Source: a virus
Reading direction: 5' to 3' (one strand)
Virus record (IMG/VR): IMGVR_UViG_3300028837_004139
Span: 1-42,165 of that record
Length of the DNA stretch: 42,165 nt
This document shows positions 1 through 42,165 of this stretch, one piece after another. Under the pieces are notes generated by a model. That model had not been told where the DNA came from and ran no database searches. It worked only from the letters and a program-made list of their open reading frames with translations. Each line of letters opens with the position of its first letter. Within the stretch, counting starts at the first letter, position 1. A program made the translations under genes and the position numbers.

Positions 1-585
1 TCATAACCTTTCCTCCTCAGGAACTTCTCCAACCTTTTTCGCCGGAGAGCCTATATATATTCCGTAGGAATCACAGTCCTTTGTAACAACTGAACCTGCG
101 CCTATTAAAGCCTCTCGGCGTATTGTTACTCCAGGTAGGATAATACTTCCAGCTCCTATTCTAGCTCCATAAGAGATGTATACACCGTCCCATTTTAAAG
201 GGAATCTCCTGGTGTGGCGAATTTTTCTAACTGCTAAAGTCATTACTTTAGGACCGAGATAGGCCTTAGCGCTAATATAAGTATGCTCTGCTATAAAGCA
301 CTGAGATTGAATAGCAACTTCTGCTTCTATGTTGATACTGCCCTCGAAGACGCAAAGGTGGCCTATTTTGGTACTAGAACCTATATTTGTATCAGGCCTT
401 AGGACGCAATAGTGGCCTATCATGACGTTGTGGCCTATATGACAGCCTTGTTCAATAACGGTTCCTTCACCTATTCTTACATCTTTAGCGATAATAGCTC
501 CAGGATGGATTCTGTAGAAGCCTCCTAGGAGTCTTTCATGGGAATCGTCTTCAAGGCATTTAGTGTAAAGCTCTTCTTCAGTCAT
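1..585 (-). CDS. Left-handed beta-helix (hexapeptide) acyltransferase
   Basis: The 194-residue protein is built almost entirely of hexapeptide repeats (IGEGTVI, IGHNVMIG, IGSSTKIG, IGAGSIILPG, IGAGSVVTKD) ending in the family's typical YIGSPAKKVGEV tail. Such proteins use acetyl- or acyl-CoA to O- or N-acylate sugars, as in the WbbJ/LpxA/NeuD-like acetyltransferases. The acceptor cannot be told from sequence. It is the last gene of the leftward block as seen in this window. Its final codons contain a GGAGG-like ribosome site and a TTATGA end, so another gene probably starts just beyond position 1. Together with the O-antigen-ligase-like protein at 38907-40520 it suggests modification of the host surface polysaccharide, which is inference. 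Confidence 0.88.
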   Translation of the reverse strand: MTEEELYTKCLEDDSHERLLGGFYRIHPGAIIAKDVRIGEGTVIEQGCHIGHNVMIGHYCVLRPDTNIGSSTKIGHLCVFEGSINIEAEVAIQSQCFIAEHTYISAKAYLGPKVMTLAVRKIRHTRRFPLKWDGVYISYGARIGAGSIILPGVTIRREALIGAGSVVTKDCDSYGIYIGSPAKKVGEVPEEERL

Positions 586-586
586 T

Positions 587-727
587 TTAAACCTCCGTTC
601 TTTCTCTCTCTAATTCTTCTTGAAAGTCCTCACACCTTTCCCAGCATCCAGAAAAAGGTGATCCTTTACATCCATCACAGAGACCATCTCTCATAGACTC
701 TAGTTCTTCGTAAGTAGGCTCATCCAT
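587..727 (-). CDS. Small Cys-rich protein (46 aa)
   Basis: The start ATG follows a strong AAAGGAGGT site, and the stop lies one base before the ATG of the acyltransferase gene. Four cysteines (C17, C20, C28, C32; CDGC, then GCWERC) form a likely zinc-binding knuckle between an acidic N-terminus and a Glu/Arg-rich C-terminus. No family is recognised. It is one of several phage mini-proteins in this window with paired cysteines, and its tight coupling on both sides supports translation. Confidence 0.6.
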   Translation of the reverse strand: MDEPTYEELESMRDGLCDGCKGSPFSGCWERCEDFQEELERERTEV

Positions 728-896
728 TTTTTACCTCCTTTTGTAAATCGTACTGCCAGTCTTCTTGATGATTACATCTTTGACATTCGTAGGTGCCGAA
801 GTAGGATCTTCCGCCCTGCTCGATATTGCTTAATACAACGAAGTAGTATCTGTGCCCGAGGATGAAACAGAGCAGCTTTTGGAGTTTTTTTCTCAT
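720..896 (-). CDS. Small DUF1660-like phage zinc protein (58 aa)
   Basis: Its ATG overlaps the queC stop (ATGA), with a GAGGAAAAG ribosome site, and its end overlaps the next start by eight bases. The protein starts basic (MRKKLQKLLCFILGH), and a C..GH element followed by CQRC resembles the small DUF1660 prophage proteins, which are short zinc-ribbon-like polypeptides of unknown function. The family assignment is from memory of the pattern only. It lies between queC and the 46-residue Cys-rich gene. Confidence 0.55.
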   Translation of the reverse strand: MRKKLQKLLCFILGHRYYFVVLSNIEQGGRSYFGTYECQRCNHQEDWQYDLQKEVKNG

Positions 897-1540
897 GACT
901 TTTCCTCTTTCATTAAAGGATCTTCAATTCCTGCTTCTTCAAAAGCCCTCGCTCTTTGTTTACAGCTGTCGCATTCTTTACAAGGTTTTTGTATATTGAG
1001 ATAACAGGACCAAGTCAATTCAAAAGGTACTCCTATTTTGGTTCCCATTAGGATTATATCTGATTTCTTCATATCGACTAAAGGTCTTTTTATCCGTAGG
1101 AATCCATGGTCTAATCCTTCTCTTAAAGCCCATTCCATGTTATGGAGGAATTTATCATGGCAATCAGGGTAGCTGCTATAATCTATAACATTCCAGCCTC
1201 CGTAGATTTCATCAGCGCCGGTTACTTTAGCCAAGGCGCCTGCGAAGGAGAGCATTATGATGTTACGGCCGGGGACGAAAGAAGGTGGAAGGCCGTTAGG
1301 AACTAGTACTTGTAAAGAAGGTGTAGTTATAGTAGAACTTATCCAATTAGGGAGACGGATATTATATTGGATTAGTTTGTTTTTAGCTAGTGCCAGAGCG
1401 CATTCTAATTCTCTAGTTGCTGACCTTTGCTCGTAGCTTATAAAAAAGGGTAGTACTTCTTCATCCCCTTTTATCTTGCAGGCGAAGTAATAGGCAACAG
1501 TTGAGTCAAGGCCGCCACTAAGTAGAGCGATTGCTTTCAT
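893..1540 (-). CDS. queC: 7-cyano-7-deazaguanine (preQ0) synthase QueC
   Basis: QueC converts 7-carboxy-7-deazaguanine to preQ0 using ATP and ammonia. The 215-residue protein opens with the PP-loop SGGLDS (residues 8-13) and ends with the zinc-site cysteine set (SCYLNIQKPC, then CKECDSCKQR), both hallmarks of QueC. Length fits the family (about 220). It starts inside the end of the upstream ATPase gene (23-base overlap), indicating translational coupling. It is the fourth step of a phage-encoded pathway with folE (7701-8276), queD (11314-11664) and queE (40708-41325). The product would feed the QueF-like and DpdA-like proteins for DNA modification. Confidence 0.96.
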   Translation of the reverse strand: MKAIALLSGGLDSTVAYYFACKIKGDEEVLPFFISYEQRSATRELECALALAKNKLIQYNIRLPNWISSTITTPSLQVLVPNGLPPSFVPGRNIIMLSFAGALAKVTGADEIYGGWNVIDYSSYPDCHDKFLHNMEWALREGLDHGFLRIKRPLVDMKKSDIILMGTKIGVPFELTWSCYLNIQKPCKECDSCKQRARAFEEAGIEDPLMKEEKS

Positions 1541-2822
1541 TTTTCTTTTCCTCCTCTCTAAACGAAAACGTTCTTCCAGTACCAGTAACCTGATACCAGA
1601 TATCTAATTTCTTATCTCCTTTAGGAGATTCTCTAATATGCCCACCTTCTTTTAAGACTCTAATGACTTCATCGAATTGAGAAGTTTTACCGGGTAGATA
1701 TCTAAAACATTTACTGATAAGAGCCTGTCTTGATAATCTTCCTTTGAACTGAGGCTTTCGGAGAATTTCTAAAACTTTTTGAACATCTTCGGTTCTAAGA
1801 TCTCCTGTATGTTGACCGAGGAAGGTTCTAGTTTGATCCTCAAGAAGCTCTATTATCTGTAAGCTCGTCTCTAATGAATGTAAGCCTATATCCGTAAGTT
1901 TTCCAATGCCAGTTACCTCCAGGAGCATAGCAAGTCTCAGAATATGCTCTGGTTTCCTGGAGTAAAATGCCTCTAATATTTCCTCGTGCTCTCGTTCTCT
2001 TGGACTTTCTTCATACCATTTTGTCATCCATTTATTAGCCTCTGAAGTAAGTTTCATTTCGCCTTCAAGATTTGAAAAGGCTTCCATTCCTTTTTTTATC
2101 TTTGATCTTAAAGCAGGTTCTGGTTTTTTAGGTTCCCATATTCTTTTGTCGAAATGCTCTGGTAAGAGTACCAAATTGAACCTCGACATAAAGCCCCCGG
2201 TGTATACTTCCTCTGGCATCATTGTACCTAGCCATTTTGGTGTAGAGGCTCCGAGGATGGAGAGGCATACATTTTTAAGAGGGGCAAGACCTCGGGTTAT
2301 TATATCAGCTGACCATCGTTTAGGGCAGTCGTACAGTCTAGTTAATAAAGTAACCATACCCGTGTTATAATGCTGTTTTCCGAGAAAGACTGCCAGTTCA
2401 GGTGCTAATATCAGCCCTGTTGAATCAGGTCTTCTTAAGGTGATAGTAACCTTTTTATTAGAAGGCTTTTCAACAGTTAAGAATCTGACTACTGCTTCAG
2501 GAGTTATTTTCTCTGAAAGAATCTTAGGTTTACAATTTGGGTTTATTTCATATAAAAGATCCTCCGCAAAGTCTACAGCTGAGGTCTTATGGCCTCTGCC
2601 TGCTGGGCCGATCATGATAGCCCAAGGGTTTGGGTATAAGGGCCTGAAAAGGCCTTTGACTCGGGTCCAGGATACTTTATTGTCTATTAGGGCGCCTACG
2701 GTTACGAGAGCGCTGAAGAGGGTAAAGCGTTCGCATAGTTCTGTATCGCCGATGTAATCATAGTATGTCTTAAGCCATCCTTCTTTAGGAAGGAGGTCTT
2801 TGATAGGATCATAGGCTTTCAC
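1518..2822 (-). CDS. DUF3987-like P-loop ATPase (putative helicase)
   Basis: This 434-residue protein has a Walker A motif GPAGRGHKT (around residues 72-80) and the general layout of DUF3987/YfjI-type phage ATPases, which often occupy the primase-helicase position. A conserved-looking LAPELAVFLG segment and an LSILGASTP segment follow. The C-terminal ~90 residues look like a winged-helix domain. The start is GTG at 2822; no strong ribosome site is seen, so it is probably coupled to the MazG-like gene that ends seven bases upstream. No other replicative helicase is visible in the window, so this is the best candidate, but that role is inferred. Confidence 0.72.
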   Translation of the reverse strand: MKAYDPIKDLLPKEGWLKTYYDYIGDTELCERFTLFSALVTVGALIDNKVSWTRVKGLFRPLYPNPWAIMIGPAGRGHKTSAVDFAEDLLYEINPNCKPKILSEKITPEAVVRFLTVEKPSNKKVTITLRRPDSTGLILAPELAVFLGKQHYNTGMVTLLTRLYDCPKRWSADIITRGLAPLKNVCLSILGASTPKWLGTMMPEEVYTGGFMSRFNLVLLPEHFDKRIWEPKKPEPALRSKIKKGMEAFSNLEGEMKLTSEANKWMTKWYEESPREREHEEILEAFYSRKPEHILRLAMLLEVTGIGKLTDIGLHSLETSLQIIELLEDQTRTFLGQHTGDLRTEDVQKVLEILRKPQFKGRLSRQALISKCFRYLPGKTSQFDEVIRVLKEGGHIRESPKGDKKLDIWYQVTGTGRTFSFREEEKKNESNRST

Positions 2823-2828
2823 TGAGAA

Positions 2829-3140
2829 TTAAACCCGTGTAATTTGTCTACCAGACTTCCCTCTGTAGGGAGCTCTGCCTTCTAGAATCTCCATTTTACT
2901 AGCCATTGTCTCCATAGGCCTTCCTCCGCACTTTATGATGATATCCCATGCTAAGATAGCAATGTCAGAGGCTTCTTCAATAACGCTATATTTAAGGCCA
3001 GAAACTGCGCTGGTGCCTAAGGCTTCACCTAATTCTACTGTCTCTTCTCCTATCTTTTTGGCTACATCGAGCAGGCCAGAATACTTAACGGCAGCGTGCT
3101 CTTTAATGTCTGCGATAAGATTTGTTTCTAAGCGTGTCAT
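2829..3140 (-). CDS. MazG-like nucleotide pyrophosphohydrolase
   Basis: An all-alpha NTP pyrophosphatase of about 103 residues. The metal-binding pattern is visible as EETVELGEAL followed about 20 residues later by VIEEASDIAIL, as in MazG and phosphoribosyl-ATP pyrophosphohydrolase proteins. These hydrolyse (d)NTPs to monophosphates plus pyrophosphate. I chose the ATG at 3140 because AAGGAG sits seven bases upstream. An in-frame ATG at 3164 overlaps the upstream stop as ATGA and is possible. Phage MazG proteins have been linked to nucleotide-pool or alarmone control. Here it sits beside the base-modification genes, which is suggestive only. Confidence 0.82.
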   Translation of the reverse strand: MTRLETNLIADIKEHAAVKYSGLLDVAKKIGEETVELGEALGTSAVSGLKYSVIEEASDIAILAWDIIIKCGGRPMETMASKMEILEGRAPYRGKSGRQITRV

Positions 3141-3160
3141 TGCTTTGCTCCTTAATAGGG

Positions 3161-3610
3161 TCATAGCGTTGCATCCAAATCTCTTCTCCAGTAGAGGAGC
3201 CAGGTAGCATGTGTAGGTGTTTTAAGAAAAGACTTTACCTCTCCTGTTGGTAAATAGCCTGCTTTTAAAAGGTTCTTTAAGGCTTTATAGTTTCTTATAG
3301 AGGCTGTAGCAATAGTTCCTTTGGGAAACTGGCTCAGCATCCAAGCATGGATGCCAGGGATATAGGATCGAGCCGAATATAGAACCCTATTAGGGTTTTG
3401 AACCATAAAACCATAAGGCATAGGTTCGATTATAATATCAGGTTCGTTGCCCCAGTAGGTTCTAGTAATATAAATAGTATCTTCAGGCTTAGGCGCTGGA
3501 GCATCAGGGGTAAGAAAAGCGTTTGTTATCTGCTTCTCGAACTCCTTCTTCAATGCTGAGTCCATCGCAACAATGTCGTAAAACCATACAGTTCCTATGA
3601 GCGAGGGCAT
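3161..3610 (-). CDS. GNAT-like acetyltransferase (tentative)
   Basis: A 149-residue protein whose C-terminal half has the shape of a GNAT fold: a turn (LSQFPKGTIATAS), then RNYKALKNLLKAGYLPTG, which matches the usual N..A...L.K.GF element, then a final strand. The canonical acetyl-CoA loop (R/Q-x-x-G-x-G/A) is not evident, so activity is uncertain. The ATG at 3610 has a clear GGAGG seven bases upstream, even though this puts the first 107 bases inside the DpdA-like gene. An internal ATG at 3565 has no such site. Its placement directly after the DpdA-like gene makes a role in further decoration of the modified base conceivable but unproven. Confidence 0.55.
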   Translation of the reverse strand: MPSLIGTVWFYDIVAMDSALKKEFEKQITNAFLTPDAPAPKPEDTIYITRTYWGNEPDIIIEPMPYGFMVQNPNRVLYSARSYIPGIHAWMLSQFPKGTIATASIRNYKALKNLLKAGYLPTGEVKSFLKTPTHATWLLYWRRDLDATL

Positions 3611-4232
3611 TTTGGGCCTCCGTTAGTTTTAGGTTTATATAACCAGGAGTTGTTTTTAAACCATACCGGGTACCTAAGTAATGCTCTATCTTCTCACCTC
3701 GAGCTGCTAGTTTAATAGGCATTCCAGTGTCAATAGAAGTGACTTTACCTTGTAGGTCTGTTAGCTCTTGTAGCATTCTAAATCCGAAAAGATGTATAGG
3801 CTTAGGATAAGGAAAAGGTAGAATATCTCTAGAGCCTTTAAGATCATAAGGTATAGCGATGATATCGCTCGCAGCAGCGATTTCGTTCCAGCGATCTCGG
3901 TAGGAATCTAAAAGACAGCCTACTGCTTTGAAGAGTCCTCCCATTGTAATATCTACTAAGGCATCTATATACTCTGGCGGATCTCTAGGATTATCAGGAG
4001 GAACTATTACTTGGGCCTTTAAGGTTTCAGCGTATGCTTGTAGAGTAGCTAATGTAGCAGGATAATTATACTCATTAACCCCGTTATCGAGCCATAATGG
4101 CTTCCCTTCTCTAGAAAAATATTCAAGATATTCATCATGGATGAGCCAGGGAGCGATGGCATAGTTGAAGTCTTGGTATTTTTCGAATTCTTCGAGATGA
4201 GCCTTTGGTACTTCTAGTGCTAGGTAGATCAT
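3504..4232 (-). CDS. dpdA: TGT-like DNA 7-deazaguanine transglycosylase (DpdA-like)
   Basis: A 242-residue protein with signatures of the tRNA-guanine transglycosylase fold: PLWLDNGVNEYN (Asp49, in the place of the catalytic LDSGGF Asp), IVPPDNP (Asp80), IHLFGF (around 147-151, like the HLLG loop) and SIDTGMP (Asp168). It is shorter than bacterial Tgt (~375 residues) and lacks the CxCxxC zinc site. This fits phage DpdA proteins, which put 7-deazaguanines into DNA instead of tRNA. The window also encodes FolE, QueD, QueE, QueC and QueF, which strongly supports this reading. A GGGAG ribosome site precedes the ATG. The end overlaps the GNAT-like gene by 107 bases. Confidence 0.75.
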   Translation of the reverse strand: MIYLALEVPKAHLEEFEKYQDFNYAIAPWLIHDEYLEYFSREGKPLWLDNGVNEYNYPATLATLQAYAETLKAQVIVPPDNPRDPPEYIDALVDITMGGLFKAVGCLLDSYRDRWNEIAAASDIIAIPYDLKGSRDILPFPYPKPIHLFGFRMLQELTDLQGKVTSIDTGMPIKLAARGEKIEHYLGTRYGLKTTPGYINLKLTEAQNALAHRNCMVLRHCCDGLSIEEGVREADNKRFSYP

Positions 4233-4270
4233 TTTATTCTCCCGAGTAAATTGTTAGGCCACCACTTTAG

Positions 4271-4432
4271 TTATAGTTCCTCTTCTCTTTCCGGACCACT
4301 CATTATGGCTTCAAAATTTTGGCCGTTCTCAATCGCTTGAATTACTTGCTGTACAACTTCTAGTCTCTCACAATCATTTAATTTCTCAGGTATGTCTTTA
4401 TCATCATACCATCTTTGGATATTATATCGCAT
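4271..4432 (-). CDS. Hypothetical protein (53 aa)
   Basis: A short reading frame with an excellent AAAAGGAGGT site before the ATG and a position between two real genes on the same strand. The product (MRYNIQRWYDD..., then a helical stretch rich in Gln and Glu, ending EREEEL) is mostly predicted alpha-helix, with one cysteine. I recognise no family. It fills most of the gap between the deoxyribosyltransferase-like and DpdA-like genes. Confidence 0.55.
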   Translation of the reverse strand: MRYNIQRWYDDKDIPEKLNDCERLEVVQQVIQAIENGQNFEAIMSGPEREEEL

Positions 4433-4469
4433 GATGTACCTCCTTTTTTATAGTGGCCTAACACTTAAA

Positions 4470-4811
4470 CTACTCCTCTAAGTACCTAACTGGTTTCTTA
4501 TGCCCAACTGCGTAGTCGACCTCGCTACGGGTGCTCTCGCCTACATATCCGTTAATATTAATCACAAGAACCTCATCAGCTAGATCAATCTTCCGCTTGT
4601 GGACTTCGTCAACAATCTCTTTCACACCTTCTTGGTCGCCGATATGAGTCTTATCTTCCCCCTTAAAGTACCCTTCCGGTAGGGCACACCAGCTTAGTAC
4701 AATGTATCCTTGCTTGGTATACTCCCATTGGACTATTAACATCTCTGCTGTGAATCTAGTCGATCCGCATAAGCATAGAACTTTAGGAAATCCAAGATCT
4801 TTTCTGTTCAT
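4470..4811 (-). CDS. Nucleoside 2-deoxyribosyltransferase-like protein
   Basis: A protein of about 113 residues with the pattern KVLCLCGSTRF near the N-terminus, HKRKIDLADEVLVINI in the middle and GESTRSEVDYAVGHKKPVRYLEE at the end. This is the common phage family related to nucleoside 2-deoxyribosyltransferases (DUF4406-like), which cleave or exchange bases of deoxynucleosides. The start at 4811 overlaps the polymerase stop as ATGA and has GGAG eight bases upstream. A longer in-frame start at 4838 would lie inside the polymerase gene. Its substrate is unknown. In a phage that makes 7-deazaguanine bases, a nucleotide-handling role is plausible but unproven. Confidence 0.75.
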   Translation of the reverse strand: MNRKDLGFPKVLCLCGSTRFTAEMLIVQWEYTKQGYIVLSWCALPEGYFKGEDKTHIGDQEGVKEIVDEVHKRKIDLADEVLVININGYVGESTRSEVDYAVGHKKPVRYLEE

Positions 4812-7123
4812 GATATCTTCTCCATCGTCGGCCCCCAACAGGAGCCTGTTTTTATTGATATAGGGAAGCAGTAGTTTTCGAGTTCAGGAATAGGTCGGGA
4901 CATTACCCTTTTAACCCAGTCTTTAGCTGCTTTCACAGGAAGACACTCTGGAACCTGGAAGAGGATCTCATCGTGGACTGCTAGGAGAGGCTTTATTTTC
5001 CAACTCGCTTGTTCTGTTCTCGTTAAAGAAGTCGAGCATACGTCTCCAGCAGCACTTTGGACTTTAAAATTCAAAGCCTCTGTGATAGAATTGCAATATC
5101 TTACTCTACCAAAGACAGATGTTAGATATCCTTGATCTTTCCATTCTTTAATATTAGCCTCTCTCCATCTTAAAAGGTTTGGATACTTATTGAGAAGCTT
5201 ACCCAGCCATATCTCAGCTTGAGTATCTGAGACTTTAAACTCTAAAGCGATAGAGCGTTTAGAGCGTCCGTAGATTGCTCCAAAGGTCACCCTCTTTGCG
5301 GGGCTGACGTCTAAGCTAGTATAGTTTTCAGGAAGAGGCTTGCCAAAAAGCATTTCGTGGGTCTCACCGTGAATATAGACACCTGAAGCTATCATATCAA
5401 GTATTACTTGCTCTTCTGCTTGAATAGCAGCTACGAGCAGCTCCAGCATATTATAGTCAGCGTCTAAGAGATAGTATCCGGGATCAGGAATGAATAGATC
5501 TCTTGTTTCATCTGGTATATTTTGAAGATTAGGATTTCTGCTGGATAAGCGGCCGGTAGCAGTTCCGGAGGAGTCGAAGATGGTATGGACTCTACCGTCA
5601 GGTTTTATTCTTTGGCTAAGGCCTATTAAGTAAGTTGATTCTATCTTCTGAGGTTTTCGATAATCCAGGATTTGGTTTATGAATTTTGCTTGATCCTCAG
5701 TATTAGCTGCTAGCTCTAGTTTTTTTAGCTGTTTTACATCCGTCTTAGGATTTCCTTTTTTAGTATATTTAACTGGAAGCCCTAACTTAGCCAACATCTT
5801 ACCAACATCTTGTGGAGACCTTGGGTTGATACCTCGGCGTAATAGTTCGTTTTCTAAGGCTTCCAGTTTAGGGCCTATGTTGATGGTTTTTTCAATCAGG
5901 GCGACTTTGTCGATTAGGACGCCTCTGGCCATGATGCTGATTAAGGCTTCTGTTAAAGGGATAGTAATCTCCTTCATCGCCTTCAAGAGGTGAGCGGGCA
6001 TGTCTGCCTCTTGCGCCAATCTGACACGCCAGGTAACATCAGCATCACGGCATGAGTATAGGTTTAGCTCTTCGGGAGAGAGATTCCAGACGCCTCGTTT
6101 TCTAGCTGCTTCTTTATAGGGCAGGACGTCTGTGTACCAAGATCGCAACCAAGACAAATCACGGGGGAGGTCAGAGTAAAGCATCCCGGCAGCGAGCTTA
6201 GTATCCCAACTAAGGTTGTGCATAGGGTGATCCTGGACAGTAAGCCAGAAATTGTCAAAGGAAGCGTTTTGGATCGTTTTGGGAACTCTTGGGTCTTGCA
6301 ACCATGGTTCGAAGACTTTCCATCTTGGGTCATTATAAGGATCTCCTCTATTTAAAGCTACTGATACGGCTTCATATTCAATACCGCTGAAAGAGAAGCC
6401 TATTAGTTTATCATAGTAAGGATCTAAGCCTGTTGTTTCAAGGTCAAAGGCGAAGCCTAGAGGCTGAACCTCATTATGCTCTTCTAATAACCTGCCTAGG
6501 TGGGCGGCAGAAGGGTCGTAGGTATATCTCGTCTTCATCCGTTGGAAACGTTTTCCAGCAGCTAGGAGGAGAGCTGCTTTATTGAAAACGTTGATGATGG
6601 CGAGTAGGTAACCCTTCTGCCGGATTGCATAGGCGGGATGGAAGGCAGGTAAAAGTAGTTGGCTATCACCTGATTCTGTGAGAGGAGTGCCTTGGTAAGC
6701 CGTTATGCCTTTTTTACTTGTTAGAGCCTGTAGAGCTATTTCACCTAGAGGGATAATAAGTTTAGGTTTATACCCGTACAGCTCTTTAAGGAGATTATGG
6801 GTACAGGCTTGTATTTCGCTTGGCAGAGGATTCCTATTACCAGGCGGCCTGCATCTAACTACATTGATGATCGCAGTCCTTTTTAACCCTTCCCATCTTA
6901 GAGGAAATTTTTGGCTTATAAAAGCCTTTGGTTCAATAGAACTACGTAGGACTACGCCTAAGAGCCTACCTGCACCGCCGACGAAAGGCTTTCCGTTAAT
7001 ATCCTCATCCTCGCCAGGAGCCTCGCCTACTAGTAAAATATCACAAGGCTTAGGTCCAGTACCCCAAACGATTTTCTTCCTGGTTTCATGCAACTGACAT
7101 TGTTGGCATTCCTGTGTCTCCAC
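4808..7123 (-). CDS. Uracil-DNA glycosylase / family-A DNA polymerase fusion
   Basis: One reading frame of about 771 codons joins two enzymes. Residues ~1-190 form a family-4-type uracil-DNA glycosylase with four cluster cysteines (CQQC; RCRPPGNRNP; EIQAC), GEAPGEDED and FHPAY. Next comes a DEDDy 3'-5' exonuclease (FDLETTG ~228-234, NASFD ~288-292, YSCRD ~358-362), then a polymerase I catalytic domain: motif A DADYNMLELL, motif B KRVTFGAIYG, motif C VHDE. The residue matching E. coli Phe762 is Phe. All catalytic residues appear intact. I prefer GTG at 7123 (GGAG seven bases upstream) over the TTG at 7129. It is the only DNA polymerase seen in the window, so it is probably the replicative enzyme. 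Confidence 0.94.
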   Translation of the reverse strand: METQECQQCQLHETRKKIVWGTGPKPCDILLVGEAPGEDEDINGKPFVGGAGRLLGVVLRSSIEPKAFISQKFPLRWEGLKRTAIINVVRCRPPGNRNPLPSEIQACTHNLLKELYGYKPKLIIPLGEIALQALTSKKGITAYQGTPLTESGDSQLLLPAFHPAYAIRQKGYLLAIINVFNKAALLLAAGKRFQRMKTRYTYDPSAAHLGRLLEEHNEVQPLGFAFDLETTGLDPYYDKLIGFSFSGIEYEAVSVALNRGDPYNDPRWKVFEPWLQDPRVPKTIQNASFDNFWLTVQDHPMHNLSWDTKLAAGMLYSDLPRDLSWLRSWYTDVLPYKEAARKRGVWNLSPEELNLYSCRDADVTWRVRLAQEADMPAHLLKAMKEITIPLTEALISIMARGVLIDKVALIEKTINIGPKLEALENELLRRGINPRSPQDVGKMLAKLGLPVKYTKKGNPKTDVKQLKKLELAANTEDQAKFINQILDYRKPQKIESTYLIGLSQRIKPDGRVHTIFDSSGTATGRLSSRNPNLQNIPDETRDLFIPDPGYYLLDADYNMLELLVAAIQAEEQVILDMIASGVYIHGETHEMLFGKPLPENYTSLDVSPAKRVTFGAIYGRSKRSIALEFKVSDTQAEIWLGKLLNKYPNLLRWREANIKEWKDQGYLTSVFGRVRYCNSITEALNFKVQSAAGDVCSTSLTRTEQASWKIKPLLAVHDEILFQVPECLPVKAAKDWVKRVMSRPIPELENYCFPISIKTGSCWGPTMEKIS

Positions 7124-7505
7124 GAGCAAACTCCGTTGTTATAGGTATACCACCTCTGGGCTTCCAATCCATACGGATGATTAGCCATAAAGGTTTTATT
7201 GTTCCAAAGATGTCGTTGAGTATTTTGATGTTGATACTTTCAGCAAAGCCTTTAAAGTTTCTAAAGGCATGGAGGTAGAGCTTTAAAGACTTTGTTTCAA
7301 GAGTATAGTCTTTGGGAGAGAATCTTATAATAATCTCCGCCCAGTCAGGTTGAGAGGTGATAGGGCATAAAGAGGTAAATTCTTCCGAGCGAAAGCTTAT
7401 AGCTCCGCTAGAGGAGCCTTTAAACAGGGGTATCGACTGTAATATTTCTCTTGTCGGTTCCGCCTGTGGTTTGTAGCCCCTTCCGCTCTTGAACTCTGTT
7501 ACCAT
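7086..7505 (-). CDS. queF: QueF-type 7-cyano-7-deazaguanine reductase
   Basis: The 139-residue protein matches short (Bacillus-type) QueF. It has the catalytic cysteine and aspartate in FTSLCPITSQPDWA (C47, D54), the NADPH-binding signature LETKSLKLYLHAFRN (~69-83) and the WKPRGGI end motif. QueF reduces preQ0 to preQ1 with NADPH. One difference stands out: the FHE triplet of B. subtilis QueF (His96-Glu97, from memory) reads FAE here, so the histidine is replaced by Ala88 while Glu is kept. The ATG at 7505 has GGAG eight bases upstream. It overlaps the DUF3310 gene by 86 bases and the polymerase gene by 38. Confidence 0.92.
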   Translation of the reverse strand: MVTEFKSGRGYKPQAEPTREILQSIPLFKGSSSGAISFRSEEFTSLCPITSQPDWAEIIIRFSPKDYTLETKSLKLYLHAFRNFKGFAESINIKILNDIFGTIKPLWLIIRMDWKPRGGIPITTEFARGDTGMPTMSVA

Positions 7506-7704
7506 GCTTTTTACTCCATTGTCTTATTAACCTATTAAGACACCATCTGGCTTTTAGAAGATCATCAAGGCCATTTTTTTCTTTGTAACGACAGATGTAT
7601 TTTACTATATTGCCTTCATGGTGGTTAAGATCCATGCTTTCGATTAAATGAACTGGCATGATGGTGCCTTTTTTGGGTTTGTAGTGATCAGGTCTTTTTA
7701 TCAT
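7420..7704 (-). CDS. DUF3310 phage protein
   Basis: A 94-residue protein starting with the DUF3310 pattern: RPDHYKP, then HHEGNIVKYICRYKEKNGLDDLLKARWCLNRL, close to the consensus (HY... GN.iKY..R...K....DL.KA..yL). DUF3310 proteins are frequent near phage nucleotide-metabolism genes and have been called nucleotide-kinase-like, but their biochemistry is unsettled. The last ~28 residues, read over the start of queF, are low in recognisable structure. The start has GGAGGCGATAAA directly upstream and overlaps the folE stop as ATGA. Confidence 0.85.
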   Translation of the reverse strand: MIKRPDHYKPKKGTIMPVHLIESMDLNHHEGNIVKYICRYKEKNGLDDLLKARWCLNRLIRQWSKKHGNRVQERKGLQTTGGTDKRNITVDTPV

Positions 7705-8276
7705 TTTATCGCCTCCAAAAACTCCTGTTTAACATGGGGCATTACTAAAAAATACCCTTTAAAAGAGTTCATTACGACTCTGGCTGTAGTCTCTACTCCT
7801 CTACATTGCATACAGCCGTGATCGCCTATTACAGTACAACCGCAACCGTGAGGTTCAAGTTTAGTCATGATGAAGTCGGTGATTTCTTCTGTAATATCTT
7901 CTTGAAGCTTCCAGCCTGAGGCTATGTAATCAACTATCCTGGCTAATTTAGAAAGCCCTACGACACGGTTTTTAGGTATATAGCCTACGTGAACGGTATA
8001 GTGGACTCGTTCGAGATGATGAGGACAGCGTGACCAGGCTTCATGGCCTTTTAGGATTACCATTTGATCGTAATCTGCTGGGAAAACGGGAAGCTCAGGT
8101 TCTGAAGCTTGGACTTCTTCACGGAGCATTTTAGCCATTCTAGTGGGAGTGTCGATGAAGTTAGGATCGGAAGTGTCGATGTTTAGGCTTTCTAGAAGAT
8201 CTGCAACTGCTCGTTCGGTTGTACGGGGCTTCCAGAGTTTAGAGGCTTTAGTTAGGATCTGGAGGTCTTTTTTCAT
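7701..8276 (-). CDS. folE: GTP cyclohydrolase I (FolE)
   Basis: FolE turns GTP into dihydroneopterin triphosphate, the first step of both folate and 7-deazaguanine synthesis. The 191-residue protein has the zinc ligands C84 and H87 (RCPHHLE) and C155 (DHGCMQCRG), plus HVGYIPKNRVVGLSKLARIV. The usual RRLQxQERLT segment reads SGWKLQEDIT, so it is a divergent phage form. It is coupled to neighbours by ATGA overlaps on both sides. With queD, queE and queC in the same genome, its role is most likely supply of preQ0 rather than folate. Confidence 0.95.
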   Translation of the reverse strand: MKKDLQILTKASKLWKPRTTERAVADLLESLNIDTSDPNFIDTPTRMAKMLREEVQASEPELPVFPADYDQMVILKGHEAWSRCPHHLERVHYTVHVGYIPKNRVVGLSKLARIVDYIASGWKLQEDITEEITDFIMTKLEPHGCGCTVIGDHGCMQCRGVETTARVVMNSFKGYFLVMPHVKQEFLEAIK

Positions 8277-8572
8277 TTATTTTCCTCTTGGAAGGATTTT
8301 AGTATCTTGTTTATACTCTTTTTAGATATATAGACCGCATGACCTTTATGATTCCTCCCCATTGCATCTATACAAAGGTCTCTGTCAAATGGATAGTCTC
8401 TGAGAAGTGAGTTGATATAGTACTCACAAGGCCAGCCGAAGCTTATTATTTTACCATAGTAGCCGTACTTATCCTTTTCTTGGTTGTGCCCCTTCCTGAT
8501 CTGAATGCGCTTGACAAACTTGTTCCCAGCGGCGTCAAAAGCATCAACATCCTTTTCTTTTAGTACCTCCAT
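8273..8572 (-). CDS. Hypothetical protein (99 aa)
   Basis: A basic, mixed alpha/beta protein with no recognised family. It shares an ATGA overlap with folE downstream and begins one base after the end of the upstream Cys-rich gene. Features include KFVKRIQIRKGHNQEKDKYG and a C-terminal SKKSINKILKSF helix. Its place between folE and small zinc-type genes says only that it is part of the early operon. Confidence 0.65.
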   Translation of the reverse strand: MEVLKEKDVDAFDAAGNKFVKRIQIRKGHNQEKDKYGYYGKIISFGWPCEYYINSLLRDYPFDRDLCIDAMGRNHKGHAVYISKKSINKILKSFQEENK

Positions 8573-8573
8573 T

Positions 8574-8801
8574 CTATTCCTCCATTGATTTAAAATCTTT
8601 ACATCTTAAGCTTAGCTTTAATAATTTCTTACTTCTATTATACCGAAGGTATTGTATAGAATAAGTTTTCATAAAACCATCCCATGTTTGCCAATGGTTT
8701 TTAGAGCAAAAGGCTCTAGGCTCTTTAGCAAATGCTTTACAGTGGAAACAATTAAAGCATACACGGAAGGGTTTTAAGGTATTGTTTTCTTTACGGCCCA
8801 T
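8574..8801 (-). CDS. Small Cys-rich protein (75 aa)
   Basis: A basic protein with CFNCFHCKAF near residues 15-24, then C32 and a late C65, a spacing that suggests a zinc-binding fold. No family is recognised. It resembles the 68-residue protein at 9817-10023 in overall plan (N-terminal CxxC, a middle Cys next to an Asn-His/Trp segment, a late Cys), so the two may be distant relatives. It sits in the leftward operon with short spacing on both sides. Confidence 0.6.
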   Translation of the reverse strand: MGRKENNTLKPFRVCFNCFHCKAFAKEPRAFCSKNHWQTWDGFMKTYSIQYLRYNRSKKLLKLSLRCKDFKSMEE

Positions 8802-8804
8802 TTT

Positions 8805-9044
8805 TCAAGTAGTAACAAACTCACCATTCTCTCTTACTCCATAATACCCTTCAATTTCAGGAAGACCGTGCTTGAGCGCAACAGCATGACAGGCCTTTTT
8901 TGCATCAACTGTGACTGTATCTCTTTTTATTCCTTCAGCAACGGAGAAGACAATCATTATGTCTCCTGGCTTCCAGCCTCCTGAAGCGATTCGTCGCAAC
9001 GCTTCGAGCTCTTTTACCGTAGCGAAAACTTCGGTTCCTTTCAT
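8805..9044 (-). CDS. Hypothetical protein (79 aa)
   Basis: A 79-residue protein (MKGTEVFATVKELEALRRIASGG..., ending YYGVRENGEFVTT) with no recognised family. An AAAAGGAGGATAAAAG site lies just before the ATG. This ribosome site immediately follows the 12-bp closing stem and T-run of the structured element at 9065-9141, so the leader could control this gene. The N-terminal helix and short strands suggest a compact soluble protein. Confidence 0.65.
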   Translation of the reverse strand: MKGTEVFATVKELEALRRIASGGWKPGDIMIVFSVAEGIKRDTVTVDAKKACHAVALKHGLPEIEGYYGVRENGEFVTT

Positions 9045-9064
9045 CTTTTATCCTCCTTTTAAAA

Positions 9065-9141
9065 AAGCTAGCAGTGAGTCAGCCTGTCTAACCCGATGCT
9101 GACCTACCTATGGGACGTAGCGCAAAGGCCACTGCTAGCTT
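9065..9141 (-). ncRNA. Candidate structured RNA / cis-regulatory leader (three-way junction)
   Basis: A perfect 12-bp closing stem (9065-9076 with 9130-9141) encloses two smaller hairpins: 9078-9083 with 9098-9103 (6 bp) and 9104-9107 with 9117-9120 (4 bp). On the minus strand the closing stem is followed by six T residues and then the ribosome site of the 79-residue gene. The geometry is tRNA-like at first sight, but there is no T-loop or anticodon arm. It could be an attenuator, a riboswitch-like leader or a stable small RNA. No known family is recognised. Confidence 0.45.
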
Positions 9142-9206
9142 AGAAAAGCAGCTACAGGCTCCTGGCACCTATACTTTGTAATAGTATTTGACAAAGTAAC
9201 ACCTCA

Positions 9207-9244
9207 CTTATTAAAAGGTAGACCTTTCGGCCTACCTTGATAAG
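9207..9244 (-). terminator. Long hairpin with GAAA tetraloop
   Basis: Read on the minus strand, a 10-bp stem (one G-U pair) is closed by a GAAA tetraloop and extended by a further 5-bp stem after a small internal loop. A short TTTT follows the main stem. It may be a weak intrinsic terminator or an RNA-stabilising or processing hairpin. The wobble pair exists only on the minus strand, which favours a leftward transcript. Confidence 0.45.
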
Positions 9245-9354
9245 CTACCTGCTCCCCCACTCCCGTCTTAAAGACAGCTGCTTAAGATTTGTTAACTGAT
9301 CCCCCTCCTGTTTATAAGCCACCAACCACTAAGTCGTAGCTATCAGTTAACCCT

Positions 9355-9813
9355 CTAGGCTGAAAAATTCTGCAGCCTGTTTCTCTTTGTACCTTGGTAG
9401 GTATCTATGATAGCCTCAGCACCGAAATCAGTGCCTATAGTATCCTGCAAGATCGCAAAGAGATCTTCCTCTGAATAATCGCCATCAGGAATAGGCTCTC
9501 CCATACAAGCTTGGTAGAAAACATCTGCTCTCCAAACGGAGTTTTCTTGTAAAGGAAAGTTATCGACTACCTTCTGGCCAAGCATTTCCTCATTATCGCC
9601 CTCGGTGACAATGGCGGTCATAAAGGCATTCTTGGCATCGCTGGATTTAGAATCTGCTATCTTCCAGCCTGATACTTTGAATTTGTAGAACCCTGGCTCC
9701 ACGATGGCACCAGCTCTTGTTGATTGATCAACTTTAATCATCTTGGTTTCACCTCCTTTCTTGGTGGATTTTTTTTTAGGAGCTTTAGGCTCCTTTTTAC
9801 GCTTTTTTACCAT
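9355..9813 (-). CDS. DUF669-like phage protein, candidate ssDNA-binding protein
   Basis: The core (from about residue 25) has the layout of DUF669-type phage proteins: a short N-terminal segment, GFYKFKVSGWKI, a beta-rich body (FMTAIVTEGDNEEMLGQKVVDNFPL) and a C-terminal YQGTKRNRLQNFSA. These often replace ssDNA-binding protein in phages. It lies directly downstream of a Sak4-like ATPase, which supports that role. The first 24 residues are a highly basic Lys-rich tail. Two starts each have a good ribosome site: ATG 9813 (GGAG) and in-frame ATG 9741 (AAAGGAGGT). Two isoforms, with and without the basic tail, are therefore possible. Confidence 0.68.
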   Translation of the reverse strand: MVKKRKKEPKAPKKKSTKKGGETKMIKVDQSTRAGAIVEPGFYKFKVSGWKIADSKSSDAKNAFMTAIVTEGDNEEMLGQKVVDNFPLQENSVWRADVFYQACMGEPIPDGDYSEEDLFAILQDTIGTDFGAEAIIDTYQGTKRNRLQNFSA

Positions 9814-9816
9814 GAG

Positions 9817-10023
9817 CTATCTCCTTTTAAAGAGGCAGCATGTGCCATAACTATTTCTACTTCTAGGTGAGGATCTAAACTTGTAAACCCCTTTGTAGGT
9901 AAAGTCTTCGATCCAGTTCTCTGGACTGAGGCACTTTCCAAATATACCAAGGTACCGTTTAAACCATTTACAGTCTAGGCAGGAGACTTTTTCAGGAGTT
10001 GATTTTTTTGATAAGCTTTTCAT
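9817..10023 (-). CDS. Small Cys-rich protein (68 aa)
   Basis: A basic 68-residue protein with CLDCKWFKR at 15-23, then GKCLSPENW and a late CC pair. This is a plausible zinc-binding knuckle common in phage mini-proteins. It overlaps the end of the Sak4-like gene by 32 bases and is followed closely by the DUF669-like gene, so it belongs to the recombination/replication operon. No defined family is recognised. Confidence 0.62.
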   Translation of the reverse strand: MKSLSKKSTPEKVSCLDCKWFKRYLGIFGKCLSPENWIEDFTYKGVYKFRSSPRSRNSYGTCCLFKRR

Positions 10024-10696
10024 AATTAGCCTCCTCTAGCATATCGAGATTAGTCGATCTATCGCCAGCGATTACTATGCCGTAGGTAGGATCTGGGACG
10101 GTTAAGAGCATAACTCTTTGTTTGAACTCTTTAGCCTCTTTGTCTCTGTATCTTTCCCGGAAAACATAAAAGACTTCATCGATGATTGCCGGCATGTCTC
10201 GAGCTAAGCGTCCTGGTAGATCAGGGTCGATTTGGTTTAGTTCTCGGGCCGGGCCTTTTATAGTAACAACATGGTCGTTGCACTCGAAAATAGATGTATA
10301 AGGCAATTCAGTAGCTCTTATAACAACATTTCTAACCTTGTCAGCGTTAAGCATCCAGTCATGGATAACTGGAACCTCCCGGTTGGAGTCTTTGAGAATA
10401 TCAATTATGCAGAGTCTGGATAAATAAGTCAGAGAAGACCAGATAACTGTTTCAATATTAGGATCTTTTTTCTTTAGCCTCGTGATGAGAGGAGTAACCT
10501 CTGGCCAGTGGTTTATTTTAACGAAAGGGTGTTTGAATCTTCTAATAGAAGCCAAGCCTCCTATGGGACCTGGTTCTGTAGCGATAAAAAGAGGCTTAGG
10601 CCATTGGGCTGAGAAAGTAGTCTTGCCGTTTTTAGAAGGTCCGTAGAAGAGATAAGACCAATGTTCAGGTGGATCGCCTAGGGTCTGGTATTCCAT
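9992..10696 (-). CDS. Sak4-like P-loop ATPase (phage recombination)
   Basis: A 234-residue RecA-like ATPase with Walker A GPSKNGKTT (residues 19-27) and a Walker B-like strand ETVIWSSLTYL, in the AAA_24/Sak4 style. Sak4 proteins are phage single-strand-annealing or RecA-like recombinases that work with ssDNA-binding proteins. Here a DUF669-like gene follows within 0.3 kb and a RecB/Cas4-type nuclease lies 1.6 kb upstream, so the three probably form a recombination/replication set. The start has AAGGAG seven bases upstream. Length and motifs fit the family well. Confidence 0.82.
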   Translation of the reverse strand: MEYQTLGDPPEHWSYLFYGPSKNGKTTFSAQWPKPLFIATEPGPIGGLASIRRFKHPFVKINHWPEVTPLITRLKKKDPNIETVIWSSLTYLSRLCIIDILKDSNREVPVIHDWMLNADKVRNVVIRATELPYTSIFECNDHVVTIKGPARELNQIDPDLPGRLARDMPAIIDEVFYVFRERYRDKEAKEFKQRVMLLTVPDPTYGIVIAGDRSTNLDMLEEANYEKLIKKINS

Positions 10697-10747
10697 TCTA
10701 AGGCTCCTTTATACTTTTAATGTTGATAGAGCTCTCTCTGCAGCTCC

Positions 10748-10990
10748 CTAACCATTATCACGGTTGTACAGTTCGGGGTAAAGTTCATCCCCTGACAGGT
10801 CGACTTTCATTACACGGCCTTTAAGATAGTCGAAATATATACGACCTTTGCAGTTGTCTAAGAGCTCTTAAGCTTCATCTCTCGTCATAGGCTCTGGGTT
10901 GAAGTGTAAGAATCCTAGCCCCTGTGGCTTGCTGCAGTTGTAAAGAGCAGCTAGTACTTCAGCTTTGTTGTACTCCGCTAGATTTATCAT
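10748..10990 (-). pseudogene. Small phage protein interrupted by in-frame TAA (80 codons)
   Basis: The start ATG (10990, AAAGGAG upstream) opens a frame reading MINLAEYNKAEVLAALYNCSK, which is recognisably a conserved phage/prophage small protein. It meets TAA at 10868-10870 after 40 residues. The same frame continues without shift through FDYLKGRVMKVDLSGDEL to RDNG and a TAG at 10748-10750, which matches how I remember intact relatives ending. The gene is therefore broken by one substitution or read through. A downstream ATG in the second half could allow a short C-terminal product. Confidence 0.6.
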
Positions 10991-11309
10991 TTTCTTTTCT
11001 CCTTTCATCTAAATAAAGCGTAAGCTTCTTAATCCAAAAAGCATACGAATAACAACCAGGGCCTTTTTGGATTTTGGTCATTAAGAGATCTAATAATTCC
11101 TTAGGACTACGTCCTTTAGCCCATTCTCCTATATCCATACAACCTTTGCAAAGGACTTGGTCGATGGTCCAGTAGCCTTCGCCTTTTAAAGATACATGGC
11201 ATTTGTCACAGGTTCCGGTCATTTCGGTTCTCCTCCCCCAAAATACATTATCGAATTCATCTTCACGTCCGCAGGAGCGCTTATCTTCGCCGAATGAAAT
11301 AAAGGACAT
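10959..11309 (-). CDS. Zinc-ribbon protein
   Basis: The core has two CxxC knuckles, CDKC (~34-37) and CKGC (~54-57), about 20 residues apart, a classic zinc ribbon, followed by a helical C-terminal half. Function unknown. Two starts are credible: ATG 11309 with GGAGGTTTAAAAGA upstream, and ATG 11222 (residue 30) with GGAGGAG seven bases upstream. The shorter form would start four residues before the first CxxC and is typical of phage zinc ribbons. It follows queD by five bases and overlaps the next small gene by 32 bases. Confidence 0.68.
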   Translation of the reverse strand: MSFISFGEDKRSCGREDEFDNVFWGRRTEMTGTCDKCHVSLKGEGYWTIDQVLCKGCMDIGEWAKGRSPKELLDLLMTKIQKGPGCYSYAFWIKKLTLYLDERRKENDKSSGVQQS

Positions 11310-11313
11310 TCTT

Positions 11314-11664
11314 TTAAACCTCCGCCCATGATGTTGGTGTTTCGTATACTCGGACGCTATCTATTTCCCTTGTAGGCTTTCTACTTAGCAAAAAATAGAG
11401 CTCGTCGCTTATATATCTAACTAAGTTCTCCGCAGTTGGGTTAAGGAGATAGTCGTTTAGAGTAGAGTGATCGAGTTTACTAGCTACAGTGTTGAGACAA
11501 GATTTTAAATGCTGAAAATCTATAACCATTCCAGTACCAGGATCTACAGATCCTTTTACTACTATCCTAACCAACCATCTATGCCCGTGCATTTTTGAGC
11601 AGGGGCCAGGATGATTAGGAAGGTAATGAGCAGCATCGAAATGTTGGGTTATGGAAACTTTCAT
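11314..11664 (-). CDS. queD: 6-carboxy-5,6,7,8-tetrahydropterin synthase QueD
   Basis: QueD converts dihydroneopterin triphosphate to 6-carboxytetrahydropterin, step two of preQ0 synthesis. The 116-residue T-fold protein shows the zinc histidines H13 (FDAAH), H26 and H28 (HGH), the catalytic cysteine C22 (CSKMHGH), the LDHSTLND segment and PTAENL with the substrate-binding Glu. All are characteristic and intact, and the length is typical. A GGAGG-type site precedes the ATG. It sits between a small membrane protein and a zinc-ribbon gene in the leftward block. Confidence 0.95.
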   Translation of the reverse strand: MKVSITQHFDAAHYLPNHPGPCSKMHGHRWLVRIVVKGSVDPGTGMVIDFQHLKSCLNTVASKLDHSTLNDYLLNPTAENLVRYISDELYFLLSRKPTREIDSVRVYETPTSWAEV

Positions 11665-11676
11665 TTTTTCCTCCTT

Positions 11677-12045
11677 TTAAAAGTATAGTTTTATTCCTAC
11701 GCTATAATTATGATGTACGCATTTCAGTGACCCCGCTATCCAAATTCCTAGCCAAACCTTTCTAAGGTTGGAAGGAAGCCAGTCAGCAATTAGGGCGCTG
11801 ACTAAGGTGGTTGTAAGGAAGTATATAGGGATATACTCTTTACCGTGCTTCTCAACTCCGTGGTTTATCATGGGATTTTTTTCATGCCACTTGGGCTCAC
11901 TGAAAATATATCTCGTCTGCAAACAATCTATAGCTTTAGAGGCTATTAAGACTCCAAGTAAAGCTTTGTCCTTTGTATCCCAATCTTCTGCTAAGCAAAG
12001 AGTTGGGGTAGAGAGTATTAAGACGATTAAAAGTAGCTTCCTCAT
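11677..12045 (-). CDS. Membrane/exported protein, DUF5658-like (tentative)
   Basis: A 122-residue protein with a clear signal peptide (MRKLLLIVLILSTPTLCLA, cleavage likely before ED), then two or three hydrophobic segments (KALLGVLIASKAID; YIPIYFLTTTLVSALIAD; VWLGIWIAGSL). The pattern AIDCLQTRYIF followed by NPMI is reminiscent of DUF5658 membrane proteins, but this is weak. The ATG follows directly on the stop of the 83-residue gene, so it is probably coupled. Its function is unknown; it would sit in the host inner membrane. Confidence 0.65.
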   Translation of the reverse strand: MRKLLLIVLILSTPTLCLAEDWDTKDKALLGVLIASKAIDCLQTRYIFSEPKWHEKNPMINHGVEKHGKEYIPIYFLTTTLVSALIADWLPSNLRKVWLGIWIAGSLKCVHHNYSVGIKLYF

Positions 12046-12046
12046 T

Positions 12047-12298
12047 TTAGATTTTGCTGCTTTTTATTAGGATCAGCTTGGCCTTTAAGCAAGTGGCGAT
12101 CTCTGATTTTTCTCGCTTCTGTATCTCTGCTTCTCTAAAGGCTTCTTCAGTATCTCTTTTGGCCTCTTCTTTGTCCTTTGCGAGCATCATGCCTATCATA
12201 GAGCTCATCATAGCACTTGAGATATCTTTACTCTCCCAAGTGGCTACAGCCTCAATTAGAATCTCTAAATCTTCTTTTGTCAGGTCTTTTGTATCCAT
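12047..12298 (-). CDS. Hypothetical coiled-coil protein (83 aa)
   Basis: A charged helical protein: an acidic N-terminal helix (LTKEDLEILIEAVATWES), a Met-rich middle (MMSSMIGMMLA) and a long Glu/Lys coiled-coil-like stretch. A GAGG site precedes the ATG. The opposite strand also has an open frame, but codon phase, ribosome site and operon direction favour the minus strand. It is tightly packed between the nuclease gene and the membrane protein. No family is recognised. Confidence 0.6.
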   Translation of the reverse strand: MDTKDLTKEDLEILIEAVATWESKDISSAMMSSMIGMMLAKDKEEAKRDTEEAFREAEIQKREKSEIATCLKAKLILIKSSKI

Positions 12299-12311
12299 TT
12301 TTTCCTCTTAT

Positions 12312-13181
12312 TTATGAATTATCAAACCTCTGTAAAAAACCATTATACCCTCTTAGATCCGGAGGACCTGTGGCTGCGCTGTAGTAAGTATTAACGAAAT
12401 CATTGCGAAGAGGCTCGTTGTCGATGTCGCAAATGGGTCTATAAGGGCATTCACCGCCTATTAGGGAGATACATTGGAAGAGATTTCTTCTATGTGTAGG
12501 AGGTCTGTCGAGAGTATCGTGAAGCGTAGCTATCCCATAAGCTGTTTCTACAATAAAAATCTTGTAGCGATTTATATATTTCTGAGGCACTATAACCTCT
12601 TCACGATGGAATTGAGGGGTCTTGGTCTTTATAATCATATCATAAATTACCCCTTCAGCCTCTGGCGTCAGGAGCATATAGCCTAAGGTCTGAGGATCTT
12701 TATGAAACATTTGAAGCATTCGCTTGTTTAAGGCTCCGGCTGTTTTTCGCTCTAAGATTTGACTGCCCTTCATAGCATCTTTACGGCCTGTGTAGAGGAC
12801 TTTACAGGAGGTGCCATCTGAATAGTCTATCTTTCCGACTTCTAGTTCAACCGAACCTTGTTCTATATCATGAATATCATCCTCGAAGCCATACTTGGCA
12901 AAATAAGCCTGAACAAGCTCCCAAGATTTACTAAGCTGTAACTGAGTATCATCAGAAGGAGAAGGATGGTCCATCAGGACATATTCGACAAGAATCTCAT
13001 GGACTTTATCTAGATCCTTACACGTATTTCCTAAGGCTAAGCCTAAATGAACCAGATCACCTATTACAAAATAATCCGGCCGTTGCTTGGGAACCAAGAG
13101 GTCTATATAAGCCAGTTTGTACTTCTCTGCACAGGTCCTGAACGACGCCATTGACGATCTCGTCAGAGACAATTTTTCCAT
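12312..13181 (-). CDS. PD-(D/E)XK nuclease, RecB/Cas4-like
   Basis: The 289-residue protein has the RecB-family layout: an N-terminal SxxxSFRTCAEKYKL with Cys17, a conserved His in IGDLVHLGLALG (~45), the catalytic TGRKDAMKGSQILERKTAG (Asp135, Glu144, Lys146), a following QTLGYML motif, and a C-terminal cysteine group C237, C245, C251. Together with Cys17 this can hold a 4Fe-4S cluster, as in Cas4 and AddB. It probably processes DNA ends in recombination with the Sak4-like ATPase. The start has AAGGAGCTTAAATC directly upstream, which is strong support despite a 125-base overlap with the preceding frame. Confidence 0.85.
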   Translation of the reverse strand: MEKLSLTRSSMASFRTCAEKYKLAYIDLLVPKQRPDYFVIGDLVHLGLALGNTCKDLDKVHEILVEYVLMDHPSPSDDTQLQLSKSWELVQAYFAKYGFEDDIHDIEQGSVELEVGKIDYSDGTSCKVLYTGRKDAMKGSQILERKTAGALNKRMLQMFHKDPQTLGYMLLTPEAEGVIYDMIIKTKTPQFHREEVIVPQKYINRYKIFIVETAYGIATLHDTLDRPPTHRRNLFQCISLIGGECPYRPICDIDNEPLRNDFVNTYYSAATGPPDLRGYNGFLQRFDNS

Positions 13182-13383
13182 GATTTAAGCTCCTTAGTAA
13201 TTTTACTGCTATCCAAGGCTGGTGTCTACAGTCCTTTCTAAGACAAGAGCCTTGGAGGCATTTGCATTTGAGAGTATGGTTATAGAAACCAAACTTATCC
13301 TCTGGAGCTAAGCTTAGTATAGGATGATCTTTTTGGCTCGGGGGCTTTGGATTTTGGAATGGTCGATGTAGGTTCTTTTTCAT
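13057..13383 (-). CDS. Hypothetical Cys-rich protein (108 aa)
   Basis: The N-terminal two thirds contain a compact cysteine group (CKCLQGSCLRKDC, around residues 40-52) and a short helix, suggesting metal binding. The last ~41 codons overlap the nuclease gene in another frame, and the start lies 89 bases inside the preceding gene without a clear ribosome site. Both facts lower confidence. The interval between those two genes (13182-13294) is otherwise empty, and the cysteine pattern argues for a real product. Confidence 0.45.
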   Translation of the reverse strand: MKKNLHRPFQNPKPPSQKDHPILSLAPEDKFGFYNHTLKCKCLQGSCLRKDCRHQPWIAVKLLRSLNHGKIVSDEIVNGVVQDLCREVQTGLYRPLGSQATAGLFCNR

Positions 13384-13555
13384 AGTGATATGATACTTTT
13401 TTCAAGAGTTGTAATGCTTTACCAGGACTGAGGTTGTAAAGTCTCATGATATTAAGAGCATGGCCTCCGTCGAGGTGATATATATAATTTACTCCATTGA
13501 TACTTACACCCATCTGGTTTTCGTAGGAGTATCTGATTTTAAAGTCTAAAGGCAT
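13295..13555 (-). CDS. Hypothetical protein (86 aa)
   Basis: The first ~60 residues look like a small folded domain (SINGVNYIYHLDGGHALNIM, then LSPGKALQLLKKVSYHYEK). The tail is Pro/Ser/Lys-rich and probably disordered. The start overlaps the stop of the 27-residue membrane peptide gene as TAATG. No family is recognised. The C-terminal tail overlaps the following Cys-rich frame by 89 bases. Confidence 0.55.
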   Translation of the reverse strand: MPLDFKIRYSYENQMGVSINGVNYIYHLDGGHALNIMRLYNLSPGKALQLLKKVSYHYEKEPTSTIPKSKAPEPKRSSYTKLSSRG

Positions 13556-13638
13556 TATTTCTTTCTCTTAGGCTTTAGAATTAGATAGAGAATTATAAAT
13601 CCTCCGAATATTAGGATGGTGGTAAGGGTATAGGTCAT
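13555..13638 (-). CDS. Single-span membrane micropeptide (27 aa)
   Basis: The frame encodes MTYTLTTILIFGGFIILYL followed by a basic Lys/Arg tail, an ideal single transmembrane helix with a positively charged end. It is framed by overlapping starts and stops: the upstream gene ends two bases before its ATG and its TAA overlaps the next ATG. Such micropeptides are common in phages, but their role is unknown. Confidence 0.45.
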   Translation of the reverse strand: MTYTLTTILIFGGFIILYLILKPKRKK

Positions 13639-13639
13639 C

Positions 13640-13813
13640 TTAGTCCTTATTTCCATCTATAAGGACGTCTCTAATATCTGCTAGGAGCCTAATAAAAAGA
13701 GGCATTGCTGAGGCTATGGCGCAGATGGCTGCCTCACTTTCTTCTTCAGATTGTAAACTGTCCAACGTTCCAGAATATTTTCTTAATAATTCTTCTCTTG
13801 ATAGAAACTCCAT
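13640..13813 (-). CDS. Hypothetical protein (57 aa)
   Basis: A short helical protein (MEFLSREELLRKYSGTLDSL, then an acidic stretch, then AAICAIASAMPLFIRLLADI) with a strong AGGAGG site upstream of the ATG. The middle is amphipathic rather than a clear membrane span. It is linked head-to-tail with neighbours in a run of very small genes. No family is recognised. Confidence 0.5.
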   Translation of the reverse strand: MEFLSREELLRKYSGTLDSLQSEEESEAAICAIASAMPLFIRLLADIRDVLIDGNKD

Positions 13814-13822
13814 CTTATCCTC

Positions 13823-13975
13823 CTAATTCTTAACTATATCAAAAAACTTACCATCTTGATAAGGCTTTATTTTTAACTTTAAAGCCTTTAAAACTCTAAG
13901 CACCGAGATAACCTTACGGTTATCGCTTAGTAGATGCTCTAAAATATAAGGCTGTTTCCAGTTGGATCTGTACAT
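13823..13975 (-). CDS. Hypothetical basic protein (50 aa)
   Basis: A 50-residue basic protein (MYRSNWKQPYILEHLLSDNR, ending FFDIVKN). It has GGAGG before the ATG, and the ATG overlaps the upstream stop as TAATG. A 7-bp hairpin lies inside the coding region. No family is recognised; the helical first half could bind nucleic acid, which is a guess. Confidence 0.45.
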   Translation of the reverse strand: MYRSNWKQPYILEHLLSDNRKVISVLRVLKALKLKIKPYQDGKFFDIVKN

Positions 13976-14190
13976 TATCTCCTCCCTTTTAAAGATCTAT
14001 AAAAAGCTCTACGTCTCTGAGCCTTTTGCATTACTCTTAGATTCTTTTTGAAAGTCTGAGATCTACCAGTAAATCTTTCACCAGGATTGTTAGAGAGTTG
14101 CGGTAAGGCTGAAAGCTGAGTATGTGATTTCATTTCTGCTAAAGCTTGCAGTAAATAGGGCATAAAGTTCGTTATACCTTTATTCAACAT
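13975..14190 (-). CDS. Hypothetical basic protein (71 aa)
   Basis: A strongly basic protein ending in KAQRRRAFYRSLKGRR, with an N-terminal helix (LLQALAEMKSH) and a Gly/Pro-containing linker. A GGAGGATAGAGAAG site precedes the ATG and is encoded by the end of the upstream membrane peptide gene. Its charge suggests nucleic-acid binding, but there is no recognised domain. Confidence 0.55.
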   Translation of the reverse strand: MLNKGITNFMPYLLQALAEMKSHTQLSALPQLSNNPGERFTGRSQTFKKNLRVMQKAQRRRAFYRSLKGRR

Positions 14191-14311
14191 CTTCTCTATC
14201 CTCCCATTCTTTGTAGATAGGAATAAGGCCTTTGGATTCTAGTAAATGTATAATCCAGCATATTAAGATGAAGATACCGAAGGTTATAAGTAGTACATAT
14301 AGTTGATACAT
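14180..14311 (-). CDS. Single-span membrane protein (43 aa)
   Basis: MYQLYVLLITFGIFILICWI forms a single strong transmembrane helix, followed by a charged tail (KEWEDREDVE). The tail codons supply the ribosome site of the next gene, which overlaps by 11 bases. AAGGAT lies upstream of the ATG. Function unknown; it is the second one-helix peptide in this run of small genes. Confidence 0.5.
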   Translation of the reverse strand: MYQLYVLLITFGIFILICWIIHLLESKGLIPIYKEWEDREDVE

Positions 14312-14327
14312 TTTAATTATCCTTCTG

Positions 14328-14683
14328 AAAAAAAAACAACTGCTCCCAAGCTTTTTAGATCATGCTTTCTCTTCCAGATACCGATCAATTTCAGCATCTG
14401 AAACAGTAATCCCAGCTTCTAATGCCTTTTGCATTAAAAGCCTTGCTTTTGCATTTCGCTTTTTATAGGCCGTTCGCTGTTTGTCCATGAAGACAGGGTC
14501 ATTCCGACGCTTTTCAGCATAAGCTTGCCGTTTGGCTTTCAGCTCGGGTTCCTTGTCAAGGATACCCATAGCCTTTTCAATTTGCTCTTCTGTATAGCCT
14601 TTCTCCTTCAGAGAGGCCATTATATCTTTTGTACTCATAAGGTTTTTAAAAACCTCCTCTCCTTGGGAGACAGTTGTTTTTTT
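14328..14683. repeat. 22-base inverted repeat flanking a small gene
   Basis: The left copy (14328-14350: A-run, then CAACTG, CTCCCAAG) and the right copy (14662-14683: CTTGGGAG, ACAGTTG, T-run) are complementary over 21 of 22 positions with a one-base gap. They lie immediately outside the gene at 14360-14638. On the leftward mRNA the downstream copy ends in a T-run, like a terminator half. The upstream copy folds locally (TCTCC-CAA-GGAGA) next to the ribosome site, and a 14-bp palindrome at 14641-14654 overlaps that site. Confidence 0.65.
14360..14638 (-). CDS. Hypothetical helical protein, paralogue of 16035-16214
   Basis: A 92-residue highly charged helical protein. Its C-terminal half (R.AYKKR......LLMQKALEAGITVS...D.YLEEKA) aligns with the whole of the 59-residue protein at 16035-16214 (RKAYGTRR......LMIKKAQKAGLVVT...D.ELKRKA), so the two are paralogues. 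The N-terminal third resembles a small UBA-like or HTH-like helix bundle (KGYTEEQIEKAMGIL). It is enclosed by the 22-base inverted repeat, which hints at acquisition or autoregulation. Function unknown. Confidence 0.65.
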   Translation of the reverse strand: MSTKDIMASLKEKGYTEEQIEKAMGILDKEPELKAKRQAYAEKRRNDPVFMDKQRTAYKKRNAKARLLMQKALEAGITVSDAEIDRYLEEKA

Positions 14684-14697
14684 ATTATTATAAACTC

Positions 14698-14733
14698 AAA
14701 GATGCTAACAAGTGCTTTCTTGCTAACATCTTT
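14698..14733 (-). terminator. 15-bp hairpin, probable leftward terminator or attenuator
   Basis: A 15-bp stem with a 6-base loop (AAAGCA on the minus strand). The two imperfect positions are G-U pairs only when read on the minus strand, so a leftward RNA is favoured. It lies between the 51-residue gene and the inverted-repeat-flanked gene. Only short T stretches follow, so termination may be partial. Confidence 0.5.
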
Positions 14734-14737
14734 CAAC

Positions 14738-14893
14738 CTATTTCGACCATCTTTTTAACATATCCTCTGCCTCTTCTCTCGTCCAATAAGGACCTATGGC
14801 ACTTTTGATAAATTCATTTATAATAGAGGCTCTTCCTGAAATAATTTTCTGACGATCATCGTGGCGACCGGCGATCCAGTAATAATACTTCAT
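14738..14893 (-). CDS. Hypothetical protein (51 aa)
   Basis: The frame starts with ATG after a strong AGGAGG site and encodes MKYYYWIAGRHDDRQKIISG, a helical middle and YWTREEAEDMLKRW at the end. The last part looks like a small 'EEAE..' helix that phage proteins use after a beta-hairpin. It directly follows the zinc-finger gene with four bases between. No family is recognised. Confidence 0.55.
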   Translation of the reverse strand: MKYYYWIAGRHDDRQKIISGRASIINEFIKSAIGPYWTREEAEDMLKRWSK

Positions 14894-14897
14894 GATA

Positions 14898-15146
14898 TTA
14901 TCCTCCTATTTTAAAACCTTCTTTATCATACTGCTGACCAAGGCCTAGGCCTAAGCCTGTGCCATAAACCTCATAGCAATTAAGGCACATTATAGCCCAA
15001 CAACCTGAGGAATTTGTCTTTCCGTCTACAAAGCCATCTTCCAATAGACCTTCACAAATATTACACTTCTTAGGCATTTCAGAAAGCCAACGCTTTCTTT
15101 CTGTTTTAATTTGGTGATTAGTAAAAGCTTGCTTTACTGAACCCAT
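14898..15146 (-). CDS. Zinc-finger phage protein (82 aa)
   Basis: Two CxxC pairs (CNIC ~28-31 and CLNC ~54-57) separated by ~22 residues with GFVDGKTNSSGCWAIM between them form a zinc ribbon. After it comes a Gly/Leu-rich GTGLGLGLGQQY segment. This arrangement is frequent in phage hypothetical proteins. A TATTATGGG start follows AGGAGGATAT. It is one of the first genes transcribed leftward from the control region. Confidence 0.7.
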   Translation of the reverse strand: MGSVKQAFTNHQIKTERKRWLSEMPKKCNICEGLLEDGFVDGKTNSSGCWAIMCLNCYEVYGTGLGLGLGQQYDKEGFKIGG

Positions 15147-15158
15147 AATATTATCCTC

Positions 15159-15347
15159 CTACTCTGCGAGGCAATCTTCAGCGCAATCCTTACATACTCT
15201 ATAAATGCCAAATGGAGTCTTAACGCTTCTCATATAACTCTCAAAATATTTAACTCCATACGTATGGCTAGGATTGCCATTAGGCGATGTCTTACTTTCA
15301 TCGAAGTGTGAAATGTGCTCACACTTACACTTCTCTTATTCGCTCAT
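15159..15347 (-). pseudogene. Small Cys-containing phage protein with in-frame TAA at codon 4
   Basis: A clear ribosome site (AGGAGGATATT) and ATG at 15347 lead into MSE, then TAA at 15336-15338. The same frame stays open for 58 further codons with a protein-like sequence: EKCKCEHISHFDE, then SPNGNPSHTYGVKYFESYM and VCKDCAEDCLAE, ending TAG at 15159-15161. The paired cysteines look like a conserved zinc-type phage protein. No in-frame ATG, GTG or TTG near the break would rescue it, so the gene is broken or read through. Confidence 0.55.
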
Positions 15348-15392
15348 AATATCCTCCTATTTTTTGACGTGATAATATTTCGACATGATCAT

Positions 15393-15421
15393 ATTGTATC
15401 AAATTTTGATGATGATTTCAA
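15393..15421 (-). promoter_or_regulatory. Predicted sigma70 promoter, leftward
   Basis: On the minus strand TTGAAA (15416-15421) and TACAAT (15393-15398) are separated by 17 bases, each box matching the consensus at five of six positions. It is about 45 bases upstream of the first small gene of the main leftward operon (start 15347), so it is a good candidate for driving the early genes. Confidence 0.5.
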
Positions 15422-15439
15422 ATTGAAAATTTTGAATGA

Positions 15440-15900
<461 letters not shown>

Positions 15901-15917
15901 TCATATATTGTTTCAAT

Positions 15918-15962
15918 TCAAACTATTTCACATCAAACTATTTCACATCAAATTATCTCAAT
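15918..15962 (+). repeat. 15-bp tandem iterons (two exact, one degenerate)
   Basis: The unit TCAAACTATTTCACA occurs exactly twice (15918-15932, 15933-15947), followed by a third copy with changes (15948-15962, TCAAATTATCTCAAT). Iterons of this size beside an AT-rich dyad are typical of replication-initiator or regulator binding sites. Confidence 0.65.
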
Positions 15963-15979
15963 ACAATATACGGTATCAT

Positions 15980-16018
15980 TATAATGCACGTATACGATGA
16001 TGATAAACGTGCATTATA
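15980..16018. promoter_or_regulatory. 12-bp perfect inverted repeat (operator or hairpin)
   Basis: TATAATGCACGT (15980-15991) and its exact complement (16007-16018) enclose a 15-base spacer. It lies 17 bases downstream of the 59-residue gene at 16035-16214 and could terminate that transcript, although no T-run follows. It could instead be a dyad for protein binding in the putative origin. Confidence 0.5.
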
Positions 16019-16034
16019 TCATGCCGTGCATTGA

Positions 16035-16214
16035 TTATGCTGACGCCTTGCGTTTTAACTCTGCATCCTCCTCCGACTTCGTCACTACCAAACCTGCTTT
16101 CTGTGCTTTCTTAATCATCAACTGATGCCATACTAACCGCCTTGTGCCGTATGCTTTACGCTTCTCATCCGCTTGAATCAATGCTTCGATTTTTTCTTGT
16201 GAATAATTCGCCAT
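16035..16214 (-). CDS. Hypothetical helical protein (59 aa), paralogue of 14360-14638
   Basis: The ATG at 16214 follows AAAGGAGGTGATATATATT, so it is preferred over an upstream GTG at 16226. The product is a charged helical protein (MANYSQEKIEALIQADEKRK...) that aligns along its length with the C-terminal half of the 92-residue protein at 14360-14638. It stands alone within the AT-rich control region, with its own predicted promoter, which suggests a regulatory or origin-associated role. Its GC content is visibly higher than its surroundings. No named family is recognised. Confidence 0.7.
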   Translation of the reverse strand: MANYSQEKIEALIQADEKRKAYGTRRLVWHQLMIKKAQKAGLVVTKSEEDAELKRKASA

Positions 16215-16252
16215 AATATATATCACCTCCTTTCATCATTTATTATGAACAT

Positions 16253-16281
16253 ATTATATCAAAATATCATACAAATATCAA
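16253..16281 (-). promoter_or_regulatory. Predicted sigma70 promoter, leftward
   Basis: On the minus strand TTGATA (16276-16281), a 17-base spacer and a perfect TATAAT (16253-16258) lie about 39 bases upstream of the 59-residue gene start at 16214. This is the best -10 box in the control region and probably drives that gene. Confidence 0.55.
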
Positions 16282-16624
16282 ACCTAAAATGTTCAATGAT
16301 ATACATATGTTACGGCAACATTAAAAACATGAACAATTTCAACACATTACGTCATTATGATAACATATATCATATACATATCATCACATCATCATCATCA
16401 CGCATAACATCATCATAATATCATCATACATCACTCTATCACTATACACACATCATGTCACAAACATGGCCCCCCATTTCCGGCCCCGTCCTATTATGAA
16501 CCCATCTCTCAATTAATCCTCAAAATGAAAGTCTACCATGGGTGAATGGTAGAGTTAAAATAAAGCAAGCTAAAGCTCGAGAGTTAGAACAAAGGAAATT
16601 CAAAGTTATTTTTAACGATTTCAA
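16282..16624. other. Non-coding control region
   Basis: No gene is supported here. Up to about 16450 the sequence is AT-rich with many ATCATC and CATCAT runs and degenerate copies of a TTTCAAtATgTTA-type motif also found in the large inverted repeat. Around 16468-16493 there is a short C-rich stretch. A 7-bp hairpin lies at 16533-16552 (CTACCAT...ATGGTAG), about 70 bases upstream of the rightward promoter, and could be an operator. Beyond these I see nothing definite. Confidence 0.5.
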
Positions 16625-16653
16625 TTGACATCCAGGAAATAGAATGATATACT
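16625..16653 (+). promoter_or_regulatory. Predicted strong sigma70 promoter, rightward (late genes)
   Basis: TTGACA (16625-16630), a perfect -35 box, and TATACT (16648-16653), a five-of-six -10 box, are separated by exactly 17 bases. Transcription would start near 16660, just before the first rightward gene at 16678. It is the only strong promoter-like sequence I saw ahead of the whole rightward structural block. Confidence 0.65.
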
Positions 16654-16677
16654 TTGTATAAAGATAGGTCTTAAAAA

Positions 16678-16839
16678 ATGCCTAAAGGTTTTGAATCATG
16701 TGTCAGCAAAGGAGGTAGAGTTAGAACGAAGACGTTATCAGGAGGGAGGTATTTGCATATTTGTTTTTTAGGAGGGAAGAGCTATAGTGGCGAGGTTAAG
16801 AAGAAGGTTGGATCGGAGATTAAAAGAGGAAAGAAGTGA
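16678..16839 (+). CDS. Small basic phage protein (53 aa)
   Basis: The frame encodes MPKGFESCVSKGGRVRT, HICFLGGKSYSGEVK and a Lys/Arg-rich end. It belongs by appearance to a common phage family of tiny basic proteins found just ahead of packaging or head genes. The predicted promoter leaves a leader of only ~17 bases. The stop overlaps the GTG of the next gene as GTGA. Function unknown. Confidence 0.65.
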   Translation: MPKGFESCVSKGGRVRTKTLSGGRYLHICFLGGKSYSGEVKKKVGSEIKRGKK

Positions 16840-17288
16840 GATATAGTTTAGTCGAGGAAGAGCAAGATATTATAGAAGCAGTAGGAGAAGTTCCTGCTAA
16901 AGAATTAAGAAAGCTAAGCTCTAAACATGAACTCGTCCTGATGCTTCATATGAATTCTATCCCCCCTGGTGAGATCGCCGAGATTACTGGATATAACCGT
17001 AACCATGTTACTTGGATTACTCGACAGCCTATTTCTAAAGCTGTCATTAAGGCAAGATACGAAGAACTTGACGACGAGTTTAAATCCTTATACTATTCCG
17101 CTATTGAAGCCATTCGAGATGGTCTTACTTCAGCAAACATCGAAACCAAGCTAAAAGCTGCAGATAAATATCTAAGAGCCCATGGTAAATACGGAACCGT
17201 TGCTGAGGCTTCAGAAACAGCCGAAGACGTAGTCAAGAGGATCTTAGAATTGAAAATAACCGAAACAAGACCTTTAAAAGGAGACTAA
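16836..17288 (+). CDS. terS: Putative terminase small subunit (HTH)
   Basis: The 150-residue protein has an N-terminal helix-turn-helix (LHMNSIPPGEIAEITGYNRNHVTWITRQP, ~37-65) that would recognise DNA, and a helical C-terminal half (SAIEAIRDGL...LKAADKYLRAHGKYG) of the kind used for oligomerisation in small terminases. Start GTG with GAGGAAAGAA upstream. It lies at the head of the late block but 4.4 kb before the large terminase, which is unusual, so a transcription-regulator role cannot be excluded. Position in the late operon and the domain plan favour packaging. Confidence 0.6.
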   Translation: MRYSLVEEEQDIIEAVGEVPAKELRKLSSKHELVLMLHMNSIPPGEIAEITGYNRNHVTWITRQPISKAVIKARYEELDDEFKSLYYSAIEAIRDGLTSANIETKLKAADKYLRAHGKYGTVAEASETAEDVVKRILELKITETRPLKGD

Positions 17289-17289
17289 A

Positions 17290-17595
17290 ATGAGACTCAT
17301 GCCTAGGATGCTTCTAAAGCGCTGTCCTGCTGCTCAAGATACTTTAGTATCCAGCGCCACAGGAGCAGTTTTTCACGGAGTCCTGTTTACAGGAAACGGC
17401 AACAGTGCTACGTGCCAGATTTATGACAATAGCGCTTCTGCTCCTAATACTTTAATTCACGAAGTAGCAGTGACTGCTACAAAGCCTTCTATTCCATCAT
17501 GGCCTCCAGCAGGAGTCAACTGCGGCACAGGGATTTTAGTTACCAATAGCGGAGTCGGTGGCGTAGCCTATGTAGGCTATAGCTTCGTGTCATAG
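17290..17595 (+). CDS. Small beta-rich virion protein (tentative)
   Basis: A 101-residue beta-rich protein with FHGVLFTGNGNSATCQIYDN, then a short loop and GTGILVTNSGVGGVAYVGYSF. This strand-loop pattern is frequent in small phage structural proteins near tail-fibre or head-decoration genes. It starts one base after the stop of the terminase-small-like gene. There is no clear family name. It probably forms a beta-sandwich associated with tail fibres. Confidence 0.6.
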   Translation: MRLMPRMLLKRCPAAQDTLVSSATGAVFHGVLFTGNGNSATCQIYDNSASAPNTLIHEVAVTATKPSIPSWPPAGVNCGTGILVTNSGVGGVAYVGYSFVS

Positions 17596-17607
17596 GGAGA
17601 TAGAATA

Positions 17608-17835
17608 ATGCCATCCGGATCCCTTGCGGGGCCTTATTGGAAGGATGCAAGGTATGAATATATTGCTGGAGAGTTAATCTACATGGGGTTATCAACAACA
17701 CATAAAGCTGCTACAGATGCAGGCGATTTATGGTGGGCATGGAAATATACATGGGTTAGTGGAAATAGAACAAGGAGAGAAGGCCCAATTAATTGTAATT
17801 GGGATGATGTAGATTCAGAAGGTTGGGCAGAATAA
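17608..17835 (+). CDS. Small tail-fibre-associated protein (tentative)
   Basis: The 75-residue protein reads YWKDARYEYIAGELIYMGL, STTHKAATDAGDLWWAWKYTW and ends GPINCNWDDVDSEGW. This 'Y.Y..G...Y.G.......W.I.KY.Y......GSWD.R..LGW' layout recurs in small phage genes next to tail fibres. A GGAGATAGAATA site precedes the ATG. Its role is probably as a fibre adaptor or virion decoration, inferred from context. Confidence 0.6.
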   Translation: MPSGSLAGPYWKDARYEYIAGELIYMGLSTTHKAATDAGDLWWAWKYTWVSGNRTRREGPINCNWDDVDSEGWAE

Positions 17836-17844
17836 GGAGATATT

Positions 17845-18114
17845 ATGACAATAACTAACGATCTTAATACATGGTGGGCGGAGTTATCCGATTTCCAGAG
17901 AGGAAATAAGGCCAAAGCCCAATTTCAGGATACTATGAATACCATTGACCAGATGTTGGATGAACTCAAAATCATAAACGACAGTGGCGACTTTGACCAG
18001 CTTCCCCCTAGTTGGAAGGCGAAAGCTCTATGGGCTTGGCAACAGTTGGATGCTGCAAGGGATACGGTGAAGGCCGATGCTGAGTTTATGGAAGGAATTA
18101 ATTGGAGGCCGTAA
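17845..18114 (+). CDS. Hypothetical fibre-cassette protein (89 aa)
   Basis: A helical protein (MTITNDLNTWWAELSDFQRG..., ending INWRP). The N-terminal '..WW' motif also begins the next two reading frames (KWWITGTGST and KWWATGTGST). The WRP-stop codons (TGG AGG CCG TAA) contain the GGAGG ribosome site for the following frame, so the cassette is translationally chained. It could be a fibre trimerisation or capping element. No named family. Confidence 0.6.
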   Translation: MTITNDLNTWWAELSDFQRGNKAKAQFQDTMNTIDQMLDELKIINDSGDFDQLPPSWKAKALWAWQQLDAARDTVKADAEFMEGINWRP

Positions 18115-18312
18115 ATGACTTATAAAGCTAAATGTGACACAGCGGGTATCAAATGGTGGATAACTGGTACGGGGTCAACTATTAATAGGTTGTCTGAAAT
18201 AATGGTTGATAACCCTGACGGTCTTGAGGAAGATGATAACCCTGGGAATTTTCAACCTTGGGCTGAGGAATGTTCTGAATAGGATGATATCGCTAAAACT
18301 TGGAGGCCATAA
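18115..18312 (+). pseudogene. Interrupted duplicate of the tail-fibre N-terminus
   Basis: The ATG (GGAGG six bases upstream) opens 55 codons including GIKWWITGTGSTINRLSEIM, close to KWWATGTGSTVNRLSEVM in the 541-residue protein that follows. The frame then meets TAG at 18280-18282. The same frame continues DDIAKTWRP to TAA at 18310-18312, whose codons provide the ribosome site of the next gene. It looks like a decayed tandem duplication of the fibre's N-terminal module, or a short gene with a readthrough stop. Confidence 0.6.
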
Positions 18313-19938
18313 TTGGCTTACGATGCAAGAACACAAGATGACTTAGCCAAATGGTGGGCGACTGGGACAGGCAGCACCGTTAATCGTCTATCTGAAGTCA
18401 TGGACGATATGCCTGATGGCCCTGCTATCTACCATATAGATGCGGATGACGCTTGGACTCAGAATGGCGCAACGGCTGAATGGTATGTGGCAACTGCTAC
18501 TAAGCCGGATGATGTTGCGGAAAACCTGGCTGGCTGGCGAAAGATGACAGGCGTTGCGGATGACAGCGAAACCGGGGATGGTGCCGGACTCAATACCGAT
18601 GAATGGTGCTATGATACCGACAATAACAGGGTTTATATAAGGCTCTCAGATGATTCAGACCCTAACGATACAGATGTAAGAAAACACTATGCCTGGGATG
18701 GGAGTGGTGCTGGGCCTGCGATTATGACGGAATATATTGAGGATTTGGTTTATCGGATTCATTTATGGCTGGAAGTGGGAGATGGAACGACTTCGACCAC
18801 ATTAACATCAACAAATGAGCTTATCGTTATTGAAGATCCAGATGCAGATATAGATTTTGTTGCAGCTAATGCAAGTTTTCAGGTTGGCAAATGGGATGCC
18901 ACTGCGGGTCATGCAAAAAATGGCTCATTTATTTATTTCTCAAAGGTTTGTACCGCTACACGATGGTATAATGTAAAAGGTGCTTTAAAACTTTATGGGT
19001 CTATATTAAGAGCGCTTAAAGATGGAGCAACTAGCCATATTTATTTATTCAGCACGGGCAATAATGCTTATATAGATAATCGGGAGTGCCATTTTACTGG
19101 ATTTAGAGCAATAAGGTTGGCTGGGGGTGGAGTACCTAACAATAATTACATTTATAACAGCGTGGTAGATGATGGTTATGGATGGTATATTAGTTGCATT
19201 CCCACAAATGACTTTCAGGGTGTTTATACTACAAATGGAATACGTTTTAGTTGTAATGCTAATGCAACTGTCAAGGAGTTGGATGCTGATGAGTGGTATT
19301 TGAATGGTGTTGGAAAGACTTTAATTCTAATTAATCCCATTAGTATTAATACTTCTCCATACATTGAAGATGATGGTTCCGAAATATATGTAAAATACTC
19401 TTGCAACATCCACACAGCCGACAAAAACGGTGCTGCCCTAGCCTCTGCCTCTGTAGCCTGCGAATATGCCCATTTGGTGGAAGGCTCGGATTCAAAGACC
19501 TATAAATGTATTGCCGACCATACGGCTGTAGATGCTGACCATAAGCCGATAACTGGCACAGATTGGGCCGATTATTGGGTGCTTTATAATGCAGACGGGG
19601 GTCTTGGTGGAGATTGGAATACTGGGTTTGCTTATAAATCAGGAACGGCTGAATTTGCTACACAGACTACAGATGCAAATGGAGATATGACGGAGCAGAA
19701 TATTCAATATAAGAAATGGGTGGGCACGTCTGAGGTGCTTGAGGCAAGGATTCATAAGTTTACTTTCTCTAAAGCAGGCTATGAGACTTTACCTATGGAG
19801 GATATTATTGTTAGTGCAGCGATTGGTAAGGGGAAGCCTTGGCCTTTGGAGTTACAACCAAACATCAAGATAGACGTAGACACTAATGAAATGTTTATCC
19901 CTGCCGCCGTAGGGCAGCAGTTTTTAACAAGAATTTAA
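18313..19938 (+). CDS. Tail fibre / receptor-binding protein
   Basis: A 541-residue protein starting at TTG with GGAGG six bases upstream. The N-terminal ~30 residues match the preceding truncated frame. The middle (about 150-360) is beta-rich, Gly/Asn-rich and consistent with a parallel beta-helix. About residues 380-430 contain KTYKCIADHT...PITGTDWADYWVLYN, the layout of a small carbohydrate-binding module. These features fit a host-recognition fibre or tailspike. The gene sits early in the late block, with small fibre-associated genes before it and lysis genes after it. No depolymerase catalytic residues can be assigned. Confidence 0.7.
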   Translation: MAYDARTQDDLAKWWATGTGSTVNRLSEVMDDMPDGPAIYHIDADDAWTQNGATAEWYVATATKPDDVAENLAGWRKMTGVADDSETGDGAGLNTDEWCYDTDNNRVYIRLSDDSDPNDTDVRKHYAWDGSGAGPAIMTEYIEDLVYRIHLWLEVGDGTTSTTLTSTNELIVIEDPDADIDFVAANASFQVGKWDATAGHAKNGSFIYFSKVCTATRWYNVKGALKLYGSILRALKDGATSHIYLFSTGNNAYIDNRECHFTGFRAIRLAGGGVPNNNYIYNSVVDDGYGWYISCIPTNDFQGVYTTNGIRFSCNANATVKELDADEWYLNGVGKTLILINPISINTSPYIEDDGSEIYVKYSCNIHTADKNGAALASASVACEYAHLVEGSDSKTYKCIADHTAVDADHKPITGTDWADYWVLYNADGGLGGDWNTGFAYKSGTAEFATQTTDANGDMTEQNIQYKKWVGTSEVLEARIHKFTFSKAGYETLPMEDIIVSAAIGKGKPWPLELQPNIKIDVDTNEMFIPAAVGQQFLTRI

Positions 19939-19953
19939 AATAGGAGATCTGAA

Positions 19954-20193
19954 ATGAGTCTAAGAGTCGCGATCATCAGAGAAAAGCCAGATGGGGGATT
20001 TGTTGAAGCCGTACCAGGATATACTGATAGCCAGTTCCTATCACGGTTAGCAGCTAATATAAACGAAAAATTCCTCCTAAAAGAAAACTACTGGAAGCGT
20101 CGGTTTACCAGGAAGGAGTGCTTAGAGCTTCTTAAGATAGGATACGAGGAAGCTATCAAAGGACTCAAAGAAGAAACTGTAGCTTTACCTTAA
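19954..20193 (+). CDS. Hypothetical protein (79 aa)
   Basis: A small mixed protein: a beta-hairpin start (LRVAIIREKPDGGFVEAVPGY), then basic and helical (FTRKECLELLKIGYEEAIKGLKEE). A GGAG site precedes the ATG. It lies between the fibre and lysis genes. The family is not recognised; a fibre chaperone or small virion protein is possible. Confidence 0.6.
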   Translation: MSLRVAIIREKPDGGFVEAVPGYTDSQFLSRLAANINEKFLLKENYWKRRFTRKECLELLKIGYEEAIKGLKEETVALP

Positions 20194-20194
20194 G

Positions 20195-20350
20195 ATGAAA
20201 GAAGCCTTACAAACCTTATGCGTAGTAGCGATATCCTTCGGGATCATAATCGAGGCCTGCTACGAGGCTCATATGGGTTTTATCCTCATTACCGGAGGAA
20301 GCCTAGCTTTCGCTATTTCGACTAAAATTAACAAAAGGAAGAAAAAATGA
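20195..20350 (+). CDS. Small two-helix membrane protein, candidate holin/antiholin
   Basis: A 51-residue protein with two hydrophobic segments (LQTLCVVAISFGIIIEACY and GFILITGGSLAFAI) and a strongly basic tail (KINKRKKK). It is immediately upstream of the endolysin-like gene and overlaps its ATG. This is the usual plan of a class II holin or a holin partner. A second, larger holin-like gene lies at 21240-21686, so this one may be a regulator. Confidence 0.55.
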   Translation: MKEALQTLCVVAISFGIIIEACYEAHMGFILITGGSLAFAISTKINKRKKK

Positions 20351-20802
20351 TCACTTGGGAACAGATTAAACATTTCAAGCCTTATGAGTTTGATGATGAC
20401 CTCCATCCTGGCAGCGGTGATAAAATAAACATGGTTATGGTATTCAACCTTGATTATCTATGGGAAAGAGTTTATACTTATACCAAAAAAGCTCCTAAGA
20501 TCATAATTACTCAAGCTGTAGATCTATACGGCGAACACGGTCATTCTGAAAACAGCTACCATCTAGCAAAAAACGGTTGCAGGGCAGTAGACTTCATTAT
20601 CATAACCGATCTCGATCCTCGTATACAATACAAACTCGTAGAACGCCAAGGCTTTGGTGGTATAGGTGTATATTATGACTGGAACCGCTACGGTAAACCA
20701 GTCCCAATAGGCTTTCACGTAGACCCTAGACCTGACACAAGTTGGCAAAGATGGACTAGAAGAAATGGAGAGTATTTTTATCTCTTAGGCAGGAATAATT
20801 AA
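20347..20802 (+). CDS. Peptidase M15-type endolysin
   Basis: The 151-residue protein has the zinc-ligand pattern of the M15/VanY carboxypeptidase group: SYHLAKNGCRAVDF (His72, Asp82) and GFHVDPRP (His124 and Asp126), with GGIGVYYDW between. Such enzymes cut peptide stems in peptidoglycan and are frequent phage endolysins. There is no signal peptide, so a holin is needed for release. One lies on each side (20195-20350 and 21240-21686). No extra cell-wall-binding domain is present, which is more common in phages of Gram-negative hosts. Confidence 0.85.
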   Translation: MITWEQIKHFKPYEFDDDLHPGSGDKINMVMVFNLDYLWERVYTYTKKAPKIIITQAVDLYGEHGHSENSYHLAKNGCRAVDFIIITDLDPRIQYKLVERQGFGGIGVYYDWNRYGKPVPIGFHVDPRPDTSWQRWTRRNGEYFYLLGRNN

Positions 20803-20817
20803 AAGTAGGAGATTGAA

Positions 20818-21198
20818 ATGAAAAAACTACTTAGCCTTTGTGCTATAGTGGCACTTTTCTTGTTGCTCAGTTCCTTGGTTTATGCAACAGAGACGGAGCC
20901 TGTCCCTACTAGCATGCAAATAGAGGGAACCTGGACACTGGTTAACTTAGTTAAGGGTACATGCGGTACATGGGCATTCTTTACTAACCCCGATACAACT
21001 TCTAAGTATTCTGTGGCTTATATTCATCGTTGTATATATTTCAAAGGGGAAATATCACAATACGGCATCTTAGATAATAATAAATTTCGAGAGTTTCTAT
21101 ATAAGAAACTAGATGCTCCTCCAGTAGAAGTCTTTAGAAATGCACCTATTATTGAAAGAATGCTGAGGAAATATTTGGCTAAACCCCCAAAACATTAA
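20818..21198 (+). CDS. Secreted protein in the lysis cassette
   Basis: A 126-residue protein with a strong signal peptide (MKKLLSLCAIVALFLLLSSLVYA, cleavage likely before TE) and a mature part with CGTW and a YIHRCIYF segment, ending in a basic helix. There is no lipobox, so it is periplasmic or exported rather than a lipoprotein. Its position between endolysin and holin suggests a lysis accessory or spanin-like factor, but no family is recognised. A GGAG site precedes the ATG. Confidence 0.6.
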   Translation: MKKLLSLCAIVALFLLLSSLVYATETEPVPTSMQIEGTWTLVNLVKGTCGTWAFFTNPDTTSKYSVAYIHRCIYFKGEISQYGILDNNKFREFLYKKLDAPPVEVFRNAPIIERMLRKYLAKPPKH

Positions 21199-21239
21199 AG
21201 CCCATCCCCTTGCCGGAGGGGCTAATCGAGGTATGAAAA

Positions 21240-21686
21240 ATGGGAATCTTAGGAAGCTTACTAGGCGGCGGAGTAGGAACGCTTTTAAAGGGAGCTGGCT
21301 CTCTCGCCAAAGACATCAGAACAGCCATAACAGGAGAGGTCACTCTTACTCCTGAAGCAAAAGCTGCTTTAGATAGCAAAATGATCGAGCTTGAAAAGGT
21401 ACTTATCCAAGTAGGAGTCGAGACTGATAAACTAAGACATAATATCATAATCGCCGAGGCACAGTCTCAATCTTGGCTTGCTAGGAACTGGCGGCCTATT
21501 CTAATGCTTACAATAGTAGCCATTATAGCAAACAATTTTGTCTTGTTTCCGTACCTAAGCCTTTTTACCACAAAGGTAAGGATGCTTACTCTCCCAGACC
21601 ACCTCTACGCCCTGTTAAAAATAGGCGTCGGCGGCTATATCGTAGGAAGGTCGGCTGAAGGAGTAGCCAAAACCTTAAAGAGGTAG
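21240..21686 (+). CDS. Holin, GTA/3TM superfamily-like
   Basis: The 148-residue protein has an amphipathic, Gly-rich N-terminus (GILGSLLGGGVGTLLKGAG), a helical region, then SWLARNWRPILMLTIVAII, hydrophobic segment NFVLFPYLSLF and a final LLKIGVGGYIVGRSAEGV. 'LARNWRP...' and 'GGYI.GRS.E' are typical of the 3TM holin family seen in gene transfer agents and phages. It would form the membrane lesions that release the M15 endolysin. It directly precedes the large terminase. Confidence 0.78.
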   Translation: MGILGSLLGGGVGTLLKGAGSLAKDIRTAITGEVTLTPEAKAALDSKMIELEKVLIQVGVETDKLRHNIIIAEAQSQSWLARNWRPILMLTIVAIIANNFVLFPYLSLFTTKVRMLTLPDHLYALLKIGVGGYIVGRSAEGVAKTLKR

Positions 21687-21690
21687 ATAA

Positions 21691-23283
21691 GTGACACCGG
21701 AAGCATCAGTTATAGAAAACCTCCTCATGATCGCCGATAAAGACGGCAACGACGTTCCTTTTACTTTAAACGCTACCCAGAAAGTACTAGATGAACATTT
21801 AACAGGACGAGACCTCGTGCCGAAGGCTAGGCAAGAAGGAGTATCATCCTATTTCCTAGCTAGATACTTAATAAAATGCCTCTCCAAAAGAAACACCAGA
21901 GCCGTCGTTATATCTCATGATATGGAATCCACTCAGCGGATGCTATCTAAAGTACACTACTTCCTCAACAACCTCCGAGGGCCTAAAGCAGTAGTAGGCC
22001 ATGCTTCAAAGAATGAATTTACTTTCCCAAAAACAGACTCTATGTTCTACCTTGGAACTGCTGGCTCAAGGAAATTTGGTCGAGGTGATACTATTACCAA
22101 CCTCCACTGCTCTGAAGTTGCCTTCTGGCCAGATCCTAAAGCCCTCCTTGCAGGATTGTTCCAGGCAGTACCAAGAACAGGAGAAATCGCTCTTGAATCT
22201 ACCGGAAACGGCGTAGGGAACTTTTACCATAACAGAGTAGTCAGAGCAGCTACAGGTAAAAGCCGATACAAAGTCCACTTCTTCAACTGGCAAAATTTTC
22301 CAGAATATACTATAAACGTAACCGAAGAAGAAGCTAAAGAAATATTATCCAACCTCGATCCCGAACTAGAAGAAGATATCGTACACGAAAGAGGTCTAAC
22401 TCCTGGCCAAATAGCCTTCAGGCGAGAAAAGCTTGACGAACTCGATTTCGACTTAAGGCTCTTTAAACAAGAATACCCTATGACCTTAGACGAATGCTTC
22501 CAAGCCTCCGGTCATAGTATATTCTACAAAGTCCTATATAAACCTACTGACTTCTGGACTAAGGTCGATACTAATCTCCATCTCCTGGCTGGCCATCCTG
22601 ATCCTAACCTCCATTACGTACTAGGCGCTGACGTAGGAGGAGGCGTCCAGCAGGACAATTCTATCGCCGAGATTGTCTGTTTGGAGACTATGGAACAAGT
22701 CGCTGAATGGGCTTCTAATAAACTTGCTCCTGATATCTTCGCTCATAAACTTACTGCCCTAGGCACAAATTTCAACGGAGCCTATATGGTAATTGAATCT
22801 AACAACCACGGTATCATGACCTTAAGCGAATTAAGAGGAAAATACCCCTCTCATCTCGTTTATCGAGACCCTAGCACAGCTAAGATCTCCGAAAGCCATT
22901 TACTAAAACTAGGCCATAGAACCACTACATCATCTAGATTCCACTTAATAGGCCTTTTAAGATACCACTTAGCTCGTGATCTAACTATCCACAGCGAACT
23001 ACTCATGGGTGAACTCTCTACCTTTATCGAACACGATGATGGTAAACTAGCTGCTGACCAAGACTGTCTCGACGACCGAGTTATAGCCTTAGCCGAGGCT
23101 TCCTTCGGTCTTCAAAAAGCAGGAATCATGCTACTACCTCAGCCTCTAGCTTTACCACCTACTGAACCTGACCCATTCAGCCTAGAAGCTATCATCGACG
23201 AACTTCGAGGCAGAGATAATAAATTTCCTATAAAACCTCAGCACGGTGTCATAGATGCAGATTATTCTGTTATCGGAGAATAG
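21691..23283 (+). CDS. terL: Terminase large subunit
   Basis: The 530-residue protein shows the packaging ATPase and nuclease plan: a deviant Walker A (PKARQEGVSSYF, ~42-53), a Walker B-type strand (LHCSEVAFWPD, ~138-148), motif III ESTGNG and an RNase-H-like nuclease with LGADVGGG, MVIESNNHG and DQDCLDDRVIALA acidic residues. It cuts and pumps genomic DNA through the portal. Start GTG with GAGGTAGATAA upstream. Its end overlaps the PurD-like gene by 29 bases. Confidence 0.93.
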   Translation: MTPEASVIENLLMIADKDGNDVPFTLNATQKVLDEHLTGRDLVPKARQEGVSSYFLARYLIKCLSKRNTRAVVISHDMESTQRMLSKVHYFLNNLRGPKAVVGHASKNEFTFPKTDSMFYLGTAGSRKFGRGDTITNLHCSEVAFWPDPKALLAGLFQAVPRTGEIALESTGNGVGNFYHNRVVRAATGKSRYKVHFFNWQNFPEYTINVTEEEAKEILSNLDPELEEDIVHERGLTPGQIAFRREKLDELDFDLRLFKQEYPMTLDECFQASGHSIFYKVLYKPTDFWTKVDTNLHLLAGHPDPNLHYVLGADVGGGVQQDNSIAEIVCLETMEQVAEWASNKLAPDIFAHKLTALGTNFNGAYMVIESNNHGIMTLSELRGKYPSHLVYRDPSTAKISESHLLKLGHRTTTSSRFHLIGLLRYHLARDLTIHSELLMGELSTFIEHDDGKLAADQDCLDDRVIALAEASFGLQKAGIMLLPQPLALPPTEPDPFSLEAIIDELRGRDNKFPIKPQHGVIDADYSVIGE

Positions 23284-24112
23284 CGAAGGCCTTAGCATCG
23301 CTAATAAACTCACTTCCGAAGGCCACACGGTAAACTGCTTCATAAAAGGAAACGGCCTATCAGGCTCTGGTCTCATAAACCTCATACCGTCCTGGCGACC
23401 TTTGGTAGGAAAATCTAATCTCGTAATAGCCTCTAAACCAGGCTTTAATAGTATCTATACTCTACTAACCCAATGGAGCATTCCTACTATAGGCTTCACC
23501 TCCCCATTCGAAGCAGTCCAAGACCAATACCTAACAGGCTGGTTTAACGGCAGCGACTGGATAAAGCCTCTTTTTAAAGTATGGAAATATAAAGAACTTC
23601 TCACTGGAGGCTTAGGACCTAGAACCGAGTGCATGGGCGTAGTCACAAGACCTACAAGCGAAACTCTTGACGAACTCATCCCGATGCTTAGAAAAGAAGG
23701 CTTTACTGGACCTGTTAACGGTTTCGATTATGATTTCATTGAAGCCTTTATGGAAGGTTTAAGAGAACCTATGACTGATTTAATCTTCGAGACAGTTCAA
23801 GGTATCAAGAAGGAAATAAACGTATCTAAAGACTGGCTCATCGCCGTTAGGCTAACGGTACCCAGATCCAGTATCAATACCGAAATAAAAGGCTTGACTA
23901 AAGAAAATCTAAAACACTTATACTTAGTAGACGTCCGTAAAGAAGACGATAAATACTTCTGCTCTGGTGAAACAGTCTTAAAGGCTACTGCTAGAGGCCG
24001 AACTCCTGAAGAAGCCAGAAAAAGAGTATACAGAACTCTAGATAATTTAAAAATACAAAACAAACAATATCGCTTAGATATAGGCGAAGGGATAAGTAGC
24101 TATGAACACTAG
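23255..24112 (+). CDS. PurD-like (GARS) protein lacking the ATP-grasp core
   Basis: A 285-residue protein that resembles phosphoribosylamine-glycine ligase at both ends: an N-terminal Rossmann-like part (MQIILLSENSEG...ANKLTSEGHTV), then YKELLTGGLGPRTECMG, which matches the PurD motif (K...G..GP.TGGMG), and a C-terminal ETVLKATARGRTPEEAR...YRLDIG. The region that should hold the ATP-grasp lobe (~100 residues) is missing, and the E.N.R.GDPE metal/ATP motif is replaced by NGFDYDF. Real PurD is ~420 residues. It is therefore probably not a purine enzyme. It overlaps both terL and the portal gene, so its role is tied to packaging or assembly. Confidence 0.62.
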   Translation: MQIILLSENSEGLSIANKLTSEGHTVNCFIKGNGLSGSGLINLIPSWRPLVGKSNLVIASKPGFNSIYTLLTQWSIPTIGFTSPFEAVQDQYLTGWFNGSDWIKPLFKVWKYKELLTGGLGPRTECMGVVTRPTSETLDELIPMLRKEGFTGPVNGFDYDFIEAFMEGLREPMTDLIFETVQGIKKEINVSKDWLIAVRLTVPRSSINTEIKGLTKENLKHLYLVDVRKEDDKYFCSGETVLKATARGRTPEEARKRVYRTLDNLKIQNKQYRLDIGEGISSYEH

Positions 24113-25796
24113 GAAGATTAATACTTCATGGTGGACAGATCAAATAAACGCCGGTATTAAATTTCGTAAAAAATATACCCATCAACAAAAATGGGAAACT
24201 TGGCGATCTTACTACCGAGGGGTCTGGAAAAAAGGGGTCTTACCCGTAAATCTTTTCTTTATGATGGCCAGGACCATCGTCCCCAGGATATACTTCCGAA
24301 ATCCTTCTATCTCCTTAACCCCTGCTAAACCAGGCCCTTTACATATGGCCTTTGCCCAGACTCTTGAAAGAGTAGATAATAAACTTATTCGAAGGCTAAA
24401 AGTTAAAAAACAAATAAAGAAAATAGTCCAAGACGCTTTTCTATTCGGTACAGGTTTCGGTAAACTAGGCTATGGCGGCCAATATACTCTCAAACCAAGC
24501 CTTCTAGAAGACACTGAACAACCTTATGGTAAAACAGGAGAACGCTACGAGTATCACTCCAACGTTATAGCCAACCACCCATGGCTACTTCGCATCCCTC
24601 CTGGCCAAATAATCGTCCCAACTGGAACAGAAGGCTCTGAAGACATGATGTGGTACGCTCACTGGGTTAGAAGGCCTTTACAAGACGTTAAGCGAGATCC
24701 TAGATTTAAAAATACAGATAAACTAAAACCTACCTCTACCCAATCAATCGAACAGGAAACCAAAACCGAACCTGATATCCAAAAGCCTATCCAGATGATT
24801 GACCTCTACGAAGTCCATGATGCTAAATGGAGACGAGTTTTCGTAATATCTCCGGTCTCAGATAAGCCTTTATACGATGCTGGCGACGAATTCCAGTTCA
24901 AGGACGGTTTCAATCTCTACCCTCTCATTTTTAATGAAGACGATGAAGTGTTCTGGGGCGTACCTGATTCTCAGATCTTAGAACCATATCAACTAGAGAT
25001 CAATGAGATCCGAACCCAAGCTATGAAGCATAGAAGACTTGCTCTGGTTAAAATCTTTGCTAAGCTAGGGTCTATTTCCCAAGCTGAAGCTGACAAAATG
25101 CTCTCCGAAGAAGTAGGAGCAATAGTCTGGACTCTTGAAGATCCTAACCTAGTCATCGACGCAAGGAAATTATCTGAAATCCCTGCTGATTTAGATCGAG
25201 CCAAATTCGAGGTCCTAAACGACGTCCGTGAAACAGTAGGCTTTTCTAGAAACCAATTCGGTGAATATGCCGCCAGGGGCAGATCAGGAGTCCCGACTGC
25301 TACTGAAGCCCAAATCGTCCAAATGGCTTCTGAAATCCGTGTAGATGAAAGAAGAGACATGGTTGCAGATCTCTTAGTTGGAGCCGTAGGCGATTGGCAT
25401 GAGTTGATATTTACCTACTGGACAGAAGAACAAGTAATTGACATAATAGGCCCTGGTGGAGTACAACTATGGGTAACCTTTACAGGTCAAGAACTAAAAG
25501 CAGGTCAGTATGAAGTCAAAATAGACCCTGATTCGACCGTACCTGAAACTAAAGATATGCGAGAGCAAAAGGGGGTGCAGGTTTATACGATTCTGAAAGA
25601 AAACCCTCTAATCGACCCTGAGAAACTAACCAGATACTTACTACATAGTCTCCATGGAGTCCAGTACGACGATATGATGAAAGGAATGCCAGGAGGCCAG
25701 GGTATGACTCAACAAAACCCTATGGGCATGGGCCAATTAGCAGGAGTATTACAACAAGGCCAGAGAATGAATTTACCTATACCAGGAGCAAAATAA
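24102..25796 (+). CDS. Portal protein
   Basis: A 564-residue protein located between terminase and scaffold, with portal-like features: a basic, aromatic N-terminus (KWETWRSYYRGVWK), a long helical region (VDNKLIRRLKVKKQIKKIVQDAFLFGTGFGKLGYG), and a C-terminal Gln/Met/Gly-rich tail. Residues ~280-440 (FWGVPDSQILEPYQLEINEIRTQAMKH...) match the stem/clip area seen in podovirus-like portals. It forms the dodecameric DNA entry ring. The start overlaps the PurD-like gene by 11 bases. Confidence 0.85.
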   Translation: MNTRKINTSWWTDQINAGIKFRKKYTHQQKWETWRSYYRGVWKKGVLPVNLFFMMARTIVPRIYFRNPSISLTPAKPGPLHMAFAQTLERVDNKLIRRLKVKKQIKKIVQDAFLFGTGFGKLGYGGQYTLKPSLLEDTEQPYGKTGERYEYHSNVIANHPWLLRIPPGQIIVPTGTEGSEDMMWYAHWVRRPLQDVKRDPRFKNTDKLKPTSTQSIEQETKTEPDIQKPIQMIDLYEVHDAKWRRVFVISPVSDKPLYDAGDEFQFKDGFNLYPLIFNEDDEVFWGVPDSQILEPYQLEINEIRTQAMKHRRLALVKIFAKLGSISQAEADKMLSEEVGAIVWTLEDPNLVIDARKLSEIPADLDRAKFEVLNDVRETVGFSRNQFGEYAARGRSGVPTATEAQIVQMASEIRVDERRDMVADLLVGAVGDWHELIFTYWTEEQVIDIIGPGGVQLWVTFTGQELKAGQYEVKIDPDSTVPETKDMREQKGVQVYTILKENPLIDPEKLTRYLLHSLHGVQYDDMMKGMPGGQGMTQQNPMGMGQLAGVLQQGQRMNLPIPGAK

Positions 25797-26101
25797 TGCC
25801 TTTATACAACCTTAAATGTAAATGCACCCATACTTTCCAAGCCTTCTTTAGAAAAGGTATCAATATAGAATCTTCTTGCGCTATATGCCCTGAGTGCTCC
25901 AGCATCGCCTATATAACAGGCCGTGCTGATACTATAAACATACACTCAGTCCATTTCTTCCCATCAGGTATCTGGGAGCATATAGCTCCTCAGCCATTAG
26001 AAATAACTTCAAGGAGGCAATTAAAAGAAGAATGTGCTAAACATGATGTTTATGCCAAATATCTTGATCCTCCTATAACGTTAAAAAAACCAACTTATTA
26101 A
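25796..26101 (+). CDS. FmdB-like zinc-ribbon protein
   Basis: The 101-residue protein starts MPLYNLKCKC, then has CPEC at ~34-37. This matches the FmdB-type ribbon (MP.Y...C..C....CP.C) often encoded between portal and scaffold in phages. The second half (FPSGIWEHIAPQPLEITSRRQLKEEC) matches a recurrent phage extension. Its ATG overlaps the portal stop. Function unknown; metal binding is likely. Confidence 0.72.
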   Translation: MPLYNLKCKCTHTFQAFFRKGINIESSCAICPECSSIAYITGRADTINIHSVHFFPSGIWEHIAPQPLEITSRRQLKEECAKHDVYAKYLDPPITLKKPTY

Positions 26102-26154
26102 ATGAAAAAATGCTTGATTTTTAAATTATTAACCTTTATAATAAGGAGACAAAA

Positions 26155-26397
26155 ATGGCCACGAAGGGCGAAAAGTATCCTAAGATAAACATAACCTATT
26201 TGCCTAATAAGATCAATGTTACCATTACTGACTGGCAAGGGTTAACAATCCGAAGGATACAGAGATCTATCAGAGAAGTATATCGAGAATTAAACAGGCT
26301 AAAAAAGGAACTTATCCGCAAAGTCGAGAAAGAAGGCGAAGTGGATAGAGGAAGAGAAGAGTATAAAAATATAGCGACGGGAAGAAAGGAGAGATAA
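26155..26397 (+). CDS. Hypothetical basic protein (80 aa)
   Basis: An 80-residue basic, helical protein (TIRRIQRSIREVYRELNRLKKELIRKVEKEG), probably coiled-coil. AAGGAG precedes the ATG. It lies directly upstream of the scaffold-like gene and may be part of the head-assembly module. No family is recognised. Confidence 0.6.
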   Translation: MATKGEKYPKINITYLPNKINVTITDWQGLTIRRIQRSIREVYRELNRLKKELIRKVEKEGEVDRGREEYKNIATGRKER

Positions 26398-26398
26398 A

Positions 26399-27103
26399 AT
26401 GGCCGAAGGCGACGATAAAGGCAAAGGTAACGGCGATGACAAAGGTAAAGGAGATGGAGGAGCGGAAGCTCTAAAAGAGCTATTAACCCCCATGGTCGAT
26501 TCTATCAAAGGCATCCAAGACGGGATGAAGGGTTTAGCTGACGAAGTAACTTCTATTAAAGAGGCTCAGGGTAAGGTTAAAGATACTGACGACGATGATA
26601 AAGACAAAGACAAAGATCTAGACGATCGTACTCTAGAATCTCTCTCTAGAAAAGACTTCATGGGTCATATTGTAGAGCAATTTGGCAAGTTGGTCGATGC
26701 TAAAATCAAGCCCGTGGCTACTCAACTAGACGACGGTCAAACAAAGCAATTAGAAGCAGACGTAGCCAAAGCTGTTAAAAAGGCTGAAGCAGATCATGAA
26801 GACTTCTGGGATTGGAAAGAGGAAATGGGTAAAGAGCTTCAAAAGAATCCTTATCTTTATCCAGAAGATGCTTATGTTCTGGCCAAAGCCAAAGACCCTG
26901 GAAAAGCGAAGGAGCTAGAAACGAAACACCTCAGCGAAGATGAGAAGAAGAAAATCGAAGAGGCTAAGAAGAAAAAAGATCAACCCCAGTTCGGTGGTCT
27001 AACTCCTACAAGCGGTAAGACCGTAGAATCTACAAAAATGAAGCAGGAGGAAGCCTCCGAGCTCGCCTGGAATGAGACGATGGGCGATACGGGTGAAAAA
27101 TAA
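26399..27103 (+). CDS. Capsid scaffold protein (putative)
   Basis: A 234-residue, very acidic and Lys/Asp/Glu-rich protein directly upstream of the major capsid gene, the normal scaffold position. It has a low-complexity Gly/Asp/Lys start, a helical central part (LKELLTPMVDSIKGIQDGM...), a DDDDKDKDKDLDD run and a helical C-terminal half with a basic stretch. There is no protease signature. Scaffold proteins line the procapsid interior and leave before packaging. Confidence 0.7.
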   Translation: MAEGDDKGKGNGDDKGKGDGGAEALKELLTPMVDSIKGIQDGMKGLADEVTSIKEAQGKVKDTDDDDKDKDKDLDDRTLESLSRKDFMGHIVEQFGKLVDAKIKPVATQLDDGQTKQLEADVAKAVKKAEADHEDFWDWKEEMGKELQKNPYLYPEDAYVLAKAKDPGKAKELETKHLSEDEKKKIEEAKKKKDQPQFGGLTPTSGKTVESTKMKQEEASELAWNETMGDTGEK

Positions 27104-27121
27104 TGGTAATGGGAGGTTAAA

Positions 27122-28129
27122 ATGGCTTATGCTACTTTAGCTGAAAATTTAGACAACCTCTATACCACTACATGGCAACATATGAAGTCAGAGGCGAGGG
27201 ATAATATCTTCGATGCGGTGCCATTTTGGTTTTGGCTAAAAAACAAGGGCAAAATGAAACCGGTAGAAGGTGGAAGATGGATCTCCGAACCGGTGGTATA
27301 TGACAAAAATGACAACATTACCTGGTTGAAAAAAGGTGGAACGACTTCTTTATCAGACTACGAATTCCTATCCATTGCGAAATACGACTGGAGGTATGTA
27401 GCAGTACCTATAGTCCGCTTCGGCGTGGATGACCAGCAAAATAGAGGAAAGGCTCAGATCATCAACTTGATGAATTCCAAGATGGAGAATACTAAAAACG
27501 CCCTGATCTCCGAAATGGAAACTGTACTATTCCAAGCTAAAACCAGCGGCGACGATGAGCCTTTCGGCCTTCAGGACTTAGTCCAAGATGCTCCTACATC
27601 CAACCCTTCGGGAGGTAGTGTAGGAGGGATCAGCAGAAGTGCAGAGTCTTGGTGGCGAAACCAGTATACTAACGCAACAGGGAAATCCTGCTCAGTCTAC
27701 CTCGTGCCTTATATGAGAACCATGCTCAACAACTGCATGAATAATCTCATGATGGACGCAGTAGATATCATTCTAACTGGTCAGCATCCTTATGAACTTT
27801 ACGAGGATGAGACTATGGAACAGAAGCAGATCGTTAACAAAACCCTAGGCGATGCTGGTTTCCAGAATATCCAGTTCAAAGGTATTCCTATGATATGGTC
27901 TCCCAGCTGTGCTAGCTCTGCTATTGGCACAACTGCTGGTAGGATGTATTTCCTGAATACGAATTTCATCTACTGGGTTTATGACCCGATGCTGAACTTC
28001 GACATGACGGAATGGAAGGCGATCCCTAACCAGGTAAATGACAAAGCAGCTCAAATCGTTGTAGCCTGTGCATTCTTGGTCTCCAGATCAAGATGCCAAG
28101 GCGTAATTTATAACCTTGATACCTTATAA
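27122..28129 (+). CDS. Major capsid protein
   Basis: The 335-residue protein follows the scaffold gene and has the length and composition of an HK97-fold capsid protein: a helical N-terminus (LAENLDNLYTTTWQHMK), an E-loop-like segment with WISEPVVYDKND, a long helix (NRGKAQIINLMNSKMENTKNALISEMET), a P-domain/A-domain-like middle and a C-terminal strand region ending in VYDPMLNFDMTEW...LVSRSRCQGVIYNL. No separate protease is seen. AGGAGGT-like sites precede this gene and the next, consistent with high expression. Confidence 0.83.
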   Translation: MAYATLAENLDNLYTTTWQHMKSEARDNIFDAVPFWFWLKNKGKMKPVEGGRWISEPVVYDKNDNITWLKKGGTTSLSDYEFLSIAKYDWRYVAVPIVRFGVDDQQNRGKAQIINLMNSKMENTKNALISEMETVLFQAKTSGDDEPFGLQDLVQDAPTSNPSGGSVGGISRSAESWWRNQYTNATGKSCSVYLVPYMRTMLNNCMNNLMMDAVDIILTGQHPYELYEDETMEQKQIVNKTLGDAGFQNIQFKGIPMIWSPSCASSAIGTTAGRMYFLNTNFIYWVYDPMLNFDMTEWKAIPNQVNDKAAQIVVACAFLVSRSRCQGVIYNLDTL

Positions 28130-28140
28130 GGAGGTAGGAA

Positions 28141-28641
28141 ATGACTACTAATTTAGGCATTAAACTGTCTTTCGAGACAGAATTAGACCAAGCCTATACC
28201 TCCGATAAGGAGGGTGTAGGGTGCATTCGGCACGAAGGTGATGCTGAGTTCGTCTGGCTGAAAGGCTTGGCGACCATCATAAAAGGTTTTGTGGTGGTAT
28301 TCTCCACGGCTGATTATGCAGCGACCTTGTTCACCAATGCAATTACCAGAGAAAGGCGGTTAGCAGTAGCAGCTTCAGAAGCTACTGGCAGTAAATGGGG
28401 ATGGTTCCAGATAAGAGGAAAAGCCAGACATGGCGTCTACGCAGCTCATGATTGCGCTGCTGATGCGCAGTTGTTCTCCACTGCTACAGCAGGAATGGTA
28501 GATGACGCTCCCGATGGAACAGCTGGTGGTATATTCATAAACGGCATGGTCCTAAACGCTGCTTGCGGTACCTCACCTGGTGCTACCTGCGGTGCGGATT
28601 TGAACTATCCTAATGCAGCTTCAGACATCACAGCAGCTTAA
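28141..28641 (+). CDS. Capsid-associated structural protein (putative)
   Basis: A 166-residue Ala/Gly-rich protein immediately after the capsid gene, with a small beta-rich fold (GVGCIRHEGDAEFVWLKGL, FVVVFSTADYAATLF, WGWFQIRGKARHGVYAAHDC). Proteins of this size and place often are capsid decoration or stabilisation proteins. GGAGGTAGGAA precedes the ATG, indicating high translation. The cysteines (C27, C104 and two near the end) are unusual for the position. Confidence 0.6.
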   Translation: MTTNLGIKLSFETELDQAYTSDKEGVGCIRHEGDAEFVWLKGLATIIKGFVVVFSTADYAATLFTNAITRERRLAVAASEATGSKWGWFQIRGKARHGVYAAHDCAADAQLFSTATAGMVDDAPDGTAGGIFINGMVLNAACGTSPGATCGADLNYPNAASDITAA

Positions 28642-28653
28642 TCTTTAACTAGT

Positions 28654-28691
28654 CAAGAGAAGCAAGCCTTTAAGGCTCCACGCTTCTCTTG
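28654..28691 (+). terminator. 10-bp hairpin between capsid genes
   Basis: CAAGAGAAGC (28654-28663) pairs perfectly with GCTTCTCTTG (28682-28691), and the loop contains a smaller AGCC/GGCT hairpin. No T-run follows, so it is a stalling, processing or partial terminator site that could set expression between the capsid genes and the downstream tail genes. Confidence 0.45.
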
Positions 28692-28716
28692 GCTATATCT
28701 AAGGAGGTAAACGGTA

Positions 28717-29064
28717 ATGGCTTACACATATAACACTGTAACGCTCGACACTCCTGCAGCAGAAAGAGTTTCTCGAAACTACGGAATGGTAACAGGCTCA
28801 GTCCTGTTTGACAACTACGTCTCAGGCGTAGGGGTAAGTAACGAGATTACGGATATTACGGATATATTTCTATCAATCAAGAGGGTTATTTGTGATGGTA
28901 TAACTTCTGGTGGTTATGGCTGTAAGTGGAATGCTACTTCAAAAATGTTCGATGTATTCGCTCTGCCTACACAAAGCGCTAGTGCTATGGTTGTCTACCC
29001 CAGAGCAGTTAATACTGTCAGTGCAGGTACTGTAAACTTCGCAGCGTTTGGCTACTTTCGCTAA
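28717..29064 (+). CDS. Small head/tail structural protein (putative)
   Basis: A 115-residue beta-rich protein (YNTVTLDTPAAERVSRNYGMVTGSVLFDNY..., ending VNFAAFGYFR). The pattern resembles phage head-decoration or neck proteins of ~110 residues. It lies between the capsid and adaptor genes. AAGGAGGTAAACG precedes the ATG. No family name can be given with confidence. Confidence 0.6.
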   Translation: MAYTYNTVTLDTPAAERVSRNYGMVTGSVLFDNYVSGVGVSNEITDITDIFLSIKRVICDGITSGGYGCKWNATSKMFDVFALPTQSASAMVVYPRAVNTVSAGTVNFAAFGYFR

Positions 29065-29076
29065 AGGAGGTTCAAA

Positions 29077-29778
29077 ATGGGCCTTCTGACCCTAGATCAG
29101 ATGAAGAACGAAGTCACGGCGAATTTAGGTGGCCGGACTGATCTTGATTCTTATTTAAACAATAGACTAAATCTCCAATGCCGTAGAATAGCTGGGCTTC
29201 ATGACTGGGAAGAGTTACAGAGAATCAAAGTCGATGCTAACTCAGCTACTGATACTAAATCCTACGACGCTGCTACTTTTCTTGGAGAATCCTCCAACGA
29301 AAACATCCGTGATATCCATACCCTAAGACTCATTGACGGCACTAATTCTAGAAAACTTACCCGAATCACTGTCACCAGGCTTGATGAAGTTATGGCCAAT
29401 CCTGAAAACTCTTCTTCTGGTAGACCTAACTATTATGTTTGGTATGGTAACTATCTAGAAATGATTAAAATCCCTAATGCTATTTATACCTTCTATGCTA
29501 GATACTCTCTATACCCTGAAACTATGGCTAACGGCGCAAGTACTAGCGATTTGAAAAACAAGGATGATGCTATTATAGCTCTAACTACCTCTTGGAATTT
29601 CTCTAGCCTCAAAATGAGAGAAGAAGCTGCTCATTGGTTTACGATAGCTAAGAACCTACTACTTAGTGCCATTAAAGAAGATCAGACTGATAGAGATCTA
29701 AAACTTACTCCAACTAGCGAGCTTTCAGCTCCTACAGGAGACTATTGGAATGATCCGTTCCAAAAGGAGGCACCTTAA
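29077..29778 (+). CDS. Head-tail adaptor protein
   Basis: The 233-residue protein begins LTLDQMKNEVTANLGGRTDLDSYLNNRLNLQCRRIAGLHDWEELQ, the helical start typical of phage adaptors (gp4/gp6-like) that extend the portal. Next come a beta-strand middle (YYVWYGNYLEMIKIPNAIYTFYARY) and a long helix (MREEAAHWFTIAKNLLLSAIKED). Position right after the capsid genes fits a podovirus portal-tail adaptor. AAAGGAGGTTCAAA precedes the ATG. Confidence 0.75.
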   Translation: MGLLTLDQMKNEVTANLGGRTDLDSYLNNRLNLQCRRIAGLHDWEELQRIKVDANSATDTKSYDAATFLGESSNENIRDIHTLRLIDGTNSRKLTRITVTRLDEVMANPENSSSGRPNYYVWYGNYLEMIKIPNAIYTFYARYSLYPETMANGASTSDLKNKDDAIIALTTSWNFSSLKMREEAAHWFTIAKNLLLSAIKEDQTDRDLKLTPTSELSAPTGDYWNDPFQKEAP

Positions 29779-30438
29779 ATGACTACGCATACTCAATCTT
29801 GGAATGTCGCCTTTGAGGCTATTCCTGCTAACACCGACGACGCCAACGAAGGCGCTCAGAGGATAAGGAGTCTTAAGAGGGACATTAGGGAAAGGCTAGC
29901 TGTCGATCATGAAATGGAGCTTATGGCCAATTCAGCCACTGCTGATGGTAGGCATAAGAAGGTTACTTTCGTGCGGCAAGACTCTGAGCCTACTAATGCT
30001 GCCTCACAGGGTTTTCTATACACCTATAACAATACTGGCTCCGGCGACCTACACTTCATGAACGAGAATGGTGCTACCATACGGTTGTCTGATACCATCA
30101 ACACTGCTAGCGGGGATGGAATAACAGGGATGAGAGTTAAGATCATCGAGATCGGTGATTGGAATATGGATACTACTGCTACCAATTACGCAACTCATGG
30201 TCTAACTTTGGCGAACATAAGAAGTGTAAGCGTCATGATCAGAAATGATGATAATGATGCTTACTACGACTTTAATAACGTACACAGTGCTGCAACTAAG
30301 ATTCCTTGTGGGTTTATATATGAAATAAATGCTGACGCTGTGCGCCTTGATCGTATGGCGAGTGAGCTCTTCGACGCCGCTGCTTTTGATGCAACCTCTT
30401 ACAATAGAGGTTGGGTAACAATTTGGTATACAATATAA
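29779..30438 (+). CDS. Tail protein / short fibre (putative)
   Basis: A 219-residue protein starting WNVAFEAIPANTDDANEGAQRIRSLKRDIRERLAVDHEM, an N-terminal helix element shared by many small tail or fibre proteins. It is followed by QDSEPTNAASQGFLYTYN...LHFMNENG, a beta-rich part like a trimeric fibre stalk. The C-terminal domain is a likely beta-sandwich. It starts at the adaptor stop. It probably attaches near the tail hub; its exact place is unknown. Confidence 0.6.
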   Translation: MTTHTQSWNVAFEAIPANTDDANEGAQRIRSLKRDIRERLAVDHEMELMANSATADGRHKKVTFVRQDSEPTNAASQGFLYTYNNTGSGDLHFMNENGATIRLSDTINTASGDGITGMRVKIIEIGDWNMDTTATNYATHGLTLANIRSVSVMIRNDDNDAYYDFNNVHSAATKIPCGFIYEINADAVRLDRMASELFDAAAFDATSYNRGWVTIWYTI

Positions 30439-30927
30439 GTGGGCTTATTATCAGAAAAATATCCTCCTTTTGAAATTAAACAAGAGAAGTTTCAGGATCA
30501 AGATGCTTATCTTGAGCTTAGAGATCTCGTCCAGGAGCTAGAAAGTTTCAGAAACGACGTAATCGAGGCTCTAAATGATGAAGCAGGTTTTCATGATAGG
30601 GGAGATCCAGGCGCTTATGATAAAGATGATTTTACTACTGATGGAGATTGGCACGATTGGGATCTGTCAGCGATAGTGCCAGCAGGAGCAAAAGCTGTTT
30701 TATTACGTATAATGTTACAAGATGATGCGGTAGCTTCTTGGTTACAGTTTAGAGAAAATGGAAATTCAAATGCTTATAATTATATTATAGTAAGAACTCA
30801 AGTGGCGAATGTAGTCATTGATGCTGATGCAATTTGTTCCTGTGATTCAGACAGAGTTATTGAATATAGAGGCGCTGATTTGGCATTCACTTCTACTCGT
30901 GTTATTGTGAAGGGCTGGTGGAAGTGA
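30439..30927 (+). CDS. Small tail protein with beta-sandwich domain (putative)
   Basis: A 162-residue protein with GTG start directly after the previous stop (translational coupling, no separate ribosome site). The N-terminal third is a coiled coil (LELRDLVQELESFRNDVIEAL). The rest is a beta-sandwich-like domain (WHDWDLSAIVPAGAKAVLLRIML...STRVIVKGWW) of the kind found at fibre tips and lectin-like tail proteins. Confidence 0.6.
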   Translation: MGLLSEKYPPFEIKQEKFQDQDAYLELRDLVQELESFRNDVIEALNDEAGFHDRGDPGAYDKDDFTTDGDWHDWDLSAIVPAGAKAVLLRIMLQDDAVASWLQFRENGNSNAYNYIIVRTQVANVVIDADAICSCDSDRVIEYRGADLAFTSTRVIVKGWWK

Positions 30928-31115
30928 CAACAAGAGCTGAGCTATATAGAAAATTTGGCCCTTTAATTTTAGAAGCCATAGTTATGATTGTGAAAGATGA
31001 GATCAATATCCTGCGTCAAAAAGCAGGTTTAGCGGAAAGAACAAATCAGCAATTAATGAATGCTATTGAGAGTAGGCTTGATGAACTTGAAGAATATGAC
31101 TGGATGAGAGAGTAA
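30918..31115 (+). CDS. Hypothetical helical protein (65 aa)
   Basis: A 65-residue mostly helical protein (LILEAIVMIVKDEINILRQ..., NAIESRLDELEEYDWM). The GTG at 30918 or the GTG at 30924 may be the start; both are in frame and lie within or next to the end of the preceding gene. It is directly upstream of the large gp10-like tail gene. Function unknown; it could be a tail-assembly helper. Confidence 0.6.
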   Translation: MEVTTRAELYRKFGPLILEAIVMIVKDEINILRQKAGLAERTNQQLMNAIESRLDELEEYDWMRE

Positions 31116-32885
31116 ATGCCAGAGCCTCAATATAAACACGTTCCAAATTTAGCCTTAGGCTACAATCCTTCTGTCCCTCCTGACCTGCTCCAGGATGGTG
31201 AAAGTCCCTACGTAAAAAACCTTATCTTCGACGAAGGCTTAGTCAAAACTGATACAGGCTACCAGACTTTTGGCTCTACTATTGAAGGATATCCTCAAAA
31301 GATCTTTCAGTTAGTTAAAAAAGCGGGAACTTCAGTTTTCTTGTTAATTACTACTTCTACTCTTTACAAATGGGCAACCCCAGAATGGCAGTTCGTTTCC
31401 AATAGCAATGCTACTCAAGCAAGCGGCGAGCATACGGCAACTGATTGGATCACCGTAGACAATACTGCTAGCTTCCGTGTCAGCTATCCAGCACCTCATA
31501 GTTCTTCAGCCTGGATAGGAGTAATGCTGGAGAGCGGCTTACAGCATCAAACCAAACTAAACGCCGTCTCAGCAGGCCACTGGCTTCAAATGGATACAAC
31601 TTTAGCCAGTGGCGCTACAGTAAGCGATAACGCAGCAGTCATCGAAGCAGTGCCTTTAGCAGGGGACTTAGACGATCCTGTCAGCTGTGCTCCTTGGGTG
31701 CCTGATGATGATTTGATTTTTACTAATAATAAAGACGAGCCTCAGCTCTATGACAGCTCTGCTGATGAATGTAAGAATATTCAAAATCTTCCAGAATCAG
31801 GCGTCTTCCTGGCAGCGGTAGTTAGGATATTCAACAACTACGTTTGTTTCTATAATACCACCGAAGCAGGTAATCCTTATCCTCAAAGAGTACGAAGATG
31901 CAACACTGCTGATCCTACTAACTGGGCGACTGGCAACGCTGGATACAATGACCTATGGGATGAAGAGGATCATATCACAGCAGTTGAGCCTATAGGACCT
32001 TATATGGCTGTGTATAGAGAAAAGGCTATATATAGACAATCTTACGTGGGAAGCACTTCTGTCCTTTTCAACTTTGAAGAGATGGTTTCAGGAGAAGGTG
32101 CTATAGGAATAGAGGCAGTTGCTGTACTGAAAGATTTCCATTTAGTATTAGGAAACACTAGCATCTTCAGATACGATGGTGGCATGAGTTTGATAGATAT
32201 AGGAAAGAAGGTTAAGGACTATATCCTAGGCCGTGGCGGTAGGCTGAACCCAGAATATAAACATAGAGCTCTAGCTTTCCAGGTTGAAGAATTAGACGAG
32301 GCTTGGTTCTTAATTCCTACTGGAGATGAATCATTACTAGGCTTCTTAATTCGAGTCAAAACGGATAAGGAGGTTTGGGCTATTAGAGAATTTTACCATG
32401 ATTTTATAGGTTATGGGTTGTATAAAAACCCATTAGCAAGAACTTGGAACGATTTAACTGGCTCTTGGATTGAACAAGTTTGGTCTTGGGACGATAGAAG
32501 ATTGTCTGTAGGCTCTTCTAGTATTATGCTATGTGGTCATACTCCAAAACAGGTTTATGAATATGACTTCGTCACTATTGCTGATAATACGCAAACTATT
32601 GTATGGGAGTTTCAAACGAAGGACTTTTCTAGTGCTAGATTTAAACTAAGAATGAATTTACTGGACATATACGCTAACGGTGCAACAGTAGAGATATCAA
32701 GAAGCCATGATCGAGGATCATCTTGGACTTCTATTGAAACGGTTACTTTAAATGAATCTTTAGCGCTATATAATATATGGAGCCAATTCCTAAATCGAAT
32801 GACTAGATACAAACTCTCTGGCCAAGGAGGAGGTTTTGCCTTAGAATGGCTAGGAATAGAATTCAGCGAAGAAAGCGATTGGTAA
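31116..32885 (+). CDS. P22 gp10-like tail stabilisation/hub protein
   Basis: A 589-residue beta-rich protein that opens NLALGYNPSVPPDLLQDGESPYVKNLIFDEG, the N-terminal pattern of podovirus tail stabilisation/packaged-DNA-stabilising proteins. Repeated beta-propeller-like segments follow (IYRQSYVGSTSVLFNFEEMV, IFRYDGGMSLIDIGKKV, WSWDDRRLSVGSSSIMLCG). It would close the portal channel as part of the short tail. Placement after the adaptor fits the P22 gene order. Confidence 0.72.
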   Translation: MPEPQYKHVPNLALGYNPSVPPDLLQDGESPYVKNLIFDEGLVKTDTGYQTFGSTIEGYPQKIFQLVKKAGTSVFLLITTSTLYKWATPEWQFVSNSNATQASGEHTATDWITVDNTASFRVSYPAPHSSSAWIGVMLESGLQHQTKLNAVSAGHWLQMDTTLASGATVSDNAAVIEAVPLAGDLDDPVSCAPWVPDDDLIFTNNKDEPQLYDSSADECKNIQNLPESGVFLAAVVRIFNNYVCFYNTTEAGNPYPQRVRRCNTADPTNWATGNAGYNDLWDEEDHITAVEPIGPYMAVYREKAIYRQSYVGSTSVLFNFEEMVSGEGAIGIEAVAVLKDFHLVLGNTSIFRYDGGMSLIDIGKKVKDYILGRGGRLNPEYKHRALAFQVEELDEAWFLIPTGDESLLGFLIRVKTDKEVWAIREFYHDFIGYGLYKNPLARTWNDLTGSWIEQVWSWDDRRLSVGSSSIMLCGHTPKQVYEYDFVTIADNTQTIVWEFQTKDFSSARFKLRMNLLDIYANGATVEISRSHDRGSSWTSIETVTLNESLALYNIWSQFLNRMTRYKLSGQGGGFALEWLGIEFSEESDW

Positions 32886-32897
32886 GGAGGTTTTAAA

Positions 32898-33854
32898 ATG
32901 GCTAATTTTCTTGAGACGATTGGTGGCGTAATCTCGCCTTCAGAAGAGCATTTATGGGGGCAGCCACCACAACCAGTAATCGGGATGCAGCAGACTTGGA
33001 CTCCAGAGCAGATGCAGGCTTTACAAGGCGTGTTAGGACAATTCGGGCAGTTTGGCGGAGCAGGATACCCTGGGCAATTACCAGGACAGGGCGCTTTACC
33101 TTCCCTGGGCCAGACTTCTTTAGCAGGTTTAGAACAATGGGCTTTGATGATGGCTCAAGGAGGAGGAGGGGTGCCTCAGGCGCCTGGAGTAGGTGCTCAA
33201 GTAACAGCGCCAGGAGCAGGGCCTTATCAGCAATCCTTGCAACAGATGCTTCAAGGAGGCCCAGGAGACTTCGAAGAGTATTATCAAAAGGCCGTAAGCG
33301 AGCCCATGATGAGGCAGTATGAAGAAGAGATCCTTCCTGGGATAAGACGTGAGATGGCTCCTGCCTATTGGGGCTCTGAGAGGCTCGGGATGGAGGAAAG
33401 GTCTAGAGAAGATCTGATGCAGCAGTTAACTGGAAAGAGAGCCGAGTTGGCTTACGGCTCTTGGGAGGCTGCAAGGAATCGAGCCTTAAGCGCAGCAGGT
33501 TTAGGAATAGGTGCTGAGCAGCAGCAGTTTCAGACTCAAGTCGGTCAGGCTTTAGGTTTTGGAGGTTTAGGAATGCAGCAGTATGGATTGCAACAACAAG
33601 CTGCGATGATGCCAGGGCAGGCTATGTTACAAGGCTTGACTGGAGCTGATTGGCAGCAGCAACAAACCTTATTAGGACAGCAATCTGGATATGCTGAATG
33701 GCTACGCCAGCAAGGTATACCTTATCAGCAGGCTAATGTAATATTGTCAGCTCTAGGCTTAGAGCCTTATGAACCTTATGCGATGATACAGCCTGGAATG
33801 CCTGGTGGTGTACAAAGTGCTGGAGGCTTATTTAGCGGTATAGGTGCTTTATAG
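32898..33854 (+). CDS. Gln/Gly-rich internal virion protein (putative)
   Basis: A 318-residue protein with extreme Gln, Gly, Met and Pro content (PEQMQALQGVLGQFGQFGGAG..., GLGMQQYGLQQQAAMM). It resembles the flexible Gln-rich ejection or tail-assembly proteins that precede the large internal proteins of podoviruses. A helical segment (EEYYQKAVSEPMMRQYEEEILPGI) is common to this class. AAGGAGGT-like sites precede it. The composition differs sharply from its neighbours. Confidence 0.6.
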   Translation: MANFLETIGGVISPSEEHLWGQPPQPVIGMQQTWTPEQMQALQGVLGQFGQFGGAGYPGQLPGQGALPSLGQTSLAGLEQWALMMAQGGGGVPQAPGVGAQVTAPGAGPYQQSLQQMLQGGPGDFEEYYQKAVSEPMMRQYEEEILPGIRREMAPAYWGSERLGMEERSREDLMQQLTGKRAELAYGSWEAARNRALSAAGLGIGAEQQQFQTQVGQALGFGGLGMQQYGLQQQAAMMPGQAMLQGLTGADWQQQQTLLGQQSGYAEWLRQQGIPYQQANVILSALGLEPYEPYAMIQPGMPGGVQSAGGLFSGIGAL

Positions 33855-33863
33855 GAGGTTTAA

Positions 33864-35099
33864 ATGAACGGACAACAAATTCAGCCTGGAGGAGGTAATC
33901 CTTTTGCTAATGTTATAGGTGACATCGGGACTTGGTGGCAAAAGAGACAGTCGCAGTATCATGAGCAAAAGAGACAAAAGGCTCTTGCTATCCTAGATAC
34001 AATGCGAAAGTTTTATCCTAATAGATATCAAGCATATAAAAAATCAATGCAGCCTGATGAAGTAGGGTATATGGATCTTCCCTTTGAGGAAGGTACTAAT
34101 ACCTGGGCGGAGGTAGTAGTAGATAAATACGGTGATGTTTTATCTCCTCAGGAAGAGCTTCAGGCGAAACAAGCTAAAATGATGTCTCAAGCTATACAAA
34201 AGGTAATGGGGAGAGGAGGAGCTCCTGGGCCTTTGCCTCAAGTGCCTAAAACACAATTACCCGAACCTACCTTAGGTCCTCAGCCTCAGGTTAGACCTCA
34301 GCCAGTACAAAGGCCAATGCCTCAGCCTCAGCAGGGTATAAGCAGAGAAATGGCTGAGACTATACTAGGATTCAGCAAGCCTGGAAATGCTCTTAAGCAG
34401 TTAGAGGTTCAGTTGAAAGCTATGGGCTTACTAGATCAACAAACTAAGACGCAAATAGCAGCCTTAAGAGCGAGGATAGACGAACAGGCTGAGACAAGAG
34501 CTGGAAAAGAGTTTGGTATAACAAGTAAAGAGGTTAAAAGGCATCATGAAGAGCTAGAAAGAGGAGCTGAGGATAGGCTAACTGAAAGTCAGAAGCAAAG
34601 AAAGCAGACCGCTATAAACCAAGTTTACGGAGATGTCAGTCAGACCATGAAAAACTTATCTGGTATAAGACCTCGCCTAATGCCTGAGCAAAGATTAAAA
34701 AGAGAGCAGCAAGCTAAAATTGAAGGCTTAAGGAGACTCTTAGCAATTGATCCTGGAGAGGCTAGAAGCTATGGCAAAACAGTTACAGAGGGAATTCTAA
34801 GTGCCTCTAGAGCGATTGTTACTAATCTCGAAATACAGCCCTCTGCTGAAACAGCAGGGATATTAGACGGGTTTAAGATGAATTTAACTACTATATCCCA
34901 GATTGCTGGAATGGAGCCTATTAAAAAAGCGCTAAAGGCAAGGTTTGGTTATTTGGCTAAGAGGAAAGATACGCTTAATGAAAGAGAGAAGAGTCTTCTA
35001 TCTTTATGGCATAGATGGTTATCCGAAATGGGGGTTGATTTAGAGCCTTTAGAGTGGAAAGACACAGGATGGTGGGATAAGGTAAAGAGTTTCTTTTAG
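33864..35099 (+). CDS. Internal virion / ejection protein (putative)
   Basis: A 411-residue protein: a basic helical N-terminus (WWQKRQSQYHEQKRQKALAIL), a Pro/Gln linker (~120-160), then long charged helices to the end. There is no catalytic motif. In P22-like podoviruses the three genes after the tail hub encode ejection proteins that enter the host with DNA. The position and composition of this gene fit, but no homology is proven. AGGAGGTTTAA precedes the ATG. Confidence 0.58.
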   Translation: MNGQQIQPGGGNPFANVIGDIGTWWQKRQSQYHEQKRQKALAILDTMRKFYPNRYQAYKKSMQPDEVGYMDLPFEEGTNTWAEVVVDKYGDVLSPQEELQAKQAKMMSQAIQKVMGRGGAPGPLPQVPKTQLPEPTLGPQPQVRPQPVQRPMPQPQQGISREMAETILGFSKPGNALKQLEVQLKAMGLLDQQTKTQIAALRARIDEQAETRAGKEFGITSKEVKRHHEELERGAEDRLTESQKQRKQTAINQVYGDVSQTMKNLSGIRPRLMPEQRLKREQQAKIEGLRRLLAIDPGEARSYGKTVTEGILSASRAIVTNLEIQPSAETAGILDGFKMNLTTISQIAGMEPIKKALKARFGYLAKRKDTLNEREKSLLSLWHRWLSEMGVDLEPLEWKDTGWWDKVKSFF

Positions 35100-35108
35100 G
35101 AGGTATAA

Positions 35109-36074
35109 ATGCCAATAGGAGCAAAGATTGCTGGAAGTATGATACAGGACTTCTTAGAGGACTTAACTCCTAAAGCTACTAGAGCAGCTTTGAAAGGAAA
35201 AGAGAAGGCTAGGTTGAAAGAGTCTCTTAGGCGCGCTATGGAGGTAGGAGAAGCTCCTCTTGTTCCTAAGAAGCATGGCAAGGCTCCTGACGCTACCGGC
35301 GAATGGCCTTTTGCTAAGAAAATCTTACAAGAAGCCGCTCCAGGAAAAAGAGACCAGTATACTTCCATGATCTCCAGATGGGAAAAGGCTTTAGGAGAAG
35401 GGAGGAGGAAAGCAGAGGCTTTTAGAGGTCTTTTGGAAAAGGGAGTAGAGGAAGAAACAAGGCTGGTTCCTATTGATGTAAAAGTAGGAGCTACTTGGGA
35501 CGATGCTGTAAGGAAGAACGTAACCCTTTCTGAAGCAGCTGATATGTACGAAGCTGATCCTAGTAGAATTAAATTCGCCTCTACGCCAACAGGAGGGCCT
35601 CCAGTGAAGCATTTAAGATTTGGTGGCGAGGCCGAAGTTCCTGGAATAGGAAGAATACCTCAAATGGAGCAGTATCAGGTTAAGAGCATAGTTCCAGAGC
35701 TGAGAGTAGAAGAGGCTAAGATAAGAGGTGAGCCTACGCCGGCTAAGAAAACGGTTGTAAGGAAAAAGGAAAGAGAATTGGCTACTAAAGAAGGCCAAGC
35801 TTGGTATAATATTATTGCCGATGCTCCTAAGGAAGCTGGATTCTGGAGACAGATGATGATGAGCCAACCTAGCCGAGGAGGAGGAGTTAGAAAAGAATCA
35901 GCTAAGAATTTTTTTATGAGGATGTATAAGGAGTATAGATCTGATCCTTTTAAGTTTGCTAAGAAAAGGAGAGGAGAGGGAATGATTAATAAGTTCGAGA
36001 CTTATAAGAAAAAGGGCTGGATGACAGGGATTGGTGCTGTGTCGATTTTTGATTATATCGAAGGAGAGGAATAG
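35109..36074 (+). CDS. Internal virion / ejection protein (putative)
   Basis: A 321-residue highly basic, helical protein (DLTPKATRAALKGKEKARLKESLRRAM...). A small domain (TWDDAVRKNVTLSEAADMYEADP) and a basic tail with FFMRMYKEYRSDPFKFAKKRRGEG suggest nucleic-acid contact. It is sandwiched between the other two putative ejection genes, starts after AGGAGGTATAA and ends overlapping the next start by one base. No enzyme motif is seen. Confidence 0.58.
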   Translation: MPIGAKIAGSMIQDFLEDLTPKATRAALKGKEKARLKESLRRAMEVGEAPLVPKKHGKAPDATGEWPFAKKILQEAAPGKRDQYTSMISRWEKALGEGRRKAEAFRGLLEKGVEEETRLVPIDVKVGATWDDAVRKNVTLSEAADMYEADPSRIKFASTPTGGPPVKHLRFGGEAEVPGIGRIPQMEQYQVKSIVPELRVEEAKIRGEPTPAKKTVVRKKERELATKEGQAWYNIIADAPKEAGFWRQMMMSQPSRGGGVRKESAKNFFMRMYKEYRSDPFKFAKKRRGEGMINKFETYKKKGWMTGIGAVSIFDYIEGEE

Positions 36075-38983
36075 TGCCTAGTGCAGCTGAGATAGCTTTA
36101 GAGGCAATGAATCAGGCTACAAGTCTTTTTCAGGTACCAGCGGATATATCTCCGAGAATTCTTGAGACTAAAACCCTAAGGAGACCTGATGAGGAGAGGG
36201 AGGAGTATACTAGATTTAAAGGAGAGCATCGTAACGAGATGTTAAGGATTTTAGGGCTTTTGAAGGAAGGGCCTGAGCCTTCGCTTAGCGCTAGAGAAGA
36301 GCTTTATGAGAGATATCCTATCTATACTAAAGAAGGCTTGAAGCATGGCATCATCGGTCTGGAGCCTTTATCAGAATCAGAGTACCAAGCTCTAGATCCT
36401 AAAATAAGAAAAGAAATGGAATCCTTCTTTGGTGAAGTTCATCTTGAGGAGATGAAGAAGATTGAAACTCCTGTTGATGCTAGAAAACTACAAAAAGAGC
36501 ATGGTTTAAAAGAGCCTTTTTGGCTAAACCCTCCTGAGTGGGCTGGAGGAATCGCAGCTGGGATTATTAAAGCTCCTGTTAGGCGAGGTGCGGGGCTAGT
36601 AGGAAGGGAGATAGCTGCTGAGTTGACTTTAGGAGCGAGTGAGTTAGCTAGAGCCTTACCGAAGGTTGCTAAAAAGGTTCCTAGTGCTATTGATAGCGTG
36701 GTTGATAGTTTAAAGAGGAAGTATACATGGAGACAGTTGACAGAAGAAGGAGCTGTTGCGGCTGACCTCTGGCCAGGGCAGCAGATGACTGCAGCAGGGA
36801 GACGGTTGCAGGAGAATATCAAAATGCCCAAGTTCGTCGAAAGGACTTGGGGAGCCCCTAATCTTAGAAGATTGTTGATACCGGCAGTAGATGATTTGGA
36901 AAAAGAAGCAAAGATTCTCTTTAGAGGTCATCGAGTAGGTATGGCTAAGAGACAGGAGGTTATTAAAGAAGCTACTGAGCCTTTATGGGATCTTACTCCG
37001 GAAGAGCATGAGGTAGCTCTGCAGTATTTGGCTAGGGAAAGTCCTTATGACGTAGCTGATACTTTAGGAATGACTGTCGATGAGTTATTTACTCCTAAAT
37101 GGGAAAACGCTCGAAACGCTGCTGCTAAGGTCAGGAATGTATATCACAGATGGGGCCTTGAGGCTACAGGATACTCTAAAAAAACTGGCGAAGCGATGCT
37201 TAAGAAAGAAACTTATTTAAAAAACCTCATGACCTATCTCCCTGATATGGCTATGGTTAAAGAGTATCCTGAATTGTTTGGGCCTAAGCTAGCAGATATG
37301 GAAAACCCTCATTTAAGGAAAAAGTTCAGAGCTGATTTGTCTAGGTTTATGAAGAATAAGGGTATTATCAAAGCTCATAAAGAGGAGATGTTACAGATCT
37401 TGGATCTTAAGTATCTTACAACTAAGTCATTTGGGCAGCTATCTCAGGATATCGAGACAGCTAAGCTGTTTCAGAGGTTAGAAGAACTACCCGGCTACGT
37501 CTTCGATGATATGAAAGGTTTAAAAGAATTCCAAAGCCAGTTCAATGAAGCTTTTGAAAAAGCTGGAATAGATCCTGAGAAAGGATTGAAGAAGATAGGA
37601 TTGTATAGTAGCCAATTTAAACAGATCCCTGATGTTGATAAAGCTTTGAACTTGGCTAATAAACTAATCCGCAGCGATGTCGCAAACGTACTTGAAGATC
37701 AAGCTAAAGTAGCTTCTGAGTTTGGCAGGTTATTTGAAAGGCTTTTGGCCCCATGGAAATTTGGAAAGGTAGTCTTAAGGTTCCCTACTCATTGTAGGAA
37801 TATTATGTCGAATTGGATCTTAAACGATATAGGAGGACTTCCCTTTTATAGATTAGATTATTATACCAGCGCCCTGAGGCAGTTTAGATCTAAAGGAGAT
37901 ATATATAAATTAGCTAAAGATAAAGGCTTACTCTTGGCCACGTTTAGAGAGCATGAGCTGCTAAGGCTAGAGAGGTCCTGGGATGAGAAATCAGGCTTTA
38001 TAGGCCTTTTGAGCAAGGTTACTAAGCCTGCTGCGGATCTATACCAAGCTGAAGAGCAATGGTTTAAACTGGCTAAATTCATGTGGCATATGGATAACGA
38101 GGTTAAAAGAGGCGTAATGGATATCGACGATGCTGTCGAGGCGGCAATGGAGTCGACTTTTGATTATGGTACTAGTACAGCTTTCCAAAGGACTGTTAAA
38201 AGAACCATGATGCCGTTTGCTACATGGCCTTTTAAATCTATTCCTTATATGGCTAGGATGGCAGTAGAGCATCCTGTCAGATTTGGTAAATGGCCTGCTA
38301 TGTTCTATGGCGTGTCTCATTATTCAGCTGATAAGTTGCTTGGCAGCAATCAAGAGTGGAAAAGGCTTCAAGGCCAAATGGCTGATTATCAAAAACAAAA
38401 GCGTTGGCTTTTTTTGCCTTGGAAAGATGAAAAGGGTAGGCTGCAGTTGATAGATTTGACCTATATCTTGCCTTGGGGCGATATAGCAGAGCTAGGCCAG
38501 CAAGGGTTTAAAAGAGTAATGCAGAATCCAGCTGTTACTATTCCTTTTGATTTGTCGAAGAATAGAGATTTTATGGATAGGAAAATAGTCGAAGATTGGG
38601 AGAGAGGAAAAAAGGAAGGTTATTTGAAACAAGCTGCTTATATTTATAAACAACTATCTCCATCCTCATTCCCAGGCTCTTGGGACTGGGAGAAGATGAT
38701 GGATGTAGTCGGTGGTGCAGGAAGAAGAGAGCCTGGTGTTATGACTCCGAAGCAAGCAGTGTTGTATAATCTAGGACTTAAAATTACGCCTACTACTGAG
38801 AGTTTTATCAAGGAGAGTTTTGAAAGCAGGTATGATAGAATGAGAAGCGAGCTTGAGCAAAAGTTTGATAGGGATATTGAGAGAGAACATAGACCTAAAG
38901 AGAGATCTAAGATTCGGAGGGAGTACCGGAGGCAGTACCTGGGCTTGGAGAAGGAGTATCGTCAACTGAGACGGGGGCAGTAA
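36074..38983 (+). CDS. Large internal virion protein (969 aa, putative ejection protein)
   Basis: The largest gene of the window. Start GTG after GGAGAGGAATA. The N-terminal ~100 residues are charged helices. An Ala/Gly-rich segment (~170-205, GGIAAGIIKAPVRRGAGLVG) could insert in membranes. The rest is long helical repeats with aromatic patches (LPFYRLDYYTSALRQF, FATWPFKSIPYM). No lytic transglycosylase motif is obvious. Size, last place in the late block and helical character fit podovirus DNA-ejection proteins. The last 77 bases overlap the opposite-strand O-antigen-ligase-like gene. Confidence 0.65.
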   Translation: MPSAAEIALEAMNQATSLFQVPADISPRILETKTLRRPDEEREEYTRFKGEHRNEMLRILGLLKEGPEPSLSAREELYERYPIYTKEGLKHGIIGLEPLSESEYQALDPKIRKEMESFFGEVHLEEMKKIETPVDARKLQKEHGLKEPFWLNPPEWAGGIAAGIIKAPVRRGAGLVGREIAAELTLGASELARALPKVAKKVPSAIDSVVDSLKRKYTWRQLTEEGAVAADLWPGQQMTAAGRRLQENIKMPKFVERTWGAPNLRRLLIPAVDDLEKEAKILFRGHRVGMAKRQEVIKEATEPLWDLTPEEHEVALQYLARESPYDVADTLGMTVDELFTPKWENARNAAAKVRNVYHRWGLEATGYSKKTGEAMLKKETYLKNLMTYLPDMAMVKEYPELFGPKLADMENPHLRKKFRADLSRFMKNKGIIKAHKEEMLQILDLKYLTTKSFGQLSQDIETAKLFQRLEELPGYVFDDMKGLKEFQSQFNEAFEKAGIDPEKGLKKIGLYSSQFKQIPDVDKALNLANKLIRSDVANVLEDQAKVASEFGRLFERLLAPWKFGKVVLRFPTHCRNIMSNWILNDIGGLPFYRLDYYTSALRQFRSKGDIYKLAKDKGLLLATFREHELLRLERSWDEKSGFIGLLSKVTKPAADLYQAEEQWFKLAKFMWHMDNEVKRGVMDIDDAVEAAMESTFDYGTSTAFQRTVKRTMMPFATWPFKSIPYMARMAVEHPVRFGKWPAMFYGVSHYSADKLLGSNQEWKRLQGQMADYQKQKRWLFLPWKDEKGRLQLIDLTYILPWGDIAELGQQGFKRVMQNPAVTIPFDLSKNRDFMDRKIVEDWERGKKEGYLKQAAYIYKQLSPSSFPGSWDWEKMMDVVGGAGRREPGVMTPKQAVLYNLGLKITPTTESFIKESFESRYDRMRSELEQKFDRDIEREHRPKERSKIRREYRRQYLGLEKEYRQLRRGQ

Positions 38984-40520
38984 AGTTTTTTATAGCTTTC
39001 TCAACTTCTTCTAAATCCTTCTTAGCCGGTTCAAAATAAGGATTCAAATACAAAGCCATTTGAAAAGCGTTTCTAGCCTGTAGTAAATTTCCATCCGCAG
39101 CAAATATTTCACCGCATATTGTATAGTGCGCCCATTCTATCTTTTCACCGTCAAAATGGTGTTGAGATCTTTGCGCATAGATACTAGCAATAGTAGTGTT
39201 TATGTCCATGTAGATCTCTGCCGCATGACTTAGGTACATAGTTCTTGTATTATCTCTTTTCAAGGCTTCGTTTATAAGTGCTACTGCTTTTTTAGGATCT
39301 TTTTCTCTTAAAGAGAGTTGGTAGTAGTAATTTCCTATCATCGGCTTTAAGGAATGGAGATAGGTTAGATAGAAAATTATTAAAGAGATAGGAATAGTCC
39401 ATATTAAAGGTAATTGTATTACAGCTACAGGCCCACATATTACCCCTGCTAAAGCCCAGAAGGGCAAACTCGTCGCTGCGGATCTGAAAGGGTAGAAGAA
39501 AAAAGCATCTATTAATAGAGCAATTAATCCTCCTACTAAAAAAGGCTCAGGTAAGGCTCTTATTAAAACCGAGCCCAGGAAAAGAACCATAAGCCCTAAT
39601 CCGAGAACACCTGCTTCTACTAGTGTCTGGAGGTACTCCTGATGAAACCTCTTCCCGAGCTCATATTGCTGAGGCTTTCGTCTTGCTTGAATTCTAAATA
39701 TTCTACGGCGAAGTACCCTAAGACCATTACCGAAGATAGGATTTTGTTTGAATAAGTCCCAGCCGTAGATATAATAATGCTTACGACCACCCCAAGCGGC
39801 TTTGAGACCAGAGCGCCAAGGAGACATTGTTACTAGTATTAAAAACCCTGCTGCGAGGAGTAGGAGGTAAGGGTTGAATATAGAGAGGCCTATTATACAT
39901 CCTAACTGCGCTGCTCGGCAGTGGCTGTAGCCTATCGCTAAGAGGATAATAGAGGTTGGGATTAGGTAATAATAACTATAGACGCAAGCCAAATATAAGC
40001 CAATAAAAAAAGGGACTACTAAATAACTACCTGTATAATTAGGATTACCAAGCCAAGCATCTAGTCTAAGAAGCCTCGTTTTTGTTTCTCTTAGGACACC
40101 GTGATAGAATCTATCTAAAGGATCACGTTGGCTTGTTTCTTGGATTAAGCCGTATAAAGCCATAGCTACTGCTGGTAGGAAGATTGCTACTAAAAGAGGG
40201 TCTCTAGGTATCTGGCGACAAAATTGGAAAAAAATAAACAGCGCCCACCATCGAGGGATGTCTTGAAAGGAGTTTTTGACGTTATCAGACCAAGTGCAGG
40301 TTAGTGTTAGATAAGAGCAGAAGAGTAAAAGAGATAATGATGGGAGGTCTGCTACAGCAGGGAAAAGAAGGAAGAGAAACCCTGCAGCGCAGAGTACTCC
40401 CATCATAAAGATCAAAAGCTGATTCTTAGCCTCAGGATATCCATAATCCCAAGGGCCTGAGATGCGGAAGATTGGGACTAAAGCCAAAGTGAGGGCGAGC
40501 AGCCAAAAAGTATAGTTCAT
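38907..40520 (-). CDS. O-antigen ligase/polymerase-like membrane protein with TPR tail
   Basis: A 537-residue protein with about ten hydrophobic segments in the first ~380 residues. It has two signatures of the Wzy/WaaL O-antigen ligase superfamily: WLGNPNYTGSYLVVPF and GNGL...HQEYLQTLVEAGVLGLGLMV, the latter with the periplasmic-loop Arg/His residues. Residues ~390-510 hold two or three TPR-like repeats (KAVALINEALKRDN; GNLLQARNAFQMALYLNPY). Such enzymes join or polymerise lipid-linked glycans. In a phage it would change host surface sugars, for instance to block further infection. It overlaps the 63-residue gene as ATGA and the ejection gene tail-to-tail by 77 bases. Confidence 0.85.
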   Translation of the reverse strand: MNYTFWLLALTLALVPIFRISGPWDYGYPEAKNQLLIFMMGVLCAAGFLFLLFPAVADLPSLSLLLFCSYLTLTCTWSDNVKNSFQDIPRWWALFIFFQFCRQIPRDPLLVAIFLPAVAMALYGLIQETSQRDPLDRFYHGVLRETKTRLLRLDAWLGNPNYTGSYLVVPFFIGLYLACVYSYYYLIPTSIILLAIGYSHCRAAQLGCIIGLSIFNPYLLLLAAGFLILVTMSPWRSGLKAAWGGRKHYYIYGWDLFKQNPIFGNGLRVLRRRIFRIQARRKPQQYELGKRFHQEYLQTLVEAGVLGLGLMVLFLGSVLIRALPEPFLVGGLIALLIDAFFFYPFRSAATSLPFWALAGVICGPVAVIQLPLIWTIPISLIIFYLTYLHSLKPMIGNYYYQLSLREKDPKKAVALINEALKRDNTRTMYLSHAAEIYMDINTTIASIYAQRSQHHFDGEKIEWAHYTICGEIFAADGNLLQARNAFQMALYLNPYFEPAKKDLEEVEKAIKNFTAPVSVDDTPSPSPGTASGTPSES

Positions 40521-40708
40521 GTTATAACCTCCCCATCGACATAGATTTTCTTCTGTTTGTCGTCTACAGCACAGGCAAAGATTAAAGGCTCTTTCTTCTC
40601 GCTTGTAGCTGCTGTGATCTGGAGCATTGCAAAGGGTACTAGTTCCCCGCTTTGCATCCTCATTGCTCTTCCGTAGAGCTTGCTGTAGTTTATGAATTCG
40701 TATTTCAT
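40517..40708 (-). CDS. Hypothetical protein (63 aa)
   Basis: A 63-residue beta-rich protein (FINYSKLYGRAMRM, LVPFAMLQITAATSEKKEPLIFACAVDDKQKKIYVDGEVIT). Its start shares one base with the queE stop, and its end overlaps the O-antigen-ligase-like gene as ATGA, so it is translated as part of the operon. No family is recognised. Confidence 0.6.
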   Translation of the reverse strand: MKYEFINYSKLYGRAMRMQSGELVPFAMLQITAATSEKKEPLIFACAVDDKQKKIYVDGEVIT

Positions 40709-41325
40709 TATTTTGCTCCTATATACTTATGTAATTGGAAATTCAGTTGAATATCATAGATGCCTTTATCTATTAGTTTATCAAGTAAGGCCCTAGGATC
40801 TACCTTCCCCCAAACAGGAGAAATAGCTATTTTAGCCTGACAACCGCTTTGCTTGAACCATCGGTAGCGTTCTAGAGCAGTGGGAAGGTCTAAAGAACTT
40901 TCCATGATGATTTTGATATAATCTCCGTAGCGAAGATCAGCATAAACTTCTCTGTGGAAAGGTTGGTCGAGTTTGCAATCTACTACCCAGCAGACTTTCC
41001 AATCTTTAGGGGGGACTATATTTCCGTTAGTTTCTACTGTTATATGACGGATACCTGTATTATGAAGGTTCCATATTAAAGACTTCAAGTTGCTATATTG
41101 CTCTAAAGGCTCTCCTCCTGTTATAGTGACTTTAGGAGTCCAGACTTGCTTGATTATTTCTCTAACGTCCATCTCTCTTCCATCCAAGCGGCTTCTAGCT
41201 TGCGGTGTATCACAATAAAAGCATTTTAGGCTACACCCTTGAAAACGGATGAAAGTAGAGATAGTACCTTGACCAAAATGGTTTACTTCACCGTCGATTG
41301 AAGTAAAAATCTCATTTATTCGCAT
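40708..41325 (-). CDS. queE: 7-carboxy-7-deazaguanine synthase QueE
   Basis: A 205-residue radical-SAM enzyme that rearranges 6-carboxytetrahydropterin to 7-carboxy-7-deazaguanine, step three of preQ0 synthesis. It begins INEIFTSIDGEVNHFGQGTISTF, has the 4Fe-4S CxxxCxxC motif in GCSLKCFYCDT (C31, C35, C38) and TITGGEPLEQ for SAM binding. Length and motifs fit QueE. Its start lies inside the end of the coiled-coil gene. It is far from queC, queD and folE only because of where the window is cut. Across the ends it belongs to the same leftward block. Confidence 0.94.
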   Translation of the reverse strand: MRINEIFTSIDGEVNHFGQGTISTFIRFQGCSLKCFYCDTPQARSRLDGREMDVREIIKQVWTPKVTITGGEPLEQYSNLKSLIWNLHNTGIRHITVETNGNIVPPKDWKVCWVVDCKLDQPFHREVYADLRYGDYIKIIMESSLDLPTALERYRWFKQSGCQAKIAISPVWGKVDPRALLDKLIDKGIYDIQLNFQLHKYIGAK

Positions 41326-41521
41326 CTTGGACCCTCCTCAAGGCTTCCTGTAAAAGCTTCAGCCTTTCTTCTAGTTGTTCTATTCTTTCGATTAGTTTCC
41401 TGAAAATAGGCAAAGGCCAGGCGGTTTGGTTTATTAGATCTGGTATCTGGGTATTTAGCCTTTCAGCTAGGGACTCTATAGCATCTACTTCAGCTTTGTT
41501 TAGTAATTGAAGCTCTGGCAT
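41312..41521 (-). CDS. Coiled-coil protein (69 aa)
   Basis: A 69-residue helical protein. The C-terminal half (FRKLIERIEQLEERLKLLQEALRRVQDANK) is a clear coiled coil, and the N-terminal half is a short helix pair. AAAGGAGGCTAAAG precedes the ATG. It overlaps queE by 14 bases. It may be a small scaffold or regulatory partner; no family is recognised. Confidence 0.6.
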   Translation of the reverse strand: MPELQLLNKAEVDAIESLAERLNTQIPDLINQTAWPLPIFRKLIERIEQLEERLKLLQEALRRVQDANK

Positions 41522-41523
41522 CT

Positions 41524-42165
41524 TTAGCCTCCTTTTATATCATCAAATAGTACTGGGATTTTTTCCTGAAACTCTTGTAATATAGGCACCATTACTTCTA
41601 TCATCTGCGGATGAGCAGCTTTTGAGGTTCGCAGTTTCAGGATATGTCTCCACTCACGAATGTTGGCCGTCATTACAATTTCGGTTTTGAGAGAGTTTGG
41701 AAGCACGGAGCGGGCTTGTTATGGAGACCAGCCCTTTCGAACTAACCAAATATATCTATCTTCTGATTCAATACATGCGTTAAGCCATGCTTGCTCCATT
41801 ATAGGAAATCGAGCAACAGCAAGATATTCTCCTGGCTCAACATCTACCCAAGGCGGTATCACAAATGTCACCCCACCCTTATAATTACAATACCTTGTAC
41901 TCTCCTGACTATAAGCGACAAGCCGGTGTCGAACAATCTCGTGGGTTACTCCTCGATCGCAGATGATTTTGACAGTTATGTTAGAATGTTCAATGACTGA
42001 TTCATGGCCCCTTTTCAGAATACCTGCTACAAATTTCTTAGCTGAATCAGCAGTGATTTCATCCTCTGATTTATAGCACGTTCTTCCTGCTATTTCAATC
42101 ATATGGAGTGGATCGCTTCCGAAACTCATTCCCTGTATAAATAGAATTTCATGGCTTGGTTTTAT
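41524..42165 (-). pseudogene. thyX: Flavin-dependent thymidylate synthase ThyX, broken by in-frame TAA and cut at the window edge
   Basis: ThyX makes dTMP from dUMP with FAD, NADPH and methylene-tetrahydrofolate. The frame entering from the right edge reads PSHEILFIQGMSFGSDPLHMIEIAGRTCYKS (shown in parts) and then the signature RHRLVAYSQESTRY. It runs to GWSP and a TAA (41719-41721), after which the same frame continues QARSVLPNSLKTEI and NIREWRHILKLRTSKAAHP, the normal C-terminus, to 41524. Relatives have Gln at the stop (GWSPQQARSVLP, from memory), so one CAA to TAA change explains it. The first codons lie outside the window; the ATG at 42129 is internal. It is either inactivated, read through or a base error. 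Confidence 0.82.

Follow-up and report, generated by a model that had tools for sequence, protein, structure and literature searches.

The window, by which we mean the whole 42,165-base stretch of DNA analysed, is a phage record in which the genes between 1 and 16 kb lie mostly on the minus strand. This minus-dominated block encodes a primase/helicase-like protein, a Sak4-like ATPase and a PD-(D/E)XK nuclease among further genes, and it is followed by the terminase, portal and capsid genes on the plus strand. Within the block, a gap at 9045-9354 separates the stop of a 152-aa gene (9355-9813) from the start of a 79-aa gene (8805-9044), both on the minus strand and both of no known function. 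The 79-aa protein has no family match, and the position of the 152-aa gene downstream of the Sak4-like gene suggests that its product is perhaps an ssDNA-binding protein. The block downstream of the gap begins with the 79-aa gene and leads on, in this order, to FolE, a DUF3310 protein, QueF and the DNA polymerase, a family A enzyme fused to an N-terminal uracil-DNA-glycosylase domain (4808-7129, minus). Genes for QueC (893-1540), QueF-II (7086-7505), FolE (7701-8276), a QueD-like protein (11314-11664) and a QueE-like radical SAM protein (40708-41325), all on the minus strand, together make up a nearly full preQ0/preQ1 route, which suggests 7-deazaguanine DNA modification. Elsewhere in the record, a protein of 537 aa that matches O-antigen ligase (Wzy_C; 38907-40520, minus) and a hexapeptide-repeat acyltransferase-like protein (1-585, minus) are possible surface-polysaccharide genes carried by the phage.

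An earlier note made from the sequence had described the gap as free of genes, and this was borne out. Its longest internal minus-strand ORFs reach 26 aa and open with GTG or TTG, and its minus strand contains no ATG, which is true of only 3.6% of 310-nt minus-strand windows. A scan of the window with ARAGORN found no tRNA. Several of the other gaps in the minus-strand block carry short ORFs preceded by good ribosome sites, and in one there is an interrupted gene, so the gap at 9045-9354 stands out among them. Separately, we noted a full-length gene at 10697-10980 (minus) that is broken by an in-frame TAA and an in-frame TAG. Its product is 60% identical to a protein of Dulem virus 39 and 41% identical to gp28 of Streptomyces phage Gilgamesh, and the stops fall where homologues carry K, A or Q; the gene is either a pseudogene or subject to read-through. 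Stop usage in the other genes is 29 TAA, 14 TAG and 16 TGA. In a second small gene (15147-15350, minus), which a good ribosome site precedes, codon 4 is an in-frame TAA (MSE*EKCKCEH...), and in-frame stops may thus be a recurrent feature of the early region.

The gap contains two perfect inverted repeats, one of 12 bp (9065-9076/9130-9141) and one of 10 bp (9291-9300/9342-9351). The 42 kb contain eight perfect repeats of 10 bp or more with a loop of 3-60 nt, and two of them fall within these 310 bases, while ten Markov sequences of 42 kb carried between one and five such repeats each and, among all ten, a single repeat of at least 12 bp. Folding of the whole segment as the minus strand gave -104.0 kcal/mol (z -2.83), a value reached by 1 of 100 dinucleotide shuffles and the lowest minus-strand minimum free energy (MFE) among 135 tiled windows (mean -71.3, SD 12.6). 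The plus strand gave -81.5 (z -3.85; 0 of 100 dinucleotide shuffles as good), which is the largest plus-strand gain over shuffles among the tiled windows; on the minus strand, other tiled windows, for example that at 14315, exceed the segment in their gain over their own shuffles. The comparison with shuffled sequences had been named beforehand as one of two tests that could refute a structured reading, and the reading survives it. The fold of 9045-9354 is non-random, and the segment is probably a regulatory RNA. In the same scan, the 310-nt windows at 14315 and 14625 showed the largest minus-strand folding gain over shuffles, and a long hairpin, GATGTTAGC...TTAGCATC, lies in another gap at 14701-14730 (minus).

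Read on the minus strand, the segment is predicted to form a structured RNA of about 290 nt with three domains, which we call P1, P2 and P3. P1 (9291-9351; z -4.32, 0 of 200 shuffles as good) is closed by the 10-bp perfect stem, 9351-9342/9300-9291, and contains an inner hairpin (9341-9336/9322-9317 plus 9335-9332/9327-9324) together with a purine-rich single strand; its pairing probability is near 1. A small linker hairpin of six MFE pairs at 9263-9277, which alone is not significant (z -1.06), separates P1 from P2. P2 (9142-9258; z -3.46) is a multi-branch domain with strong inner arms and a weak closing helix. The arms comprise P2b, a 10-pair hairpin with a GAAA tetraloop and one G-U pair that exists on the minus strand only (9215-9224/9229-9238; probability 0.90-1.0), P2c, the 6-pair helix 9245-9240/9211-9206 that carries P2b (9206-9245; probability 0.87-0.92), and P2d, an inverted repeat forming an 8-pair hairpin (9172-9198; probability 0.66-0.93). 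The closing helix, 9258-9249/9151-9142, has G-U at four of its ten pairs and a probability that varies from 0.05 to 0.91 with the flanking sequence included; an alternative, perfect 8-bp partner at 9276-9283 reaches only 0.01-0.03. P3 (9065-9141; z -3.10 on the minus and -4.63 on the plus strand) is a three-way junction closed by the 12-bp perfect stem, of which 11 of 12 pairs have a probability of 0.93-1.0, and the 53 nt between the stem arms are folded as two hairpins one nucleotide apart. It is followed by a UUUUUU tract (9061-9066), terminator-like in combination with P3, two of whose six U lie inside the P3 stem, and then by AAAAGGAGG, the ribosome-binding site of the 79-aa gene (9052-9060, minus). 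P1 and P3, like the inner arms of P2, were stable in the flanks tested, whereas the P2 closing helix was not. The earlier note had listed five inverted repeats: the 12-bp and 10-bp perfect stems and the 10-pair GAAA hairpin are present as it described, as is the three-way junction at 9065-9141 followed by TTTTTT and AAAAGGAGG on the minus strand, but its long-range pairing, which closes P2, is not robust.

Several features bear on which strand is transcribed. G-U pairs make up 15 of 102 pairs in the minus-strand fold versus 2 of 87 in the plus-strand fold, the T-run follows P3 on the minus strand only, and the neighbouring genes point the same way, so that the minus strand is likely, although not proven, to be the one transcribed. 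The argument from wobble pairs, first made from the GAAA hairpin, is sound in kind given these counts; the shuffle z-scores do not favour the minus strand, and on that measure the plus strand equals or exceeds it, both over the entire region and in P3. A rival reading gives the segment no RNA function: the repeats would act as DNA, as protein sites or in replication, or be a chance cluster, and the gap would be a passive spacer. This would agree with the lack of any homologue or covariation, with a plus-strand fold equally strong against shuffles and with the larger gains of other minus-strand windows. It fits poorly with the concentration of long perfect repeats in 310 bases, the orientation of the T-run and G-U pairs towards the minus strand and the lowest energy among 135 windows, and we consider it doubtful.

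We additionally searched for relatives of the RNA. Neither at the gathering score nor at E<=10 did Rfam return a real match to the segment, and it returned nothing for five stretches taken from relatives; together with the negative tRNA scan, this agrees with the earlier statement that the segment resembles neither tRNA nor preQ1 riboswitches. No tmRNA was found by ARAGORN or Rfam. The best Rfam score, to the DUF2815 RNA (RF03084), covers the 3' portion of P3 together with the ribosome site, but at 19.7 bits, where the cut-off is 41.2, and E 0.41 it is at chance level. Hammerhead, group I intron, T-box, RNase P, retron and tRNA-array identities were dropped for want of Rfam support. Single-sequence covariance models of P2 and P3 run against 80 sources matched only the phage itself, and the phage record holds no second copy. 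A DNA similarity search of phages and plasmids gave chance matches only, the first 25 kb of the record had no near DNA match, and one Yaniella contig in 257 Gb matched a 20-mer of P3, roughly as often as chance predicts, and was rejected.

Exact-peptide searches with both flanking proteins and the DNA polymerase found no relatives, while alignment-based scans found relatives by capsid, at up to 59% identity, and by polymerase, at about 30%. The RNA was not found in the company of either. In the whole records of 24 capsid relatives, the 152-aa protein had no match and the RNA only a 23-base match (E 0.02). Searches with one peptide from QueF and one from a polymerase motif led to further relatives (L186-L268), none of them with the RNA. 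One distant homologue of the 79-aa protein, of 37% identity, was recovered (in L270) by a codon-degenerate pattern, and there a gene lies directly upstream in place of the RNA. The absence of RNA homologues is weak evidence because most of the relatives searched are fragments and the scans did not extend to metagenome contigs. The segment is new as a sequence, with no Rfam family or relative found, and its working principle is likely an ordinary one. In two capsid relatives, L182 (15273-19474; G013) and L180 (16872-19309; G009), the matches to the DNA polymerase are broken up by additional sequence, perhaps because of introns, inteins or split genes.

Some GOLLD, ROOL and OLE members occur in phages. 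They are large multi-domain noncoding RNAs, a description that the predicted fold shares, but they are much larger (PMC12286853) and the segment has no Rfam match. An autonomous phage RNA of about 290 nt, ended at the U-tract or cut from the operon transcript and acting in trans on host or phage targets, would account for the three compact domains, the discrete 3' end and a minus-strand energy below that of every other window in the genome scan. A promoter scan of 9000-9500 revealed no promoter-like site, however, and with neither an Rfam family nor a second copy or relative we regard a trans-acting RNA as rather unlikely.

The earlier note had also proposed a riboswitch-like leader or tandem attenuators. 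A structured, non-coding segment compatible with transcription of the minus strand is supported; those two more specific functions are not. As to tandem attenuators, the sole U-tract follows P3, and P1 and P2 have no terminator tail. A ligand-sensing leader, for example one that would respond to a preQ1-pathway compound and control the FolE/QueF block, draws on the presence in the phage of FolE, QueF-II, QueD, QueC and a QueE-like gene, and on the predicted ability of the strand 9142-9151 to pair with either P2 or the ribosome site at nearly equal energy (-104.3 versus -105.3 kcal/mol). Against it, no preQ1 family appeared in Rfam at E<=10, FolE is the fourth gene downstream of the gap, and a second anti-Shine-Dalgarno option costs 12.5 kcal/mol. 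The Shine-Dalgarno of the 79-aa gene is, moreover, among the more accessible in the genome, at rank 38 of 46 when the most paired comes first, and the nearly isoenergetic two-state pairing of 9142-9151 is indistinguishable in the models from ordinary predicted ribosome-site pairing in this genome. A translational switch by anti-Shine-Dalgarno pairing was rejected, being either not favoured or not unusual. The known preQ1 riboswitches, classes I-III, are small pseudoknots (reviewed in PMC11625349); the segment resembles them in its leader position before a FolE/QueF block in a phage that encodes the pathway enzymes, but differs in its length of about 290 nt, its three nested domains and its lack of a model match. 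We hold a ligand-sensing leader to be quite improbable.

Our preferred reading, tentative at a probability of about 0.42, is that the segment may be a cis-acting operon-boundary RNA in which P3 and the U-tract form a branched intrinsic terminator or attenuator. What the sequence shows is a non-random fold in a non-coding gap, with the stem, then the U-tract, then the ribosome site in the appropriate order along the minus strand; from there we infer transcription, termination and regulation. Read-through from the upstream recombination-type genes would transcribe the segment as part of a minus-strand operon, P1, the arms of P2 and P3 would fold in the transcript, and P3 followed by UUUUUU would act as a branched intrinsic terminator at which a share of transcripts ends. 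Expression of the downstream block, from the 79-aa gene through FolE, the DUF3310 protein and QueF to the DNA polymerase, would then be lowered or regulated, and P1 and P2 would stabilise or tune the transcript end.

A terminator is supported by the stable 12-bp stem of P3 and the U-rich run directly after it, and, as in known intrinsic terminators and attenuators, the ribosome site lies just downstream. Those have a short hairpin loop, however, whereas P3 has a 53-nt branched loop that is not textbook, a three-way junction preceded by two further domains. A scan for simple-hairpin terminators did not list P3 and its U-tract because its loop limit was 8. The strength of the plus-strand fold against shuffles, equal or greater, also counts against our reading, as do the lack of an RNA homologue and the negative promoter scan of 9000-9500. 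In one distant relative (L085), a GC-rich hairpin with a seven-T tail, read by eye, follows a weak homologue of the 152-aa gene (E 4e-4), and its occurrence at the matching place suggests a transcription-unit boundary in that lineage. The paired hairpins of P3, one nucleotide apart and inside an operon, would also allow antitermination of the kind found in phage HK022, whose putRNA of about 70 nt and two stem-loops acts without a protein (PMC9378689); by analogy, the nascent RNA would bind the polymerase, and later terminators would be ignored. By architecture, put is likewise an adjacent stem-loop pair in an early phage transcript, but it lacks an enclosing stem and a U-tract, whereas the P3 hairpins are enclosed by the 12-bp stem and followed by the U-tract. 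No early promoter was identified nearby, and we judge put-like antitermination highly improbable.

Were the segment instead a representative of a new phage RNA class, with three domains in about 290 nt, it might switch the synthesis of DNA-modification precursors or act in trans during infection, which we consider unlikely. Such a class would sit between the recombination-type genes and the preQ1/DNA-polymerase block. Uncharacterised intergenic RNAs are many in phages of unknown hosts, and by itself this segment changes no view; it stands as a clear single-sequence candidate ahead of a preQ1-pathway gene block.

Follow-up and report, generated by a model that had tools for sequence, protein, structure and literature searches.

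The stretch analysed here, referred to below as the window, is the whole of the IMG/VR virus record IMGVR_UViG_3300028837_004139, 42,165 bases from an uncultured phage of ~42 kb, with a GC content of 41.8%. At its right end, the minus strand carries a gene for a flavin-dependent thymidylate synthase (ThyX) that is interrupted by a stop codon and leaves the window 3 codons short of its start:

41524..42165, minus strand: thyX (flavin-dependent thymidylate synthase); 213 codons and the terminal TAA lie in the window, and the first 3 codons are cut off at its edge
41719..41721, minus strand: internal TAA in the thyX frame, at residue 149 counted from the window edge, in the context TCT CCA TAA CAA GCC
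41524..41718, minus strand: 64-residue C-terminal block after the stop, with the terminal stop; it has its own match to ThyX structures and is conserved as in intact relatives
41312..41521, minus strand: next gene downstream, for an unknown protein of 69 aa, starting with an ATG 2 bases past the terminal stop of thyX

Translation of the minus strand from 42165 to 41524 gives 148 residues, the TAA (41721-41719), 64 residues and the terminal TAA, so that the single interruption described in the first-pass annotation was placed correctly. The internal stop sits in the motif GWSP*QARSVLPNS (the asterisk marks the stop), and the residues around it are ...RYIWLVRKGWSP*QARSVLPNSLKTEIVMTANIREWRHILKLRTSKAAHPQMIEV.... 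That both halves are intact and in the same frame, as had also been claimed, is borne out by the profile searches: read through the stop, the protein matches Pfam Thy1 (PF02511) at 1.2e-49 over residues 18-205 (profile positions 8-191 of 191), and a six-frame search gives one single Thy1 match (E 1.7e-50), spanning the two parts in one frame with 1 TAA inside. The sequence AAGGAGGC at the end of thyX is likely the ribosome-binding site of the 69-aa gene, and the minus-strand genes flanking thyX, coding for this 69-aa protein, a QueE-like radical SAM protein, a 63-aa unknown and an O-antigen-ligase-like protein, are all intact.

Alone, the C-terminal block matches solved ThyX structures at 1.6e-9; its residues 2-59 align to residues 158-215 of the T. 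maritima ThyX chain, and its residue 30, an arginine, falls on chain position 186. We take this position to be Arg174, on the assumption that the 232-residue T. maritima chain bears a 12-residue tag. R174 of T. maritima ThyX has a role in dUMP activation (PMC8316439). The TAA breaks the reading frame ahead of the residue aligned with Arg174 and thereby before the C-terminal part of the active site; a product stopping there, of ~151 residues, would lack this dUMP-activating arginine and therefore should be inactive.

At the opposite end of the record, two features bear on the missing start:

1..19, minus strand: probable thyX ribosome-binding site (GAGGAGG) and start (ATG at 4..2)
585..1, minus strand: hexapeptide-transferase gene, its TGA overlapping the putative thyX ATG (ATGA)

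Every one of 53 full-length relative matches has its start codon exactly 3 codons upstream of window residue 1 (48 ATG, 5 GTG). Read on the minus strand, the left end of the window closes with ...CCTGAGGAGGAAAGGTTATGA, the last codons of the hexapeptide-transferase gene, and holds the arrangement GAGGAGG-N7-ATGA; when the ends are joined with 5 bases missing, the ATG comes exactly 3 codons before ThyX residue 1. GGAGG and ATG at such spacing occur 41 times in 84,330 positions, which makes it unlikely that the pair stands at the very end by chance. We infer that only about 5 bases are missing between the two ends of the window and that the record was opened in codon 2 or 3 of thyX; though linear, it probably represents an all but complete genome, circularly closed or permuted. 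As the two ends would then join in frame, both the ribosome-binding site and the start of thyX are probably intact, which would leave the TAA as the only visible lesion of the gene.

Relatives, conservation and the use of stop codons

The gene was compared with ThyX relatives encoded at 80 viral loci and at most 65% identical to it, near-identical strains lying outside the comparison; the closest intact copies, in IMG/VR contigs, reach this upper limit of identity. In its sequence, in the motif RHRLVAYSQESTR and in the C-terminal block, the window gene is like the phage-borne ThyX/Thy1 family (PF02511), from which it differs by the one in-frame TAA. The position of the stop had been called normally glutamine, and it is so in 77 of the 80 relatives, while 3 have glutamate; that relatives use CAA there is right for 28, but 49 have CAG. 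The homologous phage sequences, which the first-pass annotation had named as a check on its reading, thus carry a stop in none of the 80 cases, and the TAA is not common to related genes with a conserved extension, as programmed readthrough would require. A degenerate pattern search of the viral collection for the motif with TAA gave no match, nor did one for the window's own 23-base context with a YAA codon (C or T first), near-identical records being outside the scope of both.

The sequence after the stop is in the same state as the sequence before it. Conserved columns are kept without deviation at 40/40 positions before the stop and at 26/26 after it, and the ratio of conservation after the stop to that before it is 1.30, against 1.20 +/- 0.07 (mean, SD) in 67 sequences. 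Judged by these measures, the gene shows no sign of drift behind the TAA and does not appear to be decaying.

Four relatives, at loci L020/L021 and L048/L051, have one in-frame TAG each, elsewhere in ThyX and at non-conserved positions. When TAG is read as glutamine, the coding density of the flanking DNA rises from 0.87 to 0.92 and from 0.84 to 0.93 in the gut-phage loci L020 and L048, and genes flanking ThyX at these two loci have several in-frame TAGs. The four are probable translation-table-15 phages and make a useful contrast to the window thyX, not a parallel. What the window gene shares with such stop-recoded phages (TAG=Gln) is an in-frame stop where glutamine fits; there, however, the stop is TAG and the sites are many, whereas the window has a single site, with TAA, and no suppressor tRNA. 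Suppressor tRNAs are often, but not always, present in stop-recoded phages.

In a recoded genome the stop would be in frame in many genes and unused as a terminator; in the window, TAA is the commonest terminator among 57 chosen ORFs (TAA 28, TGA 15, TAG 14). When proteins from 158 related loci were compared with the window, a test that covers the genes with relatives there and less than half of the window, the thyX TAA was the one stop that interrupted a homologous gene in frame on the sense strand; other in-frame stops were gene junctions or antisense shadow alignments and were discarded. Mechanically reading TAA as glutamine does raise the coding density, to 0.930 from 0.886, but 81 TAAs then fall in frame and long frames are fused, and we read this gain as the joining of neighbouring genes; the closest intact relatives, L002 and L004, likewise gain in-frame TAAs under the same reading, 24 each.

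Origin of the in-frame TAA

The interruption of thyX is very probably a lone substitution, whether it is a recent nonsense mutation, a variant among strains or a wrong base in the metagenome assembly. We see about an even chance that a real recent mutation lies behind it; a sequence error, somewhat less probable than that, is still a substantial possibility. With a single nonsense substitution of any of these origins the window gene has in common one changed base, no frameshift, no other lesion and no later drift, and we observe no difference. An ordinary cargo thyX, one base away from a working copy, would have received a nonsense change at a conserved glutamine codon; this point mutation would just have cost the phage that was sequenced, or a fraction of its population, its ThyX, unless the assembled base is wrong. 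If the TAA terminates thyX, the product would be truncated and inactive, and the phage would then depend on host thymidylate synthesis. Because other damage is absent, the gene may have lost its function only very recently, or may still work. One nonsense codon in a phage thyX that is otherwise intact is an ordinary finding; a search of a literature library for papers on phage thyX with premature stops found none. The significance is mainly one of annotation: the entry for this gene should read thyX with a single internal stop and should not claim recoding.

Besides a recent event and a sequence error, both of which stand, the first-pass annotation had allowed for a suppressed stop. The TAA would then be leaky, with host ribosomes inserting glutamine or another amino acid at a low or moderate rate and making some full-length ThyX. 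We consider this unlikely. The downstream block is fully conserved, as such leakage would lead one to expect, but a recent mutation predicts the same. Similarly, Belinky et al. (PMC7918605) report in-frame stops between conserved flanking sequences to be widespread in bacterial genes and over-represented in those of the mobilome, but many of these stops, by their account, exist for short periods only. ARAGORN found no tRNA genes in the window, suppressors included, which leaves a host tRNA as the possible source, and no RNA element in the window matched Rfam. Together with the regular use of TAA as a terminator, the absence of the stop from all relatives and of a second in-frame stop from the window genes with homologues, this leaves suppression without positive support. 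The sole point favouring readthrough, a weak one, is the stop context, with proline before and C after (CCA TAA C): the Pro-TAA-C context, weak for termination in E. coli, may be somewhat leaky, and a C follows the terminal TAA in 0 of 28 cases among the chosen ORFs of the window. As a counterpoint, the sequence would look the same whether the TAA is a new nonsense mutation or is suppressed efficiently in an unusual host. Readthrough frequent enough in the host to be useful, which would make the TAA a natural case of ochre suppression in a metabolic gene of a phage, is a shade less likely again; proof of suppression would make it an unusual example of natural ochre readthrough in a phage that uses the standard code.

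Two further explanations fare worse than a leaky stop. An ORF starting with GTG (41706..41524, 60 aa) could in principle make the C-terminal block separately, to pair with the N-terminal part as a split ThyX, but no Shine-Dalgarno-like sequence precedes GTG 41706 (CTCCATAACAAGCCCGCTCC) and all 80 relatives have a sense codon at the stop position, none being split there; with no ribosome-binding site, a restart of the C-terminal half was rejected, and a split enzyme is highly improbable. Least credible of all is a change of code that turns TAA into an amino-acid codon throughout the genome, for which just one in-frame TAA at a glutamine position speaks: TAA is the main terminator, on which ground TAA=Gln was ruled out as the genome code, the 28 ORFs that it ends often have another in-frame stop within a few codons, 267 CAA and 199 CAG codons are in use, all other homologous genes of the window are free of in-frame TAAs, and at L020 and L048, where TAG is likely reassigned, the density rises with several in-frame TAGs in flanking genes.

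Cargo genes and the wider genome

No thyX was detected in capsid or terminase relatives of the phage (20 records searched, several of them fragments), and the window's capsid was absent from the thyX carriers tested; within this phage group thyX thus probably behaves as exchangeable cargo, and is plausibly dispensable. Its cargo status is consistent with a tolerated loss. For window positions 20000-42165, no similar DNA was found in GenBank phages. The capsid relatives come from MAG contigs of Thermoflexales, Bipolaricaulota and Planctomycetota only, and a host assignment based on them was rejected, the MAG taxa being too scattered and the binning too uncertain.

Genes of the 7-deazaguanine pathway are spread along the minus strand:

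893-1540, minus strand: QueC
7701-8276, minus strand: GTP cyclohydrolase I
11314-11664, minus strand: QueD-like
40708-41325, minus strand: QueE-like

Their presence suggests that the phage modifies guanines in its own DNA through a preQ0-type pathway. On the same strand, the product of 3504-4232 has, by eye only, a likeness to DpdA-kind transglycosylases, with no PHROGs match. The O-antigen-ligase-like (Wzy_C) gene at 38907-40520 (minus strand), placed between the structural module and queE, codes for a membrane protein of 537 aa, an unusual cargo for a phage and again with no match in PHROGs. About 1.7 kb at 15146-16836, near the switch between the two gene orientations, hold no convincing gene; a stretch within them reads as (HT)n, a simple repeat of the CA/TG type. 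At 4808-7129 (minus strand), a single ORF of 773 aa fuses, according to Pfam, a uracil-DNA-glycosylase-superfamily domain to a family A DNA polymerase with a 3'-5' exonuclease.
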